In this document: in pieces, positions 1 through 64,000 of the stretch
Layout: every line of letters begins with the position of its first letter
Numbering within the stretch: position 1 is the first letter of the stretch
Assembly (NCBI RefSeq): GCF_003342675.1
Contig: NZ_CP031148.1
Location: 682,001 to 746,000, forward strand
Direction: 5' to 3'
Length of the DNA: 64,000 nt
Source of the DNA: Haloplanus rubicundus
GTDB taxonomy: Archaea; Halobacteriota; Halobacteria; Halobacteriales; Haloferacaceae
Position numbers and translations under genes: made by a program
Notes under the pieces: generated by a model
Databases searched by the model: none
Told to the model about the DNA's origin: nothing
The model's input: the letters and a program-made list of their open reading frames with translations, nothing else

Positions 1-2
1 AG

Positions 3-1541
3 AACGAACTGGAGGAAGTGAAACTCGACGCGGCCGGCTTCCTGCTGGCCGCCGAGGAGAAACTCTCGATAGACGTCCAGAAACGGGAGGCGCCGCTCTC
101 TTTCGCGACGACCGACAACGCGTTCGTCGCGGAGGGGTGGATCCCGACCGAGGAGTACACCGACTTCGCGGCGGCCATCACCGACGCCGTCGGCGATCAC
201 GCCGAGGTCGAGGAGCTGGAGCGCGCGGCGTTCAAGTCCGACGGCAGCGAGGTCCACGAGGACGTCTCGGCCGGGAGCGCCGAGGGCACCGCGGCCACCG
301 ACGGCGGGGACGAGATCCGCGCCGACGGCGGCGGCAACGTCGTCATGCGCGACGACTCGCCGCCGGTCATCCCGAACAACCCCGGCGTCGTCAAGCCGTT
401 CGAGATCCTGACCCAGGCCGTCAGCCGGCCGAAGTACGACGAGTTCGACCCCACGGTCGTGCTCTTCCTGACGTTCCCGGCCTTCTTCGGGTTCATGATC
501 GGCGACTTGGGCTACGGCGCGCTCTACACCCTGATCGGGTACTACCTCTACTCCAACTTCGAGGGTGACGCGTTCAAGAGCATGGGCGGTGTCACGATCT
601 TCGCCGGGCTGTTTACGATGCTCTTTGGCATCCTCTACGGCGAATTCTTCGGCCTGCACTTGATCGCGACGTACTTCTGGGAGGGTGCGCTCGGCCTCTC
701 GCACCCGCCGATGGAGAAGGGCCTCTCGCCCGCAGGGCAGTCCTACGCCCTGACGTGGCTCGTCGTGAGCATCCTGGTGGGCATCCTCCACCTCAACGTG
801 GGCTACGTCTTCGACTTCGTCGAGAACCTCGAACTCCACGACGCGAAACACGCGCTCTTCGAGAGCGGGTCGTGGATCCTGATGTTGAACGGGCTCTGGA
901 TCGCCATCCTCTCGCCCGACCTCGTCGGCGCCACGCCCGACTTCGTGTTCACCATCTTCGACGGCACGGGCGCCGCGCCGGAGGGCGCCGAGGCGATTCA
1001 CGCCACCTACGCGCTCGGGTTCAACGGGTTCCCACAGATCGTCGGCTTGCTCGCCCTCGGGGCCTTCTTCCTGGGGTTGATCCTGCTCGTCGTGGGCGAA
1101 CCCGTCGAGGCCATCGAGTTCCTGAACGTGCTGGTGAACGCGCTGTCGTACACCCGGATCGCCGCGGTGTTGCTGGCGAAGGCGGGGATGGCCTTCACGG
1201 TCAACCTGCTGTTCTTCGGCGTGTACGTCACCGGCGAGGGACCCGAAGCGGCGTTCCACTTCGGGCTCGGCCACATGCCCGAAGTCGGGTCGATGTACCA
1301 CGGCCACGAAGTGACCGAGATCATGTTCGGCGGGCTGGTTCACTCCGGCCCGGCGATGCTGATCGTCGGCCTCCTCGTGCTCGTCCTCGGCCACGCGCTC
1401 GTCCTCGCGCTCGGCGTGACGAGCGCTGGCCTGCAGGCGGTGCGTCTCGAGTACGTGGAGTTCTTCGGGAAGTTCTACGGCGGCGGCGGTCGGGAGTACG
1501 AGCCGTTCGGCTACGAGCGGCGGTATACGACCGAAGACTGA
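3..1541 (+). CDS. atpI: A-type ATP synthase subunit I (a-type stator subunit), 5' partial
   Basis: The reading frame is already open at the left edge, so only the C-terminal part (about 512 residues) is present. After a soluble stretch it has the run of hydrophobic helices typical of subunit I/a, the membrane stator that carries protons past the K ring. The conserved SYTR segment lies near 1146-1157, and its Arg codon (1155-1157) fits the channel arginine of this family. It heads the atpI-K-E-C-F-A-B order normal for haloarchaea; atpH would be expected just outside the window. Family assignment is secure. Confidence 0.95.
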   Translation, partial: NELEEVKLDAAGFLLAAEEKLSIDVQKREAPLSFATTDNAFVAEGWIPTEEYTDFAAAITDAVGDHAEVEELERAAFKSDGSEVHEDVSAGSAEGTAATDGGDEIRADGGGNVVMRDDSPPVIPNNPGVVKPFEILTQAVSRPKYDEFDPTVVLFLTFPAFFGFMIGDLGYGALYTLIGYYLYSNFEGDAFKSMGGVTIFAGLFTMLFGILYGEFFGLHLIATYFWEGALGLSHPPMEKGLSPAGQSYALTWLVVSILVGILHLNVGYVFDFVENLELHDAKHALFESGSWILMLNGLWIAILSPDLVGATPDFVFTIFDGTGAAPEGAEAIHATYALGFNGFPQIVGLLALGAFFLGLILLVVGEPVEAIEFLNVLVNALSYTRIAAVLLAKAGMAFTVNLLFFGVYVTGEGPEAAFHFGLGHMPEVGSMYHGHEVTEIMFGGLVHSGPAMLIVGLLVLVLGHALVLALGVTSAGLQAVRLEYVEFFGKFYGGGGREYEPFGYERRYTTED

Positions 1542-1732
1542 GCGCCGCGGGGGCCTCCCCCCGTGATCCGCTCCCCCGTGTCACGCCGTACCGGACGACG
1601 ACCCAGTAGACGCCGGTTTCGCTCCCGTATTCGGCAATTTTCGCGGATCGGTTTGGGAAGCTTTATGACGGTCGTAGAGGCAACTACGGGATGTTCGGAG
1701 ACGACTAAACGGACTCCACACCACTATACACA

Positions 1733-1993
1733 ATGTACGAACTCGCAACGCAGCTGGCATCCGTCGTACTGCAGGCAGAAGGGGCAGCGGCACCGGCCAT
1801 TCCGCCCACCGCCGCCGCGGCACTGGCCGTCGGGCTGGCCGCATTCGGCGCGGGGTACGCCGAGCGCGGTATCGGCGCGGCCGCCGTCGGCGCCGTCGCC
1901 GAGGACCAGGATCTCTTCGTTCAGGGGCTGATTTTCACAGTCCTGCCGGAGACCCTCGTGATCCTCGCGCTGGTCGTCGTGTTCCTGGTCTGA
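1733..1993 (+). CDS. atpK: A-type ATP synthase subunit K (proteolipid c-ring subunit)
   Basis: 86 residues forming two transmembrane helices joined by a short polar loop (GAVAEDQD), the usual proteolipid hairpin. Glu73 in LPETLVIL in the second helix is the conserved ion-binding carboxylate. The N-terminal stretch is Ala-rich. A 191-bp gap separates it from atpI and contains a TATA-like GCTTTATG near 1659-1666, so an internal promoter giving extra K message is plausible because many copies are needed per complex. That promoter is inference; the gene identity is firm. Confidence 0.95.
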   Translation: MYELATQLASVVLQAEGAAAPAIPPTAAAALAVGLAAFGAGYAERGIGAAAVGAVAEDQDLFVQGLIFTVLPETLVILALVVVFLV

Positions 1994-2012
1994 ACACACC
2001 CTCTCGCTTATC

Positions 2013-2594
2013 ATGAGTTTAGAAACAGTTGCCGAGGACATTCGAGACGAGGCCCGCGCGCGTGCGGAGGACATCCGCGAAGAGGGCGAAGAGCGCGCCG
2101 AAGAGATCATCGCCGACGCCGAGGCCGACGCGGAGGAGATCCGCGAGGAGCGCGAGGCCGCGGTCGAACGCGAGATCGAACAGCGGCGCGAACAGGCGAT
2201 CTCCAGCGCGAAACTCGAGGCCAAGCAGGCTCGGCTGGAGGCCCGCCGCGATGCGCTGGAAGAGGTCCGCGAGGAGGTCGAGGCCGCCATCGTCGACATC
2301 GACGGCGAGCGCCGCCGGTCACTGACCGAGACGCTCCTCGAGGCGGCCGCCGAGGAGTTCGAGGAGACGGAGTCGGTCTCCGTCTACGGTCGCGCGGACG
2401 ATCAGGAACTGCTCGAAGACCTGCTCGATGGGTACGAGGGCTTCAGCGTCGCCGGCGAGCACGACTGCCTCGGCGGCGTCGTCGTCGAGAGCGAGGAGTC
2501 GCGGGTTCGCGTGAACAACACCTTCGACTCCATCCTCGAGACGGTCTGGGAGGACAACTTGAAGGAACTGAGTAACCGACTGTTCGAGCGATGA
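2013..2594 (+). CDS. atpE: A-type ATP synthase subunit E (peripheral stalk)
   Basis: 193 residues. The first roughly 100 residues are an almost uninterrupted charged helix rich in Glu, Arg and Ala, as in the peripheral stalk coiled coil of subunit E. The C-terminal third has the globular domain with the GGVVVES segment that binds the A/B head. The start ATG follows atpK by 19 bp. Its end overlaps the atpC start by 4 bp, suggesting translational coupling. Identity follows from domain layout and operon position. Confidence 0.93.
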   Translation: MSLETVAEDIRDEARARAEDIREEGEERAEEIIADAEADAEEIREEREAAVEREIEQRREQAISSAKLEAKQARLEARRDALEEVREEVEAAIVDIDGERRRSLTETLLEAAAEEFEETESVSVYGRADDQELLEDLLDGYEGFSVAGEHDCLGGVVVESEESRVRVNNTFDSILETVWEDNLKELSNRLFER

Positions 2595-3640
2595 GCGCGA
2601 GCCCCGGCAGTTCGAACCCCGAGTACGTCACTGCCCGCGTCCGGTCGCGCCGTTCGGCGCTCTTCAGCGACGACGACTACCGGAAGCTCGTCCGCATGGG
2701 ACCGGCCGAAATCGCTCGCTTCATGGAGGAGTCGGAGTACGAGCGCGAGATCAACGCGCTCGGCGCGCGTCACTCGGGGGTCGACCTCATCGAGTACGCG
2801 CTCAACCGGAACCTGGCGAAACACTTCAACGACCTGTTGGCGTGGGCGGACGGCCGCCTCTACGACCTGATCGCCCGGTATCTCCGGAAGTTCGACGCGT
2901 GGAACGTCAAGACGGTCCTGCGCGGGATCTACTCCGGCGCGGACCGCGAGAGCGTGGAGACGGACCTCATCCGCGCGGGCGAACTGGACGACCGGCTGCT
3001 CGACCGACTGCTCGACGCGGGCTCCATCGAGGAGGCCATCGACCTGCTCGACCGGACGATGTTCGCGGACCCACTCCGTGCGGCGTTCGACGACTACGAG
3101 GACAGCGGCGTGCTCGTCCCGCTGGAGAACGCAATCGACCGCGTGTTCTACGAACAGCTCCTGTCGGGGCTGGTCGTCAGCGAGGCGACCGAGACGTACC
3201 GCGAGTTCCTGCAGGCGGAGATCGACTTCCGGAACGCCCGGAACGCGCTCCGGCTGGCCCGGAGCGGCGCCGACGTCGACCCCTCGGAGTACTTCATCGA
3301 GGGCGGTCGGCTCTTCACCGCGGGGCAGTTGAACGCGCTGGCGTCGAACGTCGACGAACTCGTCGCGACGATCCGCGAGAGCACGTACGGCGACGACCTC
3401 GACGATGCGCTCGACGAGTTCGAGGCGGCGAACAGCCTCATCTCGCTCGAGCGCGCGCTCGACGCGGCACTGCTCGAATACTCGGACCGGCTCGGCTTCG
3501 TCCACCCGCTGTCGGTGGCGCCGGTCATCTCCTACATCCTCGCGAAGGAGCGCGAGGTGGACAACATCCGCGCCATCGCCCGCGGCCGCGAGGCCGGCCT
3601 GTCCGAGGAGGAGATCGAGGAGGAACTGGTGATCCTATGA
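2591..3640 (+). CDS. atpC: A-type ATP synthase subunit C (central stalk socket)
   Basis: 349 residues of the V-ATPase d/A-ATPase C family, the funnel-shaped adaptor that docks the central stalk on the K ring. The N-terminal part (SNPEYVTARVRSRRSALFS) and the repeated helical blocks with NAxxLAR-type segments match the family, as does the length. It overlaps atpE by 4 bp upstream and atpF by 4 bp (ATGA at 3637-3640) downstream, so these genes are almost certainly co-translated. Confidence 0.93.
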   Translation: MSASPGSSNPEYVTARVRSRRSALFSDDDYRKLVRMGPAEIARFMEESEYEREINALGARHSGVDLIEYALNRNLAKHFNDLLAWADGRLYDLIARYLRKFDAWNVKTVLRGIYSGADRESVETDLIRAGELDDRLLDRLLDAGSIEEAIDLLDRTMFADPLRAAFDDYEDSGVLVPLENAIDRVFYEQLLSGLVVSEATETYREFLQAEIDFRNARNALRLARSGADVDPSEYFIEGGRLFTAGQLNALASNVDELVATIRESTYGDDLDDALDEFEAANSLISLERALDAALLEYSDRLGFVHPLSVAPVISYILAKEREVDNIRAIARGREAGLSEEEIEEELVIL

Positions 3641-3960
3641 GCCAGGAAATCGCCGTCATCGGCAGCCCTGACTTCACGACGGGCTTTCGACTCGCGGGCG
3701 TGCGGAAGTTCGAGAACGTACCGGACGAACAGAAGGAAGAAGAGCTCGACGACGCCGTCATGCGGACGCTCGACGACGACGACGTCGGCATCGTCGTGAT
3801 GCACGACGAGGACATGGCGCATCTCTCCCGGACCGCTCGGGAGGCCGTCGAGGGCAGCATCGAACCGGTGCTGGTCACCCTCGGCGGCGGCGCCGGCAGC
3901 GGCGGCCTGCGCCAGCAGATCAAGCGAGCCATCGGTATCGACCTGATGGAGGAAGACTAA
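3637..3960 (+). CDS. atpF: A-type ATP synthase subunit F (central stalk)
   Basis: 107 residues. It begins [13 protein letters not shown] and has the small Rossmann-like alternating beta/alpha pattern of subunit F, with the GIVVMHD strand and the C-terminal helix [12 protein letters not shown] that inserts into the A/B head. The ATG overlaps the atpC stop. The next gene, atpA, starts one base after its stop. Length and position match the haloarchaeal operon. Confidence 0.92.
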
Positions 3961-3961
3961 C

Positions 3962-5731
<1,770 letters not shown>

Positions 5732-5732
5732 G

Positions 5733-7142
5733 ATGAAAGAGTACAAGACGATCACCGAGATCAGCGGCCCGCTGGTGTTCGCCGAGGTCGACAAACCCAT
5801 CGGCTACGACGAGATGGTGGAAATCGAGACCGCCGACGGCGAGATCCGCCGGGGGCAGGTGCTCGAGTCCGAGGACGGCCTCGTCGCCATCCAGGTGTTC
5901 GAAGGCACTTCGGGCATCGACAAGAACGCGTTCGTCCGCTTCCAGGGCGAGACGCTGAAGATGAAGCTGACCGAGGACCTCCTCGGTCGCGTTCTCTCCG
6001 GGTCGGGCGAACCCATCGACGACGGGCCCGCAATCGAACCCGAGAAGCGCGAGGACATCGTCGGCGCGGCGATCAACCCCTACTCCCGCGAGTACCCCGA
6101 GGAGTTCATCCAGACCGGCGTCTCCGCCATCGACGGTATGAACACCCTCGTTCGCGGGCAGAAGCTCCCCATCTTCTCCGGCTCCGGCCTGCCGCACAAC
6201 GAGCTCGCGCTCCAGATCGCACGACAGGCGAGCGTCCCCGAGGAGGAGGAAGGTGGCGAAGGCTCCGAGTTCGCCGTCATCTTCGGTGCGATGGGCATCA
6301 CGGCCGAGGAGGCCAACGAGTTCATGGACGACTTCGAGCGCACCGGCGCGCTGGAACGCTCGGTCGTCTTCATGAACCTCGCGGACGACCCCGCCGTCGA
6401 GCGGACGGTCACGCCGCGGATGGCCCTGACGACCGCCGAGTATCTCGCCTTCGAGAAGGATTACCACGTGCTGGTGATCCTGACGGACATGACCAACTAC
6501 TGCGAGGCGCTCCGTGAGATCGGTGCCGCCCGCGAGGAGGTGCCGGGTCGCCGTGGCTACCCCGGCTACATGTACACCGACCTGGCCCAGCTCTACGAGC
6601 GCGCCGGTCGGATTCAGGGCCGCGACGGATCGGTGACCCAGATTCCGATTCTGACGATGCCCGGCGACGACGACACGCACCCGATCCCGGACCTGACGGG
6701 CTACATCACGGAGGGGCAGATCTACGTCGACCGCGACCTCAACAGTCAGGGCGTCCAGCCCCCGGTCAACGTGCTTCCCTCCCTGTCGCGCCTGATGGAC
6801 GACGGGATCGGTGAAGGGCTCACCCGTGCGGACCACGCCGACGTCTCCGACCAGATGTACGCCGCGTACGCGGAGGGTGAGGACCTGCGCGACCTGGTGA
6901 ACATCGTCGGTCGCGAGGCGCTGAGCGACCGGGACAACAAGTATCTCGACTTCGCCGACGAGTTCGAACGCGAGTTCGTCGACCAGGGCTTCGACACCAA
7001 CCGCGACATCGACGAGACCCTCGACATCGGCTGGGACCTCCTCTCGAACCTCCCGAAAGAGGAGCTCAACCGGATCGACGAGGAGCTCATCGCGGAGCAC
7101 TACCGCGAAGACGCGGTCGAGGAAGAGGCGACCGCGGACTGA
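5733..7142 (+). CDS. atpB: A-type ATP synthase regulatory subunit B
   Basis: 469 residues. The fold is that of subunit A but the P-loop is replaced by [14 protein letters not shown], the normal degenerate form in the non-catalytic B subunit. Other family blocks are [13 protein letters not shown] and [15 protein letters not shown]. In most haloarchaea atpD follows directly; here the next gene is a bat-like regulator and atpD is found only at 11855, about 4.7 kb downstream. Confidence 0.97.
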
Positions 7143-7251
7143 TCACGGCGACTTCTTTCATCTCGGCGGAAACCCCCGCCATTTGTTGACGATCGGACAG
7201 CAATCGTTCGGCGGTCGACAGTCATTTTATCTCCCGTTCCTACGGCAGGAC

Positions 7252-8919
7252 ATGTCTGAGGGGCCGAGTTCAACGGCTGTGGGCGCGCCCGTCGTTCCCG
7301 GGGAATCCAGCGGCGAGACGACGACTGCCGCCAGCACCGACGCCGTCGACGAGGCGTTGAAGACGCGGACGATGGACGAGGCGCCGATCGGCATCACCAT
7401 CGCGGACGCGACGGAGCCGGACATGCCGCTGGTGTACGCCAACGCCGCCTTCGAGCGCATCACGGGCTACCCCCCGGAGTACGCCGTCGGGCGCAACTGT
7501 CGGTTCCTGCAGGGCGAGGGGACCCGCGACGAACCGGTCGCGAAGATGCGTGCGGCCATCGAGAACGACACCTCGACGACGGTCGAACTCCGGAACTACC
7601 GCCGCGACGGCGAACTGTTCTGGAACGAGGTAACCATCGCACCGCTCCGCGACGACGACGGCGCGGTGACCTACTACGTCGGCTTCCAGCAGGAGGTGAC
7701 CCGACGCAAGAAAGCGGAGCAGGCGGCGGCCCGCCGGGCGGCCCGAATCGAGCGGGAACGCGCGGCCCAGGAGCTCCTGCTCGACCGCCTCAACGGCGTC
7801 GTCGCCGAGGTGACGAGCGGGGTGGCGGAGGCCCGGTCGCGGTCGGCCCTGGAACGGCGCGTCGTCGAAGGGTTGGCGGCGACGTACGCCGGTGCGTGGA
7901 TCGGGACCTACCAACCCGCCGAGGAGGCAGTCGTCCGCGGCGCCGCCGCGGGCTGGACCGGTGACGACGAGGTAGCGGGCGAGGACGCCGTCGCCGTCGA
8001 CGAGTCCCGTACCGATCCGGTCGGTGTGGCCGTCACGCGGGCGGTCACCGACCGACAGGTGTGGATTCAGGCGTGTACCGACCCGACGACGCCGGCGACG
8101 GCCGTCGCCGCGGTGCCCCTCCACTACGGCGACGCGATGTACGGTGTCGCCGTGGTGTTCGCCGAGAACAACAGCGAGTTCGACGACCACGAGCGTGCGG
8201 TCCTTCGGTCTCTGGGGCGAACCGTCGCCACGGGCATCAACACGCTGGAGAGCCAGCGGACGCTCCGAAGCGAGGAGACCATCGAACTGCAGTTCACCGT
8301 CATGCAGCATCCGCTGGTCGACGTGGCCGGCGCCCTCGACTGTCGGCTGGCGTACCGGGGGAACGTCGCCGACCGCGACCGGTCGACGAGCCTCTTCGAA
8401 CTGTCGGACGCGACGGCCGAGGCGGTCCGGGCGGCGGCCGACGGCACGGCCGTCACGGTCCACGCCGTCCTCTTCGAGGGCGAGACGGGCTGTCTCGTCG
8501 AACTGTCGATCGTGGACGACAGCCTCCGTGGGCTGCTCGCGGACCACGGTGCCGAACTGCGAGACATACGCGTCGACAGCAGCGTCGCACGGTTCACCGT
8601 CGAGGTGGCCCGGGAGTCGCTGGCGCGGTCGCTGGCGGACGCCGTGCTGGAGCGATACGAGGGTGGTGATCTGGCCAGCTACCGACACACCGAGCGACGC
8701 GAAGAGACGCGCCAGGAGTTCGTCGCCCGCCTTCGCGACGAACTGACCGACCGGCAGTACGCGGCCCTGATGCGGGCGTACACCGGCGGTTTCTTCGAGT
8801 GGCCCCACGAGGCGACGGGCGACGACCTCGCCGAGGCGATGGGCGTCTGTCGGTCGACGTTCCACGAGCACCTGCGCGCGGCCCAGCGGAAGCTCATCGG
8901 GGCGATTCTGGACCGGTAG
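7252..8919 (+). CDS. bat: Bat-type regulator: LOV/PAS, GAF and HTH_10 domains
   Basis: 555 residues from the ATG at 7252 (an in-frame upstream TTG-initiated extension is possible but less likely). The PAS domain at about residues 40-155 has a full LOV signature: GRNCRFLQGEGT with Cys83, then LRNYRRDG, FWNEVTIAPL and YYVGFQQEVT, suggesting a flavin-binding blue-light sensor. A GAF-like region follows at about 185-345. The C-terminal 60 residues (LTDRQYAALMRAYTGGFFEWP, then a helix-turn-helix) are the HTH_10 DNA-binding domain of the bacterioopsin activator family. It sits 56 bp upstream of bop, whose promoter carries a Bat-type activator palindrome, so activation of bop is the obvious role. 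Light response itself is inference. Confidence 0.93.
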   Translation: MSEGPSSTAVGAPVVPGESSGETTTAASTDAVDEALKTRTMDEAPIGITIADATEPDMPLVYANAAFERITGYPPEYAVGRNCRFLQGEGTRDEPVAKMRAAIENDTSTTVELRNYRRDGELFWNEVTIAPLRDDDGAVTYYVGFQQEVTRRKKAEQAAARRAARIERERAAQELLLDRLNGVVAEVTSGVAEARSRSALERRVVEGLAATYAGAWIGTYQPAEEAVVRGAAAGWTGDDEVAGEDAVAVDESRTDPVGVAVTRAVTDRQVWIQACTDPTTPATAVAAVPLHYGDAMYGVAVVFAENNSEFDDHERAVLRSLGRTVATGINTLESQRTLRSEETIELQFTVMQHPLVDVAGALDCRLAYRGNVADRDRSTSLFELSDATAEAVRAAADGTAVTVHAVLFEGETGCLVELSIVDDSLRGLLADHGAELRDIRVDSSVARFTVEVARESLARSLADAVLERYEGGDLASYRHTERREETRQEFVARLRDELTDRQYAALMRAYTGGFFEWPHEATGDDLAEAMGVCRSTFHEHLRAAQRKLIGAILDR

Positions 8920-8934
8920 CCCAACTAGTTGGGG
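8919..8934 (+). promoter_or_regulatory. Bat upstream activator sequence (UAS) of bop
   Basis: The 14-bp segment CCCAACTAGTTGGG (8920-8933) is a perfect palindrome starting one base after the bat stop codon. It matches the published Halobacterium bop UAS pattern as I recall it (ACC-c-n-actag-TT-n-GG) at all but the first position. Its centre lies about 50 bp upstream of the bop ATG, the spacing expected for a leaderless bop transcript with the TATA element between. The match is seen in sequence; regulation by Bat is inferred. Confidence 0.85.
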
Positions 8935-8975
8935 ACGCTGCTTAGGCCAATCGACCGTCAAATATTGCCTGCATC

Positions 8976-9725
8976 ATGCCACAACCTGGTAGCGAGGGGA
9001 TTTGGCTCTGGATCGGCACGCTCGGCATGTTCCTGGGGATGTTGTACTTCATCGCCAGGGGCTGGGGCGAAACGAACGAACGGCGACAGGAGTTCTACAT
9101 CGTCACCATATTCATCACCGCCATCGCGTTCGTGAACTATCTCGCGATGGCGCTCGGCTTCGGGTTGACGATGGTGACGGTCGGTGGCGAGGAGCTACCG
9201 ATCTACTGGGCGCGGTACACGGACTGGTTTTTCACCACACCGCTGCTGTTGATCGACCTCGGCCTGCTGGCCGGGGCGAGCCGGAACGAGCTATCGTCGC
9301 TCGTCAGCCTGGACATGCTGATGATCGGGACGGGCGTCGTGGCGACGCTCTCGGCCGGTCCCGGCGTGCTCACCGAGGGCGCGCGGCGGCTGGTCTGGTG
9401 GGGCGTCTCGACGGGCTTCCTGCTCGTCCTGCTGTACATGCTGTACGGCTCGCTCGACGAGAAGGCCAGTCGGCTCTCGGGTGACGCGGCGTCGACGTTC
9501 AGCACCCTGCGGACGCTGATCGTGGTCGTCTGGCTCGTCTACCCCGTGTGGTGGATCGTCGGCACCGAGGGGCTCGGGGTCATCTCGCTGTACATCGAGA
9601 CGGCCGGCTTCATGGTGCTCGACCTGGTCGCGAAGGTCGGCTTCGGTATCATCCTGCTGTCGAGCCGCGAAGTGCTCGACGCCGCGGGATCGACGTCGCC
9701 GGCGGCCGAACCGGCCGACGACTGA
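8976..9725 (+). CDS. bop: Bacteriorhodopsin, light-driven proton pump
   Basis: 249 residues with seven transmembrane helices. Proton pump residues are all present. They are Arg80, Asp83 (acceptor, equivalent to D85) and Asp94 (donor, D96) in [17 protein letters not shown]; Asp113 (D115); Glu198 and Glu208 (release group, E194/E204); and Asp216 and the retinal Schiff-base Lys220 (D212/K216) in [13 protein letters not shown]. This excludes halorhodopsin (which has T in place of D85) and makes a sensory rhodopsin unlikely. The protein pumps H+ outward in light, feeding the ATP synthase encoded on both sides. Transcription is probably leaderless from the Bat-controlled promoter. Confidence 0.97.
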
Positions 9726-9945
9726 GGTAGGGGGTCTCGTTGCCGTCCGGCGACGCTCGCCGGGTCGATCCGGCGAGGGTCCCCGGCGACTTCCGATACT
9801 CCCTGCGAGACGGGGCGTCCGAACGGCGCACCGACGCCGGACGGGAGGCCGAAATTCCCGTCCGTGATAGCGCGATCCGAGAATCTTTAGGGGACAACGG
9901 CGAACGGCTGTACGATCACACGGCGGCGGCACGACGAAGATACCC
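9726..9945. other. Intergenic gap between bop and crtY
   Basis: The 220 bp hold no convincing gene. A TATA-like stretch (GAATCTTTAGG, near 9881-9891) lies about 55-65 bp before crtY, so crtY-brp may have its own promoter. I see no second copy of the Bat palindrome here. Confidence 0.5.
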
Positions 9946-10761
9946 ATGACTGGACCAACGTACCTGCAGTTTCACCTGGCGTTCCTGCTCCCGGCCGCGA
10001 TGCTCATGGTCGCGACGGCGTTCGTGAGTCGGGCGCAGATGAGTGCTGCCGTCCGCCCGCTCGGCGTCGGGCGCACGTACTGGACGGGCGTCGCCATCAT
10101 CACCGTCATCGCCTTGGTGTACACGACGCCGTGGGACAACTACCTCATCGCGACCGGCGTCTGGTGGTACGGCGACGGGAGCACGCTCGTCACGCTCTGG
10201 CACGCGCCGCTCGAGGAGTACCTCTTCATCCTCGTACAGCCGTGGCTGACGGCACTCTGGCTCTCGCATCTCTCGCTGCCGACCGAGTGGCCGTCGGTCA
10301 CGCGGCCGATCCGAACGCGGGTCGTCGCGACCGCTCTCGCCGGCGTCCTCTTCGTCGTCGGCTGGACGCTGCTCGGCAGCGACGCCACGTTCTACCTCGG
10401 GGCGATCACCGCCTGGGCCGCACCGGTGCTGGCGCTCCAGTGGGCGGTCGGGGCGCCACAGCTCTGGGCGCGGCGACGGCTCGTCGCGCTCGGCACGCTC
10501 GTTCCCACGACGTATCTCTGCGTCGCCGACCGCATCGCCATCGAGTACGGCATCTGGGTCCTCTCGGAGCGGTACACGACCGGCCTCACCGTCGCCGGAC
10601 TTCCCGTCGAGGAGGCCACGTTCTTCCTCGTGACGAACCTCTTCGTCGTGCAGGGGCTGATCCTCTACCGGTGGGTGCTGGACTGGTGGGCCGCGGACGA
10701 CCGGGACGTGTCGGAGCCCCGCGTCCCGGCCGGCATCGACCCCGAGACGGACTCGACGTAG
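9946..10761 (+). CDS. crtY: Lycopene beta-cyclase (CrtYcd-type)
   Basis: 271 residues, strongly hydrophobic, with the two-fold repeated architecture of fused CrtYc/CrtYd cyclases. Motifs are TTPWDNY, the acidic PLEEYLFI in the first half and PVEEATFF in the second half, where the glutamates are thought to act in cyclisation. It converts lycopene to beta-carotene in the membrane, the precursor of retinal. It abuts brp directly (stop at 10761, next start at 10762), so the pair is co-translated. Its place beside bop links it to bacteriorhodopsin chromophore supply. Confidence 0.93.
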   Translation: MTGPTYLQFHLAFLLPAAMLMVATAFVSRAQMSAAVRPLGVGRTYWTGVAIITVIALVYTTPWDNYLIATGVWWYGDGSTLVTLWHAPLEEYLFILVQPWLTALWLSHLSLPTEWPSVTRPIRTRVVATALAGVLFVVGWTLLGSDATFYLGAITAWAAPVLALQWAVGAPQLWARRRLVALGTLVPTTYLCVADRIAIEYGIWVLSERYTTGLTVAGLPVEEATFFLVTNLFVVQGLILYRWVLDWWAADDRDVSEPRVPAGIDPETDST

Positions 10762-11820
10762 ATGACCCGGACCGTGCGCGGGACGGCGGCGCCCGGCGGC
10801 GACGCCGAACTGGCGGCGCTCGTGCGCGCGGTGGGCTGTCGTCCCGCGTGGGTCACCGTCGGCCTCGTGGGGCTGGGGTCGCTCGTCGCCGCCGCGGTCG
10901 GTCCCATCCCCGTCCCGGCGTGGCTGCGCTATCTCCCCCTGGCGGCGAGCCTGCTCCTTTTCGGCCTGCCACACGGCGCCGTCGACCACCTCGCGCCGAC
11001 CCGCGCCGCCGGCCGGCCGACGACGCCCCGGTCGATGGCGGCCGTCGGCCTCGCGTACCTCCTGCTCGGCGGCGCCTACGCCGCGCTGTGGGTCGTGGCG
11101 CCCGTCGCGTCGGCGGCGCTGTTCGTCGCCTTGACCTGGCTCCACTGGGGACAGGGCGACCTGTACGCGCTGGACGCGCTGGGGAGTTCACATCTCGAAA
11201 GCGCGGGCGTGCGCGCGGGAACGGTGGTCGTCCGCGGCGGCCTCCCCATGCTCGTCCCTCTTCTGCGCTACCCGGAGCGGTACCGGGACGTCGTCGACGC
11301 GTGGGTGGCGCTGTTCGGCCGGGACCTCGGAGCGGCGTGGCTCGTCGCCCCCGACACGCGCGTGGCGCTCGGGCTGGCCTTCGCGGGGGTGACCCTCGCG
11401 ACGCTCGCGGCGGGCTATCGCGACACCGCGGGGTGGCGACTCGACGCCGCCGAGACGCTGCTCCTGTGGGCGTACTTCCTCGTCGTCCCGCCGCTCGTCG
11501 CCATCGGCGTCTACTTCTGCGTGTGGCACTCGCTCCGACACGTCGGCCGACTGATGGGCGTCGACGACGGCGCCCGCGCGGCGTTCCGGACGCGGGGGGT
11601 GCTCGCGGCGCTGGCCCGGACGGGACGGGACGCGGCACCGCTGACCGCCGTCTCGGTCGTTCTCCTGGTCGGGGTGGGGGTCGTCGCCGGCGTCGACACC
11701 GATCCCCGCCTCCTGGCTGCGTTGTATCTGGTCTTCATCGCCGTGTTGACCCTCCCACACGTCGCGGTCGTGACGTGGATGGATCGGGTCGAGGGCGCCG
11801 GGCTGGGTCGGAAACAGTAA
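10762..11820 (+). CDS. brp: Brp/Blh family beta-carotene 15,15'-dioxygenase
   Basis: 352 residues with many membrane helices. Family histidine motifs are present: [11 protein letters not shown] (His71, His76), WLHWGQGD (His128), [13 protein letters not shown] and [10 protein letters not shown]. These histidines bind the iron that cleaves beta-carotene into two retinals. Together with crtY and bop it forms a compact module making both chromophore and apoprotein. I cannot separate brp from its paralogue blh by sequence; proximity to bop favours brp. Confidence 0.92.
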
Positions 11821-11854
11821 AAGGTTAACAGGCTCGGTCCACAACTCTCCGTCA

Positions 11855-12538
11855 ATGGCCGAGGACGTCAAACCCACCCGCAAGAACCTCATGGCGATCG
11901 AGGATCGGATCGAACTCTCCGAGCGGGGTCACGACACGCTGGAACAGAAACGCGACGGCCTCATCATGGAGTTCATGGACATTCTGGACCAAGCCCAGGA
12001 TATCCGCGCGGACTTAGACGAGAACTACCAGACGGCACAGCGTAAGATCAACATGGCGCGGGCGATGGAAGGCGACGTGGCCGTCCGCGGCGCCGCCGCC
12101 GCGCTCAAAGAGCACCCCGAGATCACCACCCAGTCGAAAAACATCATGGGCGTGGTCGTCCCACAGATCGAGTCCTCCCGCGTCAGGAAGAGCCTCGATC
12201 AGCGTGGCTACGGCCTGCTCGGATCGTCGGGCCGCATCGACGAGGCCGCCGACGCCTACGAGGAGCTCCTCGAATCGATCATCCTCGCCGCCGAGGTGGA
12301 GACGGCGATGAAGAAGATGCTGACCGAAATCGAGACGACCAAGCGCCGCGTCAACGCCCTGGAGTTCAAACTCCTGCCCGACCTCCACGAGAACAAGGAG
12401 TACATCGAGCAGAAGTTGGAGGAGCAGGAACGCGAGGAAATCTTCCGCCTGAAGAAAATCAAGGCGAAAAAGGAAGAAGAGGAGAAGGCGGAGGCCGAGG
12501 CCGAACGGGAAGCGGAAGTCGTCACGGCCGACGACTAG
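11855..12538 (+). CDS. atpD: A-type ATP synthase subunit D (central stalk), detached from the main operon
   Basis: 227 residues. The N-terminal helix ([30 protein letters not shown]) and the C-terminal helix ([23 protein letters not shown]) form the long antiparallel coiled coil of subunit D, the rotor axle inside the A/B head. A lysine/glutamate-rich tail follows. It is the last expected member of the ATP synthase operon but lies 4.7 kb from atpB, behind bat-bop-crtY-brp. The gap after brp is only 34 bp and contains AAAAGGTTAA, so it may be read from brp or from its own promoter. Confidence 0.96.
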
Positions 12539-12578
12539 CCGTCGCCGTGAGCCACCCGGCACCCTCGCGAGGAGCGAC

Positions 12579-12992
12579 GTGATACCCTGCCCGGCCTGCG
12601 GCGGCGACGCCATCGCCTTCGCCGTCCCGGCCGACTTACGCGCGTACGCCCCCGACTCGGGCGCGTACGCCCCCGACTCGGGCGCGTACGCCGCGCTCTG
12701 TTCTACCTGTCTTCGGACGCACGCGGCCGGCGACGCCCCGGCCGACCCGACGTTCGCGGCCGTCCACGAGTCGTTTCCGGACGGCGAGGCCGGCGCGGCG
12801 CTCGCGCTCGCGCTCGGCCTCCTCGACTCGCTCGCCCTCCGTCGGGACGCCATCGACGACTGCTGTTCGTACGCGGAGCGGGCGGGCGCCGACGTGCTGT
12901 TGACGCTCGACCGGCTCGCGACCGCGGATGGGCTGGACCCGCATTTCGATATCGAGCGCCGCCGGCACCAGTTGGCCGAGCTGCTCCGCTAG
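12579..12992 (+). CDS. Haloarchaeal zinc-ribbon protein with internal heptapeptide repeat
   Basis: 137 residues from a GTG start. CPACGG at the N-terminus and CSTC about 30 residues later form a likely zinc ribbon. Between them lies the in-frame heptad AYAPDSG, present twice and followed by a third AYA, encoded by a 21-bp tandem repeat. The C-terminal two thirds is helical and ends ERRRHQLAELLR. It resembles a haloarchaea-specific uncharacterised family; the repeat insertion is unusual. Its end overlaps the convergent GT87-like gene by 4 bp. Function unknown. Confidence 0.75.
   Translation: MIPCPACGGDAIAFAVPADLRAYAPDSGAYAPDSGAYAALCSTCLRTHAAGDAPADPTFAAVHESFPDGEAGAALALALGLLDSLALRRDAIDDCCSYAERAGADVLLTLDRLATADGLDPHFDIERRRHQLAELLR
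12640..12690 (+). repeat. 21-bp in-frame tandem repeat, about 2.4 copies
   Basis: The unit GCGTACGCCCCCGACTCGGGC recurs with period 21, keeping the reading frame (AYAPDSG). It contains the palindrome GCGTACGC, so the opposite strand also reads as a similar heptad. It lies between the two zinc-binding Cys pairs of the host gene. Confidence 0.85.
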
Positions 12993-14215
12993 TCGCCACG
13001 CTGGCCGCGGACCCTGGCGAGCGAGCGGCGCGTAAGATTCCCCTCGCCGGCGGCGGCGACCCGGGCCGCCGCGAGGCCGACGAGCAGGAGGTTCCCGTAG
13101 AGGCCGGGTTGGAGGAGGACGGCGGGGAGCCACTCGGGGGCGGCGGTTCCGGCCCACCGGAGCCCGTACGAGTGGAACTGGATCAGGAGGAGGCCGACGA
13201 CCGGCAGGGCCGGGTGCCCGTCCGGGCGGTCGAGTTCGGCGGCGACGAGGAGGACGGCCGCCGGCAGCGCGGCGACGAAGTAGTAGGCGTAGGTGAGCGG
13301 CGCGAGGAGGGGGACGGCGGCGAAGCCGAGGGCGGTCACCTCGCGGGTGGCGCCCTCGGCCCGGAGGACGCCGACGACGATGGCGAGGCTGGCGGCGACG
13401 CGGATGGCAAGCGAGTAGGGCACGTCGTAGAACGGGCGGTAGTACGGCGGGAGCCAGATCCGCGGCGAGCGGGCGGCCGTCCCCTCGCCGATGCCCCACG
13501 CGAGCACCTCGAGGAAGGTGCGGTGGGCGTCGACGCCGAAGGCGAGAAGCGAGACGAGGAGGAGCGCGAGGCCGCCGGCGACGGCGCCGACGAAGCGCGT
13601 CCGATCCTCGAGCAGGTGCGCCCCGGCGGGGGCGTAGGGGAGTTTGATCACGCCACAGCAGGCGGTGAGCGCGCCGCTCAGGTAGCCTCGGCCGCGGAGC
13701 GACGCCGACGCGGCGAACGTGAGGAGGGCACCGAGCGCGGCCGCCGTCTGTCCGAGCTTCATCGAGAGGAGGACGGGGTGGAAGCCGACGACGAGCGCGA
13801 GGGCGCCGAGGCGTTCGAGGGGGTGGAAGTCGGCGCCGAGCGCGGCCGCGAGGCGCTGGAGGGCGACCCACAGGAGCGCGACGGTGACGGCGGTCCACAG
13901 GAGGACGGCGGGCCGGAAGGGGAGCGCGAGGAGGACGGGGGCGAAAGCGAGGACGGCGACGGGCGGGTAGAGGTAGCTGCCGTGGTAGCCGCCGTCGTCG
14001 TTCTGGACGTACAGGGACTCGCCGGCCTCCCAGCGTTCGACGGCAGCGGAGTACGCGCCGAAGTCCCAGAAGCCGAAGCGGGGGGCGACGTCGATGGCGC
14101 GGAGATACCAGTCGACGGCGGGATAGGCTGCGAGGGCGGCGAGCGCGAGACAGGCGACGGCGACGAAACCGGGGCGCTCGCCGCGGAGCGCGAGGAGTCG
14201 ACGGAGGAGGGACAT
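12989..14215 (-). CDS. GT87/DUF2029-type polyprenol-linked glycosyltransferase, membrane protein
   Basis: 408 residues with about ten transmembrane segments. The first extracytoplasmic loop contains FGFWDFGAYSAAVERWEAGESLY, whose conserved acidic residue is typical of GT-C type glycosyltransferases of the PimE/DUF2029 group, and SYLYPPVAVL follows. Such enzymes transfer a sugar from a lipid carrier on the outer face of the membrane. Substrate unknown. The C-terminal tail is basic. It converges with the zinc-ribbon gene, sharing 4 bp. Confidence 0.8.
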   Translation of the reverse strand: MSLLRRLLALRGERPGFVAVACLALAALAAYPAVDWYLRAIDVAPRFGFWDFGAYSAAVERWEAGESLYVQNDDGGYHGSYLYPPVAVLAFAPVLLALPFRPAVLLWTAVTVALLWVALQRLAAALGADFHPLERLGALALVVGFHPVLLSMKLGQTAAALGALLTFAASASLRGRGYLSGALTACCGVIKLPYAPAGAHLLEDRTRFVGAVAGGLALLLVSLLAFGVDAHRTFLEVLAWGIGEGTAARSPRIWLPPYYRPFYDVPYSLAIRVAASLAIVVGVLRAEGATREVTALGFAAVPLLAPLTYAYYFVAALPAAVLLVAAELDRPDGHPALPVVGLLLIQFHSYGLRWAGTAAPEWLPAVLLQPGLYGNLLLVGLAAARVAAAGEGNLTRRSLARVRGQRGD

Positions 14216-14260
14216 GCAGGGAGGATGGAACGGCGCGGGCGAAAAAAACTCCGTCTCGGC

Positions 14261-15505
14261 TTAGATGCCGGTCGAGTACCGCAGGATGCCGGCGACGCCG
14301 CCGAAGGCGTCGTAGAGCTGTTCGCCCTTCTCGAAGTCGGTGCTGATGAACTTCGTCTCGGTGCCGCGCTGTTCCGCGATGGCCATGAGGTGCTCGATCA
14401 CGTCCTCGCGCTCTTTCACTTCGGCCTCGCTCCCGTCGTCGCACTGGTGGTCGGGCGTGGCGTGTCGGCGGTCGACCACTTCGAACTCCTCGCCCCCGCC
14501 GCAGTCGTAGACGACCACGTCCTTGCGGAGGTCCTCGCTGATGAGCAGGCGGTCGACGGAGCCCATGACGAGGTTCCGGCGGGTCTGCTCGAAGCCGTAG
14601 GTGGCGAGGTCACCGGTGTGGAGGTTCTCGAAGAACTCCTCCATCTCCACCTTGTCTTTCATTATCTCCTGGTCGGCGAGCACGTCCTGTGCGGCGTCGA
14701 CCAGGTCGTAGAGCCCGGATTCGTCGGTGTAGGAGACGTCGAACTTGCCGACCACCTTGTCCTGGAGTTCGTGGTGGAGGTAGTCGCCGTCGAGGAATTC
14801 GTCTTTCGTGGGCGACGGGCCGCCGACGAGGATGCCGTCCAGGTCGTGGCGCTCGGCGACGAACAGGTCGTTGGCCATCTCCGCCACCTCCTGGTAGAAG
14901 TTGTCGATGGCTTCGAGGCGGAGGCGGGCGAACCGCTGGGCGGACTGGCCACCTTTCCGCTGCTTGCCGGGGACGAGCGACGAGGCGGACTTGACGGGTT
15001 CGACGCGCTTGCCCTTGAGCCAGCCGACGTTGGCCTCGCGGCGGTCGAGGACGATCAGGCCGAACAGGCCCTTGTCGGTCAGCATCTCCTCTAGCGGTTC
15101 GGTGAGGAAATCGGAGTCGCAGTGGTAGCGAAAGGACTGGATGGGGTCGGGCGGGCTCTCCAGTACCTTGGTGACCATGTCGGTCTGGCCGCCGCCGCTG
15201 TCGACGGCGCCGCTGAAGACCACGATGCCGTTGTCCGGGGGGTAGGTGTCGTAGTAGCGGAGGCGGTCCTTGATGCTCGTGAGGGCGTCCTGGACGTTCG
15301 TCCGGGTCTGCTTGGACTTGATGTTGCTCGCCTCGGAGTGTTCCTGCGTGACGTGGGCGACGACCGAGGAGATCTGCTTGTCCGGCGGGATGTAGATGGT
15401 GACGAGTTGGGTGCCGGAGCCCTCGTACTCCTTCAGGTCCTCGATGACCTTCCGGAACTCGTATTTCCGACGGTCGTCGTCGGCGTCCTGCGTGTCGGTA
15501 CTCAT
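14261..15505 (-). CDS. prf1: Peptide chain release factor aRF1
   Basis: 414 residues from the ATG at 15505, chosen over an upstream in-frame ATG because the family begins MSTD-type followed by RRKYEFRKVIEDL. The stop-codon decoding NIKS motif is at residues 61-64, YHCDSDF (YxCxxxF motif) at 127-133, and the catalytic GGQ at 185-187 in KGGQSAQRF. It recognises all three stop codons in the ribosomal A site and releases the peptide. Monocistronic, with a divergent promoter region shared with minD. Confidence 0.97.
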   Translation of the reverse strand: MSTDTQDADDDRRKYEFRKVIEDLKEYEGSGTQLVTIYIPPDKQISSVVAHVTQEHSEASNIKSKQTRTNVQDALTSIKDRLRYYDTYPPDNGIVVFSGAVDSGGGQTDMVTKVLESPPDPIQSFRYHCDSDFLTEPLEEMLTDKGLFGLIVLDRREANVGWLKGKRVEPVKSASSLVPGKQRKGGQSAQRFARLRLEAIDNFYQEVAEMANDLFVAERHDLDGILVGGPSPTKDEFLDGDYLHHELQDKVVGKFDVSYTDESGLYDLVDAAQDVLADQEIMKDKVEMEEFFENLHTGDLATYGFEQTRRNLVMGSVDRLLISEDLRKDVVVYDCGGGEEFEVVDRRHATPDHQCDDGSEAEVKEREDVIEHLMAIAEQRGTETKFISTDFEKGEQLYDAFGGVAGILRYSTGI

Positions 15506-15632
15506 TGGTGTGTCTAGCGCCGGCCGCGCTGAAGTAACCTTTGATGGGGGTCTCGTGACCGCGTACCGTGGATTCACCGGCTCCGTCGGCGTCCCGTCGA
15601 TACCGGCTCACGACGCCACACCCCGCCCCGCT

Positions 15633-15662
15633 GGCGGGGAGCAGAGTTATATGCTCCCCGCC
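15633..15662 (+). promoter_or_regulatory. 11-bp inverted repeat straddling the minD TATA box
   Basis: Arms GGCGGGGAGCA (15633-15643) and TGCTCCCCGCC (15652-15662) are perfect reverse complements separated by GAGTTATA. The TTATAT box spans the loop/right-arm junction, about 30 bp before the minD start, the normal distance for a leaderless archaeal promoter. A dyad centred on the TATA box could be a repressor operator; no regulator is identified. The remaining 15506-15632 shows nothing else. Confidence 0.6.
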
Positions 15663-15680
15663 GGTGGTTGCTGACGACTC

Positions 15681-16535
15681 ATGCGCGTGTACGCGGTCGC
15701 CAGCGGCAAGGGCGGCGTCGGCAAGACGACGACGGTGGCGAACCTCGGTGCCGTCCTCGCCGCGGGCGGCCACGAGACGGTCGTCGTCGACGCCGACCTC
15801 GGGATGGGGAACCTCGCGGGCGCCCTCGGCGTCGACGCCGACGAGGGACCGACCGTCCACGACGTACTCGCGGGGCGGGCGACGGCCGCCGAGGCCCGCC
15901 GGGAGGGGCCGGTCGGCCTCGGCGTCCTCCCGGCGTCGGACTCACTCGACGACTTCGGAGCGGCCAACCCGTCGAACCTGACGGCGTTGCTCGACGGTCT
16001 CGACGAGGCGGGCGCCGAGGTGGTCCTCGTCGACACCTCGGCGGGCCTGAGCCACGACAGCGTCGAACCCCTCCGGATCGCCGACGAGGTGTTGCTCGTC
16101 TCGACGCCGGAACGCGGGGCGCTCGGCGACACGGCGAAGACCCGGGACGTGGCCGGACGCTTCGGGACGCCGATGGCGGGGGCGGTGGTGACACGGATCG
16201 CGTCGGACACCGATCTGGACGCCGTCGCCGACCGTCTCGGCGTCCCGATCCGGGGGTCGATCCCGGACGATCCGGCGGTGTCGGCCGCGGCCGAGGGGGG
16301 CGACCCGCTCGTCGTCGCCGCGCCCGACGCCCCGGCGACCGACGCCTACCGACGGCTCGCGGTCGATCTGACGGGCGACGGGTCGCTGGCGCCGACGGAG
16401 CCGGCGGACGAGGACGACGGCGCCGATACCGACGACCCGTCGGCCCCGGCCGACGGGGACGGCGGCGACGAGGCTCCCCCGACCGACGAGGCCGGCGACG
16501 AGCGGACGGGATTCCTGCGCTGGCTGCTGCGGTGA
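15681..16535 (+). CDS. minD: MinD/ParA family ATPase
   Basis: 284 residues. The deviant Walker A KGGVGKTT is at residues 10-17, DADLGMGN follows, and VLVDTSAGLSHDSV is the Walker B region, all as in MinD-type positioning ATPases. The C-terminal roughly 60 residues are acidic and end in GFLRWLLR, an amphipathic helix that could bind membrane as the MinD tail does. Haloarchaea carry several MinD paralogues and the specific role here is not known. A small membrane protein gene follows after 39 bp. Confidence 0.9.
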   Translation: MRVYAVASGKGGVGKTTTVANLGAVLAAGGHETVVVDADLGMGNLAGALGVDADEGPTVHDVLAGRATAAEARREGPVGLGVLPASDSLDDFGAANPSNLTALLDGLDEAGAEVVLVDTSAGLSHDSVEPLRIADEVLLVSTPERGALGDTAKTRDVAGRFGTPMAGAVVTRIASDTDLDAVADRLGVPIRGSIPDDPAVSAAAEGGDPLVVAAPDAPATDAYRRLAVDLTGDGSLAPTEPADEDDGADTDDPSAPADGDGGDEAPPTDEAGDERTGFLRWLLR

Positions 16536-16574
16536 ACGGGAAGTTCTTTGGGGCCTCCACGACGACGGGCAGTC

Positions 16575-16703
16575 ATGGCAGAGTCGAACGCGGTTCCGCT
16601 GTGGTGGATACTGGTGTTTCTGGTGCTCGCACTCGGACTCGGGGCGCTCGCGGTGTCGACGGTCGGCGGCTCGCTGATCGCCGGCGCCGTCCTCCCAGTG
16701 TAG
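16575..16703 (+). CDS. 42-residue single-span membrane protein
   Basis: ATG at 16575, stop at 16701-16703. After a short polar start (MAESNAVP) comes one long hydrophobic helix (LWWILVFLVLALGLGALAV) and a small hydrophobic tail. It follows minD on the same strand with a short gap. No family recognised. Its overall look (single helix, acceptable start, minD partner) supports a real microprotein, possibly a membrane anchor for the ATPase, but that is inference. Confidence 0.5.
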   Translation: MAESNAVPLWWILVFLVLALGLGALAVSTVGGSLIAGAVLPV

Positions 16704-16760
16704 CGGACCGACGCATATAGACCACTCCCGTCGCTAGGGCCGGTACACTCCGCGAATTCC

Positions 16761-16801
16761 ATCACGATTTTGTGATGCATATCGTATTCGGTATACTTAT
16801 A
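16761..16801 (+). promoter_or_regulatory. Promoter and candidate operator of rbkR-ribB
   Basis: An inverted repeat ATCAC (16761-16765) and GTGAT (16772-16776) with a 6-nt centre is followed by an AT-rich stretch with CTTATA (16796-16801) about 25 bp before the rbkR ATG, consistent with leaderless transcription. RbkR-type proteins are known to regulate riboflavin genes, including their own, so autoregulation is plausible but unproven. Confidence 0.5.
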
Positions 16802-16824
16802 CGCGACGAGCCGCAACCCCGGAT

Positions 16825-17535
16825 ATGGCAGAGACCGCAGCGGCGTCGACGGTCGGCCCGGACGAACTCGCCGCCCTGAAGCGAGTCGCGCTGGCCGGCG
16901 GCCTCGACGACCGAGCGAAGCTATCCTGTTCGGGGTTGGCCGAACAGCTCGACGCGTCGGCCCAGACGGCCTCGCGACGACTCCAGCGTCTCGACGACGC
17001 GGGACTCGTCGACCGGGAGGTGCTGGCCGACGGCCAGCGCGTCGTCGTCACCGACGCGGGCGTGGCTCGGCTCCGACGCGAGTACGCCGACTACCGCCAG
17101 TTGTTCGAGGCCGACGCGACCCTGTCGCTCGACGGCACGGTGACCAGCGGGATGGGCGAGGGGAAACATTACATCTCGCTGTCGGGCTACATGGCGCAGT
17201 TCCGCGACCGACTCGGCTACGAGCCGTTCGCGGGCACGCTCAACGTCGAACTCACGGCCGCGAGCGTCCGAGCGCGCGGCGAACTGGAGGCACAGACGGA
17301 CGACGCGACCCGAATCGACGGCTGGGAGGACGGCGACCGGACGTTCGGCCCCGCGACGTGTTACGCGGCCCGCGTCGAGAGCGACGCCGGGAGCTACGAC
17401 GGCGCCCACGTCATCGTCCCCGAGCGCACCCACCACGACGCCACGCAACTCGAACTCATCGCGCCGGTGAAACTGCGTGACGAACTCGCCCTCTCGGACG
17501 GCGACGACCTGACCGTCCACGTGGGGGAGCCGTGA
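16825..17535 (+). CDS. rbkR: CTP-dependent riboflavin kinase with N-terminal HTH regulator domain (RbkR)
   Basis: 236 residues. Residues 1-85 form a winged helix-turn-helix ([27 protein letters not shown]). Residues about 100-232 are the archaeal CTP-dependent riboflavin kinase, with [13 protein letters not shown] and [13 protein letters not shown]. The fused form is known in archaea as a bifunctional regulator and FMN-forming enzyme. It overlaps ribB, the next step of the same pathway, by a few bases, giving a two-gene flavin operon. Confidence 0.93.
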
Positions 17536-18200
17536 TGCGCGGCGAATCGACGGGAGCGCTGGAGCGAGCGGTCGCGGCGTTCCGGGCCGGCGAGCCGGTG
17601 CTCGTCCACGACGCCGACGACCGCGAGGGCGAGACCGACCTCCTCTACCCAGCGAGCGCGGTGACGCCCGCCACCGTCGCGCGCCTCCGCAACGACGGCG
17701 GCGGCCTCATTTTCGCCGCGCTCCCCGCTACCGTCGCCGATCGGTTCGACCTCCCCTTCCTCCACGAGGCGGTCGACCACCCGGCGAACGACCATACCGA
17801 CCTCGGCTACGACGCCCACCCCTCGTTCTCGCTGACGGTGAACCACCGCGACGGCTTTACCGGTGTCACGGACGACGACCGGGCGCTCACCATCCGCCGG
17901 CTGGGCGAGGTGAGCGCCGACGCGGACTACGGCGTCGACGCCTTCGCCGACGAGTTCCGGACGCCGGGTCACGTCCACCTCCTCCGGGGGGCGCCCGGCC
18001 TCCTCGACGAACGCCGTGGCCACACCGAACTCGGCCTGGCGCTGGCCGAGGCGGCCGGCGTCGCCCCCGCCGTCGCCGGGTGTGAGATGCTCGACGACGA
18101 GACGGGGGGTGCGCTCTCGACGGCCGACGCCGAGGCGTACGCCCGCCGGTACGACCTGCCGTTCGTCGAGGGAGCAGACCTGATTCGGGCGCTGGAGTGA
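17535..18200 (+). CDS. ribB: 3,4-dihydroxy-2-butanone 4-phosphate synthase
   Basis: 221 residues from ATG 17535; a GTG three bases earlier (17532) is an alternative. The acidic loop DADDREGETDLLYPA is the metal and substrate binding segment of RibB. FADEFRTPGHVHLLRG and the GHTELGLALAEAAG helix are also diagnostic, with CEMLDD near the C-terminus. It converts ribulose 5-phosphate into the four-carbon unit of riboflavin. It overlaps the rbkR stop codon. Confidence 0.94.
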   Translation: MRGESTGALERAVAAFRAGEPVLVHDADDREGETDLLYPASAVTPATVARLRNDGGGLIFAALPATVADRFDLPFLHEAVDHPANDHTDLGYDAHPSFSLTVNHRDGFTGVTDDDRALTIRRLGEVSADADYGVDAFADEFRTPGHVHLLRGAPGLLDERRGHTELGLALAEAAGVAPAVAGCEMLDDETGGALSTADAEAYARRYDLPFVEGADLIRALE

Positions 18201-18474
18201 GGTCGGGACTCGCGTTCGTCGCGACGATACCGATTCCGGCGCAGTCACCGGGTTACGAGCGAATTGGTCCCCACCGCGGGCCGCCCACAGTACCGTGGAG
18301 CCGCATCTTCAGCGTAATGCAAGGTGGAGCCTCCGACCTCAAGGAGCGAGCGTAGCGAGCGAGTAGGTCGGAGAGGAAACCGACACGGTACTACACCAAC
18401 CACGCTCGATGGAAGGCCGACTCCCCACCGAGTCGTTACTAATATAAAAACGCCGGCCTACATCTGAACCACGG
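18201..18474. other. Left flank of the tnpB element
   Basis: No gene is seen in these 274 bp. They contain a hairpin with arms CTCCGACCT (18331-18339) and AGGTCGGAG (18365-18373) around a GAGCGAGCG-rich loop, then an AT-rich stretch (CTAATATAAAAA, near 18438-18449) that would serve as the tnpB promoter. The left end of the insertion sequence lies somewhere here but I cannot fix its boundary. Confidence 0.5.
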
Positions 18475-19737
18475 ATGGAGGTACGTCGCACCGTCCCCAT
18501 CAAGCTCGACGTGGCCGACAGCGACGCCGAACTCCTCCACGATACAATCTCCGAGTTCCTGTGGGCCGCCAACTACGTCGTCGACCACGCGTGGAGAGGC
18601 GAGTACAAGACCACAAGCAAAGCCGAACTCCAACGGGAAACATACGACGACGTGCGGGCCGAAACGAGACTCCAAGCGAACCTCGTCCAGAACGCCCGTA
18701 ACAAGGCCGCCGACGCCGTACAGAGCGTCGTCGCTCGGTGGAAGCAAGGTGACGATGCAGGGAAGCCGCACTTCACTGCCCCGACGCTCGTCTACGACAA
18801 GCGATGTGCGACGTTCAACGACGACCACGCGACGCTCTCGACCGTCGACGGACGCATCACCGCCGAGTACGTCCTCCCCGACGAGAACCGTGAGACGCCC
18901 CACTCGGAGTACCTGTTCAATAATGACTACGAAGTGACGGGCGGAGAACTCCACTACCGCGACGGTGAGTTCTACCTTCACGTCCGAACAAAGGCGGACG
19001 TGGAGTCCGAGACTGCCGACGACGGCAACGACGAGCACAGCACAGTCCTTGGCGTTGACCTCGGCATCGAAAACGTCGCCGTCACTTCGACAGGTGGATT
19101 CTGGAACGGGTCGGAGTTGAACCACTGGCACCGCGAGTTCGAGAAACGACGGGGGTCGCTTCAACAGCGTGGAACGCGGGCCGCTCACGAAACCATCCAG
19201 TCGGTCGGACGCACCGAGACGGGTCGCTACGACCACTTCTTACATACCGTCTCGAAGGAACTCGTCGCGGAAGCCGTCGAGAACGGCTGTGACGTGATCG
19301 CATTCGAGAACCTGACGGGGATTCGTGAGCGGATGCCGAACGCCAAGAAGTTCCACGCGTGGGCGTTCCGACGCTTGTTCGAGTACGTCGAGTACAAAGC
19401 CGAGATGTTCGGTATCTCGGTCGACCAGGTGAGTCCTGCGTACACGAGCCAGCGGTGTTCCAAGTGTGGGACGACGCTCCGCGAAAACCGCCAGACACAA
19501 GAGCGATTCTGTTGCCAGAAGTGCGGCTATGAAGTGAACGCCGACTACAACGCGGCGAAGAACATCGGTCTAAAGCATCTCCGCTCGGCGCAAAAGTCGT
19601 CGGGCGGATGCGCACCCGTAAACGTGCGCTTGAATCGCGGGACGCTGAACGTGAACGGCGAGTATTCGCCTGCCTGTGAAGGCCAGAACGGGAGTCCACG
19701 CGAAAGCCCCATCACCAGAACCTTCGGTTCTGGTTAG
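18475..19737 (+). CDS. tnpB: TnpB (IS200/IS605 OrfB), RNA-guided nuclease
   Basis: 420 residues, full length. RuvC residues are Asp195 in [11 protein letters not shown], Glu278 in [12 protein letters not shown] and Asp357 in [10 protein letters not shown]. The zinc ribbon has Cys328 and Cys331 (CSKCG) with Cys347 and Cys350 (CQKCG). All catalytic residues are intact, so it should be active. TnpB proteins are known RNA-guided nucleases using an omega RNA encoded at the element's right end. The coding 3' end itself contains a 9-bp-arm hairpin. It lies between ribB and vapC in an accessory region. Confidence 0.95.
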
Positions 19738-19812
19738 CAGTCAGAAGCTCCGCTTCTGACGACACCCTCAACGAAGCGAACGGCGAATCCGTGAGCGAGT
19801 AGGGTGGGGTAG
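19714..19812 (+). ncRNA. Candidate omega RNA (reRNA) at the tnpB 3' end
   Basis: Two perfect hairpins follow each other: arms ACCAGAACC (19714-19722) and GGTTCTGGT (19726-19734) at the tnpB stop, then GTCAGAAGC (19740-19748) and GCTTCTGAC (19752-19760), each with a 3-nt loop. A G-rich right end follows. Known TnpB guide RNAs occupy this position and read into the flank, here the end of vapC. The 5' limit of the RNA is unknown. Confidence 0.55.
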
Positions 19813-19813
19813 T

Positions 19814-20215
19814 TTACTCCCGATACGCGTCGACGGCCACGACCGCCTGCGTCTCCGAATGCGTCAGGTCGGCGTCGTTCGTGACGACCGTCGCCCCCTC
19901 TCGCCGGGCGAGCGCCCCGACGAGGGCGTCGACGGCCCCCATCTTCGGCCCGGGGGGAAACACCTCGCCCGCGAACTCAGCGGCGGCGACGGCGAGTCGC
20001 TCGTCGACGCCGACGACGTCGACGAACTCGAGTGCGTCACGTGCCCCGGGAACGTCGACGGTCGATCGATCCGACTTGTACACCTCGCCCTGAAGCACCT
20101 CGGTGAACGCGGGCGCAGGGGTGACGTACACGTCCGGATGGGCGCCGAGATAGTCGCGGACGGCGTCGTGGCCGTCGAGGTAGTCGACGAGAAACGTGGT
20201 GTCGACGACCCTCAT
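19814..20215 (-). CDS. vapC: VapC-type PIN-domain ribonuclease toxin
   Basis: 133 residues. The acidic active site of the PIN fold is complete: Asp5 (MRVVDTTFLVDYL), Glu39 (FTEVLQGE), Asp96 (GAVDALVGALA) and Asp114/Asp116 (VVTNDADL). Such toxins cut specific RNAs such as initiator tRNA or rRNA; the target here is unknown. The start overlaps the upstream antitoxin gene by 4 bp (ATGA). The stop codon lies directly against the right end of the tnpB element, but the C-terminus looks complete. Confidence 0.88.
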   Translation of the reverse strand: MRVVDTTFLVDYLDGHDAVRDYLGAHPDVYVTPAPAFTEVLQGEVYKSDRSTVDVPGARDALEFVDVVGVDERLAVAAAEFAGEVFPPGPKMGAVDALVGALARREGATVVTNDADLTHSETQAVVAVDAYRE

Positions 20216-20436
20216 CCGTCGGTCCGTTCGAGCGTCTTCCGCTTCCCCCGCTCGTGTGTTTCGCGGGCCTCGACGGCGGCGTCGGTGTCGGACCAGAACC
20301 CCATCCCGTCGGTGAGGTCGCGTTCGTCGCCGAGGATGCGTTCGAGCGCGTCGCTGTAGCTCTCTCCCTCGCGACGCCGGTCGTCGATGAGCGACTTCAC
20401 GCGGTCCGACACGCGGATGTGGTTGTCGGCGGCCAT
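20212..20436 (-). CDS. vapB: VapB-type antitoxin
   Basis: 74 residues from the ATG at 20436. The N-terminal part (HIRVSDRVKSLIDDRRREGESYSDALERIL) is a ribbon-helix-helix DNA-binding region as in haloarchaeal VapB antitoxins. The C-terminal charged tail would bind and inhibit VapC. Coupled by a 4-bp overlap to vapC. The DNA-binding part probably represses the operon, as in other type II systems. Confidence 0.85.
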   Translation of the reverse strand: MAADNHIRVSDRVKSLIDDRRREGESYSDALERILGDERDLTDGMGFWSDTDAAVEARETHERGKRKTLERTDG

Positions 20437-20510
20437 CGTATACGTAGTCGTTAACGCCGTGGCTACTTGGTTCTGTCCGGTCACTCGAGCGACTCGACCG
20501 GCGGTTTCTC

Positions 20511-20590
20511 ATACGATTATTGGGACTGTTCACCGTGGTTCGCCGGGCTGTCTCGGCGACTCACCGGTACTGACTTACAATAAACCGTCT
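20511..20590. repeat. Palindromic interspersed element, copy A
   Basis: About 80 bp with imperfect inverted arms: ATACGATTATTGGGACTG on the left and GACTTACAATAAACCGT on the right, and an inner CCGTGGTTCGCC/GGCGACTCACCGG stem around a GGCTGTCTC loop. The right end touches the stop codon of msrA. It is related to four other elements in this window (21324, 30798, 31671, 31772). Confidence 0.75.
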
Positions 20591-21135
20591 CAGTCGTCCG
20601 CTACCCGCCCCGCGAACAGTTCGCGCACCTTCTCCATCTTCGGTCGAATCTGCATCTGACAGTACGCCCGCTGGGGGTTGTTGGCGTAGTAGTCCTGGTG
20701 GTAGTCCTCGGCGGGGTAGAAGGTGTCGAGTGGCTCCACCTCGGTGACGATGGGGTCGTCGTAGTCGGCGGCCAGTCGCTCGATGGTCGCCGCGGCGAGT
20801 TCGCGCTGTTCGTCGTCGTGGGTGAAGATGGCCGAGCGGTACTGCGAGCCCACGTCCGGTCCCTGTCGGTCCTTCGTCGTCGGGTCGTGGAGCGCGAAAA
20901 AGACCGTCAGGAGGTCGGTGTAGGAGAGGCGGTCGGGGTCGTACTCGATCTGGACGACTTCGGCGTGGCCGGTCGACCCCGAACACACCTCCTCGTAGGT
21001 CGGGTCGTCGACGTGGCCGCCGGCGTAGCCGGAGGTGACGGCGTGGACGCCGGCGAGTTCTTGAAACGGCGCTTCGAGACACCAGAAACAGCCGCCCGCG
21101 AGCGTCGCGAGTTCGTGGTCGTGGTCGTCGGTCAT
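20590..21135 (-). CDS. msrA: Peptide methionine sulfoxide reductase MsrA, intact copy
   Basis: 181 residues from the ATG at 21135. GGCFWCLE carries the catalytic Cys16, and the substrate-binding AEDYHQDYYANNP block is complete, so the enzyme should reduce methionine-S-sulfoxide. A second, degenerate copy lies in the same orientation at 31809-32336. Upstream of this copy (on its own strand) is only a fragment of pus10, whereas upstream of the other copy is the whole pus10 gene. This gives a direct duplication that brackets the Cox island. Confidence 0.95.
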   Translation of the reverse strand: MTDDHDHELATLAGGCFWCLEAPFQELAGVHAVTSGYAGGHVDDPTYEEVCSGSTGHAEVVQIEYDPDRLSYTDLLTVFFALHDPTTKDRQGPDVGSQYRSAIFTHDDEQRELAAATIERLAADYDDPIVTEVEPLDTFYPAEDYHQDYYANNPQRAYCQMQIRPKMEKVRELFAGRVADD

Positions 21136-21173
21136 GGGGGATCGTAGACGCCGGACGACCATGTACCCCGCGC

Positions 21174-21300
21174 CTACGCGAAGTAGGCGTCGTCCTCGAA
21201 CGGTTCGTCCGTGCCCTCGACGGCGAGGGCGGTGACGCGGGCGCCGACGCCGAGCAGTCCGGCGAGGCTGGGCTCCGTCCGCCCATCGTCGCCCGTGAGC
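21174..21300 (-). pseudogene. Fragment of the pus10 3' end
   Basis: About 42 codons encode GDDGRTEPSLAGLLGVGARV followed by an AVEG-DEPFEDDAYF stretch and a stop, almost identical to the last residues of Pus10 at 32394. Two or three residues (LDV) are missing and the final residue is Ala rather than Ile. Nothing of the remaining 380 residues of Pus10 is present. It sits just upstream of msrA, in the same arrangement as the intact pus10-msrA pair 11 kb away. Confidence 0.85.
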
Positions 21301-21323
21301 GACGGCTGCGACACGCAGTCGAA

Positions 21324-21401
21324 CGGACGGTCGTACGTCAGTACCGGTGGCTCACCGAGACGGGTCGACGAACCACCGGTACACAGTTGCACCACTCCGT
21401 C
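21324..21401. repeat. Palindromic interspersed element, copy D
   Basis: Left arm with GTCAGTACCGGTGG and right arm with CCACCGGTACACAG form a degenerate dyad of about 78 bp around a GAGACGGGTC loop. Outer ends are ACGGA and TCCGT. The right end touches the stop codon of a small open frame at 21402. Same family as copy A. Confidence 0.65.
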
Positions 21402-21533
21402 TCAGTCGTCGGCGGGCGGGGTGAGCGTCGGCGCTTCGGGCTCGGTGTCGGCCTCGTCCGCTTCGTCTTCCGCACGCACGGCGTCGGCGTACCGCTCCGC
21501 GATGCGGTCGATTGGTTTGTGGGGATGACACAT
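21402..21533 (-). CDS. Possible 43-residue protein
   Basis: ATG at 21533, stop at 21402. It begins MCHPHKPIDRIAERYADAVR and ends in a very acidic tail closing with PPADD. The composition is normal for a haloarchaeal protein. It could be a small gene or the remnant of a larger one cut when the island arrived. No family recognised. The surrounding 21534-21771 shows no other gene. Confidence 0.4.
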   Translation of the reverse strand: MCHPHKPIDRIAERYADAVRAEDEADEADTEPEAPTLTPPADD

Positions 21534-21771
21534 GGCAAGATCCCCTACGGCTGCAACGGGTCCAAGAACACAACTGTTGTGACAGCCGATATCACGGTGC
21601 GACGTGGCAGGGATGAAGGAAGAGGACTCCTCTGTGGGGAGTGCAGTACCCATCCACTCGCTCGAACGACTCCGCGAGGCCGGGCGGGGGTCCCGTTCTA
21701 CGGATTGTTGTGACGTGTCCGGGCGGTCGTCGACCACGGCGACCGCCGAAACTGACGGTCGACAGTGCGTA

Positions 21772-22533
21772 TCAGACGATATCGGCGACGCCCGTCAGTT
21801 CGATGTCGGTGTCGTCGAGGCGGTCGTGGATCTCCTCCAGAATCTCGACGACGTTCGGGGTGTCTCCGTGTACGCAGATGCTTTCCGCCGGGATATCGAT
21901 CTGCTCGCCGGATGGCGTCTCGACGACGCCCTCGGTTGCGATGCTGATGAAGCGGTCGGCGACGAGTTCCGGATCGCGGGCCGTCTTCTCTTTCGGGATC
22001 ACGACGCTCCGATCCGGCCGGTAATCGAGGTCGACGTAGCCCTCGAACGCGGCTCGAATGGGGTACTCCTGAGCGATCTCGTAGATGTTCATATCCGTCG
22101 CGAGATAGATCAGATCCTCGTCGACCTCCAAGATGCCCTCGATCACCGCCCGGGCATGCTCCTCGCTTTCGGAGAGCATCGTGTACATCGCGCCGTGCGG
22201 TTTGACATGCTGGAACGGGACGCCGAGTTGGTCGGCGAACGCTCGCAGCGCGCCGAGTTGGTAGACAACGTAGTCTCGCACCTCCTCGGGTGAGGCATCC
22301 ATCGTTCGACGCCCGAAGCCGAGTTTGTCGGGGAGGCCCGGATGGACGCCGACATCGACATCGTGGTCGTCGGCGAGGGCGACCGTTCGCCGCATGACGT
22401 GTGGATCTCCCGCGTGATACCCCCCGGCGATGTTCGCCGTCGTGATGTAGGGCATCACTTCGGCGTCCCGCCCTTTGGTGTACTTGCCGAAGCTCTCGCC
22501 CATGTCGCAGTTGATGTCGATTTGGTGAACCAT
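21772..22533 (-). CDS. pxpA: LamB/YcsF (PxpA) family protein, 5-oxoprolinase subunit A-like
   Basis: 253 residues, full length. It opens MVHQIDINCDMGESFG, then has IAGGYHAGDPHVMRRTV, GVHPGLPDKLGFGRR, the VKPHGAMY block and CVHGDTP, all hallmarks of the family. PxpA works with PxpB and PxpC to open 5-oxoproline using ATP, but neither partner is visible in this window. Here it is grouped with a membrane protein and faces a Cox-type molybdenum hydroxylase operon, so it may act on a cyclic amide made or imported by that system; this is inference. Confidence 0.88.
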   Translation of the reverse strand: MVHQIDINCDMGESFGKYTKGRDAEVMPYITTANIAGGYHAGDPHVMRRTVALADDHDVDVGVHPGLPDKLGFGRRTMDASPEEVRDYVVYQLGALRAFADQLGVPFQHVKPHGAMYTMLSESEEHARAVIEGILEVDEDLIYLATDMNIYEIAQEYPIRAAFEGYVDLDYRPDRSVVIPKEKTARDPELVADRFISIATEGVVETPSGEQIDIPAESICVHGDTPNVVEILEEIHDRLDDTDIELTGVADIV

Positions 22534-22547
22534 AGCCGACTGGTAGC

Positions 22548-22564
22548 CGGGGAGATGCTCCCCG
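22548..22564. promoter_or_regulatory. Hairpin between the membrane protein gene and pxpA
   Basis: CGGGGAG (22548-22554) and CTCCCCG (22558-22564) pair across a 3-nt loop in the 36-bp gap. On the transcript it would lie between the stop of the upstream gene (22570) and the pxpA start (22533). It could modulate read-through or translation. Confidence 0.4.
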
Positions 22565-22569
22565 AGGGA

Positions 22570-23127
22570 TTAAATCCCGGGGAGGATCGGCCCGATGATG
22601 CCCGAACCGACGAACATCACGTGGAGGGTCGCGATGGTTGCGAGCAGTGAGATCCAGCCGGTGTATCGCTTCGCGGCGGGCATCATGTACCCGTGAGTGA
22701 AGAGGTAGAACCCAGCGAGGGTGAACGGCGCGTAGATGAGCAGATCGACGACGATACCCCACGAGATGGGGGCACCGACGGCGAAAAGCCCCACAATCAG
22801 GAGGAGTTGTACCGGAATCTGGACGAGGGCGACCACGCCGAGTGGCTTCATGTCCGCACCGTACCAGTGAATAATTGCGGCGATCAGCCAGAGCAGGCCG
22901 TACAGGAGCGGAATCGCCGTGAAGAGGAGGCTGACGGCGCCGCCGAAGGTGTTATCGATCGTATGCCAGAGCCCCATGACGAACAGCGTCAGGAAGCCGG
23001 TGAATTCGACGGCTGCGATCCCCTTGAGTTCCGCCTCGTTTAGCTCGTAATCCTGGTAAATGGCGACGAACCAGACGAACAGCGGGAGGACGAGGCCGGA
23101 CATCCCGAACGCCGTAGCGTTAACCAT
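22570..23127 (-). CDS. Unclassified membrane protein with about six helices
   Basis: 185 residues, nearly all hydrophobic, with six predicted spans and short polar links such as QDYELNEAELKG and IHWYGADMKP. Size and pattern recall small channel families (AmiS/UreI amide/urea channels or GPR1/FUN34), but I cannot confirm a signature. It is the first gene of a two-gene unit with pxpA and is divergent from coxS, so a role in substrate uptake is reasonable inference. Confidence 0.6.
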   Translation of the reverse strand: MVNATAFGMSGLVLPLFVWFVAIYQDYELNEAELKGIAAVEFTGFLTLFVMGLWHTIDNTFGGAVSLLFTAIPLLYGLLWLIAAIIHWYGADMKPLGVVALVQIPVQLLLIVGLFAVGAPISWGIVVDLLIYAPFTLAGFYLFTHGYMMPAAKRYTGWISLLATIATLHVMFVGSGIIGPILPGI

Positions 23128-23447
23128 GCGTCCCCCTCCCCGGCAGATATCGAGCGTGGTCTGTCCCCCGAAGCCGCGGCGTCTCGGCGTTGCGAGTGTG
23201 TGCTGTCACTGTCTCCACCAGCCGAAACGTTCACGATTGGTTGTTATAAATGTATGGTATAGAATTGATATGTCACAGGGCGAAGATAGCTGTACTGCGG
23301 TAAGATGCAGTATAGCAGTTCACTCGCCACGCAAAGCTATAAGTAATCAGCTAGCCGCCATGTATATGATATGGGTAGAGATAACACACATCACTATTCG
23401 GGGATGCTGGGTGTTCGCCGTTCCAGCGCGGGCACAGTACACGGACT
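23128..23447. promoter_or_regulatory. AT-rich divergent regulatory region with inverted repeat
   Basis: The 320 bp carry no gene and are far more AT-rich than their surroundings. GCTGTACTGC (23289-23298) and GCAGTATAGC (23307-23316) form an inverted repeat with 9 of 10 matches and an 8-bp spacer. Several TATA-like stretches (TTATAAATGTATGG near 23244-23257, TATAAGTAA near 23339-23347, CACTATTCGG near 23392-23401) could serve either direction. A shared operator for the membrane-pxpA unit and the coxSLM unit is plausible. Confidence 0.6.
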
Positions 23448-23936
23448 ATGACACACCACGACATCGAACTGAGCGTCAACGGGACCGAGCACGAACTGAG
23501 CGTCGAACCACGAACCCTCCTCGCACACGCCCTCCGGGACGAATTGGGCTATACGGGAACGAACGTCGGGTGCGAGACGACGATGTGTGGGGCTTGTACG
23601 GTGCTCCTCGACGGCGACGCCGTCAAGTCCTGTACGGTGCTGGCGGTGCAGGCGGACGGGGCGGAGGTCAAGACAGTCGAGGGGCTGTCGGACGACGGCG
23701 AGTTCCACCCCCTCCAGAAGAGCTTCCAGAAGGAGCACGGGTTGCAGTGTGGCTACTGCACGCCAGGCATGATGATGACCGCCCTCGACGTCCTCGAGGA
23801 CAATCCCGATCCGGACGATGCGGAGATTCGGGAAGCCCTCGAAGGGAACATCTGTCGGTGTACGGGCTATCAGAACATTATCAACGCTGTCAAATCGGCT
23901 GCCGACGACATGGGCGGCGTCTCGGGGGCGGACTGA
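23448..23936 (+). CDS. coxS: Molybdenum hydroxylase small subunit (CoxS-like, two 2Fe-2S clusters)
   Basis: 162 residues. The plant-type 2Fe-2S site uses Cys42, Cys47, Cys50 and Cys62 (GCETTMCGACTVLLDG and SCTVL). The C-terminal helical 2Fe-2S site uses Cys101, Cys104, Cys136 and Cys138 (QCGYCTPGM and ICRCTGY). The subunit passes electrons from the molybdenum site to the FAD subunit. The stop precedes the coxL start by one base. Confidence 0.94.
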   Translation: MTHHDIELSVNGTEHELSVEPRTLLAHALRDELGYTGTNVGCETTMCGACTVLLDGDAVKSCTVLAVQADGAEVKTVEGLSDDGEFHPLQKSFQKEHGLQCGYCTPGMMMTALDVLEDNPDPDDAEIREALEGNICRCTGYQNIINAVKSAADDMGGVSGAD

Positions 23937-23937
23937 G

Positions 23938-26331
23938 ATGCCCGACTCGATCGAAGCGGGGCAGGCCGAGAAACTTCAGGGATCGCCGGTCGAGCGCCGG
24001 GAAGACCCGGAACTGCTCACGGGCGAAGCGACGTTCACCGACGATATGGAGCCACGCGGCACCGTCCACATGGCGGTGCTCCGGAGCCAGTACGGCCACG
24101 CACGGATCGAATCGATCGACACGAGTGCAGCGGAGGAACTCGACGGGGTGCTCGCCGTCTACACCGCCGACGACGTTGCGGCGAGCGAGGCACCGGGACA
24201 GATCGAACCGATCTGGCTGCTGCCCGACCTGAAACGCCCACCCTATCCGATGCTGGCCCGGGACAAGGCCCGGTATCAGGGGCAACCGGTCGCCGTCGCC
24301 GTCGCCGACGACCGCTACCGAGCGAGCGACGCCGTCGACGCTATCGACGTAACGTACGACCGCCTGGAGGCGGTGACCGGGGCGCGGGAGGCGACCGACG
24401 AGGATGCGCCGACGATCCACGAGGAAGCGCCGGAAAACGTCGCCGCCGAGTGGGACGTGGGAGACGAGGAGGCGACCGACGAGGCGTTCGAGAACGCCGA
24501 CCGGACGGTGTCGGTGGATCTGGTCAACCAGCGCCTCCTCCCGACGGCGATGGAACCCCGGGTTACGCTGGCGAACTACCGCCCCAGCGCCGACGAACTC
24601 GTGGTTCACATGGGGACGCAGTGTCCCCACCTCCACCGTCGGTTCATGGCCGACATGCTCGACTTCCCGGAGCAGAAGATGCGCGTCATCGCGCCGGAGG
24701 TCGGCGGTGGCTTCGGGAGTAAGGACTCGGCCCACCCGGACGAGGCGCTCACTGCCTGGTGTTCGCTACAGTTGGAGCGCCCCGTGAAGTGGCAGGCGAC
24801 GCGAACCGAAGCGTACGCGTCGACCGGCCACGGACGTGGCCAGGAGACCACTGCCGAGATAGCCGTCGACGAGGACGGCTCGATCCAGGCACTCCGAGTC
24901 GAGACGTACGGTGACCTCGGAGGATACCTCTCCACGTGGGGACCGCTGATGCCGGCTCACGGATACGCGCTGATGCTCCCCGGCCAGTACGACGTCGAGA
25001 ACGTCTACTGTGAGGTGACGGAGGTGTTCACGAACGCGACGCCGACCGAACCGTACCGTGGTGCCGGCCGACCCGAAGCGTCGTACGTTATCGAACGGCT
25101 GGCGACGCTCGCCGCCAGGGAGTTGGACATGGACCCGGTGGAGTTCCGACGGAAGAACTTCATTTCCCGCGACGACTTCCCGCACGAGACGGCGACAGGC
25201 CTCCTCTACGACTCCGGCGATTACGACAAGACGCTGGATCGGGCGATCGAGATGGCCGATCTCGAGGCACTTCGCGAGAAGCAGGCCGACCTCCGCGAGG
25301 AGGGGCGCTATCTCGGTATCGGGATCTCGTGTTATAACGAGTCCTGTGGCTACGGCCCCTCGGAGATCATCGGTCAGATCGGCGGCCAGCTGGGGCTCTA
25401 CGAAAACGGCGTCGTCAGATTCCACCCGTCCGGGTCGGTGACGGTCTACTGTGGCACGTCCGGTCATGGACAGGGCCACGAGACGACCTACGCCCAGATC
25501 GTCGCGGACGAACTCGGCGTCGACTACGACGATATCGAGGTGATCGAAGGCGACACCGACGAAGTTCCCATGGGGATGGGCACCTACGGCTCCCGGAGTG
25601 TCTCCGTCGGCGGCAGTGCAATCGTCGAGGCGTCCCGAGAGGTCGTCGAGAAGGCGGGGACGATTGCGGCACACCACCTAGAGGTGAGCGAAGAAGACCT
25701 GGAGTTCGAGGACGGCGAGTTCCAAATCACCGGCGCACCGGCGCGGTCGATGACCATTCAGGAGGTCGCCCGCGAGGCGTATCTGGCACACGACCTCCCC
25801 GACGGCACGTCGCCCGGGCTGGAGGCCACGAACTTCTACGACCCGGAGAATCTGGTGTTCCCCTTCGGAACCCACATCGTCGTCGTCGAAGTCGATCCGG
25901 ACACCGGCGAGGTCGACATCGAGCGATACGTCGCGGTCGACGACTGCGGCAACCAGATCAACCCCAAAATCGTCGAGGGGCAGGTGCACGGCGCCATCGC
26001 ACAGGGCCTCGGACAGGGGCTCTTCGAGGGCGTCGAGTACGACGAGAACGGCACGCTCCTCACCGGCTCCATGCAGGACTACACGCTCCCCAAGGCGTTT
26101 CAGGTGCCGGAGTACGAGACCGATCACACGGTGACGCCGAGTCCACACAACCCCCTCGGGGCGAAGGGGATCGGCGAGGCAGGGACGATTGCGGCCCCAC
26201 CGGCCGTCGTGAACGCGGTCACCGACGCGCTCCAACCGTTCGGGATCGACCACATCGACATGCCGCTGACCGACGAGACGGTGTGGCAGGCGATCCAGCA
26301 TGCGACGGCGGAGCCCGGAGGGGCGGACTGA
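23938..26331 (+). CDS. coxL: Molybdopterin-binding large subunit (CoxL-like, form II type)
   Basis: 797 residues from the ATG at 23938. Cofactor-binding blocks such as EVGGGFGSKD are present, and the catalytic glutamate lies at Glu747 in GAKGIGEAGT. The active-site loop reads PYRGAGR (residues 372-378), with Gly375 where true CO dehydrogenases have the copper-binding Cys of AYRCSFR. It is therefore form II or another hydroxylase of this superfamily, and CO is unlikely to be the substrate. Substrate unknown; the nearby pxpA and channel-like gene hint at a nitrogen heterocycle or amide. Confidence 0.9.
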   Translation: MPDSIEAGQAEKLQGSPVERREDPELLTGEATFTDDMEPRGTVHMAVLRSQYGHARIESIDTSAAEELDGVLAVYTADDVAASEAPGQIEPIWLLPDLKRPPYPMLARDKARYQGQPVAVAVADDRYRASDAVDAIDVTYDRLEAVTGAREATDEDAPTIHEEAPENVAAEWDVGDEEATDEAFENADRTVSVDLVNQRLLPTAMEPRVTLANYRPSADELVVHMGTQCPHLHRRFMADMLDFPEQKMRVIAPEVGGGFGSKDSAHPDEALTAWCSLQLERPVKWQATRTEAYASTGHGRGQETTAEIAVDEDGSIQALRVETYGDLGGYLSTWGPLMPAHGYALMLPGQYDVENVYCEVTEVFTNATPTEPYRGAGRPEASYVIERLATLAARELDMDPVEFRRKNFISRDDFPHETATGLLYDSGDYDKTLDRAIEMADLEALREKQADLREEGRYLGIGISCYNESCGYGPSEIIGQIGGQLGLYENGVVRFHPSGSVTVYCGTSGHGQGHETTYAQIVADELGVDYDDIEVIEGDTDEVPMGMGTYGSRSVSVGGSAIVEASREVVEKAGTIAAHHLEVSEEDLEFEDGEFQITGAPARSMTIQEVAREAYLAHDLPDGTSPGLEATNFYDPENLVFPFGTHIVVVEVDPDTGEVDIERYVAVDDCGNQINPKIVEGQVHGAIAQGLGQGLFEGVEYDENGTLLTGSMQDYTLPKAFQVPEYETDHTVTPSPHNPLGAKGIGEAGTIAAPPAVVNAVTDALQPFGIDHIDMPLTDETVWQAIQHATAEPGGAD

Positions 26332-27203
26332 TGTTCCCGTCCGAATTCGGTTACGAGCGAGCAGAGAGCGTCGACGAGGCGATCACCCTCCTCGCGGAAC
26401 AGGAGGGCCAGGTCGAGATACTGGCGGGGGGGCACAGTCTCCTGCCGACGATGAAATCCGGCCTGGCGAGCCCGGATGTCGTGATCGACATCGGGGGGAT
26501 CGACGACCTGCACGGCGTGAGCCGTGGCGACGGAGTCGTGGAAATCGGGGCACTCACCAGCTACAACACGGTCGCCGACGACGAGACGCTCCACGACGCG
26601 ATTCCAGCCGTCACGCAGGCCGCCGAGGTCATCGGTGACGTGCAGGTGCGCAATCGCGGAACCGTGGGCGGCAATCTCGCCCACGCCGATCCGGCGTCCG
26701 ACCTGCCGGCGGCGGCACTCGCCGCGGATGCGACCCTGCACGCGGAGGGCCGGGACGGCCACCGAACCATCGCCGCGGACGACTTTTTCACCGGCCTGTA
26801 CGGAACCGCCCTCGACGACGGCGAGCTCCTCACGACCGTCGAGGTGCCGACACACGACGTTGGCACGTACGTCAAAAAGCCCAGCCCGTCCTCGGGCTAC
26901 GCGATGGTCGGGGTGTCTGCAGTCGTGGAGTTCGAGGACGGCGTCGTCGAATCCGCGCGGATCGCCGCGACCGGCGCGGTCGATCACGCTATGAGACTCC
27001 CCGTCGTCGAGGAGGAACTCGTGGGGACGACCCTCGACGAGGACGATATCTCGGCCGCGGCGACACACGCGACCGACGAAATCGAGACGTTCGAACTGAT
27101 GGACGACAATCAGGCGTCGGCGGAGTATCGCTCGACGCTCCTCGAAGTGTACACGAAACAGGCCATCACCGGAGTCGCCGATCGCAGCGGAACCGCGCCG
27201 TAG
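26331..27203 (+). CDS. coxM: FAD-binding medium subunit (CoxM-like)
   Basis: 290 residues. FAD-binding motifs AGGHSLLPTMK near residues 32-42 and VRNRGTVGGNLAHADPASD are typical of the medium subunit, with a C-terminal CoxM-like domain. Its ATG shares a base with the coxL stop (TGATG at 26329-26333). The gene order S-L-M differs from the M-S-L order of classical cox operons. Confidence 0.92.
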   Translation: MFPSEFGYERAESVDEAITLLAEQEGQVEILAGGHSLLPTMKSGLASPDVVIDIGGIDDLHGVSRGDGVVEIGALTSYNTVADDETLHDAIPAVTQAAEVIGDVQVRNRGTVGGNLAHADPASDLPAAALAADATLHAEGRDGHRTIAADDFFTGLYGTALDDGELLTTVEVPTHDVGTYVKKPSPSSGYAMVGVSAVVEFEDGVVESARIAATGAVDHAMRLPVVEEELVGTTLDEDDISAAATHATDEIETFELMDDNQASAEYRSTLLEVYTKQAITGVADRSGTAP

Positions 27204-27269
27204 GTTCGGGGGCGACCGACTCCGGCGACTGTGTCGCCGATAGGGCGCCGCGCGCAGTCGCCGTCGTCC

Positions 27270-28409
27270 TCACTCCAGCGACGGTCGCTCGTGGATATGG
27301 CCCTCGCGCTCCGTGAGATGAGCCGGTTCGCGGCCGAATCGGATCGCCGTGACCTCGGCGACGACTGACTGAGCGATGTGAAACGGCGTCCCGCCGCCGA
27401 GATCGAGCCCTGCGGGCGTGAAGATACGCTCCAGGTCCGCCTCGCTCAGTTCCACCCCGCCGTCCCTGAACTCGTCGCGGATCTCCTCGAATCGCTCGCG
27501 AGGGCCGAGTAGCCCGATATACGGGACGGGGGTGTCGAGTAGCTCCTCGAGAGCGATGTGGTCGTCGACGAAGTTGTGTGTCATCACGACTGCGTACGTG
27601 TTCTCGTCGAAGTCGATCGTCTCCCGGATGGTGGCCGGTGAGGTCGAGACGACCCTGTCGGCGTCCGGGAAGCGGTCGCTGGTGGCGGCTGCGCCACGGA
27701 AACTCGCCACCGTCACGCGAAAGTCGACGCGCGAGCCGAGATTCGCGACGGGTGCGACATCGTGACCGGAGCCGAAAATCACCAGCTCCGGCGGCGCCGT
27801 CACGGCATCGACGAACACCTCGACTCGCTCGCCGTCGTGCTCGAATTCGAGGGTGTCGGATGTCTCGGTCGCGAGCAGTTTCGTGGCCGGATCGTCGAGC
27901 GCATCGAGCAGCCAGTCCGGCCAGCCCGACGCGTCGAACGACAGCGTGCCGTTCGCCCGCGTGGCGTACGCCCGGTCGCCGCGCCGAGCGGTCGAGGTGT
28001 CGGATTCGACCACGGTCAGGACGACGATGTCCTCGCCACGCTCGTAGGCATCGACGACGGGGCGGTAGCTGTCGTCGAGGGGTTCGAGCAAGATGTCGAT
28101 GACGCCGTTACAGCCGACGCCGAGTCCCCACACGTCGTCGTCGCCGGTGAGGTCGAACCGTTCGACGCGTGGGCGTCCCTCCGCGACGACGTCCTCGGCG
28201 ATCGCGAGCACCTCGTCTTCGAGGCAGCCGGCGGTGATGGAGCCGATGCCGTCTCCCTCGTCGGCGACGACCATCTTCGCCCCCGGGCGCCGGTAGGCGT
28301 TGCCGACGACGTCGACGACCGTTGCCAACACCGCGTGCTGGTCGTCGATGGCGCCGCCGACGGCGTCCAGTACTTCCGTCTCCGGTACGCTCCAGTCGCC
28401 TGCAGTCAT
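27270..28409 (-). CDS. XdhC/CoxI family molybdenum cofactor maturation protein
   Basis: 379 residues from ATG 28409. The N-terminal XdhC domain has SITAGCLEDEV and GLGVGCNGVIDILLEPL, with conserved cysteines for cofactor sulfuration. The C-terminal Rossmann part has VIFGSGHDVAPVA, MTHNFVDD and PYIGLLGPRER. Such proteins insert or sulfurate the molybdopterin cofactor of xanthine-oxidase type enzymes. It starts a four-gene minus-strand accessory group converging on coxM. Confidence 0.92.
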   Translation of the reverse strand: MTAGDWSVPETEVLDAVGGAIDDQHAVLATVVDVVGNAYRRPGAKMVVADEGDGIGSITAGCLEDEVLAIAEDVVAEGRPRVERFDLTGDDDVWGLGVGCNGVIDILLEPLDDSYRPVVDAYERGEDIVVLTVVESDTSTARRGDRAYATRANGTLSFDASGWPDWLLDALDDPATKLLATETSDTLEFEHDGERVEVFVDAVTAPPELVIFGSGHDVAPVANLGSRVDFRVTVASFRGAAATSDRFPDADRVVSTSPATIRETIDFDENTYAVVMTHNFVDDHIALEELLDTPVPYIGLLGPRERFEEIRDEFRDGGVELSEADLERIFTPAGLDLGGGTPFHIAQSVVAEVTAIRFGREPAHLTEREGHIHERPSLE

Positions 28410-28437
28410 GCGGGTCGCCCCCTCGGTGTGTGATGTG

Positions 28438-29760
28438 TCATGATTGTGTTCGACTCCCGCGTCGGGGATCGTGTTCGTAGCCGATCGCGCCTCCACGGCC
28501 GTATCGGGTGAGCTGACGGGTCATCTCCGTGAGGTCGTCCGGTCCGGTGAATGCGAACAGGCCGTCGACGGATGGCAGCGCGGCGGCGATGCCGGCGGCG
28601 GACGGTTCGTAGTTCGGGGCGGCGGCGAGCGGATTCAGCCACAGCACCGTCGCGGCCCGACGCGAAAGCCAGGCCATTCCGGATTCGAGTTCCGACACGT
28701 CCCCCATCTCTAGGCCGTCGCTCATAATAAGAACCGTCGTCCGCCTGTCGACGGCGTCGGCGTACTCGTCCCGAATCGTCGTGACGGCGTGACCGATTCG
28801 GGTGCCGCCGCCCCACGCCGTCTCGGCGTCCCGGAGTGCGTCGACGGCGGCACGCGTCGACCCCGAATCGAGCGCGGCCGTCACCTCCTTGATGTCGGTG
28901 TCGAAGAGGAACACGCGACAGTTGCGTGCCCGTGCCCGAAGTGCCCGGAGCCACCGCAGGAGGAAGGACCGGTCGACGACATCGAGCACCGACCGGCTCA
29001 CGTCCGCGAGGACGAGCACTCTGCTCGCCGTTCGCGTCCGGCGCTGTTTGGGGACGGAGAGGATGGCACCGCCAGTCGAGATGCTCCGTCGCAGCGAGCG
29101 CCTCACGTCCGCTCGCTCTCCCGCGGGGGTGGGTCGCCACCGGCGCCCCCGTTCGGTCGCGACGGCCCGCGAGAGTCGGTCGACCGCGCGCAACAACTCC
29201 TCGTCTCCGGCGGATGGCGAGAGGGTGACGGACACCCGCTTCGGCTGTCCGGAGGGACTGTACGTCGCCGTCGCCACCGTTCCGTTCTCGGTGGTCTCGG
29301 CGTCGCCGGCGATGCCGAGACCCCCTGCCCGGTCGTGTGTCGAGTCGAGCGTGGCGTCGTCTCGCTCCGGATCATCGCCGTCCAGTTCGGGAAGCGCTTG
29401 GTCGCCGACGGACGCGATGTGGCCGCCCGGCGGGTCGCCGTCGTCCGCTCCGTGTTCCGACTCGCCGGCCCCGACCAGCGACAGGTGTGCAGTCAGCCGA
29501 TTCCAGAACTCTCCGAACGCTCGGTCGAATCGGCCGACATCCTCCGGCCGTCCCACGAGTGCCGCTCTGAGCGCCGCCCGTGCGCGCGTCTCGTCCCCGA
29601 ACCCAACTTCCACGAGTGCCCGAGTCGCGACGATCGCCGCGTTCGCTGGTACGTCCACACCGGCGTGTCGAAGCGATCTGACGAAGGTGATCAGCTCCGA
29701 GCGCACGTCGTCGCGAACGCCGGCGACATCCGGGACACGGGTACCGTCTCGGTCAGGCAT
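28438..29760 (-). CDS. VWA-domain protein (CoxE-like)
   Basis: 440 residues from ATG 29760, chosen because GGTGA lies 5 nt upstream on the same strand; an in-frame GTG at 29769 overlapping the moxR stop is an alternative. The N-terminal helical part is followed by an acidic linker and a C-terminal von Willebrand A domain with the metal site DVSRS, and DTDIKEV and MSDGLEMGD further on. CoxE proteins pair with the MoxR ATPase CoxD in active-site maturation. The gene follows moxR closely. Confidence 0.9.
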   Translation of the reverse strand: MPDRDGTRVPDVAGVRDDVRSELITFVRSLRHAGVDVPANAAIVATRALVEVGFGDETRARAALRAALVGRPEDVGRFDRAFGEFWNRLTAHLSLVGAGESEHGADDGDPPGGHIASVGDQALPELDGDDPERDDATLDSTHDRAGGLGIAGDAETTENGTVATATYSPSGQPKRVSVTLSPSAGDEELLRAVDRLSRAVATERGRRWRPTPAGERADVRRSLRRSISTGGAILSVPKQRRTRTASRVLVLADVSRSVLDVVDRSFLLRWLRALRARARNCRVFLFDTDIKEVTAALDSGSTRAAVDALRDAETAWGGGTRIGHAVTTIRDEYADAVDRRTTVLIMSDGLEMGDVSELESGMAWLSRRAATVLWLNPLAAAPNYEPSAAGIAAALPSVDGLFAFTGPDDLTEMTRQLTRYGRGGAIGYEHDPRRGSRTQS

Positions 29761-29765
29761 TCTTC

Positions 29766-30692
29766 TCACCCCGTCCCCGCTTCGATACGGGCCGAGCGAG
29801 CGGAGTCGACGAGAGCCTCAAGCAGTGTGTCGTCGACCCGTTCGATGTCCTCGACTTCCTTGAGCAGGCAGCCGAGGGTGTGTTCGATTTCCGCTGGCGT
29901 CAGCGAGTCGTCGTCGTCCGCGGCCCGGAGTTCGGCCACCGCACGCGCCCAGTCGAGCGTCTCCGCGACGCCCGGATGCTTCCGGAAGGGCTCCTCGCGG
30001 AGCCGTTGGGTCACCCCGCAGAGTTCCGCGGCGACAGCCCCGTCCAGTTCGGGGACTTTCCGCTCGACGATATTTCGTTCCTTCTCGAACGACGGCGGCT
30101 CGACGTGCAGATACAGACACCGACGTTTCAGGGCGTCGCTCAGTCCGCGGGTTCGGTTGGACGTGATGACCACGGCCGGGGGTCGGTCGGTGCTGACGGT
30201 TCCGAGTTCGGGAATCGACACCTGAAAGTCCGACAGCACCTCGAGCAAGAGCGCCTCGAACTCCTCGTCGGCTCGGTCGATTTCGTCGATAAGCAACACC
30301 GGCGGTCGGTCGTGATCGCCCGACAGCGCTCGTACCAGTGGTCGCTCGAGGAGGTACTCCTCGGTAAACACGGAGTCGTCCCCCGAAACACCGTGGTCGT
30401 CGGCCTGGACGGCGAGCAACTGCTTCGTGTAGTTCCACTCGTAGAGTGCGTTCTCGGCGGTCAGTCCCTCGTAACACTGGAGACGAACGAGCTCGGTGTC
30501 GAAGCCATCGGCCAGTGCCTTCGCCAGTTCCGTCTTGCCCGCACCGGGCTCGCCCTCGATCAGGAGCGGTCGGCCGAGGCGAAGCGCCAAGAGTACCGTG
30601 GTCACGATGTCGTCCCCAGCGACGTAGTCCGTTGCGTCGAACGCCGCCCGGAGCTCCGGCTCTCTCGTGTCGGCGAAGGGGTTCTCGCTCAC
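29766..30692 (-). CDS. MoxR-family AAA+ ATPase (CoxD-like)
   Basis: 308 residues if the GTG at 30692 is used (VSENPFADTREPEL); no ATG lies closer, and one further upstream would read through the palindromic element. Walker A is GEPGAGKTE, Walker B is VLLIDEIDRAD, and the ITSNRTRGLSDALKRRC segment includes sensor and arginine-finger positions. In cox systems this chaperone ATPase works with the VWA protein to complete the metal site. It sits in the accessory group on the minus strand. Confidence 0.92.
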   Translation of the reverse strand: MSENPFADTREPELRAAFDATDYVAGDDIVTTVLLALRLGRPLLIEGEPGAGKTELAKALADGFDTELVRLQCYEGLTAENALYEWNYTKQLLAVQADDHGVSGDDSVFTEEYLLERPLVRALSGDHDRPPVLLIDEIDRADEEFEALLLEVLSDFQVSIPELGTVSTDRPPAVVITSNRTRGLSDALKRRCLYLHVEPPSFEKERNIVERKVPELDGAVAAELCGVTQRLREEPFRKHPGVAETLDWARAVAELRAADDDDSLTPAEIEHTLGCLLKEVEDIERVDDTLLEALVDSARSARIEAGTG

Positions 30693-30797
30693 AGGAGGAT
30701 GCAGGCGTGCAGTCGGGATAAATTCATGGTACAGACCACCACGATTCGGCGCCGAACGGGAGTATCGAGACCGAGGTACCGCCGTCTGCGGCCGCTC

Positions 30798-30879
30798 ATA
30801 CGGATTATTGTAACTGTTCACCGGTGGTTCGCCGGATCGTTTCGGCGAACCACCGGCACTGACTTACGATAAACCGTAT
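30798..30879. repeat. Palindromic interspersed element, copy B (best preserved)
   Basis: 82 bp. The left arm begins ATACGGATTATTGTAACTG and ends CCGGTGGTTCGCC. The right arm is GGCGAACCACCGG through GACTTACGATAAACCGTAT. The arms are reverse complements at most positions around a GGATCGTTTC loop. It lies between the moxR start and the coxG stop and could act as a terminator in either direction. Confidence 0.8.
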
Positions 30880-30898
30880 CAGTCGGGAATGGGATCGT

Positions 30899-31498
30899 TC
30901 AGAACATCCCCCGGATACGGTCACGGAGCCCGTCCGAGTCCTCCTCCGCAACCGCCGTGAGCTGTTCCTCCATGTTGCCGAAAAAGCGGTTGACGACGCG
31001 GTTCGCGACCGGATTGATGACCCGCTGGCCCATCTTGGCGATTCGACCGAAGACGTCCGCCTCCGCGCCCCACTCGATGTCGACCCCGTCGTCGTGTTCC
31101 GTGATGGACATTCGGGAGTTCATCTCGAAGGAACTGCCGCTGGCTTCGCCCTCGCCCGAGGCACTGCCCGCGGGAAAGTCCCACTCGTCGATGGTAACGG
31201 CCGTCCGGAAGCTCGGGCTGACCGAGCCGACGCTAATCTCCACCAGCGCCGCGTAATGCTGCCCCGTTTCGAAGCCCCGCGCTTTCACCACGTCGGGGTC
31301 CGCGTCGGGCAAGAGCGTCGGATCTTCGTCCGCGTCTTCCTCGCGCAACGCCTCGAAATCCACCTCGTCTGGTTCCTCGACCTGGGTCAGGAACTGACAG
31401 CCGGGCAGTGACCGCTTTATCATGTACGGATCGGAGAGGGAGAGCCAGACCTCCTCGGCCGATACGTCCTCGATGGTGAACGTCCCGTCGAACTCCAT
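30899..31498 (-). CDS. coxG: CoxG family (SRPBCC fold) protein
   Basis: 199 residues. It begins MEFDGTFTIEDVSAEEVWLSLSDPYMIKRSLPGC, the standard start of CoxG, where the START-like fold forms a hydrophobic cavity. A C-terminal amphipathic region (RVINPVANRVVNRFFGNM) may anchor to the membrane; in other organisms CoxG helps attach the enzyme to the membrane. It is the outermost gene of the island on the right. Confidence 0.9.
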   Translation of the reverse strand: MEFDGTFTIEDVSAEEVWLSLSDPYMIKRSLPGCQFLTQVEEPDEVDFEALREEDADEDPTLLPDADPDVVKARGFETGQHYAALVEISVGSVSPSFRTAVTIDEWDFPAGSASGEGEASGSSFEMNSRMSITEHDDGVDIEWGAEADVFGRIAKMGQRVINPVANRVVNRFFGNMEEQLTAVAEEDSDGLRDRIRGMF

Positions 31499-31808
31499 CG
31501 GTCATCGCACCCCCACCTTCGCGTGTGTCCCTCGTTCGGTACTCATTATCATACCACTCCGTGTTCCAGTCGTCGGCTACCCTGAAAAACGTTCGCCGCA
31601 GGAGTGTAGCGCCCGTCGTGGATACCACCACGAGGGTGGAGGCGCGATCAGACGGGCCGGTGTGATACCGTTGGCTGTAACTGTGTCACGATATTCGCCA
31701 TACCGGGGCGGCGAATATCTCGATCGACTTACAGCCGACAGTAGAGTGGTCACCAGTCGTTGACCGACCCCTTGGTGAACCACCGGTGCTGACTTACAGT
31801 AAACCGTA
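31499..31808. other. Gap of 310 bp between coxG and the second msrA
   Basis: No gene seen. The right part is filled by the two palindromic elements listed separately (31671 and 31772). The stretch 31499-31670 has no recognisable motif apart from a possible coxG promoter. Confidence 0.5.
31671..31738. repeat. Palindromic interspersed element, diverged copy C1
   Basis: Left arm TTGGCTGTAACTG through ATATTCGCC (31671-31699) and right arm GGCGAATATC through TTACAGCCGA (31710-31738) pair at about 21 of 29 positions around a 10-nt loop. The GTAACTG and TTCGCC cores are shared with copies A and B. Confidence 0.65.
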
Positions 31809-31809
31809 T
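31772..31809. repeat. Palindromic interspersed element, right half (copy C2)
   Basis: Only the right arm, from TTGGTGAACCACCGGTG to TTACAGTAAACCGTAT, remains. It ends at the msrA-like stop codon exactly as copy A ends at the intact msrA stop, so the element was probably part of the duplicated segment. Confidence 0.7.
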
Positions 31810-32336
31810 CAGTCGTCGGTCACTCGCTCCGTGAACCGCTCGCGCACCTTCTGCATCTTCGGTCGGATCTGCACCTGACAGTACGCTCGTTCGGGGGTGT
31901 TGGCGTGGTAGTCGTCGTCGGGGTAGACCGTCTCCAGCGGCTCGACTTCAGTGACGATCGGATCGTCGTACTCGTCGGCGAGACGATCGATGACGGCCTC
32001 GGTCGTCTCGCGTTGCGCGTCGCTGTGGGTGAAGATGGCCGAGCGATACTGCGATCCCACGTCCGGGCCCTGCCGGTCCTTCGTCGTCGGGTTGTGAAGC
32101 GCGAAAAAGATTTCCAGCAGATCGGCGTAGGCGATGCGGTCGGGGTCGTACTCGATCTGGACGACTTCCGCGTGGCCAATCGATCCCGAACACACTGCCT
32201 CGTAGGTCGGGTCGGGCACGTCGCCGCCGGCGTAGCCGGAGGTTACTGCGTGGACGCCCGCGAGTTCCTCGAACGGGGCTTCGAGACACCAGAAACGACC
32301 ACCTGCGAGCGTCGCGAGTGCGTGGTCGTCGGTCAT
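31809..32336 (-). CDS. MsrA paralogue lacking the catalytic cysteine
   Basis: 175 residues, clearly homologous to the intact MsrA at 20590. The active-site motif reads GGRFWCLE: the nucleophilic Cys is Arg14 (codon at 32295-32297, a single TGT to CGT transition). The conserved YHQDYY block has lost four residues (QDYY). The enzyme should be inactive as a reductase, although the frame is open throughout, so it may be a decaying duplicate or a protein with a new role. It follows the intact pus10 gene downstream on the same strand. Confidence 0.9.
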   Translation of the reverse strand: MTDDHALATLAGGRFWCLEAPFEELAGVHAVTSGYAGGDVPDPTYEAVCSGSIGHAEVVQIEYDPDRIAYADLLEIFFALHNPTTKDRQGPDVGSQYRSAIFTHSDAQRETTEAVIDRLADEYDDPIVTEVEPLETVYPDDDYHANTPERAYCQVQIRPKMQKVRERFTERVTDD

Positions 32337-32393
32337 AGGGGTGGATGCGCACCCGATCCGTATGTACTCCGTGCCGGGGACACCCCAGCCGAG

Positions 32394-33674
32394 CTATATG
32401 AAGTAGGCGTCGTCCTCGAACGGTTCGTCCTCGCCCTCGACGGCGAGGACGTCGAGGTCGGTGACGCGGGCGCCGACGCCGAGCAGACCGGCGAGGCTCG
32501 GCTCCGTCCGTCCGTCGTCGCCCGAGACGAGTTCCTTCACGTAGAGGCCGCCGGCGCCGTGAATCTCGACGGTCGCGTGGGTGGAATCGTCGAGTTCGCC
32601 CGACATGGCGTACACCTCGCGGGTGCGGGTCAGATTCGCCCGCCGGTGGTCGACCCGCTGGGGGGTGTACTGCTCGACCGTCGCGCCGTCGAGTTCGTCG
32701 AGGGCGTCGGCGAGAGCGTCCGCGTCGACCGGGTCGTCGAACGCGACGGCGGCGCGGTAGGTCTTGCTCGCGTCGAGGCGCTTGACGCGTTCGACCATCT
32801 CGTAGGTGGCCAGCCGAAGCCCCTCCACCTCGACGGCGCCCTCGGCGAAGGCGTTCACGTCCGATTCGAGGCGCTCGACGTCGATATCGCGCCGGCGCGG
32901 CTCCTTCACCTCGACGACGAACGGGCGGCCGGTGCCGAGCATTCGGGCGTCCACGTCCTCGCGGCCGGCGCCGTGGAAGACGGCGTCGACGCCGTCCATC
33001 ACGTCCTCGACGAGCGGGGCGATCAGTCCCTCGACGCTCCGGTCGTAGAGGTAGCCCGACCCGTCGCAGTGGTCGCAGGGCTCGCTGCCCTGCCGTCCGC
33101 TCCCGTCGCACTCCCGACAGGGCCACTCCGTCTGGGGGATGTCGCGTTCGAGTTTCCGGTAGCGGCCGTAGACGAACGCGGAGTTGATCGTCGTCTCCAC
33201 CCGGTCGGCGTCGACGTCGAGGACGAACTGCACGTCCGGCCGCTCGAAGTCCACCTCGGTGTCGGTCAGGCGGCCGACTCGTTTGCCCACCTCGCGGTTG
33301 AACTCCATCTTGAACGGCTCGCCCGCGTCGGGGTCGGCGCCGACCTCCTCGCGGAGCAAGCGCTCGTTCTCCTCGATCAGTGGCGGCGTGCGGGTGCCGA
33401 CCTGATACGTCTCGAACTCGATGGTCTCGACCGACTCCGCGGCGCGCTCGGCCCAGTCGTCGAACGTGGCACAGCGGCCTTCACAGACCCAGCAGTCTGC
33501 GATGTCGACGGGGTCGAAGGGTTCGTCGTCGTCGAGGGCGGCGGCGACGCGGAGCGACCGGCCGCGCTCGGCGTTGGTCAACCCGAAGCTCCGGTCGGCG
33601 AAGACGCGCCCCAGACACGCGTCACACACCGGCCCGGTCGCGGCGAGCCGGCGCGCGTCGTCGAGGAGGCTCAT
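32394..33674 (-). CDS. pus10: tRNA pseudouridine(54/55) synthase Pus10
   Basis: 426 residues from the ATG at 33674. The N-terminal THUMP-like region has two zinc Cys pairs (CDACLGR, CWVCEGRC), followed later by the CRECDGSG and CDHCDGSG knuckles. The catalytic Asp lies in GREDVDARMLGTGRPF. Archaeal Pus10 makes pseudouridine 54 and 55 in the tRNA T-loop. TrmY at 58611 methylates the position-54 product. The 3' end is duplicated as a fragment at 21174. Confidence 0.95.
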   Translation of the reverse strand: MSLLDDARRLAATGPVCDACLGRVFADRSFGLTNAERGRSLRVAAALDDDEPFDPVDIADCWVCEGRCATFDDWAERAAESVETIEFETYQVGTRTPPLIEENERLLREEVGADPDAGEPFKMEFNREVGKRVGRLTDTEVDFERPDVQFVLDVDADRVETTINSAFVYGRYRKLERDIPQTEWPCRECDGSGRQGSEPCDHCDGSGYLYDRSVEGLIAPLVEDVMDGVDAVFHGAGREDVDARMLGTGRPFVVEVKEPRRRDIDVERLESDVNAFAEGAVEVEGLRLATYEMVERVKRLDASKTYRAAVAFDDPVDADALADALDELDGATVEQYTPQRVDHRRANLTRTREVYAMSGELDDSTHATVEIHGAGGLYVKELVSGDDGRTEPSLAGLLGVGARVTDLDVLAVEGEDEPFEDDAYFI

Positions 33675-33708
33675 AGCGGGTGAGGGGGCGGCGGCCGTAA
33701 CTGTCTTG

Positions 33709-34251
33709 CTATCCGGACACACCGAGGGTGCGCACGAGCCACCACGCGAGGGTGACGAGGACGGCGGCGACGACGAGCGTGAGGACGACGACGACGGCGG
33801 CCAGCCGGCGCAGATACCGGCGGTCGGCGGCGGCGCTCGCGGGGTCGGCGAGGCGCGCTTCGAGGAGGCGGGTCGACCGCAGGTTCGCCTTCCAGTAGGC
33901 GTCGAAGAGGTCGCCGAGGACGGGGACGGACCCGACGACGGCGTCGAGCCAGAGGACGAACGCGATCCGGGCCAGCGTCGCCCGCGGGACGCCCGTCCGG
34001 GTGGCGACGGCGAAGACGTACGCCGAGACGGCGAGACCGAACCCGTCGCCGACGACGGGCAGGAGCCCGATCAGAGGTTCGATCCCGACGCGGAACTCCG
34101 TGCCGGGGACTCGAATCGAGTCGTCGAGCAGGTGGCTCAGGTCGCGGAGGCGCCGGAGGTCGGCAGCCGTGGCCGGATCGAGGTCCGCGTCGACGGTGAC
34201 GATGGGGGCGTCCGCGTCGGCGCCGTCGGCGGAGTCGCGCGACGTGTTCAC
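33709..34251 (-). CDS. DUF4112 family membrane protein
   Basis: 180 residues if the GTG at 34251 is the start; the frame is open upstream but that part looks non-coding. The segment DLSHLLDDSIRVPGTEFRVGIEPLIGLLPVVGDGFG and later PVLGDLFDAYWKANLRS match the DUF4112 family, with about three transmembrane helices. Function unknown. The 243-bp gap to the divergent FNT-USP gene contains possible promoters only. Confidence 0.75.
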   Translation of the reverse strand: MNTSRDSADGADADAPIVTVDADLDPATAADLRRLRDLSHLLDDSIRVPGTEFRVGIEPLIGLLPVVGDGFGLAVSAYVFAVATRTGVPRATLARIAFVLWLDAVVGSVPVLGDLFDAYWKANLRSTRLLEARLADPASAAADRRYLRRLAAVVVVLTLVVAAVLVTLAWWLVRTLGVSG

Positions 34252-34494
34252 GACGATGCCGACGGGCGCCGTGGTGAAAGCGTCCGGGGTCGGGGCAGCG
34301 GATACTATTCGGAGTCGCGCGACTTCGTTGACGACACCCCAGACTCCTCCGGTTTCTGGTGTGCTCACGAGAGCGCTGCTCTCGTGAACGCCCGGGTTCG
34401 CGGACGGACTCGCTTCGTTCGCGTATCTCAACACGACCCCCGGCGACGACCACAAAGCTACTTACCGTGCCCCCTGAAGGCCGTGGGTACGGAG

Positions 34495-36351
34495 ATGGCC
34501 GGCCCGAACTCCGACGCGGTGTCCGACGACGACTCCGCCCACGACCACGAGGACGACGTGCTCGCCGACCAGCTGTCCACCGACGAGGTGTACCAGCGGG
34601 TCGTCGCCGACGCCGACCACGAGATCACGTCCGGGACGCGCGAGCTGTTTTTCAGCGCGCTCGCCGCCGGGTTCGCGATCACCGTCACCTTCCTGCTGTA
34701 CGCCTCGGTGACGGCGACGGCCGAGACCAAAATCGTGGGCGTCCTGCTGTACCCGCTGGGGTTCATCTACATCATCATCGGCGGCTACCAGCTCTACACC
34801 GAGAACACCCTCCCGCCGGTGGCGCTGACCCTGGAACGGCTGGCCTCGATTCCCACGCTCTTTCGCCACTGGCTGATCGTGCTCGCGGGCAACTTCCTCG
34901 GCGGCGGGCTGGGGGCACTGGCGCTGGCCTACGGCGGGGTGTTCGACGACGCCACCGCGGCAGTCGCGCTCGGGTTCGCGGAGAAAGGCATCGCCACCCC
35001 CGCGAGCGCCCTGTTCGTCAAGGCCGCCTTCGCCGGGCTGATCGTCGCCGGCGTGGTCTGGATCAACTTCGCCGCCCGCGACACCGTCTCCCGACTGCTG
35101 GTCGTCTACCTGGCCTTCCTCGCCATTCCCATGGGCAACCTGTTTCACGTGGTGGTCTCGTTCACCGAGGTGGTCTATCTGGCGCTCGTCACCGGCACCA
35201 ATCCGGTGCCCGCGCTGGTCGGGTTCGTCCTGCCAGTCCTGCTGGGTAACACGATCGGTGGGGTGGTGTTGGTGACCGTCGTCAACTACTACCAGACCTC
35301 CGACCGGCGCCTGGAGATCGAGCGGTTTCGGAACGTCCGCCGGCTCTCGCTCCGGGAGTGGCTGGCCGGCTCGCTGGCCGGCCGGTCGTACGTCCCGGTG
35401 ATCGACACCGTCGAGGAGATCGTCCGCGACCCGGAGGCGTACCGAATTCTGGTGCCTATCGCCAACCCCCGCACCGAAGCCGGCGTGGTTCGGCTGGCCT
35501 GCCAGCTCGCCAGCAGCCGCGAGAAAGGGAAGGTTCACGTCGTCCACGTCGTGCAGGCGCCGCGGCGGTGGTCCCCCGACGCCGAGCGCGTCCAGCGGGA
35601 CCGGATCAGCGGCGAATCCGAGCGGCTTCTGGAGGACGCCCGCCGGATCGGCGCCAACCACGACGTCGCGCTGGAGACGTCGACGGTCGTCACCCCACGC
35701 TCCTTCGAGGAGATATTCACCCTCGCCCGGCGGACGAGCCCCGATCTGGTGGTGATGGACTGGGACCGCGAGGGGCTGTGGAGCTCCGCCCGCGCCGAGC
35801 GGCCGCTGGTCGAGTTGACCAACCGACTGCCCTGTGACTTCCTCGTCGCCAACGACCGCGGGCTCGACCCGTCGCGAATCCTGTTGCCGACCGCCGGCGG
35901 CCCCGACTCCGATCTGAACGCGGAGGTCGCCCGGGTGCTCCGGGAGGTCGCGAACGCGGAGGTCGAACTCCTCCACGTCGTCGACGACGCGGCCGACGAA
36001 CGCGCCGGCGAGGCGTTCCTCCGCGACTGGGCCGCCGACCACGGGCTGGACGACGCGGCCATCACCGTCGACTCCGGCGACGTCGAGCCGGCCATCGCCC
36101 GCGCGGCCACCGACAGCACGATGCTCATGCTCGGGGCGACCGAACAGGGGCTGCTCTCCCGGCTGGTCCACAACTCGCTCCATCTGGACGTCGTCAACGA
36201 CGTGGACTGTTCGGTGTTGCTGGCCGAACGCCCGTCCGAGCGGTCGATCCGCGAGCGGCTGTTCGGATCGCCGTCCAGGGACCGCCACCCCGCGGCGGCG
36301 TTCCGGGGCCGTGCCGACGCCGCCGAACCGAGGGAGGAGACGGACGGGTGA
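34495..36351 (+). CDS. Formate/nitrite-type transporter fused to two UspA domains
   Basis: 618 residues. Residues about 35-285 form the six-helix FNT channel domain, recognisable by EITSGTRELFFSALAAGFAI, GNFLGGGLGAL, WINFAARDTVSRL and the NTIGGVVLVTVVNYYQ end. Residues about 310-445 and 455-585 are two tandem universal-stress-protein domains (RILVPIANPRTEAG, DLVVMDWDREG; RILLPTAGGPDSDL, LMLGATEQGLLSRLVHNS). The cytoplasmic Usp pair may gate the channel in response to nucleotides. Transported anion unknown. Confidence 0.88.
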   Translation: MAGPNSDAVSDDDSAHDHEDDVLADQLSTDEVYQRVVADADHEITSGTRELFFSALAAGFAITVTFLLYASVTATAETKIVGVLLYPLGFIYIIIGGYQLYTENTLPPVALTLERLASIPTLFRHWLIVLAGNFLGGGLGALALAYGGVFDDATAAVALGFAEKGIATPASALFVKAAFAGLIVAGVVWINFAARDTVSRLLVVYLAFLAIPMGNLFHVVVSFTEVVYLALVTGTNPVPALVGFVLPVLLGNTIGGVVLVTVVNYYQTSDRRLEIERFRNVRRLSLREWLAGSLAGRSYVPVIDTVEEIVRDPEAYRILVPIANPRTEAGVVRLACQLASSREKGKVHVVHVVQAPRRWSPDAERVQRDRISGESERLLEDARRIGANHDVALETSTVVTPRSFEEIFTLARRTSPDLVVMDWDREGLWSSARAERPLVELTNRLPCDFLVANDRGLDPSRILLPTAGGPDSDLNAEVARVLREVANAEVELLHVVDDAADERAGEAFLRDWAADHGLDDAAITVDSGDVEPAIARAATDSTMLMLGATEQGLLSRLVHNSLHLDVVNDVDCSVLLAERPSERSIRERLFGSPSRDRHPAAAFRGRADAAEPREETDG

Positions 36352-36454
36352 CTGCCCCGTCGAGGCGGCGCCGCCGCGATACGTCGCGGGGTCGGTCGTA
36401 ACGGCCCCCCGTGAACGGAGGGAAGCTTTTGACCGTCCCGTCCCACGGTCGGGT

Positions 36455-37264
36455 ATGGTCTCGTCCTCGCTCCCGTTCGACGATTCGACGGTGTCCGCTC
36501 TCCAGGCCGTCGTCGCCGCGCTCGTAGTCTCCGGACTCGGTCTCGGCGCGGGCGTCGCCCTCGTCGTCGGCCTCTCGTTGCTCCTAGTCGGTCTCGGTCT
36601 GAACCCCTCGCCGCTCACCCTCCTCGTGATATCGCTCGTCTCGATTCAGGGCGTCGCGTTCGGCGGCGTCGCCCTTCTCTATCTCCGCTTTCGCGGTCGC
36701 CCCGTCACGAGCGTCGGCCTCCGACTCCCCTCGGTGCGCGACCTCCTGATCGTCGTCGCGGGCTACGCGACGGCCTTCATCGCCGCCATCACCGGGGCCA
36801 TCGTCATCAGCGTCACGGGCGCCCCGGCGGGCGAGAACCAGGTCGCCGAGTTCGCGAGCACCGACCCCTCCGTCCTGCTGTGGCTGATCCCCGCCTCCTT
36901 CCTCCTCATCGGGCCGGGCGAGGAACTGCTCTTTCGGGGCATCGTCCAGGGACGGCTCCGCGAGACGTTCGACCGCGTCCCCGGCGTCGTCCTCGCGAGC
37001 GCGCTCTTCGCCGCCGTCCACTTCGCCGCCCTGACCGGCGGCACCGGCGGACGCCTCGTCACCATCACGGTTCTCTTTTTCCCCGCCCTCGTCTTCGGCA
37101 CCGTCTACGAACTCACCGACAACCTCGTCGTCCCCGCGCTTGTCCACGGTGCGTACAACGCGACGCTGTTTGCCTTCGCTTACCTCGCCATCCGGCTCTC
37201 GGAGTCGGGGGGGCTCCCGGAGCCGGGAGCCGGCACCGAGATGCTCTCGCTGCTTCCCGTCTGA
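36455..37264 (+). CDS. CPBP (Abi/CAAX-type) intramembrane metalloprotease
   Basis: 269 residues with about seven to eight transmembrane helices. The catalytic motif EELLFRG gives Glu156, Glu157 and Arg161, and the further metal-binding histidines are His189 (AVHFAAL) and His231 (LVHGAYN). All expected active-site residues are present. Archaeal CPBP proteases have few known substrates. A TATA-like AAGCTTTTG (36423-36431) precedes the start. Confidence 0.88.
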   Translation: MVSSSLPFDDSTVSALQAVVAALVVSGLGLGAGVALVVGLSLLLVGLGLNPSPLTLLVISLVSIQGVAFGGVALLYLRFRGRPVTSVGLRLPSVRDLLIVVAGYATAFIAAITGAIVISVTGAPAGENQVAEFASTDPSVLLWLIPASFLLIGPGEELLFRGIVQGRLRETFDRVPGVVLASALFAAVHFAALTGGTGGRLVTITVLFFPALVFGTVYELTDNLVVPALVHGAYNATLFAFAYLAIRLSESGGLPEPGAGTEMLSLLPV

Positions 37265-37318
37265 TCGCACCCGTCGGCGAACGGAACCCTTACCGCCGCG
37301 CCCGCGAAAGCCGGGGCC

Positions 37319-38812
37319 ATGCGCGAGCACTTCGAACTGCGGCGCGGCGACGCCCTCGGCCGCATCGGGGCGTTGACCGTGCCGCGGGCCGGCCGGACCG
37401 TCGAGACGCCGGCGCTGCTCCCCGTGATCAACCCCAACATCCGGACGGTGTCGCCGGCGCGACTCGAAGCCGAGTTCGGCGCCGAGGCCTTGATCACCAA
37501 CGCCTACATCATTCGCAAGACCGCCGACCTCCGCGAGCGAGCCATAGCGGAGGGGCTCCACGACATGCTCGAGTTCTCGGGCGCCATCTTCACCGACTCC
37601 GGCTCCTTCCAGCTCGCCGAGTACGGCGAGATAGACGTGACGACCCGCGAGATTCTGGAGTTCCAGCACGCCATCGGCTCCGACGTGGCGACGCCGGTGG
37701 ACGTGCCGACGCCGCCCGACGCCGCCCGCGAGGCGGCCGAGGTGGACCTGGAGACGACCCGGCAGGCGCTCGCGGACGCCGAGGCCGTCGACACCGGCGA
37801 GATGCTGGTCAACGCGCCGATCCAGGGCTCGACCCACCTCGACCTCCGGGAGGAGGCGGCTCGCCACGCCGACGCCACCGATCTGGACGTGTTCCCCGTC
37901 GGCGCCGTCGTCCCGTTGATGAACGACTACCGCTACGCCGACGTGGTGGACGTGGTGGCCGCGGCCAAGCGGGGGCTGGGCGCCGACGCCCCCGTCCACC
38001 TCTTCGGCGCCGGTCACCCCATGATGTTCGCGCTCGCCGTCGCGATGGGCTGTGACGTCTTCGACTCCGCCGCCTACGCCATCTACGCGCGCGACGACCG
38101 CTATCTCACCGTCCGCGGGACGAAACACCTCGACGACGTCGACTACTTCCCCTGCGAGTGTCCCGTCTGTGCCGCCAACGATCCCACCGACGTCCGCGCG
38201 GCCGACGACGACGAGCGCGAACGCCTCCTCGCGGAACACAACCTCCACGTCTCCTACGGCGAACTCCGCCGGATCAAGAACGCGATCAGGGAGGGGAGCC
38301 TGCTCGAACTCGTCGAGACCCGCGCCCGCGGTCACCCCACGATGCTCGACGGCTACCGCGCTCTCCTGGATCACACCGCGGAGATCGAACGCCACGACCC
38401 CGCCTCCAAGGGCGCCTTCTTCTACTGCTCGGCCGAGAGCGCGCGCCGACCCGAGGTAGTCCGCCACCACGACCGGATCGGCCGCCTCGACGCGCCCGCC
38501 CGACTGCTGGTGACGGCAGGATCGGCGCCCTCCGACGACTACTTCGACGCCGCGTGGCGCCTCTTGCCCCCCTTCGGTCCCGTCCCCCGCGCGCTCTCGG
38601 AGACGTACCCGTTCACCGCCGAACTCCCCGACCGCACCGACGCGGCGGCCTGCCAGGCCGCCGCCCGGGGGGTCGCCGCCCTCGTCGACGCCAACCCCGC
38701 GACCGACGTGACCGTCGCCCACGACGACTGGCCGGCCTCGGCGCTCGCGCTGCTGCCCGACTCGGTCACCGTCGAGCGACTGGGGGCGCGGCGGGATCGG
38801 GACGACGACTGA
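37319..38812 (+). CDS. tgtA: tRNA-guanine(15) transglycosylase (archaeosine synthesis)
   Basis: 497 residues. The nucleophilic Asp93 lies in [13 protein letters not shown]. Zinc ligands are Cys279, Cys281 and Cys284 (PCECPVC) plus a downstream His. [14 protein letters not shown] and the C-terminal domains of the archaeal enzyme follow. It exchanges guanine 15 in the D-loop of tRNA for preQ0. ArcS, the next enzyme of the pathway, is encoded 1.8 kb downstream. Confidence 0.96.
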
Positions 38813-38851
38813 CAGCTGTTCGCGTGTGACACACAGTCACGTTTCATTGAA

Positions 38852-39247
38852 ATGTCAGCACTCCGTTGGTGGAACCGACAGATGTCCAACCGAACTCGCG
38901 CAGCCGACACGACGGAGCACGACCCCGAGGCGGGTGACGAACCGCTTTCCCCGGACGTCGCAGCGGCCCTCCGCGACGTCGCCGACCGGATCGACGGGTG
39001 TGCCGGATCGCTCCCGATCGGTCCCGCCCGTCACCACGCCAGACGCGCCGCGGTGGCCGCGCGGACGACGGCGGCCGAGGACGTGCGACTCGCGGACCGG
39101 CGGATGGCCATCGGGACGCTCGTCACGGAACTCCGGACTGCCGCGGACGAAGCCGACGCGACGCGCGCCCAGTACGACCTGCTCCAACTCCTGTACGAGG
39201 ACGTGTTGCCGGTGACTCGCGAGGCGAGCGCCGACATCTACGCCTGA
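38852..39247 (+). CDS. Haloarchaeal hypothetical protein, helical
   Basis: 131 residues from ATG 38852 (an in-frame ATG at 38882 is possible). Mostly helical with many Ala, Arg and Asp residues and no cysteine cluster beyond a single Cys; the middle part (DVADRIDGCAGSLPIGPARHHARRAA) is the most distinctive. No family recognised. It stands alone between tgtA and a short lipoprotein gene. Confidence 0.55.
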   Translation: MSALRWWNRQMSNRTRAADTTEHDPEAGDEPLSPDVAAALRDVADRIDGCAGSLPIGPARHHARRAAVAARTTAAEDVRLADRRMAIGTLVTELRTAADEADATRAQYDLLQLLYEDVLPVTREASADIYA

Positions 39248-39323
39248 GTGGCGAGCGCGATGTGCCGGCCGCGTGCGCCTCGGCGACGACCGATTTTTGA
39301 GGGCGTGTCACGAAGACACACGC

Positions 39324-39464
39324 ATGAACCGACGACGCTTCGTCGCGGCGGTGACCGTCAGCCTCGCCGGCTGTTCGTCCCCGGAGGACGACGGCGGGAG
39401 CGACGACGGGGGTAGTGGGCCGTACGGGAAGGTCGACGCCCGTCCCCGACCGGCCGCGCCCTGA
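39324..39464 (+). CDS. Short Tat-lipoprotein, 46 residues, possibly truncated
   Basis: The N-terminus MNRRRFVAAVTVSLAGCSS has a twin-arginine start and lipobox (LAGC) typical of haloarchaeal secreted lipoproteins. After the Cys comes an acidic Gly/Ser linker and only about 15 more residues. Most such lipoproteins are much longer, so this is either a genuine tiny lipoprotein or the head of a broken gene. Confidence 0.55.
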   Translation: MNRRRFVAAVTVSLAGCSSPEDDGGSDDGGSGPYGKVDARPRPAAP

Positions 39465-39531
39465 TCGGCACCCTCGTGGTACCACGACCCTCGCAACCGT
39501 TATCCGTCGGGGGAGTGTACGTTTGTTTGTA

Positions 39532-39726
39532 ATGGCAAACGGTACGGTTGATTTCTTCAACGACACAGGCGGCTACGGTTTCATCGAGACTGACGACGCG
39601 GACGACGACGTGTTCTTCCACATGGAGGACGTTGGCGGTCCGGACCTCGAAGAGGGACAGGACGTGGACTTCGAAATCGAGGACTCCCCCAAGGGTCCCC
39701 GCGCGACGAACGTCGTCCGCAACTAA
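39532..39726 (+). CDS. cspA: Cold-shock domain protein
   Basis: 64 residues, one CSD. RNP1-like GYGFIET and RNP2-like VFFHMEDV are present; the start MANGTVDFFNDTGGYG is standard for haloarchaeal CspA. It binds single-stranded RNA or DNA and acts as an RNA chaperone. Independent gene with an AT-rich upstream stretch (TACGTTTGTTTGTA). Confidence 0.95.
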   Translation: MANGTVDFFNDTGGYGFIETDDADDDVFFHMEDVGGPDLEEGQDVDFEIEDSPKGPRATNVVRN

Positions 39727-39812
39727 CGCTATCGCCGCTCTGCGGCGACAGTCGACGCGTATTTTTGACGGACTCGCCCGCCGAGCGACCGGTGTGCGCC
39801 GATCGGCGGCCG

Positions 39813-40280
39813 TCAGTCCTGACTGACGTCCTGCATTCGCTCCGTGAAGTCCCACGAGTAGCATCGCTCGGGGTCGATCCGGATGGCGACTTCGTCCCGC
39901 GCCGGGTCGAGGAGCCGACGGGCGAGCGACGAGTCGGTACCGCCGAGGTAGCGTTCGAGGAGGGAGCGCAACACGGCCTTGTCGTCGTCGGGGGTCAGGG
40001 TCGCCGAGCCACAGCCACGGACTCCCCGGTAGGGTGGATCGTTGGTCGACACCTCGAAGGCGACGCCGTCGTCCGCCCGGAGATATCGCACTACGTCCGC
40101 GTCGGCCGAGGTAGCACAGACGAACTCGCCGGCGTCGGGGTCGAAGTCGTACCACAGCGAGAGCATCCAGAGGCCGCCGGGGGGTGTCCGGCAGGCCACA
40201 CGGATCGGGACGTGAGCGTCGGCGAGAAAGGACGCGACCCCCGCGCGGTCCCACTCGCCGGTGTACGAAACCTCGGTCAT
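39813..40280 (-). CDS. Pyridoxamine 5'-phosphate oxidase-like FMN-binding split-barrel protein
   Basis: 155 residues from the ATG at 40280. The pattern VACRTPPGGLWMLSLWYDFD, VCATSADADVVRYLR and VAFEVSTNDPPYRGVRG is that of the flavin-reductase/PNPOx split-barrel fold common in archaea. The exact reaction cannot be told. It ends WDFTERMQDVSQD. It is convergent with cspA and divergent from the small membrane protein at 40366. Confidence 0.75.
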   Translation of the reverse strand: MTEVSYTGEWDRAGVASFLADAHVPIRVACRTPPGGLWMLSLWYDFDPDAGEFVCATSADADVVRYLRADDGVAFEVSTNDPPYRGVRGCGSATLTPDDDKAVLRSLLERYLGGTDSSLARRLLDPARDEVAIRIDPERCYSWDFTERMQDVSQD

Positions 40281-40365
40281 GCCCCGCGTTAGGACGCGGG
40301 TGGCTAAAAGCCGCGGACTGGTCGACCGCCCAACGTTTTTGTCGCCCGGCCGAGAGCCGTCCGTC

Positions 40366-40605
40366 ATGCTCCGCCCGCTCCTGCAGTTCGGCGTCCCCGG
40401 CGGCATCGAACTCCTGATCGTCCTGCTCATCACGGTGCTCTCTCTGGTCGTCCCGCTCGTCGTTTCCGTCCTGATCTACCGGGATGCGAAGGGGCGGGGC
40501 AGTCGCCACGCCCTCGCCTGGGCCGTCGGCGCCTTCCTCGGCAGTCTGGTCGTCTGGGTGCTCTACTACGTTGTCCGCGACGAGGTCGGGTCGCGGAGCG
40601 TGTAG
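40366..40605 (+). CDS. Small membrane protein with two helices
   Basis: 79 residues. Two transmembrane helices (LLIVLLITVLSLVVPLVVSVLIY and a second at HALAWAVGAFLGSLVVWVLYYVV) are linked by RDAKGRGSR. This layout is widespread in haloarchaea without known function. It precedes arcS by 50 bp on the same strand. Confidence 0.7.
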   Translation: MLRPLLQFGVPGGIELLIVLLITVLSLVVPLVVSVLIYRDAKGRGSRHALAWAVGAFLGSLVVWVLYYVVRDEVGSRSV

Positions 40606-40655
40606 CGACGGGCCGGGAACGAAATCTAGTTCCGCGTCCCCCGCCACGACCCTCC

Positions 40656-42416
40656 ATGACCGAGTATTTCGAGGTTCACGCGCGGGACGGCGCCGCCCGG
40701 ATCGGCGAACTCCGCCTGCGTGACCCCGTGACGACCCCCGCGCTCGCCGACGACGTCGTCGTCGACGCCGGGAGTCTGTGGGCCGCCGACCGCGACCCGC
40801 CGGAGGGAAACGAGGGGGCGGTGACGGTGCTTCCCCACCGCGCCTTCCCCGCGGGCACCGACCCGACCGTCCAGGAGTCCTTCGCCGTCGACTACCCCGA
40901 CGTCGACTTCCCGAGCGCCGGCGTCGTCACCGCCGAGACGGCCGCCGACTACGGCTGTGACGCCTACGTCCTCGCGAACGCCCCGGGCGTCGTCGGCCAC
41001 GGCGAATCCTTCCGCGACGAGACCATCGCCGTCCGCGAGGCGATTCCGCCGGACACCGCCCTCTATCTCGCCGGCGTCGCCACGCCCGCGAACGTCGCCA
41101 GCCTCGTCGCCGCCGGTGTCGACCTCGTCGACGCCAAACTCGCCCGCGTGAAGGGGAGACAGGGCGTGTATCTCACGACCGAGGGCGAGTACCACCTCGA
41201 CGAACTCGCCGCCGAGGGCGGCGAACTCCCCGGTTCCTTCCCCTCCGATCCGCCGCTCGACGAGTTCACCCGCGAGGACTGCGTTTCCCACAACGTCGCG
41301 GCGCTCGACTCCGCGCTCGCGACCGTTCGCACCCGGATTCGCCGGGGGCGCCTGCGGGACTACCTGGAGGGGCAGGCCCGCCACGAGAACTGGCTGACCG
41401 CCACGTTCCGCGAGTTCGACCACGAGTACCGCTATCTGGAGGAGCGCACGCCCGTCATTCGCGAAGCGGAGATCAGCGCGGCGAGCGAGGAGACGCTGGA
41501 TCGGGTCGAGATTCAGCGCTTCGCCGACCGCGTGACGACCCGCTATCGCAACCGGTTCTCGAACCCGCTCGTCCTCGTCCCCTGTTCGGCGCGGAAACCC
41601 TACAGCGACTCCCAGAGCCACGCCCAGTTCCACCGCGCCATACATTATCGCGGCCACCTCGCCTCGATGACCTCGCCCATCGGCGTCGTGCCCCAGGAAC
41701 TGGAGTGTACCTACCCCGCCCAGCACTACGACGCCGTCGTCACCGGCGACTGGAGCGAGGGGGAGAAGACGTTCGTCGCGGCGGTGCTCCGGCGCTACCT
41801 GGAGCGCAACGACTACCCCCGGGTCATCGCGCACGTCCCCGGCGAGGGCTACCGCGACATCTGCGAACGGGTGGCCGACGACGTGGACGTGCCCTTCGAG
41901 TTCACCGTCGCGGACCACCCCACCACCTCCGAGTCGCTGTCGAACCTCTCGGACGCCCTCGCGGGCGAACTCAAGTACTCGAAGCGGGAGCGCCAGCACA
42001 ACACGGTGCGGGCCATCGCGGACTACCAGTTCGGCGCGGGCGCGGGCGACGACCTGTTTCCCGACCTGCGGACGACGAGCCGGCACCCCAAGTTGCAGAT
42101 TCGTGACGACGAGGGAACGCAACTCGCGGCACAGGTGCCCCAGTACGGCGTCCTCTCTTTCACGCTCGACGGCGCCCGGCACTGGGCCGAGAGCGACGCG
42201 CCGACCAAGCGGGTCGAAATCGACTCCTTCGTCCCCCACGGGAGCGTCCTCGCTCCCGGCGTCGTCGACGCGAGCGAGGGAATTCGCGTCGGCGACGAGG
42301 TGGTCGTCGAGGGGCCCGTTGCCTTCGGCGTCGGCCGCGCCGAGATGAGCGGGCCGGAGATGCGGGACAGTACGCGGGGCGTGGCCGTCCAGGTGCGCCA
42401 CGTCGAGGAGACGTAG
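40656..42416 (+). CDS. arcS: Archaeosine synthase ArcS
   Basis: 586 residues. The N-terminal half is a TGT-like domain lacking the nucleophilic DSGSFQ motif. The ArcS-specific block PCSARKPYSDSQSHAQFHRAI starts at about residue 309 (Cys310) and is the catalytic core. A C-terminal PUA domain (AKRVEID-like, VLAPGVVDASEGIRVGDEVVV) binds tRNA. ArcS adds lysine or ammonia-derived nitrogen to preQ0-tRNA made by TgtA, giving archaeosine at position 15. Confidence 0.94.
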   Translation: MTEYFEVHARDGAARIGELRLRDPVTTPALADDVVVDAGSLWAADRDPPEGNEGAVTVLPHRAFPAGTDPTVQESFAVDYPDVDFPSAGVVTAETAADYGCDAYVLANAPGVVGHGESFRDETIAVREAIPPDTALYLAGVATPANVASLVAAGVDLVDAKLARVKGRQGVYLTTEGEYHLDELAAEGGELPGSFPSDPPLDEFTREDCVSHNVAALDSALATVRTRIRRGRLRDYLEGQARHENWLTATFREFDHEYRYLEERTPVIREAEISAASEETLDRVEIQRFADRVTTRYRNRFSNPLVLVPCSARKPYSDSQSHAQFHRAIHYRGHLASMTSPIGVVPQELECTYPAQHYDAVVTGDWSEGEKTFVAAVLRRYLERNDYPRVIAHVPGEGYRDICERVADDVDVPFEFTVADHPTTSESLSNLSDALAGELKYSKRERQHNTVRAIADYQFGAGAGDDLFPDLRTTSRHPKLQIRDDEGTQLAAQVPQYGVLSFTLDGARHWAESDAPTKRVEIDSFVPHGSVLAPGVVDASEGIRVGDEVVVEGPVAFGVGRAEMSGPEMRDSTRGVAVQVRHVEET

Positions 42417-42425
42417 CGCGGAGTC

Positions 42426-42448
42426 GGCCGCGGGCATCACCCGCGGCC
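42426..42448. terminator. Hairpin after arcS
   Basis: GGCCGCGGG (42426-42434) and CCCGCGGCC (42440-42448) are perfect complements around a 5-nt loop, 9 bp after the arcS stop. No T tract follows directly, so a terminator role is tentative. Confidence 0.45.
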
Positions 42449-42504
42449 GTCCGGAGCGACCAGCGAGGACAACGCTTAACATCGTTTCCCGACTACGTGC
42501 GTCG

Positions 42505-44337
42505 ATGCCATCGCCCGTCCGGCGCGACGTGATCCGGGTCGATCTCTCCGCGGGCACCGTCGTTCGCGAGCGCGTCCCCGACGACTGGCGACACGACTTC
42601 CTGGGCGGCAAGGGTCTCGGCGCCCGCTACCTCTACGCGGAACTCGACGCGGGGACCGACCCGCTCGGCCCCGACAACCGCCTCGCCTTCTTCCTCGGCC
42701 CGCTCTCGGGTTACCTGCCGGCTGAATCGCGCTACGCCGCCGTCACCAAGTCGCCGCTGACCGGCGCCTTCCTCGACTCCTACAGCGGCGGGTCGTTCGC
42801 GGACGCCCTCGCGGGGGCGCTCCCCGAGGCCTTCGGGCTGATCGTCCAGGGCGCCGCCGACGAGCCGGTGCAACTGACCGTCGCCGACGGCGACGTGACC
42901 GTCGAGTCGGCGGCCGACCTCTGGGGCGCCGACGCCGCGGAGGTGGACGACGCGCTCGCGGGATCGGTCGCCTGTATCGGCCCGGCCGGCGAGAACGAGG
43001 TGGCGTACGCGACGGTCGCCTCCGACGGCGGCGACCACCACGCCGGCCGCGGCGGCGCCGGAGCCGTGATGGGCGCGAAACGGCTGAAGGCCGTCGCCGT
43101 CCACGGCGACTCGCCGGAGCCGACGCCGGAACTCGCGGCGCTCCGGGAGCGCTACGACGACGCCTACCGCGACGACGACACCGGTCGCTGGCAGGCCGCC
43201 GGCGAGACGGTCGAGAGCGTCGACTTCGCCAACGAGGTGGGCGTCCTCTCCACCCGCGGCTGGCAGGGCGGGACGTTCGACGACGCCGGCGACATCGGCG
43301 TCGAGGCGGTGCGCGAGGCAGCGACGGGGCGGGAAAACGAAGAGGACGCCGTCCCGGGGGGCTTTCGCGTCGAGGCCGGAGACGACGAGTCGGTGCCGCG
43401 GGGCGGCGCCCTGATGTCGCTCGGCGCCGGCCTCGGGATCGACGACTTCGACGACGTGGCCCGTCTCGGCTCGGTCTGTGACCTGCTCGGTATGGACGCC
43501 ATCAGCGCCGGCAACGCCGTCGCGTGGGTGATGCGCGCGGTGGACGCGGCCGCCGTCGACTTCGAGACGGATGTCGACCTCGCGTTCGGCGACGCCGACG
43601 CCGCGGCGGCGTTGCTGGAGGCCATCGCCACCCGTTCGACCGACCTCGGTGACACGCTCGCCGACGGGGTCGAGGCCGCCCGCGAGCGGCACGGCGCCGC
43701 GACGGTGCCGACGGTGAAGTCGATGGAACTGCCGGCCTACGACCCCCGCGGCGCCGCGGGGATGGCGCTGGCCTACGCCACCAGCGACCGCGGGGGGTGT
43801 CACCGCCGCGCCCGGCCGGTCGAGCGCGAGGCGTTCGCCCGCGACGAGTGGAGCGACGCCGACCGCGTCGCCACCGTCGTCGGCGCCCAGAACGTCCGCT
43901 CGACGCTCTGGAGCCTCGTCGTCGACGACTTCGCCGGCGAGACCATGTGGGAGGACCTCGGCGCGGAGTGGCTGCGGGCGGTCGGGCTGGACCACGACCG
44001 GGCGTCGCTGGCGACGCTCGGCGAACGCGTCTGGACGCTCGTCCGCCTGTTCAACGTCCGCGAGGGGTTCGACCGGGCGGACGACACCCTGCCCGAACTG
44101 TTCGAGGACCCGCTTCCCGACGGGCCGGCGGCCGGCCGCACCGTCGACCGCGAGGCGTTCGAGGCGATGCTCGACGCCTACTACGCGGCGCGTGGCTGGT
44201 CGGTCGAGGGGCTGCCGACCGCCGAGACGGTCGACCGACTTGGGCTCGGTCCGGTCGTCGACGACGAGACGCCGCTCGGATCGGCGCCGGCCGTCACGCC
44301 CGTCGAGCACGACCCCGGCCGCGACTACAGCCCGTGA
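42505..44337 (+). CDS. Aldehyde ferredoxin oxidoreductase homologue without 4Fe-4S cysteines
   Basis: 610 residues. The pterin-binding N-terminal region (GGKGLGARYLYAEL, AVTKSPLTGAFLDSYSGGSF, HHAGRGGAGAVMGAKRLKAVAV) is clear. The CxxCxxxC motif expected near residues 280-300 is replaced by VPGGFRVEAGDDESVPRGG, and the C-terminal Cys of the DxLGxCKF-type motif is also missing (STLWSLVVDD). It therefore should not hold the usual Fe-S cluster and may do other tungsten or molybdenum chemistry, or none. A small zinc protein and a SAMP gene follow. Confidence 0.85.
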   Translation: MPSPVRRDVIRVDLSAGTVVRERVPDDWRHDFLGGKGLGARYLYAELDAGTDPLGPDNRLAFFLGPLSGYLPAESRYAAVTKSPLTGAFLDSYSGGSFADALAGALPEAFGLIVQGAADEPVQLTVADGDVTVESAADLWGADAAEVDDALAGSVACIGPAGENEVAYATVASDGGDHHAGRGGAGAVMGAKRLKAVAVHGDSPEPTPELAALRERYDDAYRDDDTGRWQAAGETVESVDFANEVGVLSTRGWQGGTFDDAGDIGVEAVREAATGRENEEDAVPGGFRVEAGDDESVPRGGALMSLGAGLGIDDFDDVARLGSVCDLLGMDAISAGNAVAWVMRAVDAAAVDFETDVDLAFGDADAAAALLEAIATRSTDLGDTLADGVEAARERHGAATVPTVKSMELPAYDPRGAAGMALAYATSDRGGCHRRARPVEREAFARDEWSDADRVATVVGAQNVRSTLWSLVVDDFAGETMWEDLGAEWLRAVGLDHDRASLATLGERVWTLVRLFNVREGFDRADDTLPELFEDPLPDGPAAGRTVDREAFEAMLDAYYAARGWSVEGLPTAETVDRLGLGPVVDDETPLGSAPAVTPVEHDPGRDYSP

Positions 44338-44498
44338 CGGGGTCGAACCCGTCGCGGCCCCACGACTGCTACCGGTGCGGTGCGACCATCGAACCCGGCC
44401 ACGTCTACGGCGCACTCGACTTGCTCGACGCCGACGGCGACCTTCGGGTCATGCTCTGTCGCTCCTGTGCGGCGGAGCTACGCGCGTTTCTCGAATAG
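44334..44498 (+). CDS. 54-residue CxxC zinc-finger protein
   Basis: GTG start overlapping the aor stop (GTGA). Two knuckles, CYRCGA and CRSCAA, about 30 residues apart, make a likely zinc ribbon. Small proteins of this type are common in haloarchaea and some affect biofilm or swarming; this one's role is unknown. Translationally coupled to the AOR homologue. Confidence 0.65.
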   Translation: MTGSNPSRPHDCYRCGATIEPGHVYGALDLLDADGDLRVMLCRSCAAELRAFLE

Positions 44499-44537
44499 GT
44501 GCGGGACCCTTTTACCGCTCGCGGGCCACCGGTTCGT

Positions 44538-44924
44538 ATGGACGAGTTCGACCTCGGCGTTCCCACACAGATTCTGGAATCGCTCCCCGACGAGGACGAG
44601 GCGGCACGACAGGACATGCAGCGGGCGGTCGCCGGCCTCGAAGCCCGACTGAACGAGGGCGTCTCGGCCGCGGACGACGAACGCGAGGCGGCCCAGACGG
44701 TCGTCGGCGCGCTCGAACGCCTCGAGGACCAGCTCGAACAGTACGACGAGTTCGTCCCCGAACTCCGGGCGTGGGGGCAGTCGCCCATCTACGCCATCGC
44801 GTGGCGCAATCTGCAGGCGGACCTCATCATGCAGATTCAGGAGGTCGGCTGGGTCGCCGAGCGCATCGATCAGGAGCGCAACTACCGGACCGTCGAGGAC
44901 GGCATTCGTCTGAGCGATCGGTAG
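44538..44924 (+). CDS. Haloarchaeal hypothetical protein, helical
   Basis: 128 residues from ATG 44538. Long acidic helices (DEDEAARQDMQRAVAGLEARL, TVVGALERLEDQLEQYDEFV) and a Trp-containing segment RAWGQSPIYAIAWRNLQADLIMQIQ. Probably cytoplasmic and possibly coiled-coil. Family not identified. It is preceded by its own TATA-like CTTTTACC (44508-44515). Confidence 0.65.
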   Translation: MDEFDLGVPTQILESLPDEDEAARQDMQRAVAGLEARLNEGVSAADDEREAAQTVVGALERLEDQLEQYDEFVPELRAWGQSPIYAIAWRNLQADLIMQIQEVGWVAERIDQERNYRTVEDGIRLSDR

Positions 44925-44982
44925 GGTAGCACCGCCACACGCTGTCGCGTTCCTTTTTACGCTGGCGCTCCGAACGGTTGGC

Positions 44983-45267
44983 ATGGACCTGCAACTGCGG
45001 TTTTTCGCAACGTTTCGCGAAGCGGTCGGCCAGAAGACCCTCGAACGCGAGTTCGAGGACGGCTCGACCGTCGGAGAGGTGCTTCTCGCCCTCGAATCCG
45101 AATACAACGGGCTCGAGGGGCAACTGCTGGACGATCAGGGCGAACTGCAGCCGAACCTCAACATCCTGAAGAACGGGCGGGAGGTGCTGCACATGAAGGG
45201 GCCGCAGACGCCGATGGAGGACGGCGACACGCTGTCTATCTTCCCGCCGGTGGCGGGAGGGGCATGA
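44983..45267 (+). CDS. Ubiquitin-like small archaeal modifier protein (SAMP3-like, MoaD/ThiS fold)
   Basis: 94 residues. Beta-grasp pattern LRFFATFREAVGQK, NILKNGREVLHM and a C-terminal IFPPVAGG followed by one extra Ala. The GG near the tail is the conjugation site of SAMPs and the sulfur carrier end of MoaD. Resemblance is closest, from memory, to SAMP3 of Haloferax. The residue after GG would have to be removed or tolerated for isopeptide bonding. It overlaps the next gene by 4 bp. Confidence 0.85.
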   Translation: MDLQLRFFATFREAVGQKTLEREFEDGSTVGEVLLALESEYNGLEGQLLDDQGELQPNLNILKNGREVLHMKGPQTPMEDGDTLSIFPPVAGGA

Positions 45268-45536
45268 CCGCCGACGAGTGGGTCCGCCGGGAGCGCTCGT
45301 TCCGGGGCATCTCACAGCGGCTGGCGATCAAATATCTGGAGAATCTGGGCGCCGAACAGGTCGACGACGACCGGGTCGAGGCCGAGGACTGGGCGGCCGA
45401 ACTCTCCTCGCAGACCGTCGGCATCGGGCCGTCGGTGTCGCTGACGCAGGTCGACCTCGTCTTCGAGGGCGACCCCGAAACCCTCGACCCGCTCATCGAG
45501 CGATTCGCACAGAAGGCGATGCGCGCCGGAGGCTGA
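45264..45536 (+). CDS. Conserved small protein coupled to the SAMP gene
   Basis: 90 residues, ATGA overlap with the SAMP gene. Sequence RSFRGISQRLAIKYLENLGAEQVDDD followed by a beta-rich part VGIGPSVSLTQVDLVFEGD. It looks like a small alpha/beta protein; family unknown to me. Co-translation with a ubiquitin-like protein suggests a partner or substrate in that pathway (inference). Confidence 0.7.
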   Translation: MTADEWVRRERSFRGISQRLAIKYLENLGAEQVDDDRVEAEDWAAELSSQTVGIGPSVSLTQVDLVFEGDPETLDPLIERFAQKAMRAGG

Positions 45537-45538
45537 TC

Positions 45539-45904
45539 GTGTCCGGGGCGCCGAACTCGCCGATAGACGGGCAGGTGTTCATGCTCGCCTCGGCGAAAGC
45601 CAGCGTCGACCCCGGACGGCTCTCCGAGCTACTGGGGCGCGTCCAGACCCACCTCGCCGGAGAGCGCGAGCGGTACCGGCGCGAGTTCGAGCGCGTCGCC
45701 CGGAGCGACGACCGCGAGGTGTTTCTCGTCCCGACGGGGCACTGGGAGACGGTCGGCGACCGGCTGGGGTTCGGGGAGCGCGAGCGGAAGGCGGTCGCGC
45801 GAACCCACGCCGAACAGCTCCGGCGGATCGGGTCCCGGAGCGACCGGGACGAGGAGTTCGAGACGGCGCTGGAGATCCGCGAGGCGGTCGTCATCGGGCG
45901 GTAA
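45539..45904 (+). CDS. Conserved hypothetical protein downstream of the SAMP pair
   Basis: 121 residues from GTG 45539, 2 bp after the previous stop. It starts GAPNSPIDGQVFMLASAKASVD, then charged helices (ERERYRREFERVAR) and VFLVPTGHWETVGDRLGFGERERKAVARTHAEQLRRIG. No family recognised. It completes a three-gene unit with the SAMP gene. Confidence 0.65.
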   Translation: MSGAPNSPIDGQVFMLASAKASVDPGRLSELLGRVQTHLAGERERYRREFERVARSDDREVFLVPTGHWETVGDRLGFGERERKAVARTHAEQLRRIGSRSDRDEEFETALEIREAVVIGR

Positions 45905-45943
45905 ACCGAAAGGTCGTTGCCGGGTGCCCGCACACGGATAGCC

Positions 45944-46627
45944 ATGCTCCCCGACGACTTCCGCGCCGGCGTCCGCGCGGCGCTGCCCTCCCTCCTCGGA
46001 CTGGTCCCGTTCGGCCTCGTCGCGGGCATCGCCGCGGTGAACGCCGGCCTCTCGCCGTTTCAGGCCATCGGGCTGTCGGCCGTCGTCTTCGCCGGCGCCG
46101 CACAGCTCGCCGCCATCGACCTGCTCGCACGGGACGCCTCACTCGCCGTCGTCGTCGTCACGGCCGTCGTCATCAACCTCCGGATGGCGATGTACTCCGC
46201 TTCCATCGCACCGTACTTCGAATCCTTCCGCCGTCGGTGGGCGGTGGGCTGTTCGTACCTCCTGACCGACGTGTCCTACGCCCTGTCTATCGCCGAGTTC
46301 ACCGACGAGTCGGGGACCGATCGGCGGTGGTACTACCTCGGCGTCGCCGGCGCCATCTGGGCCGTCTGGCAACTCACGACCGTCGCCGGCGTCCTCCTCG
46401 GGGCGGGCATCCCCGAGAGCTGGGGGGTGGGCTTCGCCGTTCCGCTGGTCTTTCTCACGCTCCTCGTCGGCGACGTGTCGGATCGCCCCCGACTGGTCGC
46501 CGCGCTCGTCGGGGGGAGCGTCGCCGTCGTCGGGGCGACGTGGCCGCTGAATCTCGGCCTCCTCGGTGGGGCGCTCGCCGGCGTCGTCGCCGGCGTCGTC
46601 GTCGATTGGAGGGGGAGCGACGCGTGA
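45944..46627 (+). CDS. azlC: AzlC-type branched-chain amino acid exporter subunit
   Basis: 227 residues, about seven helices. LLGLVPFGLVAGIAAVNAGLS, FAGAAQLAAIDLL and NLRMAMYSASIAPYF are diagnostic of AzlC. With AzlD it exports branched-chain amino acids in bacteria. The stop overlaps the azlD GTG start (GTGA at 46624-46627). Confidence 0.92.
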   Translation: MLPDDFRAGVRAALPSLLGLVPFGLVAGIAAVNAGLSPFQAIGLSAVVFAGAAQLAAIDLLARDASLAVVVVTAVVINLRMAMYSASIAPYFESFRRRWAVGCSYLLTDVSYALSIAEFTDESGTDRRWYYLGVAGAIWAVWQLTTVAGVLLGAGIPESWGVGFAVPLVFLTLLVGDVSDRPRLVAALVGGSVAVVGATWPLNLGLLGGALAGVVAGVVVDWRGSDA

Positions 46628-46962
46628 CGACGACGTACGGCCCGCTCGCCATCTGGGCGGTCGTCCTCGTCGTCGGCGTCGCCACCTTCGCCATCCGCTA
46701 CTCCTTCGTCTACCTGTTCGGTCGGATCGAGGGGGTGCCGCCGCGGGTGGAGGAGGCGCTCCGGTTCGTCCCGGCGGCGGTGCTGGCGGCGCTCGTCGCG
46801 CCGGCCGTCGTCGATCCGGGGCCGACGGTGGCGGCGACGGTCCTCGACGACCGCCTGCTCGCCGGCGCCGTCGCGGCCGTCGTGGCGTGGTACACCGAAA
46901 ACATGTTCGCGACCATCGCCGTCGGACTGCTCGCGCTGTGGGCGGTCGGGGCAGTGCTGTAA
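46624..46962 (+). CDS. azlD: AzlD-type small transporter subunit
   Basis: 112 residues from a GTG start, four helices. FAIRYSFVYLFGRIEGVPPRVEEALRFVPAAVLAALVAPAVV is the AzlD signature region. Coupled to azlC by overlap and converging on isocitrate lyase 22 bp downstream. Confidence 0.9.
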   Translation: MTTTYGPLAIWAVVLVVGVATFAIRYSFVYLFGRIEGVPPRVEEALRFVPAAVLAALVAPAVVDPGPTVAATVLDDRLLAGAVAAVVAWYTENMFATIAVGLLALWAVGAVL

Positions 46963-46984
46963 AAAAACGAGTCGGCCGAGGGGA

Positions 46985-48049
46985 TCAGTCGTCGTCGTTC
47001 GGCGTCGGCGTCTCGGGTTCCTCCGCGGTGGAGATGGGGTCGCTCTCGTCCTCGCTGAAGCCTTCCGAGGACTCCATCCGGCGCTTCGCCTCGGGGTCGA
47101 ACTGCGCCTCGATGTCCTGGTACTTGCTGACGAAGGAGAGTTCGTGGTGGCTCTCCGTCGGGTGTCCCAGATAGCGGTTCTCGAGGTCGAACTGCGCCTC
47201 CTCGTCGGCCTCCGCGAGGCGCTCGAAGTCCTCGTAAACCGCGTGGGCGCCGGAGTGGAGGCCGAACAGGGTGATGAAGATGTACTTGTAGCCGAGGTCA
47301 CCGAGTTCCGCGAACGTCAGCGGGTCCTCCTCCTCGGACCACGCGAAGGAGGAGGAGTAGTTGAAGGCCAGATCGAGGTCGGGGTGGGTCTCGTGGATGG
47401 TCTCTGCGTACTCGACCGCATCCTCGCGGGACGGGTCGGGCATCTCGGGCCAGACGAGGTCGACGCCGGCGTCGGCGTAGATGCGCCCGCGTTCGAGGTG
47501 TTCCTCCCAGTCGCCGTTGGCGGAGCCGTAGGCGTCCGTGCGGGCGATGATGACGGTGTCCTCGCACTGCTTGGCGTCGACGGCGGCGCTGAAACGCGCC
47601 TCCGCGTCCTCGCGGGAGACGATCTGTTTGCCCGCGATGTGGCCACAGCGCTTGGGCGTCGTCTGGTCCTCGATGTGGACCGCCGCGACGCCGGCCTTCT
47701 CGTACTCCCGCACCGCGCGGCGGACGTTGTGGATGCCGCCGTAGCCGGTGTCGCAGTCGGCGATCACCGGGAGCGTGGTGGCTTCCGCGATGCGCTTTGC
47801 GTTCTCGACCATCTCGGTCATCGTCACCATCTCGAGGTCCGGGAAGCCGAACTGGCCGAGGACGGTCGAGTAGCCGCTCATGTAGACGGCGTCGTGACCC
47901 GTCATCTCCGCCAGCCGCGCGTCGAGGGCGTGATAGAGGCCGGGCGCGAACACGAACTGCTGATCCGCGAGCTGCTCGCGGAACTGCTCGGCCGCCGGGT
48001 TGTCGATGTCTCTGGTGACCGTGTCGGTGTCGAGTTCTTCGGGCGTCAT
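46985..48049 (-). CDS. aceA: Isocitrate lyase
   Basis: 354 residues of the ICL/PEP mutase superfamily. The catalytic KRCGH motif is at residues 133-137 (Cys135), preceded by [14 protein letters not shown] holds the magnesium-binding acids. It cleaves isocitrate to glyoxylate and succinate in the glyoxylate bypass for growth on acetate or fatty acids. Unlike some haloarchaea, no malate synthase gene is adjacent. Its ATG overlaps the stop of a small repeat-containing protein. Confidence 0.93.
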
Positions 48050-48291
48050 TGGGAGGGTTCGGTCGCGTCCGTCGTTCGGGTGTCGGGTCGACCCAGGTCG
48101 GGGACGAGCGGCGCTTCCTGTGCCAGCTCGTCGTCGTCGGTGCGCTGGGTCGTAGAATCAGTCGTCCGCGTCCGCGGCGTCGGGCGGGTCCGTTCACGAC
48201 CGCCGTCGGTCCGGGTGTCGCCGCGGCCGATGTCGGGAACGAGGGGGGCTTGCTGTGCTAGTTCGTCGTCGCGTCGGGTCGTGGGTTCCAT
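48046..48291 (-). CDS. 81-residue protein with a duplicated motif, coupled to aceA
   Basis: ATG at 48291; stop overlaps the aceA start (ATGA). The motif [21 protein letters not shown] near the N-terminus recurs about 40 residues later as [21 protein letters not shown]. The rest is Thr/Arg/Asp-rich and probably disordered. It looks like two copies of a short linear binding motif on a flexible tether. No family known to me. Being first in the transcript and coupled to isocitrate lyase, it may regulate or bind that enzyme (inference). Confidence 0.7.
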
Positions 48292-48510
48292 GGTGTTGGT
48301 AGTGGGGTTGCTGTCGGTCGTCTGCCGGGACAACTCGTGTCGGAACGGGAGTCGCGTACGTGCATTGCATCCGGTCGAACGACTGGGGGGCACATAAACA
48401 TAATGATTGATAATGATAATATTCGTTAATGTACCTTAATCGGGTCGTGGTACCATTCCACAAACGCACTTCACGGGGCTTAATTCCGTCCGGCGCCGAC
48501 CGTCGGGTAG
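48292..48510. promoter_or_regulatory. Divergent promoter region between the aceA unit and the ABC exporter
   Basis: 219 bp with a very AT-rich core (CATAAACATAATGATTGATA and following, about 48394-48440) unlike its surroundings. It holds TATA-like elements for both directions. GATAATGATAAT is a short tandem repeat. No gene is seen. Confidence 0.5.
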
Positions 48511-49461
48511 ATGGTTGCCGCCATAGAGATCGACGATCTCAGGAAGGAGTACGGCGACGTGACGGCGCTCGACGGCGTCTCGCTGACCGTGCCCGAGGGG
48601 AGCTTCTTCGGCCTGCTCGGTCCGAACGGGGCCGGCAAGACGACCTTCATCAACGTCCTCGTCGGCCTCGTCCGCAAGAGCGGCGGGACGGCACGGGTGT
48701 TCGGCCACGACGTGGAGACCGACTACCGCGAGGCCCGGAACTGCATCGGCCTCGCGCCCCAGGAGTTCAACGTCGACCGCTTCTTCCCCATCCGGGAGGT
48801 GCTGGAACACAAAGCGGGGTACCACGGGATTCCGGCGAGCGAGGCGCGCGAGCGCGCCGACGAGGCCCTGAAGCAGGTCGGCATCTACGAGAAGCGGGAC
48901 ACGCGCTTCGACTGGCTCTCCGGCGGGATGAAGCGTCGCTTCCTCATCGCGCGCGCCCTCGTCACCCGCCCCGACCTCCTGATCCTCGACGAGCCGACGG
49001 CCGGCGTCGACGTCCAGCTCCGGCACGACCTCTGGGACCTCATCACCGACCTCAACGAGTCCGGGACGACCATCCTGCTCACCACCCACTACATCGAGGA
49101 GGCCGAACGTCTCTGTGACGAGGTTGCCATCCTCGACAGCGGCCAGGTGGTGACGGTGAGTACCCCCGACGAACTCATGGACCGCGGCACCGACCGCATC
49201 ACGGTCACGTTCCGCGAACCGATCCGCTCGGCGCCCGAAATTGCCGCCGGCAACGGGCACGTCGAGGCCGTCGAGGTGGAGGACGGCCGCCTCGTCGTCG
49301 CCGCGTCCCGTGGTGGCCTCGTCGCCCCGGACCTCGTTCGCGAACTCGACTCCGCGGGGTACGAAATCGTCGACCTCGACGTCTCGCGCACCTCGCTGGA
49401 GGAAGTGTTCGTCGAGATGACCCGCACGGACTCGGCGGTGGCGGACGGGGGACAGGTATGA
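48511..49461 (+). CDS. ABC-2 type exporter ATP-binding protein
   Basis: 316 residues. Walker A GPNGAGKTT, signature LSGGMKRR, Walker B LLILDEPTAGVD and the switch TTHYIEEAERLCD are intact. The C-terminal extra domain after residue 220 is typical of NodI/DrrA-type exporters. It pairs with the permease that overlaps its stop codon. Substrate unknown. Confidence 0.93.
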   Translation: MVAAIEIDDLRKEYGDVTALDGVSLTVPEGSFFGLLGPNGAGKTTFINVLVGLVRKSGGTARVFGHDVETDYREARNCIGLAPQEFNVDRFFPIREVLEHKAGYHGIPASEARERADEALKQVGIYEKRDTRFDWLSGGMKRRFLIARALVTRPDLLILDEPTAGVDVQLRHDLWDLITDLNESGTTILLTTHYIEEAERLCDEVAILDSGQVVTVSTPDELMDRGTDRITVTFREPIRSAPEIAAGNGHVEAVEVEDGRLVVAASRGGLVAPDLVRELDSAGYEIVDLDVSRTSLEEVFVEMTRTDSAVADGGQV

Positions 49462-50219
49462 GCGTCGTCGGCCTCAAGACGCTGACGCGCCGGGAGATCC
49501 TCCGCTTTCTCCGCCGCCCCAAGAACACCTTCGCGCCGCCGCTGATCACGAACGTCCTCTACTTCTCGGTGTTCGGCGTCATCCTCGGCCAGCGTATCGA
49601 CACGATCCAGGGGATTCCGTACATCCTCTTTATCCTCCCCGGTCTCGTCGTCCTCGGCGCCATCTCCAACGCCTTCGAGAACGCCGCGTTCTCCATCTTC
49701 CACGGCCGGTGGAACGAGTACATCCACGAACCGCTCACCTCGCCGCTCTCCTACACCGAGATGGCGACGGCGTACGTCCTCGCGGGCGCGGCCCGCGGCG
49801 CCATCGTCGGCGTCCTCATCGCCATCGTCGGCGCCGCGTTCACCTCGGTGGGGGTGACCCGCCCGCTCTATCTCGTCGGCTTCGCCGTCGTCATCACCGT
49901 CCTCTTCGCCGGCATCGGCGTCGTCGGCGGTCTCTGGGCCGACGACTGGGACGACCTCACCATGATGAACCAGTTCATCCTCCGACCCCTCGTTTTCTTC
50001 GGCGGCGTCTTCTACTCCATCGCCGAACTCCCGCCGCTGTTGACGACGCTCTCCTATCTCAACCCCATGGTCTACATGGTCAACGGGGTGCGCTACGGCT
50101 TCCTCGGCGCCAGCGAGGTCGATCCGAACGTCTCGCTGCTCGTCCTCGCCGTCCTCGCCGCGGCCGTCGTCGCCCTCGATATCGCCCTGTTCCGGCGGGG
50201 GTACGGCCTGACCGAGTGA
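49458..50219 (+). CDS. ABC-2 type permease
   Basis: 253 residues with six transmembrane helices. TREILRFLRRPKNTFAPPLITNVLYFSVFG and LNPMVYMVNGVRYGFLG are typical for the NodJ/DrrB-like group, and FFGGVFYSIAELPP is the usual periplasmic turn. ATGA overlap with the ATPase gene shows translational coupling. It exports an unknown substrate, possibly a drug or lipid-linked sugar. Confidence 0.92.
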   Translation: MSVVGLKTLTRREILRFLRRPKNTFAPPLITNVLYFSVFGVILGQRIDTIQGIPYILFILPGLVVLGAISNAFENAAFSIFHGRWNEYIHEPLTSPLSYTEMATAYVLAGAARGAIVGVLIAIVGAAFTSVGVTRPLYLVGFAVVITVLFAGIGVVGGLWADDWDDLTMMNQFILRPLVFFGGVFYSIAELPPLLTTLSYLNPMVYMVNGVRYGFLGASEVDPNVSLLVLAVLAAAVVALDIALFRRGYGLTE

Positions 50220-50292
50220 ACGACTGCCAAGGTACAATCGGCGTTTTCGCCAAGCCAGCTTATTACGGGATAGCCCGACGAGGGCGGGACGC

Positions 50293-51192
50293 ATGTCGAA
50301 CAGCCCCGATGGCTCGGGACTGACGCGGGTCCAGTCGTACGCCCTCGTCGTCGCCGCAGCCGTCCTGTTGAGCGCGATCCTCGCCCCGGTCGCCTACGAC
50401 CGGGCGACGGCCCCCGACGGCACGGTCGCCGTCGTCTCCGTCGAGGGGTTCATCTCCTCGAACTCGGTGTCGTCCGTCCAGGAGGACCTCCGCGAGGCTC
50501 GCGAGAACGAATCGATCGACGCGGTCGTCCTGAACGTCGACAGCCCCGGCGGGTCGGCGGCCGCGAGCGAACAGCTCTACCTCTCGGTCCAACGGACCGC
50601 CCAGGAGATGCCGGTTGTCGCGAGCGTCAAGTCCACCGGCGCGTCGGGAGCGTACTACGCCATGCTCCCCGCGCGTGACATCTACGTCACCCCGGCCTCC
50701 ATCGTCGGGAGCGTCGGTGTTCGCGGCGGAACGCCCGGTCCCTCGCTCCCCGGCGAGATCAAGAGCGGCCCCGACAAGGCCAGCGCGACGGCCGACCAGC
50801 GCCGCGCACAGATCGAGACGCTCCAGCGCGCGTTCGTCGGGAGCGTCATGAAACACCGGAGCGACGAACTCGAACTCTCGCGGACCGAGGTCGCACACGC
50901 GAAGGTCTACACCGGCGCCCGCGCCGTCGACAACGGCATGGCCGACCGGATCGGGTCGACGCCCGAAGCCATCGAACGGGCCGCCTCGGCGGCCGGTCTC
51001 GAGGACTACGACGTCGTCCGCAAGGAACCGCCCCGCCTCGGCGGGCTGTTCCTCCTCAGTACCGAGGACGGCGGCACCGTCGTGGTCGAGCAGAGTCCCG
51101 CCGGCTACGACGCCGTCGACACCCCCACGTTCCTGATGGTGTACGGCGACGTGCAGACCGAATCGGAGGTGATCGGCAATGTCAGCGCCTAA
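50293..51192 (+). CDS. SppA-like S49 signal peptide peptidase
   Basis: 299 residues with one N-terminal transmembrane helix (residues about 15-35) and an outward serine protease domain. VLNVDSPGGSA and the nucleophile region STGASGAYY (Ser118) are the family hallmarks. It degrades released signal peptides or membrane proteins. The stop lies 14 bp inside the next gene, a DUF4350 protein, implying co-expression. Confidence 0.9.
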   Translation: MSNSPDGSGLTRVQSYALVVAAAVLLSAILAPVAYDRATAPDGTVAVVSVEGFISSNSVSSVQEDLREARENESIDAVVLNVDSPGGSAAASEQLYLSVQRTAQEMPVVASVKSTGASGAYYAMLPARDIYVTPASIVGSVGVRGGTPGPSLPGEIKSGPDKASATADQRRAQIETLQRAFVGSVMKHRSDELELSRTEVAHAKVYTGARAVDNGMADRIGSTPEAIERAASAAGLEDYDVVRKEPPRLGGLFLLSTEDGGTVVVEQSPAGYDAVDTPTFLMVYGDVQTESEVIGNVSA

Positions 51193-52201
51193 CTCCAGAC
51201 TCGCGGCCGTCTTCGTCGTCATCGTCGCGGTAATCGTCGGCGGTGCAGCCGTCGCCCCCTACGCACTCGGCTCCGAGGCCGACGCGGGTTCCGACCCCGT
51301 CGACGTCGAGAACCAGCAGTTCCAGCCCGGGACGATCCTCCCCGACGAGACGCCCGAGGAGGGTGAGATCACCATGGACAGCGACGCCACCGGCAAGACG
51401 ATCCTCGTCGACGTGGGGCACCAGAACGGTGTCTCCGAGACCGAACTCGAACCCCTGCTGTCGACGCTCGCCGAGAACGGCCACCGGATCCGGTTCTACC
51501 GGGGTCAGCGGCGGAGCCTCAACGAGTCGCTCCGCTCGGCCGACGCTTTCCTCGTCGTCAGCCCGCGCGAGAAGTTCACGAGCGACGAACTCGCCGGCGT
51601 CGAGGCGTTCACCGACGCCGGCGGCCGGATGCTCGTGATGGGCGAGCCGCCGTCGGTGCAGGTGTCCGGCGGCATCCTCTTCGGCCTCGGCGGTCTTCAG
51701 GAGACCGGCCCCCAGACCGCCTCGCTCGGCTCGGACTACGGCATCGCGTACGGTTCGGGCTATCTCTACAATATGGAGACGAACGACAACAACTACAAGA
51801 GCGTCTTCGCCGAGCCGGCGGCGACCACCGACCTCACCACGGGCGTCGACCGCGTCGTGATGCGCGAGGCCGTCCCGATCCGGACGGCCGACGCGACGCG
51901 TGCGCTCGTCGGCGTCGACGGGACGCACCTGTCGACGACCCGCGACCCCGGGACGTACGCCGTGGTCGCCCGCAGCGGCAACGTCACCGCGGTCGGTGAC
52001 ACGGACTTCGTCACCCGCGAGAACGCCTTCGACGCCGACAACGAGGTGCTGATCGGCAACCTCGCCGACTTCCTCGTCGACGGCGAGAAGCGGTCGGGCG
52101 CGCCGGCCGAACCGGGGGCCGACGAACCACAGCGCCCGCCGACCGGCGGGAACGGCGGCGCGCCGACGCCGCCTCCGCGGCCGACACCGGCACCCGCCTG
52201 A
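51179..52201 (+). CDS. DUF4350 family membrane-anchored protein
   Basis: 340 residues, one N-terminal helix, then an extracytoplasmic or cytoplasmic alpha/beta region with ILVDVGHQNGVSETELEPLLSTLAENGHRIRFY, FLVVSPREKFTSDELAGVEAF and MLVMGEP, the GATase-like fold of DUF4350. The C-terminus is a Pro/Gly-rich tail. The 14-bp overlap with the SppA-like gene suggests a joint membrane proteolysis function (inference). Confidence 0.75.
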   Translation: MSAPNSRLAAVFVVIVAVIVGGAAVAPYALGSEADAGSDPVDVENQQFQPGTILPDETPEEGEITMDSDATGKTILVDVGHQNGVSETELEPLLSTLAENGHRIRFYRGQRRSLNESLRSADAFLVVSPREKFTSDELAGVEAFTDAGGRMLVMGEPPSVQVSGGILFGLGGLQETGPQTASLGSDYGIAYGSGYLYNMETNDNNYKSVFAEPAATTDLTTGVDRVVMREAVPIRTADATRALVGVDGTHLSTTRDPGTYAVVARSGNVTAVGDTDFVTRENAFDADNEVLIGNLADFLVDGEKRSGAPAEPGADEPQRPPTGGNGGAPTPPPRPTPAPA

Positions 52202-52263
52202 CGACGCCGGGCACACTCACCCCAACCGTAGCCTATTTCGGCGTCGACCGCCGGACTGGTAGT

Positions 52264-53901
52264 ATGCCACCGGTCACCACATCGCGCCGCCAACTGCTGC
52301 GATGGGTGGGCGCTACGGGCGCCGTCGGCCTCGCCGGCTGCGCCGGCGGCGACGACGGCTCGGAACTCGTCGCGACGCTCGGCGCCGACGTGAGCACGTA
52401 CGATCCGACGCAGGCGAACGACACCACGTCCCGGAAGGCGTTCGACCTCGTCTACGAACCTCTCGTCGCCGTCGACTTCGAGGGTTCCGTCCATCCGGTC
52501 CTCGCTACCGACCTCGACCAGCGCGACGACCGCACCTGGCGTGTCTCCCTCCGCGAGGGCGTCACTTTCCACGACGGGAGCGACTGCACCGCGGCCGACG
52601 TGAAAGCCTCCTTCGAGCGCTACGCGGGCACCCCCCGCGAGTCCGACGTGTTCCTCTGGTACGACGACGCGACGATCCGCGACGACCACACGCTCGACGT
52701 GACGCTCTCGCGGCCGTACGCTCCGTTCCAACTGACCCTCGGCGGCGTCCCCATCGTCCCCGAGGCGGCCGCCACGGACGCCCTCGATCTCTCTACCGGC
52801 CCCGTGGGCACCGGTCCCTACGCCTTCGACACCCACGAACCCGACCGGCTCTACCGGCTCGTCCGCGCGGACGACCACTGGTTCGCGGGCGGTTCGGGCA
52901 ACGGGTCGGACGCCGACGACGTCCCCGCCGAACCCCCCATCGAGACGATCACCTTCCGCATCATCGTCGAACAGGCCTCACAGGTGGCGGCGCTACAGGG
53001 CGGCGACATCGACCTCGCCAACAACCCGCCGGCGGACGCGGTGGCCGACCTCCGCGACGACGACGCGATCACCGTCTCCGAACATCTCGCCGGCGGCTTC
53101 GAGATGCTCGTCTTCCCGCTCGCCAGCCGCCCGTTCTCGAACCGCGACGTGCGCGAGGGCGTCTCCCGGCTCATCCCTCGCGAGGCGATCATCGACTCGG
53201 TGTACGGCGGCATCGGCCGGCCCGCCTACGCCCCCATCTCCCCGCTGCTCGACGACTACACCTCCGAGTCGTTCCTGGCGGAGATGGGCGACGAATACAT
53301 GCGCTACGACCCCGAGCGAGCCGCCGAGTTGCTCGACGCCGGGTTCGCCGCCCTCGACATCTCCCCTCCCTACGAGACGACCATCGTCACCAACGAGACG
53401 GGCGACCGGGTGCGCTGGGCGCAGCTCGTCCGCGACGAGCTGAACGCGACCGACTTCTTCGACGTGTCCATCGAGCAGTTCGAGTGGAGCACCTACGTCG
53501 GTCGAGTCCTCTCGGGCGACTCCCACCGCTCGGACGCCATGATGGCGCTCGGCTGGTCCGGCGGGTGGGACCCCGACACCTACCTTCGCCCCCTCTTCTA
53601 CAGCGAGCAGGCGACGCCCTCGTGCTGTAACGCCGCTCACTACGCCAGCGACGAGGTCGACCGCCTGCTCGACGAGGCGCTGACTACCTACGACACCGCC
53701 GAACGCCGTGACCGATACGAGCAAGCCCAGCGACGGGTCGTCGAGGAGGCGCCCGTCGGCTTCGTCCGCTTCGGCACGCGCATCGAGGCGTACCGCACCG
53801 ACGCCGTCGAGGGCTTTCGCACCTACCCCCTCGACTCCGGCGAATTCACGTCCATCTACGCCCCGACGATGGGGGCGTACACCACGACCGGGGGCGGGTG
53901 A
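52264..53901 (+). CDS. Dipeptide/oligopeptide ABC substrate-binding lipoprotein
   Basis: 545 residues. A Tat signal with SRRQLLRW and lipobox LAGC is followed by an SBP family 5 domain (STYDPTQANDTTSRKAFDLVYEPLV, LREGVTFHDGSDCTAADVKASFERY). It binds the substrate outside the cell and delivers it to the permeases that follow. First gene of a five-gene ABC operon. Ligand unknown (peptide, nickel or sugar oligomer). Confidence 0.93.
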   Translation: MPPVTTSRRQLLRWVGATGAVGLAGCAGGDDGSELVATLGADVSTYDPTQANDTTSRKAFDLVYEPLVAVDFEGSVHPVLATDLDQRDDRTWRVSLREGVTFHDGSDCTAADVKASFERYAGTPRESDVFLWYDDATIRDDHTLDVTLSRPYAPFQLTLGGVPIVPEAAATDALDLSTGPVGTGPYAFDTHEPDRLYRLVRADDHWFAGGSGNGSDADDVPAEPPIETITFRIIVEQASQVAALQGGDIDLANNPPADAVADLRDDDAITVSEHLAGGFEMLVFPLASRPFSNRDVREGVSRLIPREAIIDSVYGGIGRPAYAPISPLLDDYTSESFLAEMGDEYMRYDPERAAELLDAGFAALDISPPYETTIVTNETGDRVRWAQLVRDELNATDFFDVSIEQFEWSTYVGRVLSGDSHRSDAMMALGWSGGWDPDTYLRPLFYSEQATPSCCNAAHYASDEVDRLLDEALTTYDTAERRDRYEQAQRRVVEEAPVGFVRFGTRIEAYRTDAVEGFRTYPLDSGEFTSIYAPTMGAYTTTGGG

Positions 53902-53904
53902 CCG

Positions 53905-54852
53905 GTGTCGCTCCGCCGTTACGTCCTCCGGCGGACGCTTCTCACCCTGCCCATCCTCGTCGGCGTCTCCGCACTCACCTTCGCCCTCGTGAAGCTCCTG
54001 CCCGGAACGCCCGTCGACTACGTCCTCCAGTTTCAGGAGGCGACGCCGGAGCTGCGGGCGTCGCTCCGCGCCCAGTACCACCTCGACGAACCCGTCTGGA
54101 AACAGTACCTGCTCTGGTTGAACGACGTACTCCATCTCGACTTCGGGGAACGCATCGCCTCCGACCGGAGCGTGAGCGCCGCCATCGCCGAGCGACTGCC
54201 CGAGACGCTCGTCCTCGGCGGCATCTCCTTCCTGATCGCCCTGTTCGTCGGCGTCCCGGCCGGCGTCGTCGCCGCCGTCCGGCGAGGGAGCCTCCTCGAC
54301 GAGGGGAGCCGCGTCGTCGCCCTCCTCGGCATCGCCACCCCCAACTTCTGGCTCGGTCTCCTGCTCATCCTCCTGTTCGGCGTCCACCTGAACCTCGTCC
54401 CCGTCATCCCGCCCGTGGCGCCCGTCTTCGCGCCCGAATCGCTCGTCTTCCTCGTCCTGCCCGCCGTGACCCTCGGCACCGCCTCGGCCGCCCTGTTCAC
54501 CCGCCTCACGCGCTCGGCCGTCACCGAACAGCTCCGCCAGGAGTACGTCCGCGCCGCCCGTGCGCGAGGACTCGACGAGCGTACCGTGATCCGCAAACAC
54601 GTCCTGCGCAACTCCCTCATCTCGGTCGTCACCGTCGCCGCCGTTCAGGTGGCGTTCCTCCTAGACGGCGCCGTCGTCGTCGAGCGGGTGTTCTCCTGGC
54701 CCGGCCTCGGGCGCCTCCTCGTCCGCGCCATCCTCCAGCGCGACTTCCCCGTCGTGCAGGCGATCGTGTTGCTCGTCGCCACCGCCGTCGTCGTCGCCAA
54801 CCTCCTCGCGGACGTGCTGTACGCCTGGCTCGACCCGCGCATCACCTACTGA
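53905..54852 (+). CDS. dppB: ABC permease DppB-type
   Basis: 315 residues from a GTG start 4 bp after the previous stop. RRTLLTLPILVGVSALTFALVKLLPGTP is the usual N-terminal helix, and the EAA loop is EYVRAARARGLDERTVIRKHVLRNSLI. The C-terminal 23 codons and the following bases are duplicated 134 bp downstream, but this copy remains complete. Confidence 0.92.
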   Translation: MSLRRYVLRRTLLTLPILVGVSALTFALVKLLPGTPVDYVLQFQEATPELRASLRAQYHLDEPVWKQYLLWLNDVLHLDFGERIASDRSVSAAIAERLPETLVLGGISFLIALFVGVPAGVVAAVRRGSLLDEGSRVVALLGIATPNFWLGLLLILLFGVHLNLVPVIPPVAPVFAPESLVFLVLPAVTLGTASAALFTRLTRSAVTEQLRQEYVRAARARGLDERTVIRKHVLRNSLISVVTVAAVQVAFLLDGAVVVERVFSWPGLGRLLVRAILQRDFPVVQAIVLLVATAVVVANLLADVLYAWLDPRITY

Positions 54853-54994
54853 GTATGAACACGCCACTCCCCGCTCACGACCGTGTACGACCGGCCGACG
54901 GCGACGACACGGCGACCGCCGTCGTCGTCGCCAACCTCCTCGCGGACGTGCTGTACGCCTGGCTCGACCCGCGCATCACCTACTGAGTATGAAC
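54781..54994 (+). repeat. 80-bp perfect direct repeat at the dppB tail
   Basis: Positions 54781-54860 and 54915-54994 are identical over 80 bp (offset 134). Each copy encodes the dppB C-terminus TAVVVANLLADVLYAWLDP-RITY, the stop, and a trailing ATGAAC. Perfect identity indicates a recent event. Confidence 0.92.
54855..54986 (+). CDS. 43-residue open frame made by the dppB tail duplication
   Basis: ATG 54855 overlaps the end of the first repeat copy. It reads MNTPLPAHDRVRPADGDD then, in the same frame, the duplicated final helix of DppB and its stop. It would encode a free C-terminal transmembrane helix with a new leader. It may be expressed by coupling to dppB, but is more likely a by-product of duplication. 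Confidence 0.4.
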   Translation: MNTPLPAHDRVRPADGDDTATAVVVANLLADVLYAWLDPRITY

Positions 54995-55014
54995 GCAACA
55001 CCCTCCGACTGACC

Positions 55015-56031
55015 GTGTCCCGAAATCCCCTCGACGGCCGCGGCCGACTCCGCGTGCGCGGGTTCGACGCCGACGCCGATGGCGGCGCCGTCGACGAGAC
55101 GGACACCGCGGCGCCGACGCCAGCGACCGACCGCCGGACGCGCGCCTGGACCCGCTTTCGCCGTGACCGCGCCGCCGTCGCCGGCCTCGTCGTCATCGCC
55201 GTCATGGCCTTGCTAGCCGTCTTCGCCCGGCCCATCGAGGTGGGGAGCGTCGTCGTCCAGCCGTTCGCCATCGCCCCCTACGACCCCGCGGCGTCCGGCG
55301 TCGCCCCCACCTACCGTCCGCCCTCCCTCGCCCACCCCTTCGGCACCGACTGGGCCGGCCGCGACGTGTTCTCCCGCGTCGTCTACGGCGGCCGGTTCAG
55401 CCTCTCCATCGGCGTCATCGCCGTCTCCCTCGCCCTCGTCGTCGGCGTGCCCCTCGGCGCCATCGCCGGCTACGTCGGCGGCTGGGTCGACGAGACCATC
55501 ATGCGGCTGGTCGACGTGCTCTACGCCTTCCCTTTCCTCGTCCTCGCCATCGCGCTCGTGGCGGTGTTCGGACAGGGCTTCTGGAAACTCGTCGGCGCCC
55601 TGGTCGCCGTCGGCTGGATCGGCTACGCCCGCCTCATCCGCGGCGAGGTGTTGAGCGTCGTCGAACGCGACTACGTGCTCGCGGCGCGGGCGGTCGGCGT
55701 GCGCGACCGTCGAATCCTCGCCCGTCACGTCGTCCCCAACGCCGTCGCGCCCGTCGTCGTGCAGGCGACGCTCAACGTCGGCACCGTCGTCCTCTCGGCG
55801 GCGGCGCTCGGCTTCCTCGGTCTCGGACTCCAGCCCGGCACCGCCGAGTGGGGATCGATGCTCTCGGCCGGCCGCGACACCCTCGTCGGCGGCGAGTGGT
55901 GGGTCACCGTCTTCCCCGGCCTCGCCATCTTTCTGTTCGTCCTCTCGATCAACCTCGTCGGCGACGGCGTGCGCGACGCCCTCGACCCCGACGCCGGTGC
56001 CGACCGGTACCGCACCCGGGAGGGTCGGTAG
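55015..56031 (+). CDS. dppC: ABC permease DppC-type
   Basis: 338 residues from GTG 55015. After an unusually long hydrophilic leader come WTRFRRDRAAVAGLVVIAVMALLAVF and six helices, with EAA loop YVLAARAVGVRDRRILARHVVPNAVAPV. An ATG at 54989 just after the second repeat copy encodes only seven codons in another frame, so the original start may have been disturbed. The stop overlaps the next start (TAGTG). Confidence 0.9.
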   Translation: MSRNPLDGRGRLRVRGFDADADGGAVDETDTAAPTPATDRRTRAWTRFRRDRAAVAGLVVIAVMALLAVFARPIEVGSVVVQPFAIAPYDPAASGVAPTYRPPSLAHPFGTDWAGRDVFSRVVYGGRFSLSIGVIAVSLALVVGVPLGAIAGYVGGWVDETIMRLVDVLYAFPFLVLAIALVAVFGQGFWKLVGALVAVGWIGYARLIRGEVLSVVERDYVLAARAVGVRDRRILARHVVPNAVAPVVVQATLNVGTVVLSAAALGFLGLGLQPGTAEWGSMLSAGRDTLVGGEWWVTVFPGLAIFLFVLSINLVGDGVRDALDPDAGADRYRTREGR

Positions 56032-57053
56032 TGGCGCTGCTGGAAGTCGAGGACCTCGACGTCCGCTTCTACACCGAAGGCGGGGTCGTCCACGCCGTGG
56101 ACGGCCTCTCGTACACCCTCGACCGCGGCGAGCGCCTCGGCGTCGTCGGCGAGAGCGGCGCGGGCAAGACCGTCGCCGCCCTCGCGATTCTCGACTTGCT
56201 CGACGACCCCGGCCGGATCGAAGGCGGGTCGATCCGCGTCGACGGCGAGGAGGTACTCGGCGCCGACCCCGAACGCCTCCGCCGCCTCCGCGGCGGCGAG
56301 GTCGGCATGGTGTTTCAGGACCCCGAGACGGCGCTCGATCCCGTCTACACCGTCGGCGAACAGGTCGCCGAGGCGGTGCGGGTCCACACCGACCTCGACG
56401 GGGCGGCCGCGGACGACCGCGCCGTTTCTCTGCTGGATCGGGTGGGAATTCCCGACCCCGCGACCCGCGCGACCCAGTACCCCCACGAGTTCTCGGGCGG
56501 CATGGCCCAGCGGGCGGTCGTCGCCATCGCGCTCGCGGGCGACCCCGACCTCCTGATCGCGGACGAACCCACCACGGCACTCGACGTGACGATCCAGGCC
56601 CAACTGCTCGACCTGCTCGACGAACTCGCGGCCGACGACCTCGCCGTGCAACTGATCTCGCACGACCTCGGCGTCGTCGCCGAGTTCTGTGACCGCGCAC
56701 TCGTGATGTACGCAGGGCAGGCCGTCGAATCCGCGTCCGTCGACGACCTGTTCTACCGCCCACAGCACCCCTACACCGCCGGCCTCCTGAGCGCCGTCCC
56801 TCGGATCGGCGACGACCGCGACCGACTCCGGACGATTCCGGGGTCCACGCCCGACCTCGCCGCCCCGCCGCCGGGCTGTCGCTTCCACCCCCGCTGTCCC
56901 TACGCCGAGGACGCGTGTACGAAACGCGACCCGCCGCTCGTCGCGGTCGATGGCGACGACCACCGCGCTGCCTGCCTCGCCCACGTCGACGACGCCGACT
57001 TCGACGGCGACCTCGATTTCTACGTCGAGGTCGACGGGGAGGCCGACCCGTGA
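56031..57053 (+). CDS. dppD: ABC transporter ATPase DppD-type
   Basis: 340 residues from GTG 56031. Walker A GESGAGKT, Q-loop VFQDPETALDP, signature FSGGMAQRA, Walker B LLIADEPTTALD, and the oligopeptide-transporter C-terminal cysteine block (GCRFHPRCPYAEDAC) that may hold an Fe-S cluster. Overlaps dppC and dppF. Confidence 0.93.
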   Translation: MALLEVEDLDVRFYTEGGVVHAVDGLSYTLDRGERLGVVGESGAGKTVAALAILDLLDDPGRIEGGSIRVDGEEVLGADPERLRRLRGGEVGMVFQDPETALDPVYTVGEQVAEAVRVHTDLDGAAADDRAVSLLDRVGIPDPATRATQYPHEFSGGMAQRAVVAIALAGDPDLLIADEPTTALDVTIQAQLLDLLDELAADDLAVQLISHDLGVVAEFCDRALVMYAGQAVESASVDDLFYRPQHPYTAGLLSAVPRIGDDRDRLRTIPGSTPDLAAPPPGCRFHPRCPYAEDACTKRDPPLVAVDGDDHRAACLAHVDDADFDGDLDFYVEVDGEADP

Positions 57054-58063
57054 CCGATCCCTTGCTCAGCGCCGAGGGACTGGTCAAACACTACCCGACC
57101 GAGGAGAGTTTCCTCGCGCGCCTGCTCGGCCGACGCCGGTGGGTGCGGGCCGTCGACGGCGTCGACCTCGACATCTACCCCGGCGAGACGCTAGCCCTCG
57201 TCGGCGAGTCGGGATGTGGCAAGAGCACGCTCGGCCGGGCGCTCGTCCACCTCGAAGAGCCGACCGCTGGGACCGTCCGTCACCGGGGCGACGACCTCGG
57301 CGCCCTCTCTGCCGGCGAACTGCGCGAGCGCCGACGTGACCTCCAGTACGTCTTCCAGAACCCGAGCGCGAGCCTCGACCCGCGTCTCACCGTCGGCGAC
57401 ACGCTCCGCGAGGCGCTCGACGCTCACGAGGTCGGCCCGGTCGGCGAGCGCGACCGGCGGGTCGCCGAACTGCTGGAGACGGTCGGTCTCCGCCCCAGCC
57501 ACGCCGGGCGCTATCCCCGCGAACTCTCCGGCGGTCAGCGCCAGCGCGTCGGCATCGCCCGAGCACTCGCCGTCGACCCCGAGTTCGTCGTCTGTGACGA
57601 ACCCGTCAGCGCACTCGACGTGTCCGTCCAGGCCGGGGTGCTCAACCTGCTCGCGGACCTGCAAGACGAGTTCGGCCTCACCTACCTCTTCGTCGCCCAC
57701 GACCTCTCGGTCGTCCAGCACATCGCCGACCGGGTGGCCGTGATGTATCTCGGCGAACTCGTCGAAATCGGGACCGTCGAGGAGGTGTTCTCGCCCCCCT
57801 ACCACCCCTACACCTACTCGCTGCTCTCGGCCGTCCCCGAACCCGACCCGCGGTGGGCGGGCGACCGGGTCGTCCTCGACGGCGCCGTCCCCTCCGCGAC
57901 CGAACCGCCCGATGGCTGTAAGTTCCACACTCGCTGCCCCATCGCACAGGACGACTGCGGCGAGTGGGACGCTCACCCCGATCTGGAACCGGTCGCCGGG
58001 GATCACGCCATCGCCTGTCCCTACTCCGACCGACTGGACGCGGACCTGGAGGTCGAACGGTGA
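57050..58063 (+). CDS. dppF: ABC transporter ATPase DppF-type
   Basis: 337 residues from GTG 57050 (GTGA overlap). Walker [25 protein letters not shown], signature LSGGQRQRV, Walker [13 protein letters not shown], and the C-terminal [15 protein letters not shown]. It forms a heterodimer with DppD to power import. The next gene overlaps its stop. Confidence 0.94.
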
Positions 58064-58581
58064 CGCGACCCCCCCGCCGCGCGGAGCGCACCGACGCCCT
58101 GACGCGCGACGACCACCCGAACACCCCGGCGCCGCGCACGGCGACGACCCGTTCCATCGACGCCGCGAAGGCGAGTCACGCGCTCCTCCCCCGGTCGCTC
58201 CGCCGCCGCGCCCTCGTCGTCGACGTGGCGACCGACCGCGCGCGCTACGCGCCGGACGAATCGATCCGTCTGCGCGTCACCGTCCGCAACCGTCTCCCCC
58301 TCCCGCTTCGCCTGCGCACGCGAGCGCCGGTCCCGTGGACGTGGTCGGTCGACGGGGTCGACCGCGCCTCGGAAGTCGAAGCCCTCCCCGACGATACTGG
58401 AACCATTCGCTTCGCCCGCCGCGAGACCAAGACGTTCGCGGCGACGTGGTACCAGCGCGTCCGCGTCGCGCCCGACGAGTGGGTCGCCGTCGACGCCGGC
58501 GACCACACTCTCCGTGCGCGCCTCCTCGTCGACGACCCGACGGGACGGCTCGCCGCGTCGACGACGGTCCGGATCGAATAG
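58060..58581 (+). CDS. Hypothetical protein at the end of the dpp operon, Ig-like fold likely
   Basis: 173 residues from GTG 58060 (GTGA overlap with dppF). The first 60 residues are basic and low complexity. The rest ([52 protein letters not shown]) looks like a beta-sandwich domain of the type seen in surface or adhesion proteins, but no signal peptide is visible. Function unknown. Confidence 0.65.
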
Positions 58582-58610
58582 CCCAAGGTCGGCGGCCGCG
58601 CAGGGGCACC

Positions 58611-59201
58611 ATGCGCCAGTTCGTCGTCGTCGGTCACGACGCGCCGACGACCCCCGACTTCTCGCTCGACGACCTCGCGGGCGCCGCCGGGCGCCTCGAC
58701 GTGCTCTGTCGGTGTGTCAACTCCGCCTTTTTCCTCTCGCACGCCATCCGCGAGGACGTGCGTGCCCACCTCGTGCTCGCGGATACGTTCACCGTCACCT
58801 TCGAGGGGAGCAATCTCCGCCGGCTGAACCCCGACGAGCGGAGCACGGCCGCGCTGATCCGGGGCGCGCTGGACCGCCGCGACGACGCCATCGGCCACCA
58901 GCCCGTCGAGTCGAGTCCGGGCGTCTCGATCCGGCGCCGGGGGTTCGAGGCGACGCTGGACGCGCTGGACGGCACCCTGATTCAACTCCACGAGGACGGA
59001 ACGCCGGTCGTCGACTGCGAGCCACCGACCGACCCCGTCTTCGTCCTCTCGGACCACCACGACTTCGCGGCCGACGAACGCGACCTGCTGACCGACCGTG
59101 CCGACGCTCGGGTGCGCCTCGGACCGAAGGCGCTCCACGCCGACCACGCCATCACCGTCGCGCACAACTACCTCGACACCGCGGGCTTTCGGTCGTACTG
59201 A
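58611..59201 (+). CDS. trmY: tRNA (pseudouridine(54)-N1)-methyltransferase TrmY
   Basis: 196 residues of the SPOUT family. It starts [35 protein letters not shown]; the knot region includes FVLSDHHDF and the C-terminal [21 protein letters not shown]. It methylates N1 of pseudouridine 54, made by Pus10 (gene at 32394), giving the archaeal replacement for ribothymidine. Confidence 0.94.
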
Positions 59202-59260
59202 TCCCGTCGAAGCCGACGAATCACAACTGTTAAACTCGCCGCTGGCGTTCGTTCGACCGC

Positions 59261-59333
59261 GGGCCGGTGGGGTAGCTTGGTATCCTTCGGCCTTCGGGTG
59301 GCCGTAACCACGATTCAAATTCGTGCCGGCCCA
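59261..59333 (+). tRNA. tRNA-Pro (anticodon CGG)
   Basis: 73 nt fold into a complete cloverleaf. The acceptor stem is GGGCCGG with CCGGCCC and discriminator A59333. The anticodon stem is CGGCC/GGCCG with loop TTCGGGT, giving anticodon CGG at 59295-59297. The T arm is CACGA-TTCAAAT-TCGTG. CCA is not encoded. No intron. Its 3' half is repeated in fragments just downstream. Confidence 0.95.
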
Positions 59334-59597
59334 TTTTCCCCACTTTCAGCCGACGAGCGACGGCCGTCGAGTGGCCGTAACCACGTCCTCGCGAGCGAAG
59401 CGAGCGAGGGCCAGCGAGACCGCAGGTCTCGTGCGATTCAAATTCGTGCCGGCCCACTTTTCCCACCGTTCACCCTCGGGAAACGGTGGGACGACTCTCC
59501 GGTCGAATTTGAATGAGACGAGGAGCGAGCATCGCGAGCGAACTCGGCGTGATTCAAATTCGTGCCGGCCCATGTTCCCCACTTTCAGCCGACGAGC
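59312..59597 (+). repeat. Repeated tRNA-Pro 3' ends (attachment-site scars)
   Basis: A 47-bp segment beginning with the tRNA T-loop and running past its 3' end (59312-59358) recurs at 59551-59597 with one mismatch. A shorter copy of the tRNA end alone (22 bp) lies at 59435-59456. A further piece, the tRNA anticodon-to-T-stem part of 15 nt, is at 59371-59385, separated from the 59435 copy by a 49-bp insert with hairpins. This pattern fits several past integration or excision events at the tRNA gene. Confidence 0.85.
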
Positions 59598-59692
59598 AGT
59601 AGCTCTCCGTGGCGGCCGACTGTCGAACGGTTCGGGGACTCCCGGCTGCTCTCGACGATACCTTTTGCTGTCAACGTCGTCAACGACCGACC
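59334..59692. other. Gap of 359 bp downstream of tRNA-Pro
   Basis: No gene is seen. It contains the repeated tRNA ends described separately, two GAGCGAGCG-rich inserts (around 59386-59414 and 59519-59548), a CGAGACC/GGTCTCG hairpin (59415-59431), and after 59597 a possible promoter for vapB (ACCTTTTGC near 59660-59668). Confidence 0.6.
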
Positions 59693-59926
59693 ATGGGAAC
59701 GAAGCAGATTCGGGTGAGCGAACGGCTCTACGCTCGGATTCAGAGCGAGAACCGCGAGGGAGAGACGCTCAGCGAGACGCTGGAGCGACTCGTCGGGGGG
59801 CGGTCGCTCCGCGACCTCCGCGGGGTCTTCGACGAAGAGCGGGTGAGCGAGATGCGGAACGCCGTCGAGGCTGCTGAGCGGGAGGATCGCGACGAGGTCC
59901 ACGAGGTCGCGGAGCGCTTCGAATGA
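59693..59926 (+). CDS. vapB: VapB-type antitoxin, second locus
   Basis: 77 residues from ATG 59693. MGTKQIRVSERLYARIQSENREGETLSETLERL is a ribbon-helix-helix region similar in style to the VapB at 20212, followed by an acidic helix. The stop overlaps the start of the vapC remnant. The antitoxin appears intact although its toxin is broken. Confidence 0.82.
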   Translation: MGTKQIRVSERLYARIQSENREGETLSETLERLVGGRSLRDLRGVFDEERVSEMRNAVEAAEREDRDEVHEVAERFE

Positions 59927-60329
59927 TCGTCGATACGAGCTTCGTTCTGGACGTCGTCGACGGTGTCGAGAGCGCGTCACGAAGGAACGGGAACTCGAAG
60001 CCGAGAGCGTCCCGTTGGTGATCCCGTCGATGACCGTGCTGGAACTCTACATCGGCGTCGGGATGGTGGCGAACACCCGTCAAGAGCGACAGATGGTAGA
60101 AGCGGTACTCGATTCCTACCCGCTGGTAGATATGACTCCGAGCATCGCCCGTCGCGCGGGACGGCTCCTCGGGGAACGTCTGGCCGATGCCGACGAGGGT
60201 GATGGGCCCGGAATCGGGAAAGGCGACGCAGCGGTCGCTGCGACCGCGTTGGAGCGAGACGAACCGGTCCTCGCCGGAGACAGTCACTTCGGGAGTGTGC
60301 CCGGCGTCGCTGTCGAGACCTACCGGTGA
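59923..60329 (+). pseudogene. vapC: vapC toxin gene with a frameshift
   Basis: ATG 59923 begins MIVDTSFVLDVVDG with the first PIN aspartate, but the frame ends after 33 codons. Shifting by one base near 59974-59977 (AGCGCGTCAC) restores VTKERELEAESVPLVIPSMTVLELYIGVG and the rest of the PIN domain (GKGDAAVAATALERDEPVLAGDSHFG) to 60329. One lost base explains everything. The downstream part could start at GTG 60015 but would lack the first aspartate. Confidence 0.85.
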
Positions 60330-60398
60330 GGGATTGCACCGTCGGACGACGTCGCGTTCGATCCGTTCTTTTATCGTTCTCACGCCCTACCGTCACCT

Positions 60399-61049
60399 GT
60401 GGCCGACCCGTTCGAGATTCTGGAGGTGGATTCGGAGGCGGACGACGCGGCGATCGACCAGGCGTACCGCCGCCGAGTCATGGAGACCCATCCGGATCAG
60501 GGTGGGTCGGCGCGTGCCTTCCAGCGGGTGAAGGAAGCCTACGAGGCGATCACGGCGATGCGGACCGGCGAGGACGCCCCCGAAGCCGTCGACGACGAGG
60601 AAGACGACGACGGGCACCACGACGCCGGCGCCCGCGTCGAGTATCTCAACTACGAGGTGATCGCGGACCGTGGGTGGTCCATCGACGACGACGGACTCTT
60701 CGCGGCCGCGGCCGACGCCGGACTCGACGCCGAGGACTACGGCGAGTTCCGGGTCGAACCCGGCGAGACGCTGCTCGAAGCCGCCGAAAATCGCGGCTTC
60801 GCCTGGCCCTACGCCTGCCGCGGCGGCGCGTGCGCGAACTGCGCCGTCGCCGTCGTCGAGGGCGAGATGACGGTCCCTATCGATCACGTCCTGTCGAGAG
60901 AGATGACCGAGCGTGGCATCCACCTCTCCTGTATCGGGGCGCCGGCGACGGCCGAGATGCAGGTCGTCTACAACGTCAAACACATGCCGGAACTCGACGA
61001 ACTCCGACTGCCGGCGTATCGGTTCGAGCGAACCCAGTCGGTCGACTAG
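60399..61049 (+). CDS. 2Fe-2S ferredoxin with N-terminal J-domain
   Basis: 216 residues from GTG 60399. Residues 1-55 form a J-domain (DPFEILEVDSEADDAAIDQAYRRRV with the HPD motif in THPDQGG). An acidic linker leads to a haloarchaeal plant-type ferredoxin: VEYLNYEVIADRGW, the three-Cys loop ACRGGACANC and the later LSCIG. The J-domain suggests it recruits DnaK, perhaps for cluster delivery or repair. Its stop shares CTAG with the convergent gene. Confidence 0.9.
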   Translation: MADPFEILEVDSEADDAAIDQAYRRRVMETHPDQGGSARAFQRVKEAYEAITAMRTGEDAPEAVDDEEDDDGHHDAGARVEYLNYEVIADRGWSIDDDGLFAAAADAGLDAEDYGEFRVEPGETLLEAAENRGFAWPYACRGGACANCAVAVVEGEMTVPIDHVLSREMTERGIHLSCIGAPATAEMQVVYNVKHMPELDELRLPAYRFERTQSVD

Positions 61050-61942
61050 CGGCGCCGTCTGCCGAGTAGCGCGACCGCCAGCAGCGCCAGGAGGGCGGCC
61101 ACGACGCCGAAGCCGGGACCCTCGTCGGCCGTCGTGCCGGCGGTGGGCGTCGCCGTGGGTGTCGGTTCGGGCGTCGCCGTGGGTGTCGGTTCGGGCGTCG
61201 CCGTGGGTGTCGCCGTGGGCGTCGGTTCGGGCGTCGCCGTGGGCGTTGTCGTCGGCGCCGCCGTGACCGTGGCCGTCGCCGTCGCCGACGCCGTCGCCAC
61301 CTGTCCACGGACGCGGACCGTCACGGTGCGGTTCCCGGCCTCGATGTTGCTCCCGGACGCGGTGATCCTGTAGATACCCGGCGTGGGATCGGGGATGTCG
61401 ACGGTGATCTGCTGGTCGTTCTCCGTGATCCGAGCGGTCGCTACTTCGGCGCCGGAGGGATCGACGACGGAGACGTCGAGTCGGTCCACGTCGGCGAAGC
61501 TGTATCTGGCCCGAATCGTCAGCCGATCCAAATTCGCCGCGTCGGTCGAGCGGCCGGTCACGTCCTCTTGGCGCTCGTCCCGAAGGACGATGCTGTACAC
61601 CTGTGGCCGAACCACCGTCAGGTCGGCGCGCACGTCGCTATCGTCGGTGGCGTAGTAGGACCCCACCGGGACGCCGTCGAAGCTCGCGTTCGTCGGATCG
61701 ACGGTGAACGACTCCCCGCCGCCGACGGCAGTGAACGTCGTCTCCTCGGTACCGACCGTCCCGTCGCCCGACAGCTGGACCGACGAGATGTCGAGCGTCT
61801 CGCTGACGTAGACACGCACCGGCGGTCGCGTATCCTCGGGCGCGTCGCGCGGTTCACTCACGGCGACGACGGGGAGGGCAACGGCACCGGCCGCGAGGAC
61901 GACCAGCGCGGCGGCCGCGGCGCGTCTCGTATTTCGTGTCAC
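61046..61942 (-). CDS. Secreted surface protein with PGF-CTERM anchor
   Basis: 298 residues. A signal peptide (RRAAAAALVVLAAGAVALPVVA) is followed by beta-rich domains, a Thr/Pro stalk of repeated TPTATPEP units (about residues 222-268), then GPGFGVVAALLALLAVALLGRRRR, the PGF-CTERM signal processed by archaeosortase A. The Thr-rich stalk is probably O-glycosylated. The repeat is length-variable by nature. Function at the cell surface unknown. Confidence 0.88.
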   Translation of the reverse strand: MTRNTRRAAAAALVVLAAGAVALPVVAVSEPRDAPEDTRPPVRVYVSETLDISSVQLSGDGTVGTEETTFTAVGGGESFTVDPTNASFDGVPVGSYYATDDSDVRADLTVVRPQVYSIVLRDERQEDVTGRSTDAANLDRLTIRARYSFADVDRLDVSVVDPSGAEVATARITENDQQITVDIPDPTPGIYRITASGSNIEAGNRTVTVRVRGQVATASATATATVTAAPTTTPTATPEPTPTATPTATPEPTPTATPEPTPTATPTAGTTADEGPGFGVVAALLALLAVALLGRRRR

Positions 61943-62035
61943 TTCACTGAATAAACCGGGAGGTCACATAAACGTACACCCCGCAGCGGCGACGGCGGGG
62001 GGAAGGCTAAATACGTGGGGCGGAAATCCGGGGGT

Positions 62036-62428
62036 ATGGACTGTCCGCAGTGTGGCGGCCCGCTCGCGACGTACGCCCTGAGCGGGCGGGAGGCGTCCGT
62101 CTGTGAGGACTGCGGCTACGTCGGTATCGCGGCCGAACACCGGGGCGAGGCTCGGACGGTCGAGTCGTGGGACGACGCGCTCCGGCGCTTCTATCACGCC
62201 CACGACACCGACGCTGAACCGGGCGTGGAACTCCAGCCACCGCTCTCCCGGCCGTCTTCCGGGGCGTCGAGCGAGTCGTGGGACGACGCGCTCAGGCGCT
62301 TTTACGCGCGGACGGGCGAGGACGCCGCGGACGAGGACGCCGAAGAAGAAGCGAGGGACGACGCCGACGACGACACGGCTCACTCGGAGGATACCGGCGT
62401 CGAGGCCGACGCCGGCGGTGGGCAGTGA
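62036..62428 (+). CDS. Zinc-ribbon protein with repeated WDDALRRFY motif
   Basis: 130 residues. CPQCGGPL and CEDCGY form an N-terminal TFIIB-like zinc ribbon. The motif ESWDDALRRFY occurs twice, at about residues 42-52 and 80-90. A long acidic tail follows. This resembles an uncharacterised haloarchaeal family. The doubled motif suggests two equal docking peptides for a partner protein. Promoter CTAAATACG (62008-62016) precedes it. Confidence 0.75.
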   Translation: MDCPQCGGPLATYALSGREASVCEDCGYVGIAAEHRGEARTVESWDDALRRFYHAHDTDAEPGVELQPPLSRPSSGASSESWDDALRRFYARTGEDAADEDAEEEARDDADDDTAHSEDTGVEADAGGGQ

Positions 62429-62440
62429 GGGCGAGGCCGC

Positions 62441-63475
62441 TCAGTCTTCCGCGGGCGACTCCTGCGCCTGCCGCCCGCCGCTCTCCTGCTCTTCCTGTTC
62501 CTCGTCGGAGCGCGCGGCGACCAGGGCGCCGCGGGCGACGCTGTAGAGCGGTTCGTCGACGCTCTGGACCTCGCTGATCGAGAACGGAATCGAGGCGTCA
62601 CGCAGGTGGTCCTCGAACAGTTTCTCGAAGCCGCGGGGGCTGGAGGTGCCGCCGGTGACGACGACGGGCACGTCTAGGTCCTCCTCGACGTCCTCCTCGT
62701 CGACTTCGCGGGCGATGTTCTCGATGACGTAGTCGAGCAGGTTCTCGTAGTAGATGGCGAGTGCGCCCTCGACGCCGCCCACGTCGGTGCGGAAGTCGAG
62801 TTCGAAGTCGTCCTCCTTGATCGAGGTGACCTTGTCGACGGGCGTCCCCGTCGCCTGCGCGGCCTGCTCGTCGATCCAGTCGCCCCCGCGAGCGATGGAG
62901 AACTTCATGACCGGAACGGCGTAGTACGACAGGCAGACGTTGGTCATGCCGGCGCCGAAGGAGACGCCGAGACCCGTGAAGTTGTGGTTGGCGAGTTCGG
63001 AGTAGATGACTGCCATCCCCTCGTTGATCGGTTCCGTCTCGTAGCCCATGTCGCCGAGCATGGATTCGAGGGTCTTCTCGTGATAGAGGGTAGAGAGGTT
63101 GGAGTCGATGGGGTCGGCGGGCGAGGAGAAGTAGAGGCGCTCGCCGGGGTGGTTGGGTTGGCCCACTACCTGTTCGGTGATGAGCTTGATCATCGGAATC
63201 GCCGAGGACTCCTCGGAGGAGAGGATGCCGTGTTGCATCGGGCGGCGCGTCTCCTCGTTGAAGATGTTCGCGAAGTTGAGGGCGTCGTCGCCGACGACGT
63301 ACACCTTGTCGTCCTTCCGGATGTGGAGGACGTCGCTCCGCGAGAGCATCTGCTCTGCCATGTCGGAGTACTCGATTTCGACGAAGGAGTTGCGCTGCTG
63401 GACGAAAACCGTCTCCGCGCCCTCCTGCTGTGCCGAGATGAGGTTCATGGTGCCGACGTCTAGGCCTTTAGCCAT
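62441..63475 (-). CDS. Actin-fold protein, volactin-like
   Basis: 344 residues from ATG 63475. [17 protein letters not shown] is the phosphate-1 loop of the actin/MreB fold, [17 protein letters not shown] phosphate-2, and [17 protein letters not shown] the adenosine motif. As I recall, this matches the haloarchaeal cell-shape actin volactin of Haloferax. It would form dynamic filaments affecting disk shape. The acidic C-terminal tail is short. Name is tentative; the fold is certain. Confidence 0.82.
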
Positions 63476-63595
63476 ACGCGTGTCATGCCCCGTCGCCATC
63501 ATAAACGTTCGCCCAAGTGTTTGATCGCTTACCTGGGTCTGACAGGCGTCAGACGGTCGAATTCGGCAAATACGGAATCGGGTGACGCGGCGCCC

Positions 63596-64000
63596 TTACG
63601 ACGAAAACAGCTTCCGTGCACGGTCGACGAGGCCCTCCTCGTCCTCGGTCGCGACCTCCTCTGCCTCCTGCTGTTTCCGGAGTTCGGTCAGGGCCGCCGT
63701 CTGATCGTCGACGCCCGTCGAGGAGTCGGTCGCCTGTTCGCGGCCCTGTAACTTCCGCAGGTTCGACAGCGCGTCGTCCACGTTCTGTCCCGAGGATCGG
63801 ACCGTCGTCGCCTCGGCGTTCTCGAACGCCTCGCGGTCCACCTCGACGTCGCTCGGCGTGTTGAGTTCGAGGCGCTTGGTGTTCTTTCGGTTGACGCCGC
63901 CCCACGACAGGTCGGCGTCTTCCATCGCCTCGTCGATGTCCCGGCGCACCTGTTCGTCCGACACCGTTTCGCCCGCGCCGCCCGCGCCGCCCGCACCGTT
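63596..64000 (-). CDS. Hypothetical acidic protein, right-edge partial
   Basis: The frame is open to the window edge. From a GTG at 63964 it encodes MSDEQVRRDIDEAMEDADLSWGGVNRKN and 122 residues in all, ending VDRARKLFSS. The codons before this GTG continue as a Gly/Ala-rich run, so the protein may start outside the window. Charged, no membrane segment, helical middle. No family recognised. Confidence 0.55.
   Translation of the reverse strand, partial: NGAGGAGGAGETVSDEQVRRDIDEAMEDADLSWGGVNRKNTKRLELNTPSDVEVDREAFENAEATTVRSSGQNVDDALSNLRKLQGREQATDSSTGVDDQTAALTELRKQQEAEEVATEDEEGLVDRARKLFSS

Follow-up and report, generated by a model that had tools for sequence, protein, structure and literature searches.

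The window analysed here is a stretch of 64,000 nucleotides of Haloplanus rubicundus (contig NZ_CP031148.1, positions 682,001 to 746,000, forward strand). In it, a tRNA-Pro(CGG) gene is followed by an array of partial tRNA copies and hairpins, a toxin-antitoxin pair and a DnaJ-ferredoxin fusion gene. The features, in window positions and with the method of assignment in brackets, are as follows.

59261 to 59333, plus strand: tRNA-Pro(CGG), the target gene (ARAGORN); the stretch repeated downstream runs from the T-loop to the 3' end, 59313 to 59333.
59334 to 59358, plus strand: 25-bp flank common to copies 1 and 3 (24/25) and equal to the flank of the empty site in the congener G005 (repeat comparison).
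59361 to 59385, plus strand: displaced copy of the anticodon arm and variable region of the tRNA (23/25), the opening part of unit A (repeat comparison).
59386 to 59434, plus strand: 49-bp insert of two hairpins, exactly 5' of the T-loop of the displaced tRNA half (folding).
59435 to 59456, plus strand: second copy of the tRNA 3' end, exact across 22 nt (repeat comparison).
59462 to 59490, plus strand: hairpin 1 of unit B, CCCACCGTT...AACGGTGGG, 29 bp (folding).
59504 to 59514, minus strand: inverted T-loop copy CGAATTTGAAT, which pairs with the tail copy that follows (inverted-repeat pair and folding).
59515 to 59550, plus strand: hairpin 2 of unit B (folding).
59551 to 59572, plus strand: third copy of the tRNA 3' end, exact across 22 nt; a 46/47 repeat when the flank to 59597 is included (repeat comparison).
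59693 to 60329, plus strand: vapBC-type toxin-antitoxin pair in the variable slot 3' of the array (VapB PF02697; PIN PF01850, frameshifted).
60399 to 61049, plus strand: DnaJ-ferredoxin fusion gene, which marks the conserved distal end of the variable Haloplanus slot (congener comparison).

A preliminary description of this DNA had reported that the tRNA 3' end recurs twice more, one copy matching over 47 bp with its flank, and this was confirmed. Both further copies are exact across 22 nt, and the 47-bp repeat (59312-59358) returns at 59435-59481 (77%) and at 59551-59597 (46/47). The split tRNA half with a 49-bp hairpin insert that it listed was likewise recovered, the former matching the tRNA at 23 of 25 positions and the latter folding into two hairpins, and the inverted T-loop (59504-59514) and the 29-bp hairpin (59462-59490) come in addition. 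The three copies enclose two units. Unit A separates copies 1 and 2 and consists of the displaced anticodon-arm copy and two hairpins; unit B separates copies 2 and 3 and is made up of a hairpin, an inverted T-loop and a second hairpin. Even with 3 mismatches allowed, the window contains the 21-mer ATTCAAATTCGTGCCGGCCCA three times and none of 100 shuffles contains it; in the whole genome, a near-exact 20-mer of the tail is confined to the three window places. As single-stranded DNA, unit B folds better than its shuffles (z = -3.9). No PF00589 integrase lies in the window, in agreement with the earlier account, all 13 matches of the genome falling elsewhere. At the same tRNA gene, an extra tail copy is present in 21 of 110 named genomes, the first copy at a median of 119 bp, and 24 of 28 such copies carry the T-arm allele of the host's own tRNA, several alleles existing. 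The unit A type was found at tRNA-Pro(CGG) of several haloarchaeal families, its 49-bp insert type being likewise seen in families other than that of the window.

Two observations concern the neighbouring genes. The PIN toxin gene of the vapBC pair (59923-60329) switches frame, as a frameshifted pseudogene or through a sequencing error. On the minus strand, 61046-61942 encodes a secreted-type protein in which a long low-complexity PTPTATPEPTPTATP stalk is combined with a hydrophobic anchor at the C-terminus.

For every other tRNA gene detected in the genome, the flank was searched within 450 bp downstream for the gene's own 20-nt tail, with swapped tails and shuffled sequence as controls; the survey drew on retrieved genome stretches. 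The own tail recurred at 20 of 45 tRNAs in the window genome (G000) and at 18 of 40 in the congener G005; swapped tails did so in 6/1900 and 10/1522 cases, respectively, and shuffled sequence gave 0. What lies between the repeats follows a common plan: a gene-free unit of 70 to 130 bp made of a hairpin, an inverted T-loop copy, a further hairpin (in many cases CAGGGAG...CGACCGTGG) and, in direct orientation, a repeat of the tRNA that extends from its T-loop to its last base. Each unit is bordered on both sides by a direct repeat of the tRNA 3' end, and the tRNA is intact. A typical case is tRNA-Glu(TTC), where GGGATTTGAATCAGGGAG-hairpin-CGACCGTGGTTCAAATCCCTGACC stands three times, the last two with a 94-bp period. 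Three genomes supplied 45 distinct units for comparison with their own tRNAs. Identity is about 0.3 at positions -5 to -3, jumps to 0.98 at the T-loop and drops again after the last tRNA base, to 0.29-0.60 in the flank. The hairpin letters that do not stem from tRNA (CAGGGAG...CGACCGTGG) are common to units at unrelated tRNAs. Overall, the units are short, multicopy and dispersed, and encode no integrase.

The T-loop of many tail copies is 8 nt long, one base more than the 7-nt loop (TTCACGAT, TTCACAAT, TTCGTAAT, TTCAAAAT). Such copies lie downstream of tRNAs at the loci L173, L041, L150, L155 and L234, and may represent the site in a locked or worn state. In two different haloarchaea, tRNA-Asp is duplicated, with the genes 2.3 kb (L247) and 0.8 kb (L248) apart, and each gene is followed by its own hairpin unit.

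The fold of the non-tRNA parts of the units covaries, with 27 doubly changed cells versus 8.1 in shuffles. Covariation was also observed between the inverted and the direct T-loop copies, part of which is expected since both sides resemble the same tRNA. A covariance model (R1) was built from 17 hand-picked units of the commonest hairpin type at other tRNA loci of the window genome, the window unit being excluded. R1 returned 22 sites at E < 1e-10 in the window genome, most of these strong matches lying there by construction, since the training units were picked from it. All are at tRNA ends save two, which bear the tRNA-Arg(TCG) tail and lie 18 and 20 kb downstream of tRNA-Arg(TCG). Independent support is provided by the window unit, with unit B detected at E = 8e-4, by the units at C2:2156342 and C2:2158031, and by other genomes. 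R1 covers the other hairpin types (window unit A and those of His, Lys(TTT) and Phe) only partly. Of 60 relatives, 51 gave unit matches with R1, a single genome having as many as 30. In a wider draw, 20 of 24 haloarchaea had units, and none was found by R1 in 124 other members of the phylum. Against Rfam, the units gave chance-level scores only and no family match. Neither exact unit patterns nor the tRNA-Pro tail were found in IMG/VR contigs, and a blastn search of one unit against plasmids and phages gave no hit, the 57-nt query being short and the haloarchaeal records few. Therefore, no autonomous parent is known.

Congeners differ in how many copies they carry at the same tRNA: 3, 0 and 1 at Glu(TTC), 2, 0 and 3 at Phe, and 0, 1 and 0 at Tyr. 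Clean pairs of a filled and an empty site were observed at tRNA-Glu(CTC), where G000 has a 101-bp insert relative to G005, and at Thr(GGT) (133 bp), Arg(TCG) (115 bp) and Pro(TGG) (495 bp), with flanks that align from base 0 to 2. Such pairs record a difference between sites, to which no direction of gain or loss is assigned, and they form a minority, as most G000/G005 pairs (e.g., Tyr, Asp and Gly(TCC)) are unalignable because their flanks differ altogether. Relative to G005, the window array starts and ends at a tail copy and is followed by the same 25-bp flank, the empty site at tRNA-Pro(CGG) matching across these 25 bp only. The units come and go cleanly between relatives and therefore look like undescribed miniature mobile DNA, not like worn-out virus scars.

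Larger elements also use these genes. The preliminary description had suggested that the site may be an active integration hot spot in relatives, and the congeners bear this out: in G007, the slot at tRNA-Pro(CGG) is occupied by a segment of 2.55 kb that encodes a PF00589 integrase of 205 aa and a PIN toxin and ends in the tRNA core ATCGTGCCGGCCCA. In 11 of 12 Haloplanus genomes, the distance from the tRNA to the DnaJ-ferredoxin motif downstream varies between 173 bp and 2.8 kb, so that relatives do not share one arrangement. The vapBC pair of the window slot has a related pair in the G007 island and is absent in G005. At tRNA-Glu(CTC), three congeners carry islands of approximately 2.4, 7 and 51 kb (repeat spacing), whose repeat is 47-57 nt long and starts from the anticodon loop, in contrast to the units of other congeners, which repeat about 23 nt from the T-loop. 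The differing starts indicate that units and islands use different parts of the tRNA. At three islands of the window genome, the units lie outside the island or between segments; at Pro(TGG) and at the tRNA at C2:122749, for instance, they are found on the far side of the island. Units and islands therefore appear to insert independently. Downstream of tRNA-Arg(TCG), a 20-kb array of cargo segments without an integrase is cut by a 13-bp tRNA tail, an att core at which units are exactly positioned.

Some details of these regions are worth recording. The tRNA-Arg(TCG) cargo segments (L245, G000:C2:2138000-2157999, and L246) measure 4.3, 5.4, 1.8, 6.4 and 1.6 kb in direct order, are bounded by conserved stretches of about 240 and 70-90 bp, and carry genes for an ArsP permease and for MarR-like, SelO, NmrA-like and TrmB-like proteins. 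Their end repeat was seen only in Haloplanus, with 8-10 copies in G000, G001, G003 and G006, and the whole resembles a cassette array. At L251 (G000:C2:121500-141400), an intron-containing tRNA at C2:122749, called Met by ARAGORN and probably Trp, is followed by a 13-kb island with a DUF1424 rep gene and a 349-aa integrase, and then by a hairpin unit. On a small contig of the congener G005 (C3:161109-162673), about a dozen tRNA-like genes lie within 1.6 kb; dense tRNA gene clusters of this kind occur in some large viruses or plasmids.

On balance, we think that the window array probably consists of two small mobile elements, non-autonomous and belonging to a haloarchaeal family that resides at tRNA gene ends. 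Underneath this reading lie the observed anatomy, tRNA matching, precise gain or loss, order-wide spread and nesting with islands and cassettes. On insertion, exchange would take place at the T-loop, a natural small dyad with GG/CC flanks, by site-specific recombination. The direct tail copy would preserve the whole tRNA, so that each unit must match its own tRNA and the copy ends at the last tRNA base. The T stem-loop, which has dyad symmetry, is one of three exchange regions of tRNA-targeting integrases (PMC8371274). The units would be moved in trans by a recombinase, probably a tyrosine recombinase, of resident viruses or islands, and this enzyme may recognise a folded single strand. A resident Cas1 as the necessary driver was considered and rejected: the unit-rich genomes G000, G005 and G009 have no PF01867, and G016 and G068 have Cas1 without units.

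Several points weigh against reading the array as mobile elements. No enzyme has been linked to the units, and no unit was found in the viral contigs, plasmids and phages searched; a DNA circle of about 100 bp would recombine only with difficulty in duplex form. Simple transfer by an integrase between tRNAs leaves the shared hairpins with differing tail copies unexplained. Moreover, many copies are tandem duplicates, which homologous recombination alone could make, as with the 94-bp period at Glu(TTC).

We propose more tentatively, and with some doubt, that the units represent a novel class of mobile DNA, re-tailored to whichever target it enters: one hairpin core would land at any tRNA gene and acquire that tRNA's tail, direct and inverted, many tRNA genes being occupied undamaged. 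One may conjecture that the target is duplicated on insertion and that palindrome correction of the inverted copy then provides the core with the new tail. Such an element may work as a folded single strand, by analogy with integron cassettes.

The preliminary description had read the repeats as serial att scars of elements gained and lost more than once. On this view, each repeat would be what is left at one end of an integrated virus or plasmid after its interior had been deleted. The part of that reading which stood is the variable insertion site in Haloplanus. Islands do integrate at these tRNAs, including the integrase island at tRNA-Pro(CGG) of G007; the displaced anticodon-arm copy (59361-59385) looks like the end of an anticodon-loop island, and the vapBC pair persists in the slot. 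The part that found no support is the origin of the repeats as chance remnants of larger elements. Random deletions would not yield the same two-hairpin plan of 70-130 bp at 20/45 tRNAs and in 51/60 genomes across the order, congeners have precise empty sites, and true islands in the same tRNA, as at Glu(CTC), repeat from the anticodon loop and not from the T-loop. We consider such scars unlikely as the source of the array.

Less probable still is a palindrome-driven local duplication, in which template switching at replication and unequal crossing-over would copy the tail and its inverted image without a recombinase. Identical tandem units are indeed common, and the joint change of the inverted and direct T-loop copies is what quasi-palindrome correction would give. 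However, the hairpin letters shared by unrelated tRNA loci cannot derive from the local tRNA, the copy borders coincide with the T-loop and the mature 3' end, and the filled and empty sites differ precisely. Finally, a host RNA or DNA element that functions at tRNA genes, for example in termination, processing or regulation, is very improbable. In its favor, the conserved fold uses T.G pairs on the tRNA-sense strand, and the units follow the tRNA closely on its own strand. Against it, the presence of units at a given tRNA varies between congeners (Glu(TTC), Phe), several haloarchaeal genomes have no units and Rfam gave no match; an RNA switch of the tRNA is disfavored because the presence of units is patchy.

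If the units are mobile elements, nearly half of the tRNA genes of many haloarchaea carry a mobile family that is absent from the searched literature. The units would then be a natural mark of where tRNA-targeting recombinases act, and would explain the misreading of repeats at tRNA genes as island scars. They would also pose the question of how one hairpin core gets the exact tails of many different tRNAs. Because congeners offer precise filled and empty sites, gain and loss can be tested directly in culture.

A description of the units was found neither in a review of archaeal recombinases, nor in the available portion of the Haloquadratum mobile-element survey, nor by full-text literature searches, subscription papers lying outside their reach. 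Among known systems, the tRNA islands of archaeal tyrosine recombinases (SSV, pNOB8, pT26-2 and SNJ2 types) share with the units the insertion at the 3' part of a tRNA, the direct repeat of the tRNA end, the whole tRNA and the tandem occupation of one tRNA. In contrast, the units have no gene, measure 70-130 bp, contain an internal inverted T-loop and two hairpins, occur at almost half of the tRNAs and repeat from the T-loop, unlike the islands mapped here. The MITEs, PATEs and small mobile repeats of Haloquadratum are, in the portion of the survey available (PMC3119063), short, transposase-free, palindromic, present in many copies and presumably moved in trans, like the units. However, those families are there defined by their own ends, with no tie to tRNA, and the units end in a copy of the resident tRNA. 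As to terminal inverted repeats related to a known transposon, which mark a MITE, the inverted repeats of the units are internal and tRNA-derived, and no parent element was found in the viral contigs, plasmids and phages searched. Casposons and mini-casposons, with a Cas1 integrase, resemble the units in target duplication, and insertion at tRNA-like targets has been reported for Methanosarcina mazei (PMC10359463). Nevertheless, the units have no terminal inverted repeats of the casposon kind, and the unit-rich genomes G000, G005 and G009 lack Cas1. Integron cassettes, with their attC sites, would be an analogy for imperfect palindromic sites in interchangeable arrays, as suggested by the A-B-A order in L162 and by the tRNA-Arg(TCG) cargo; unlike in integrons, the site of a unit is the end of a tRNA gene and the array is without an integrase gene. 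Set beside these systems, the units would fall among the non-autonomous site-specific elements, with a fair chance that they form a class of their own.
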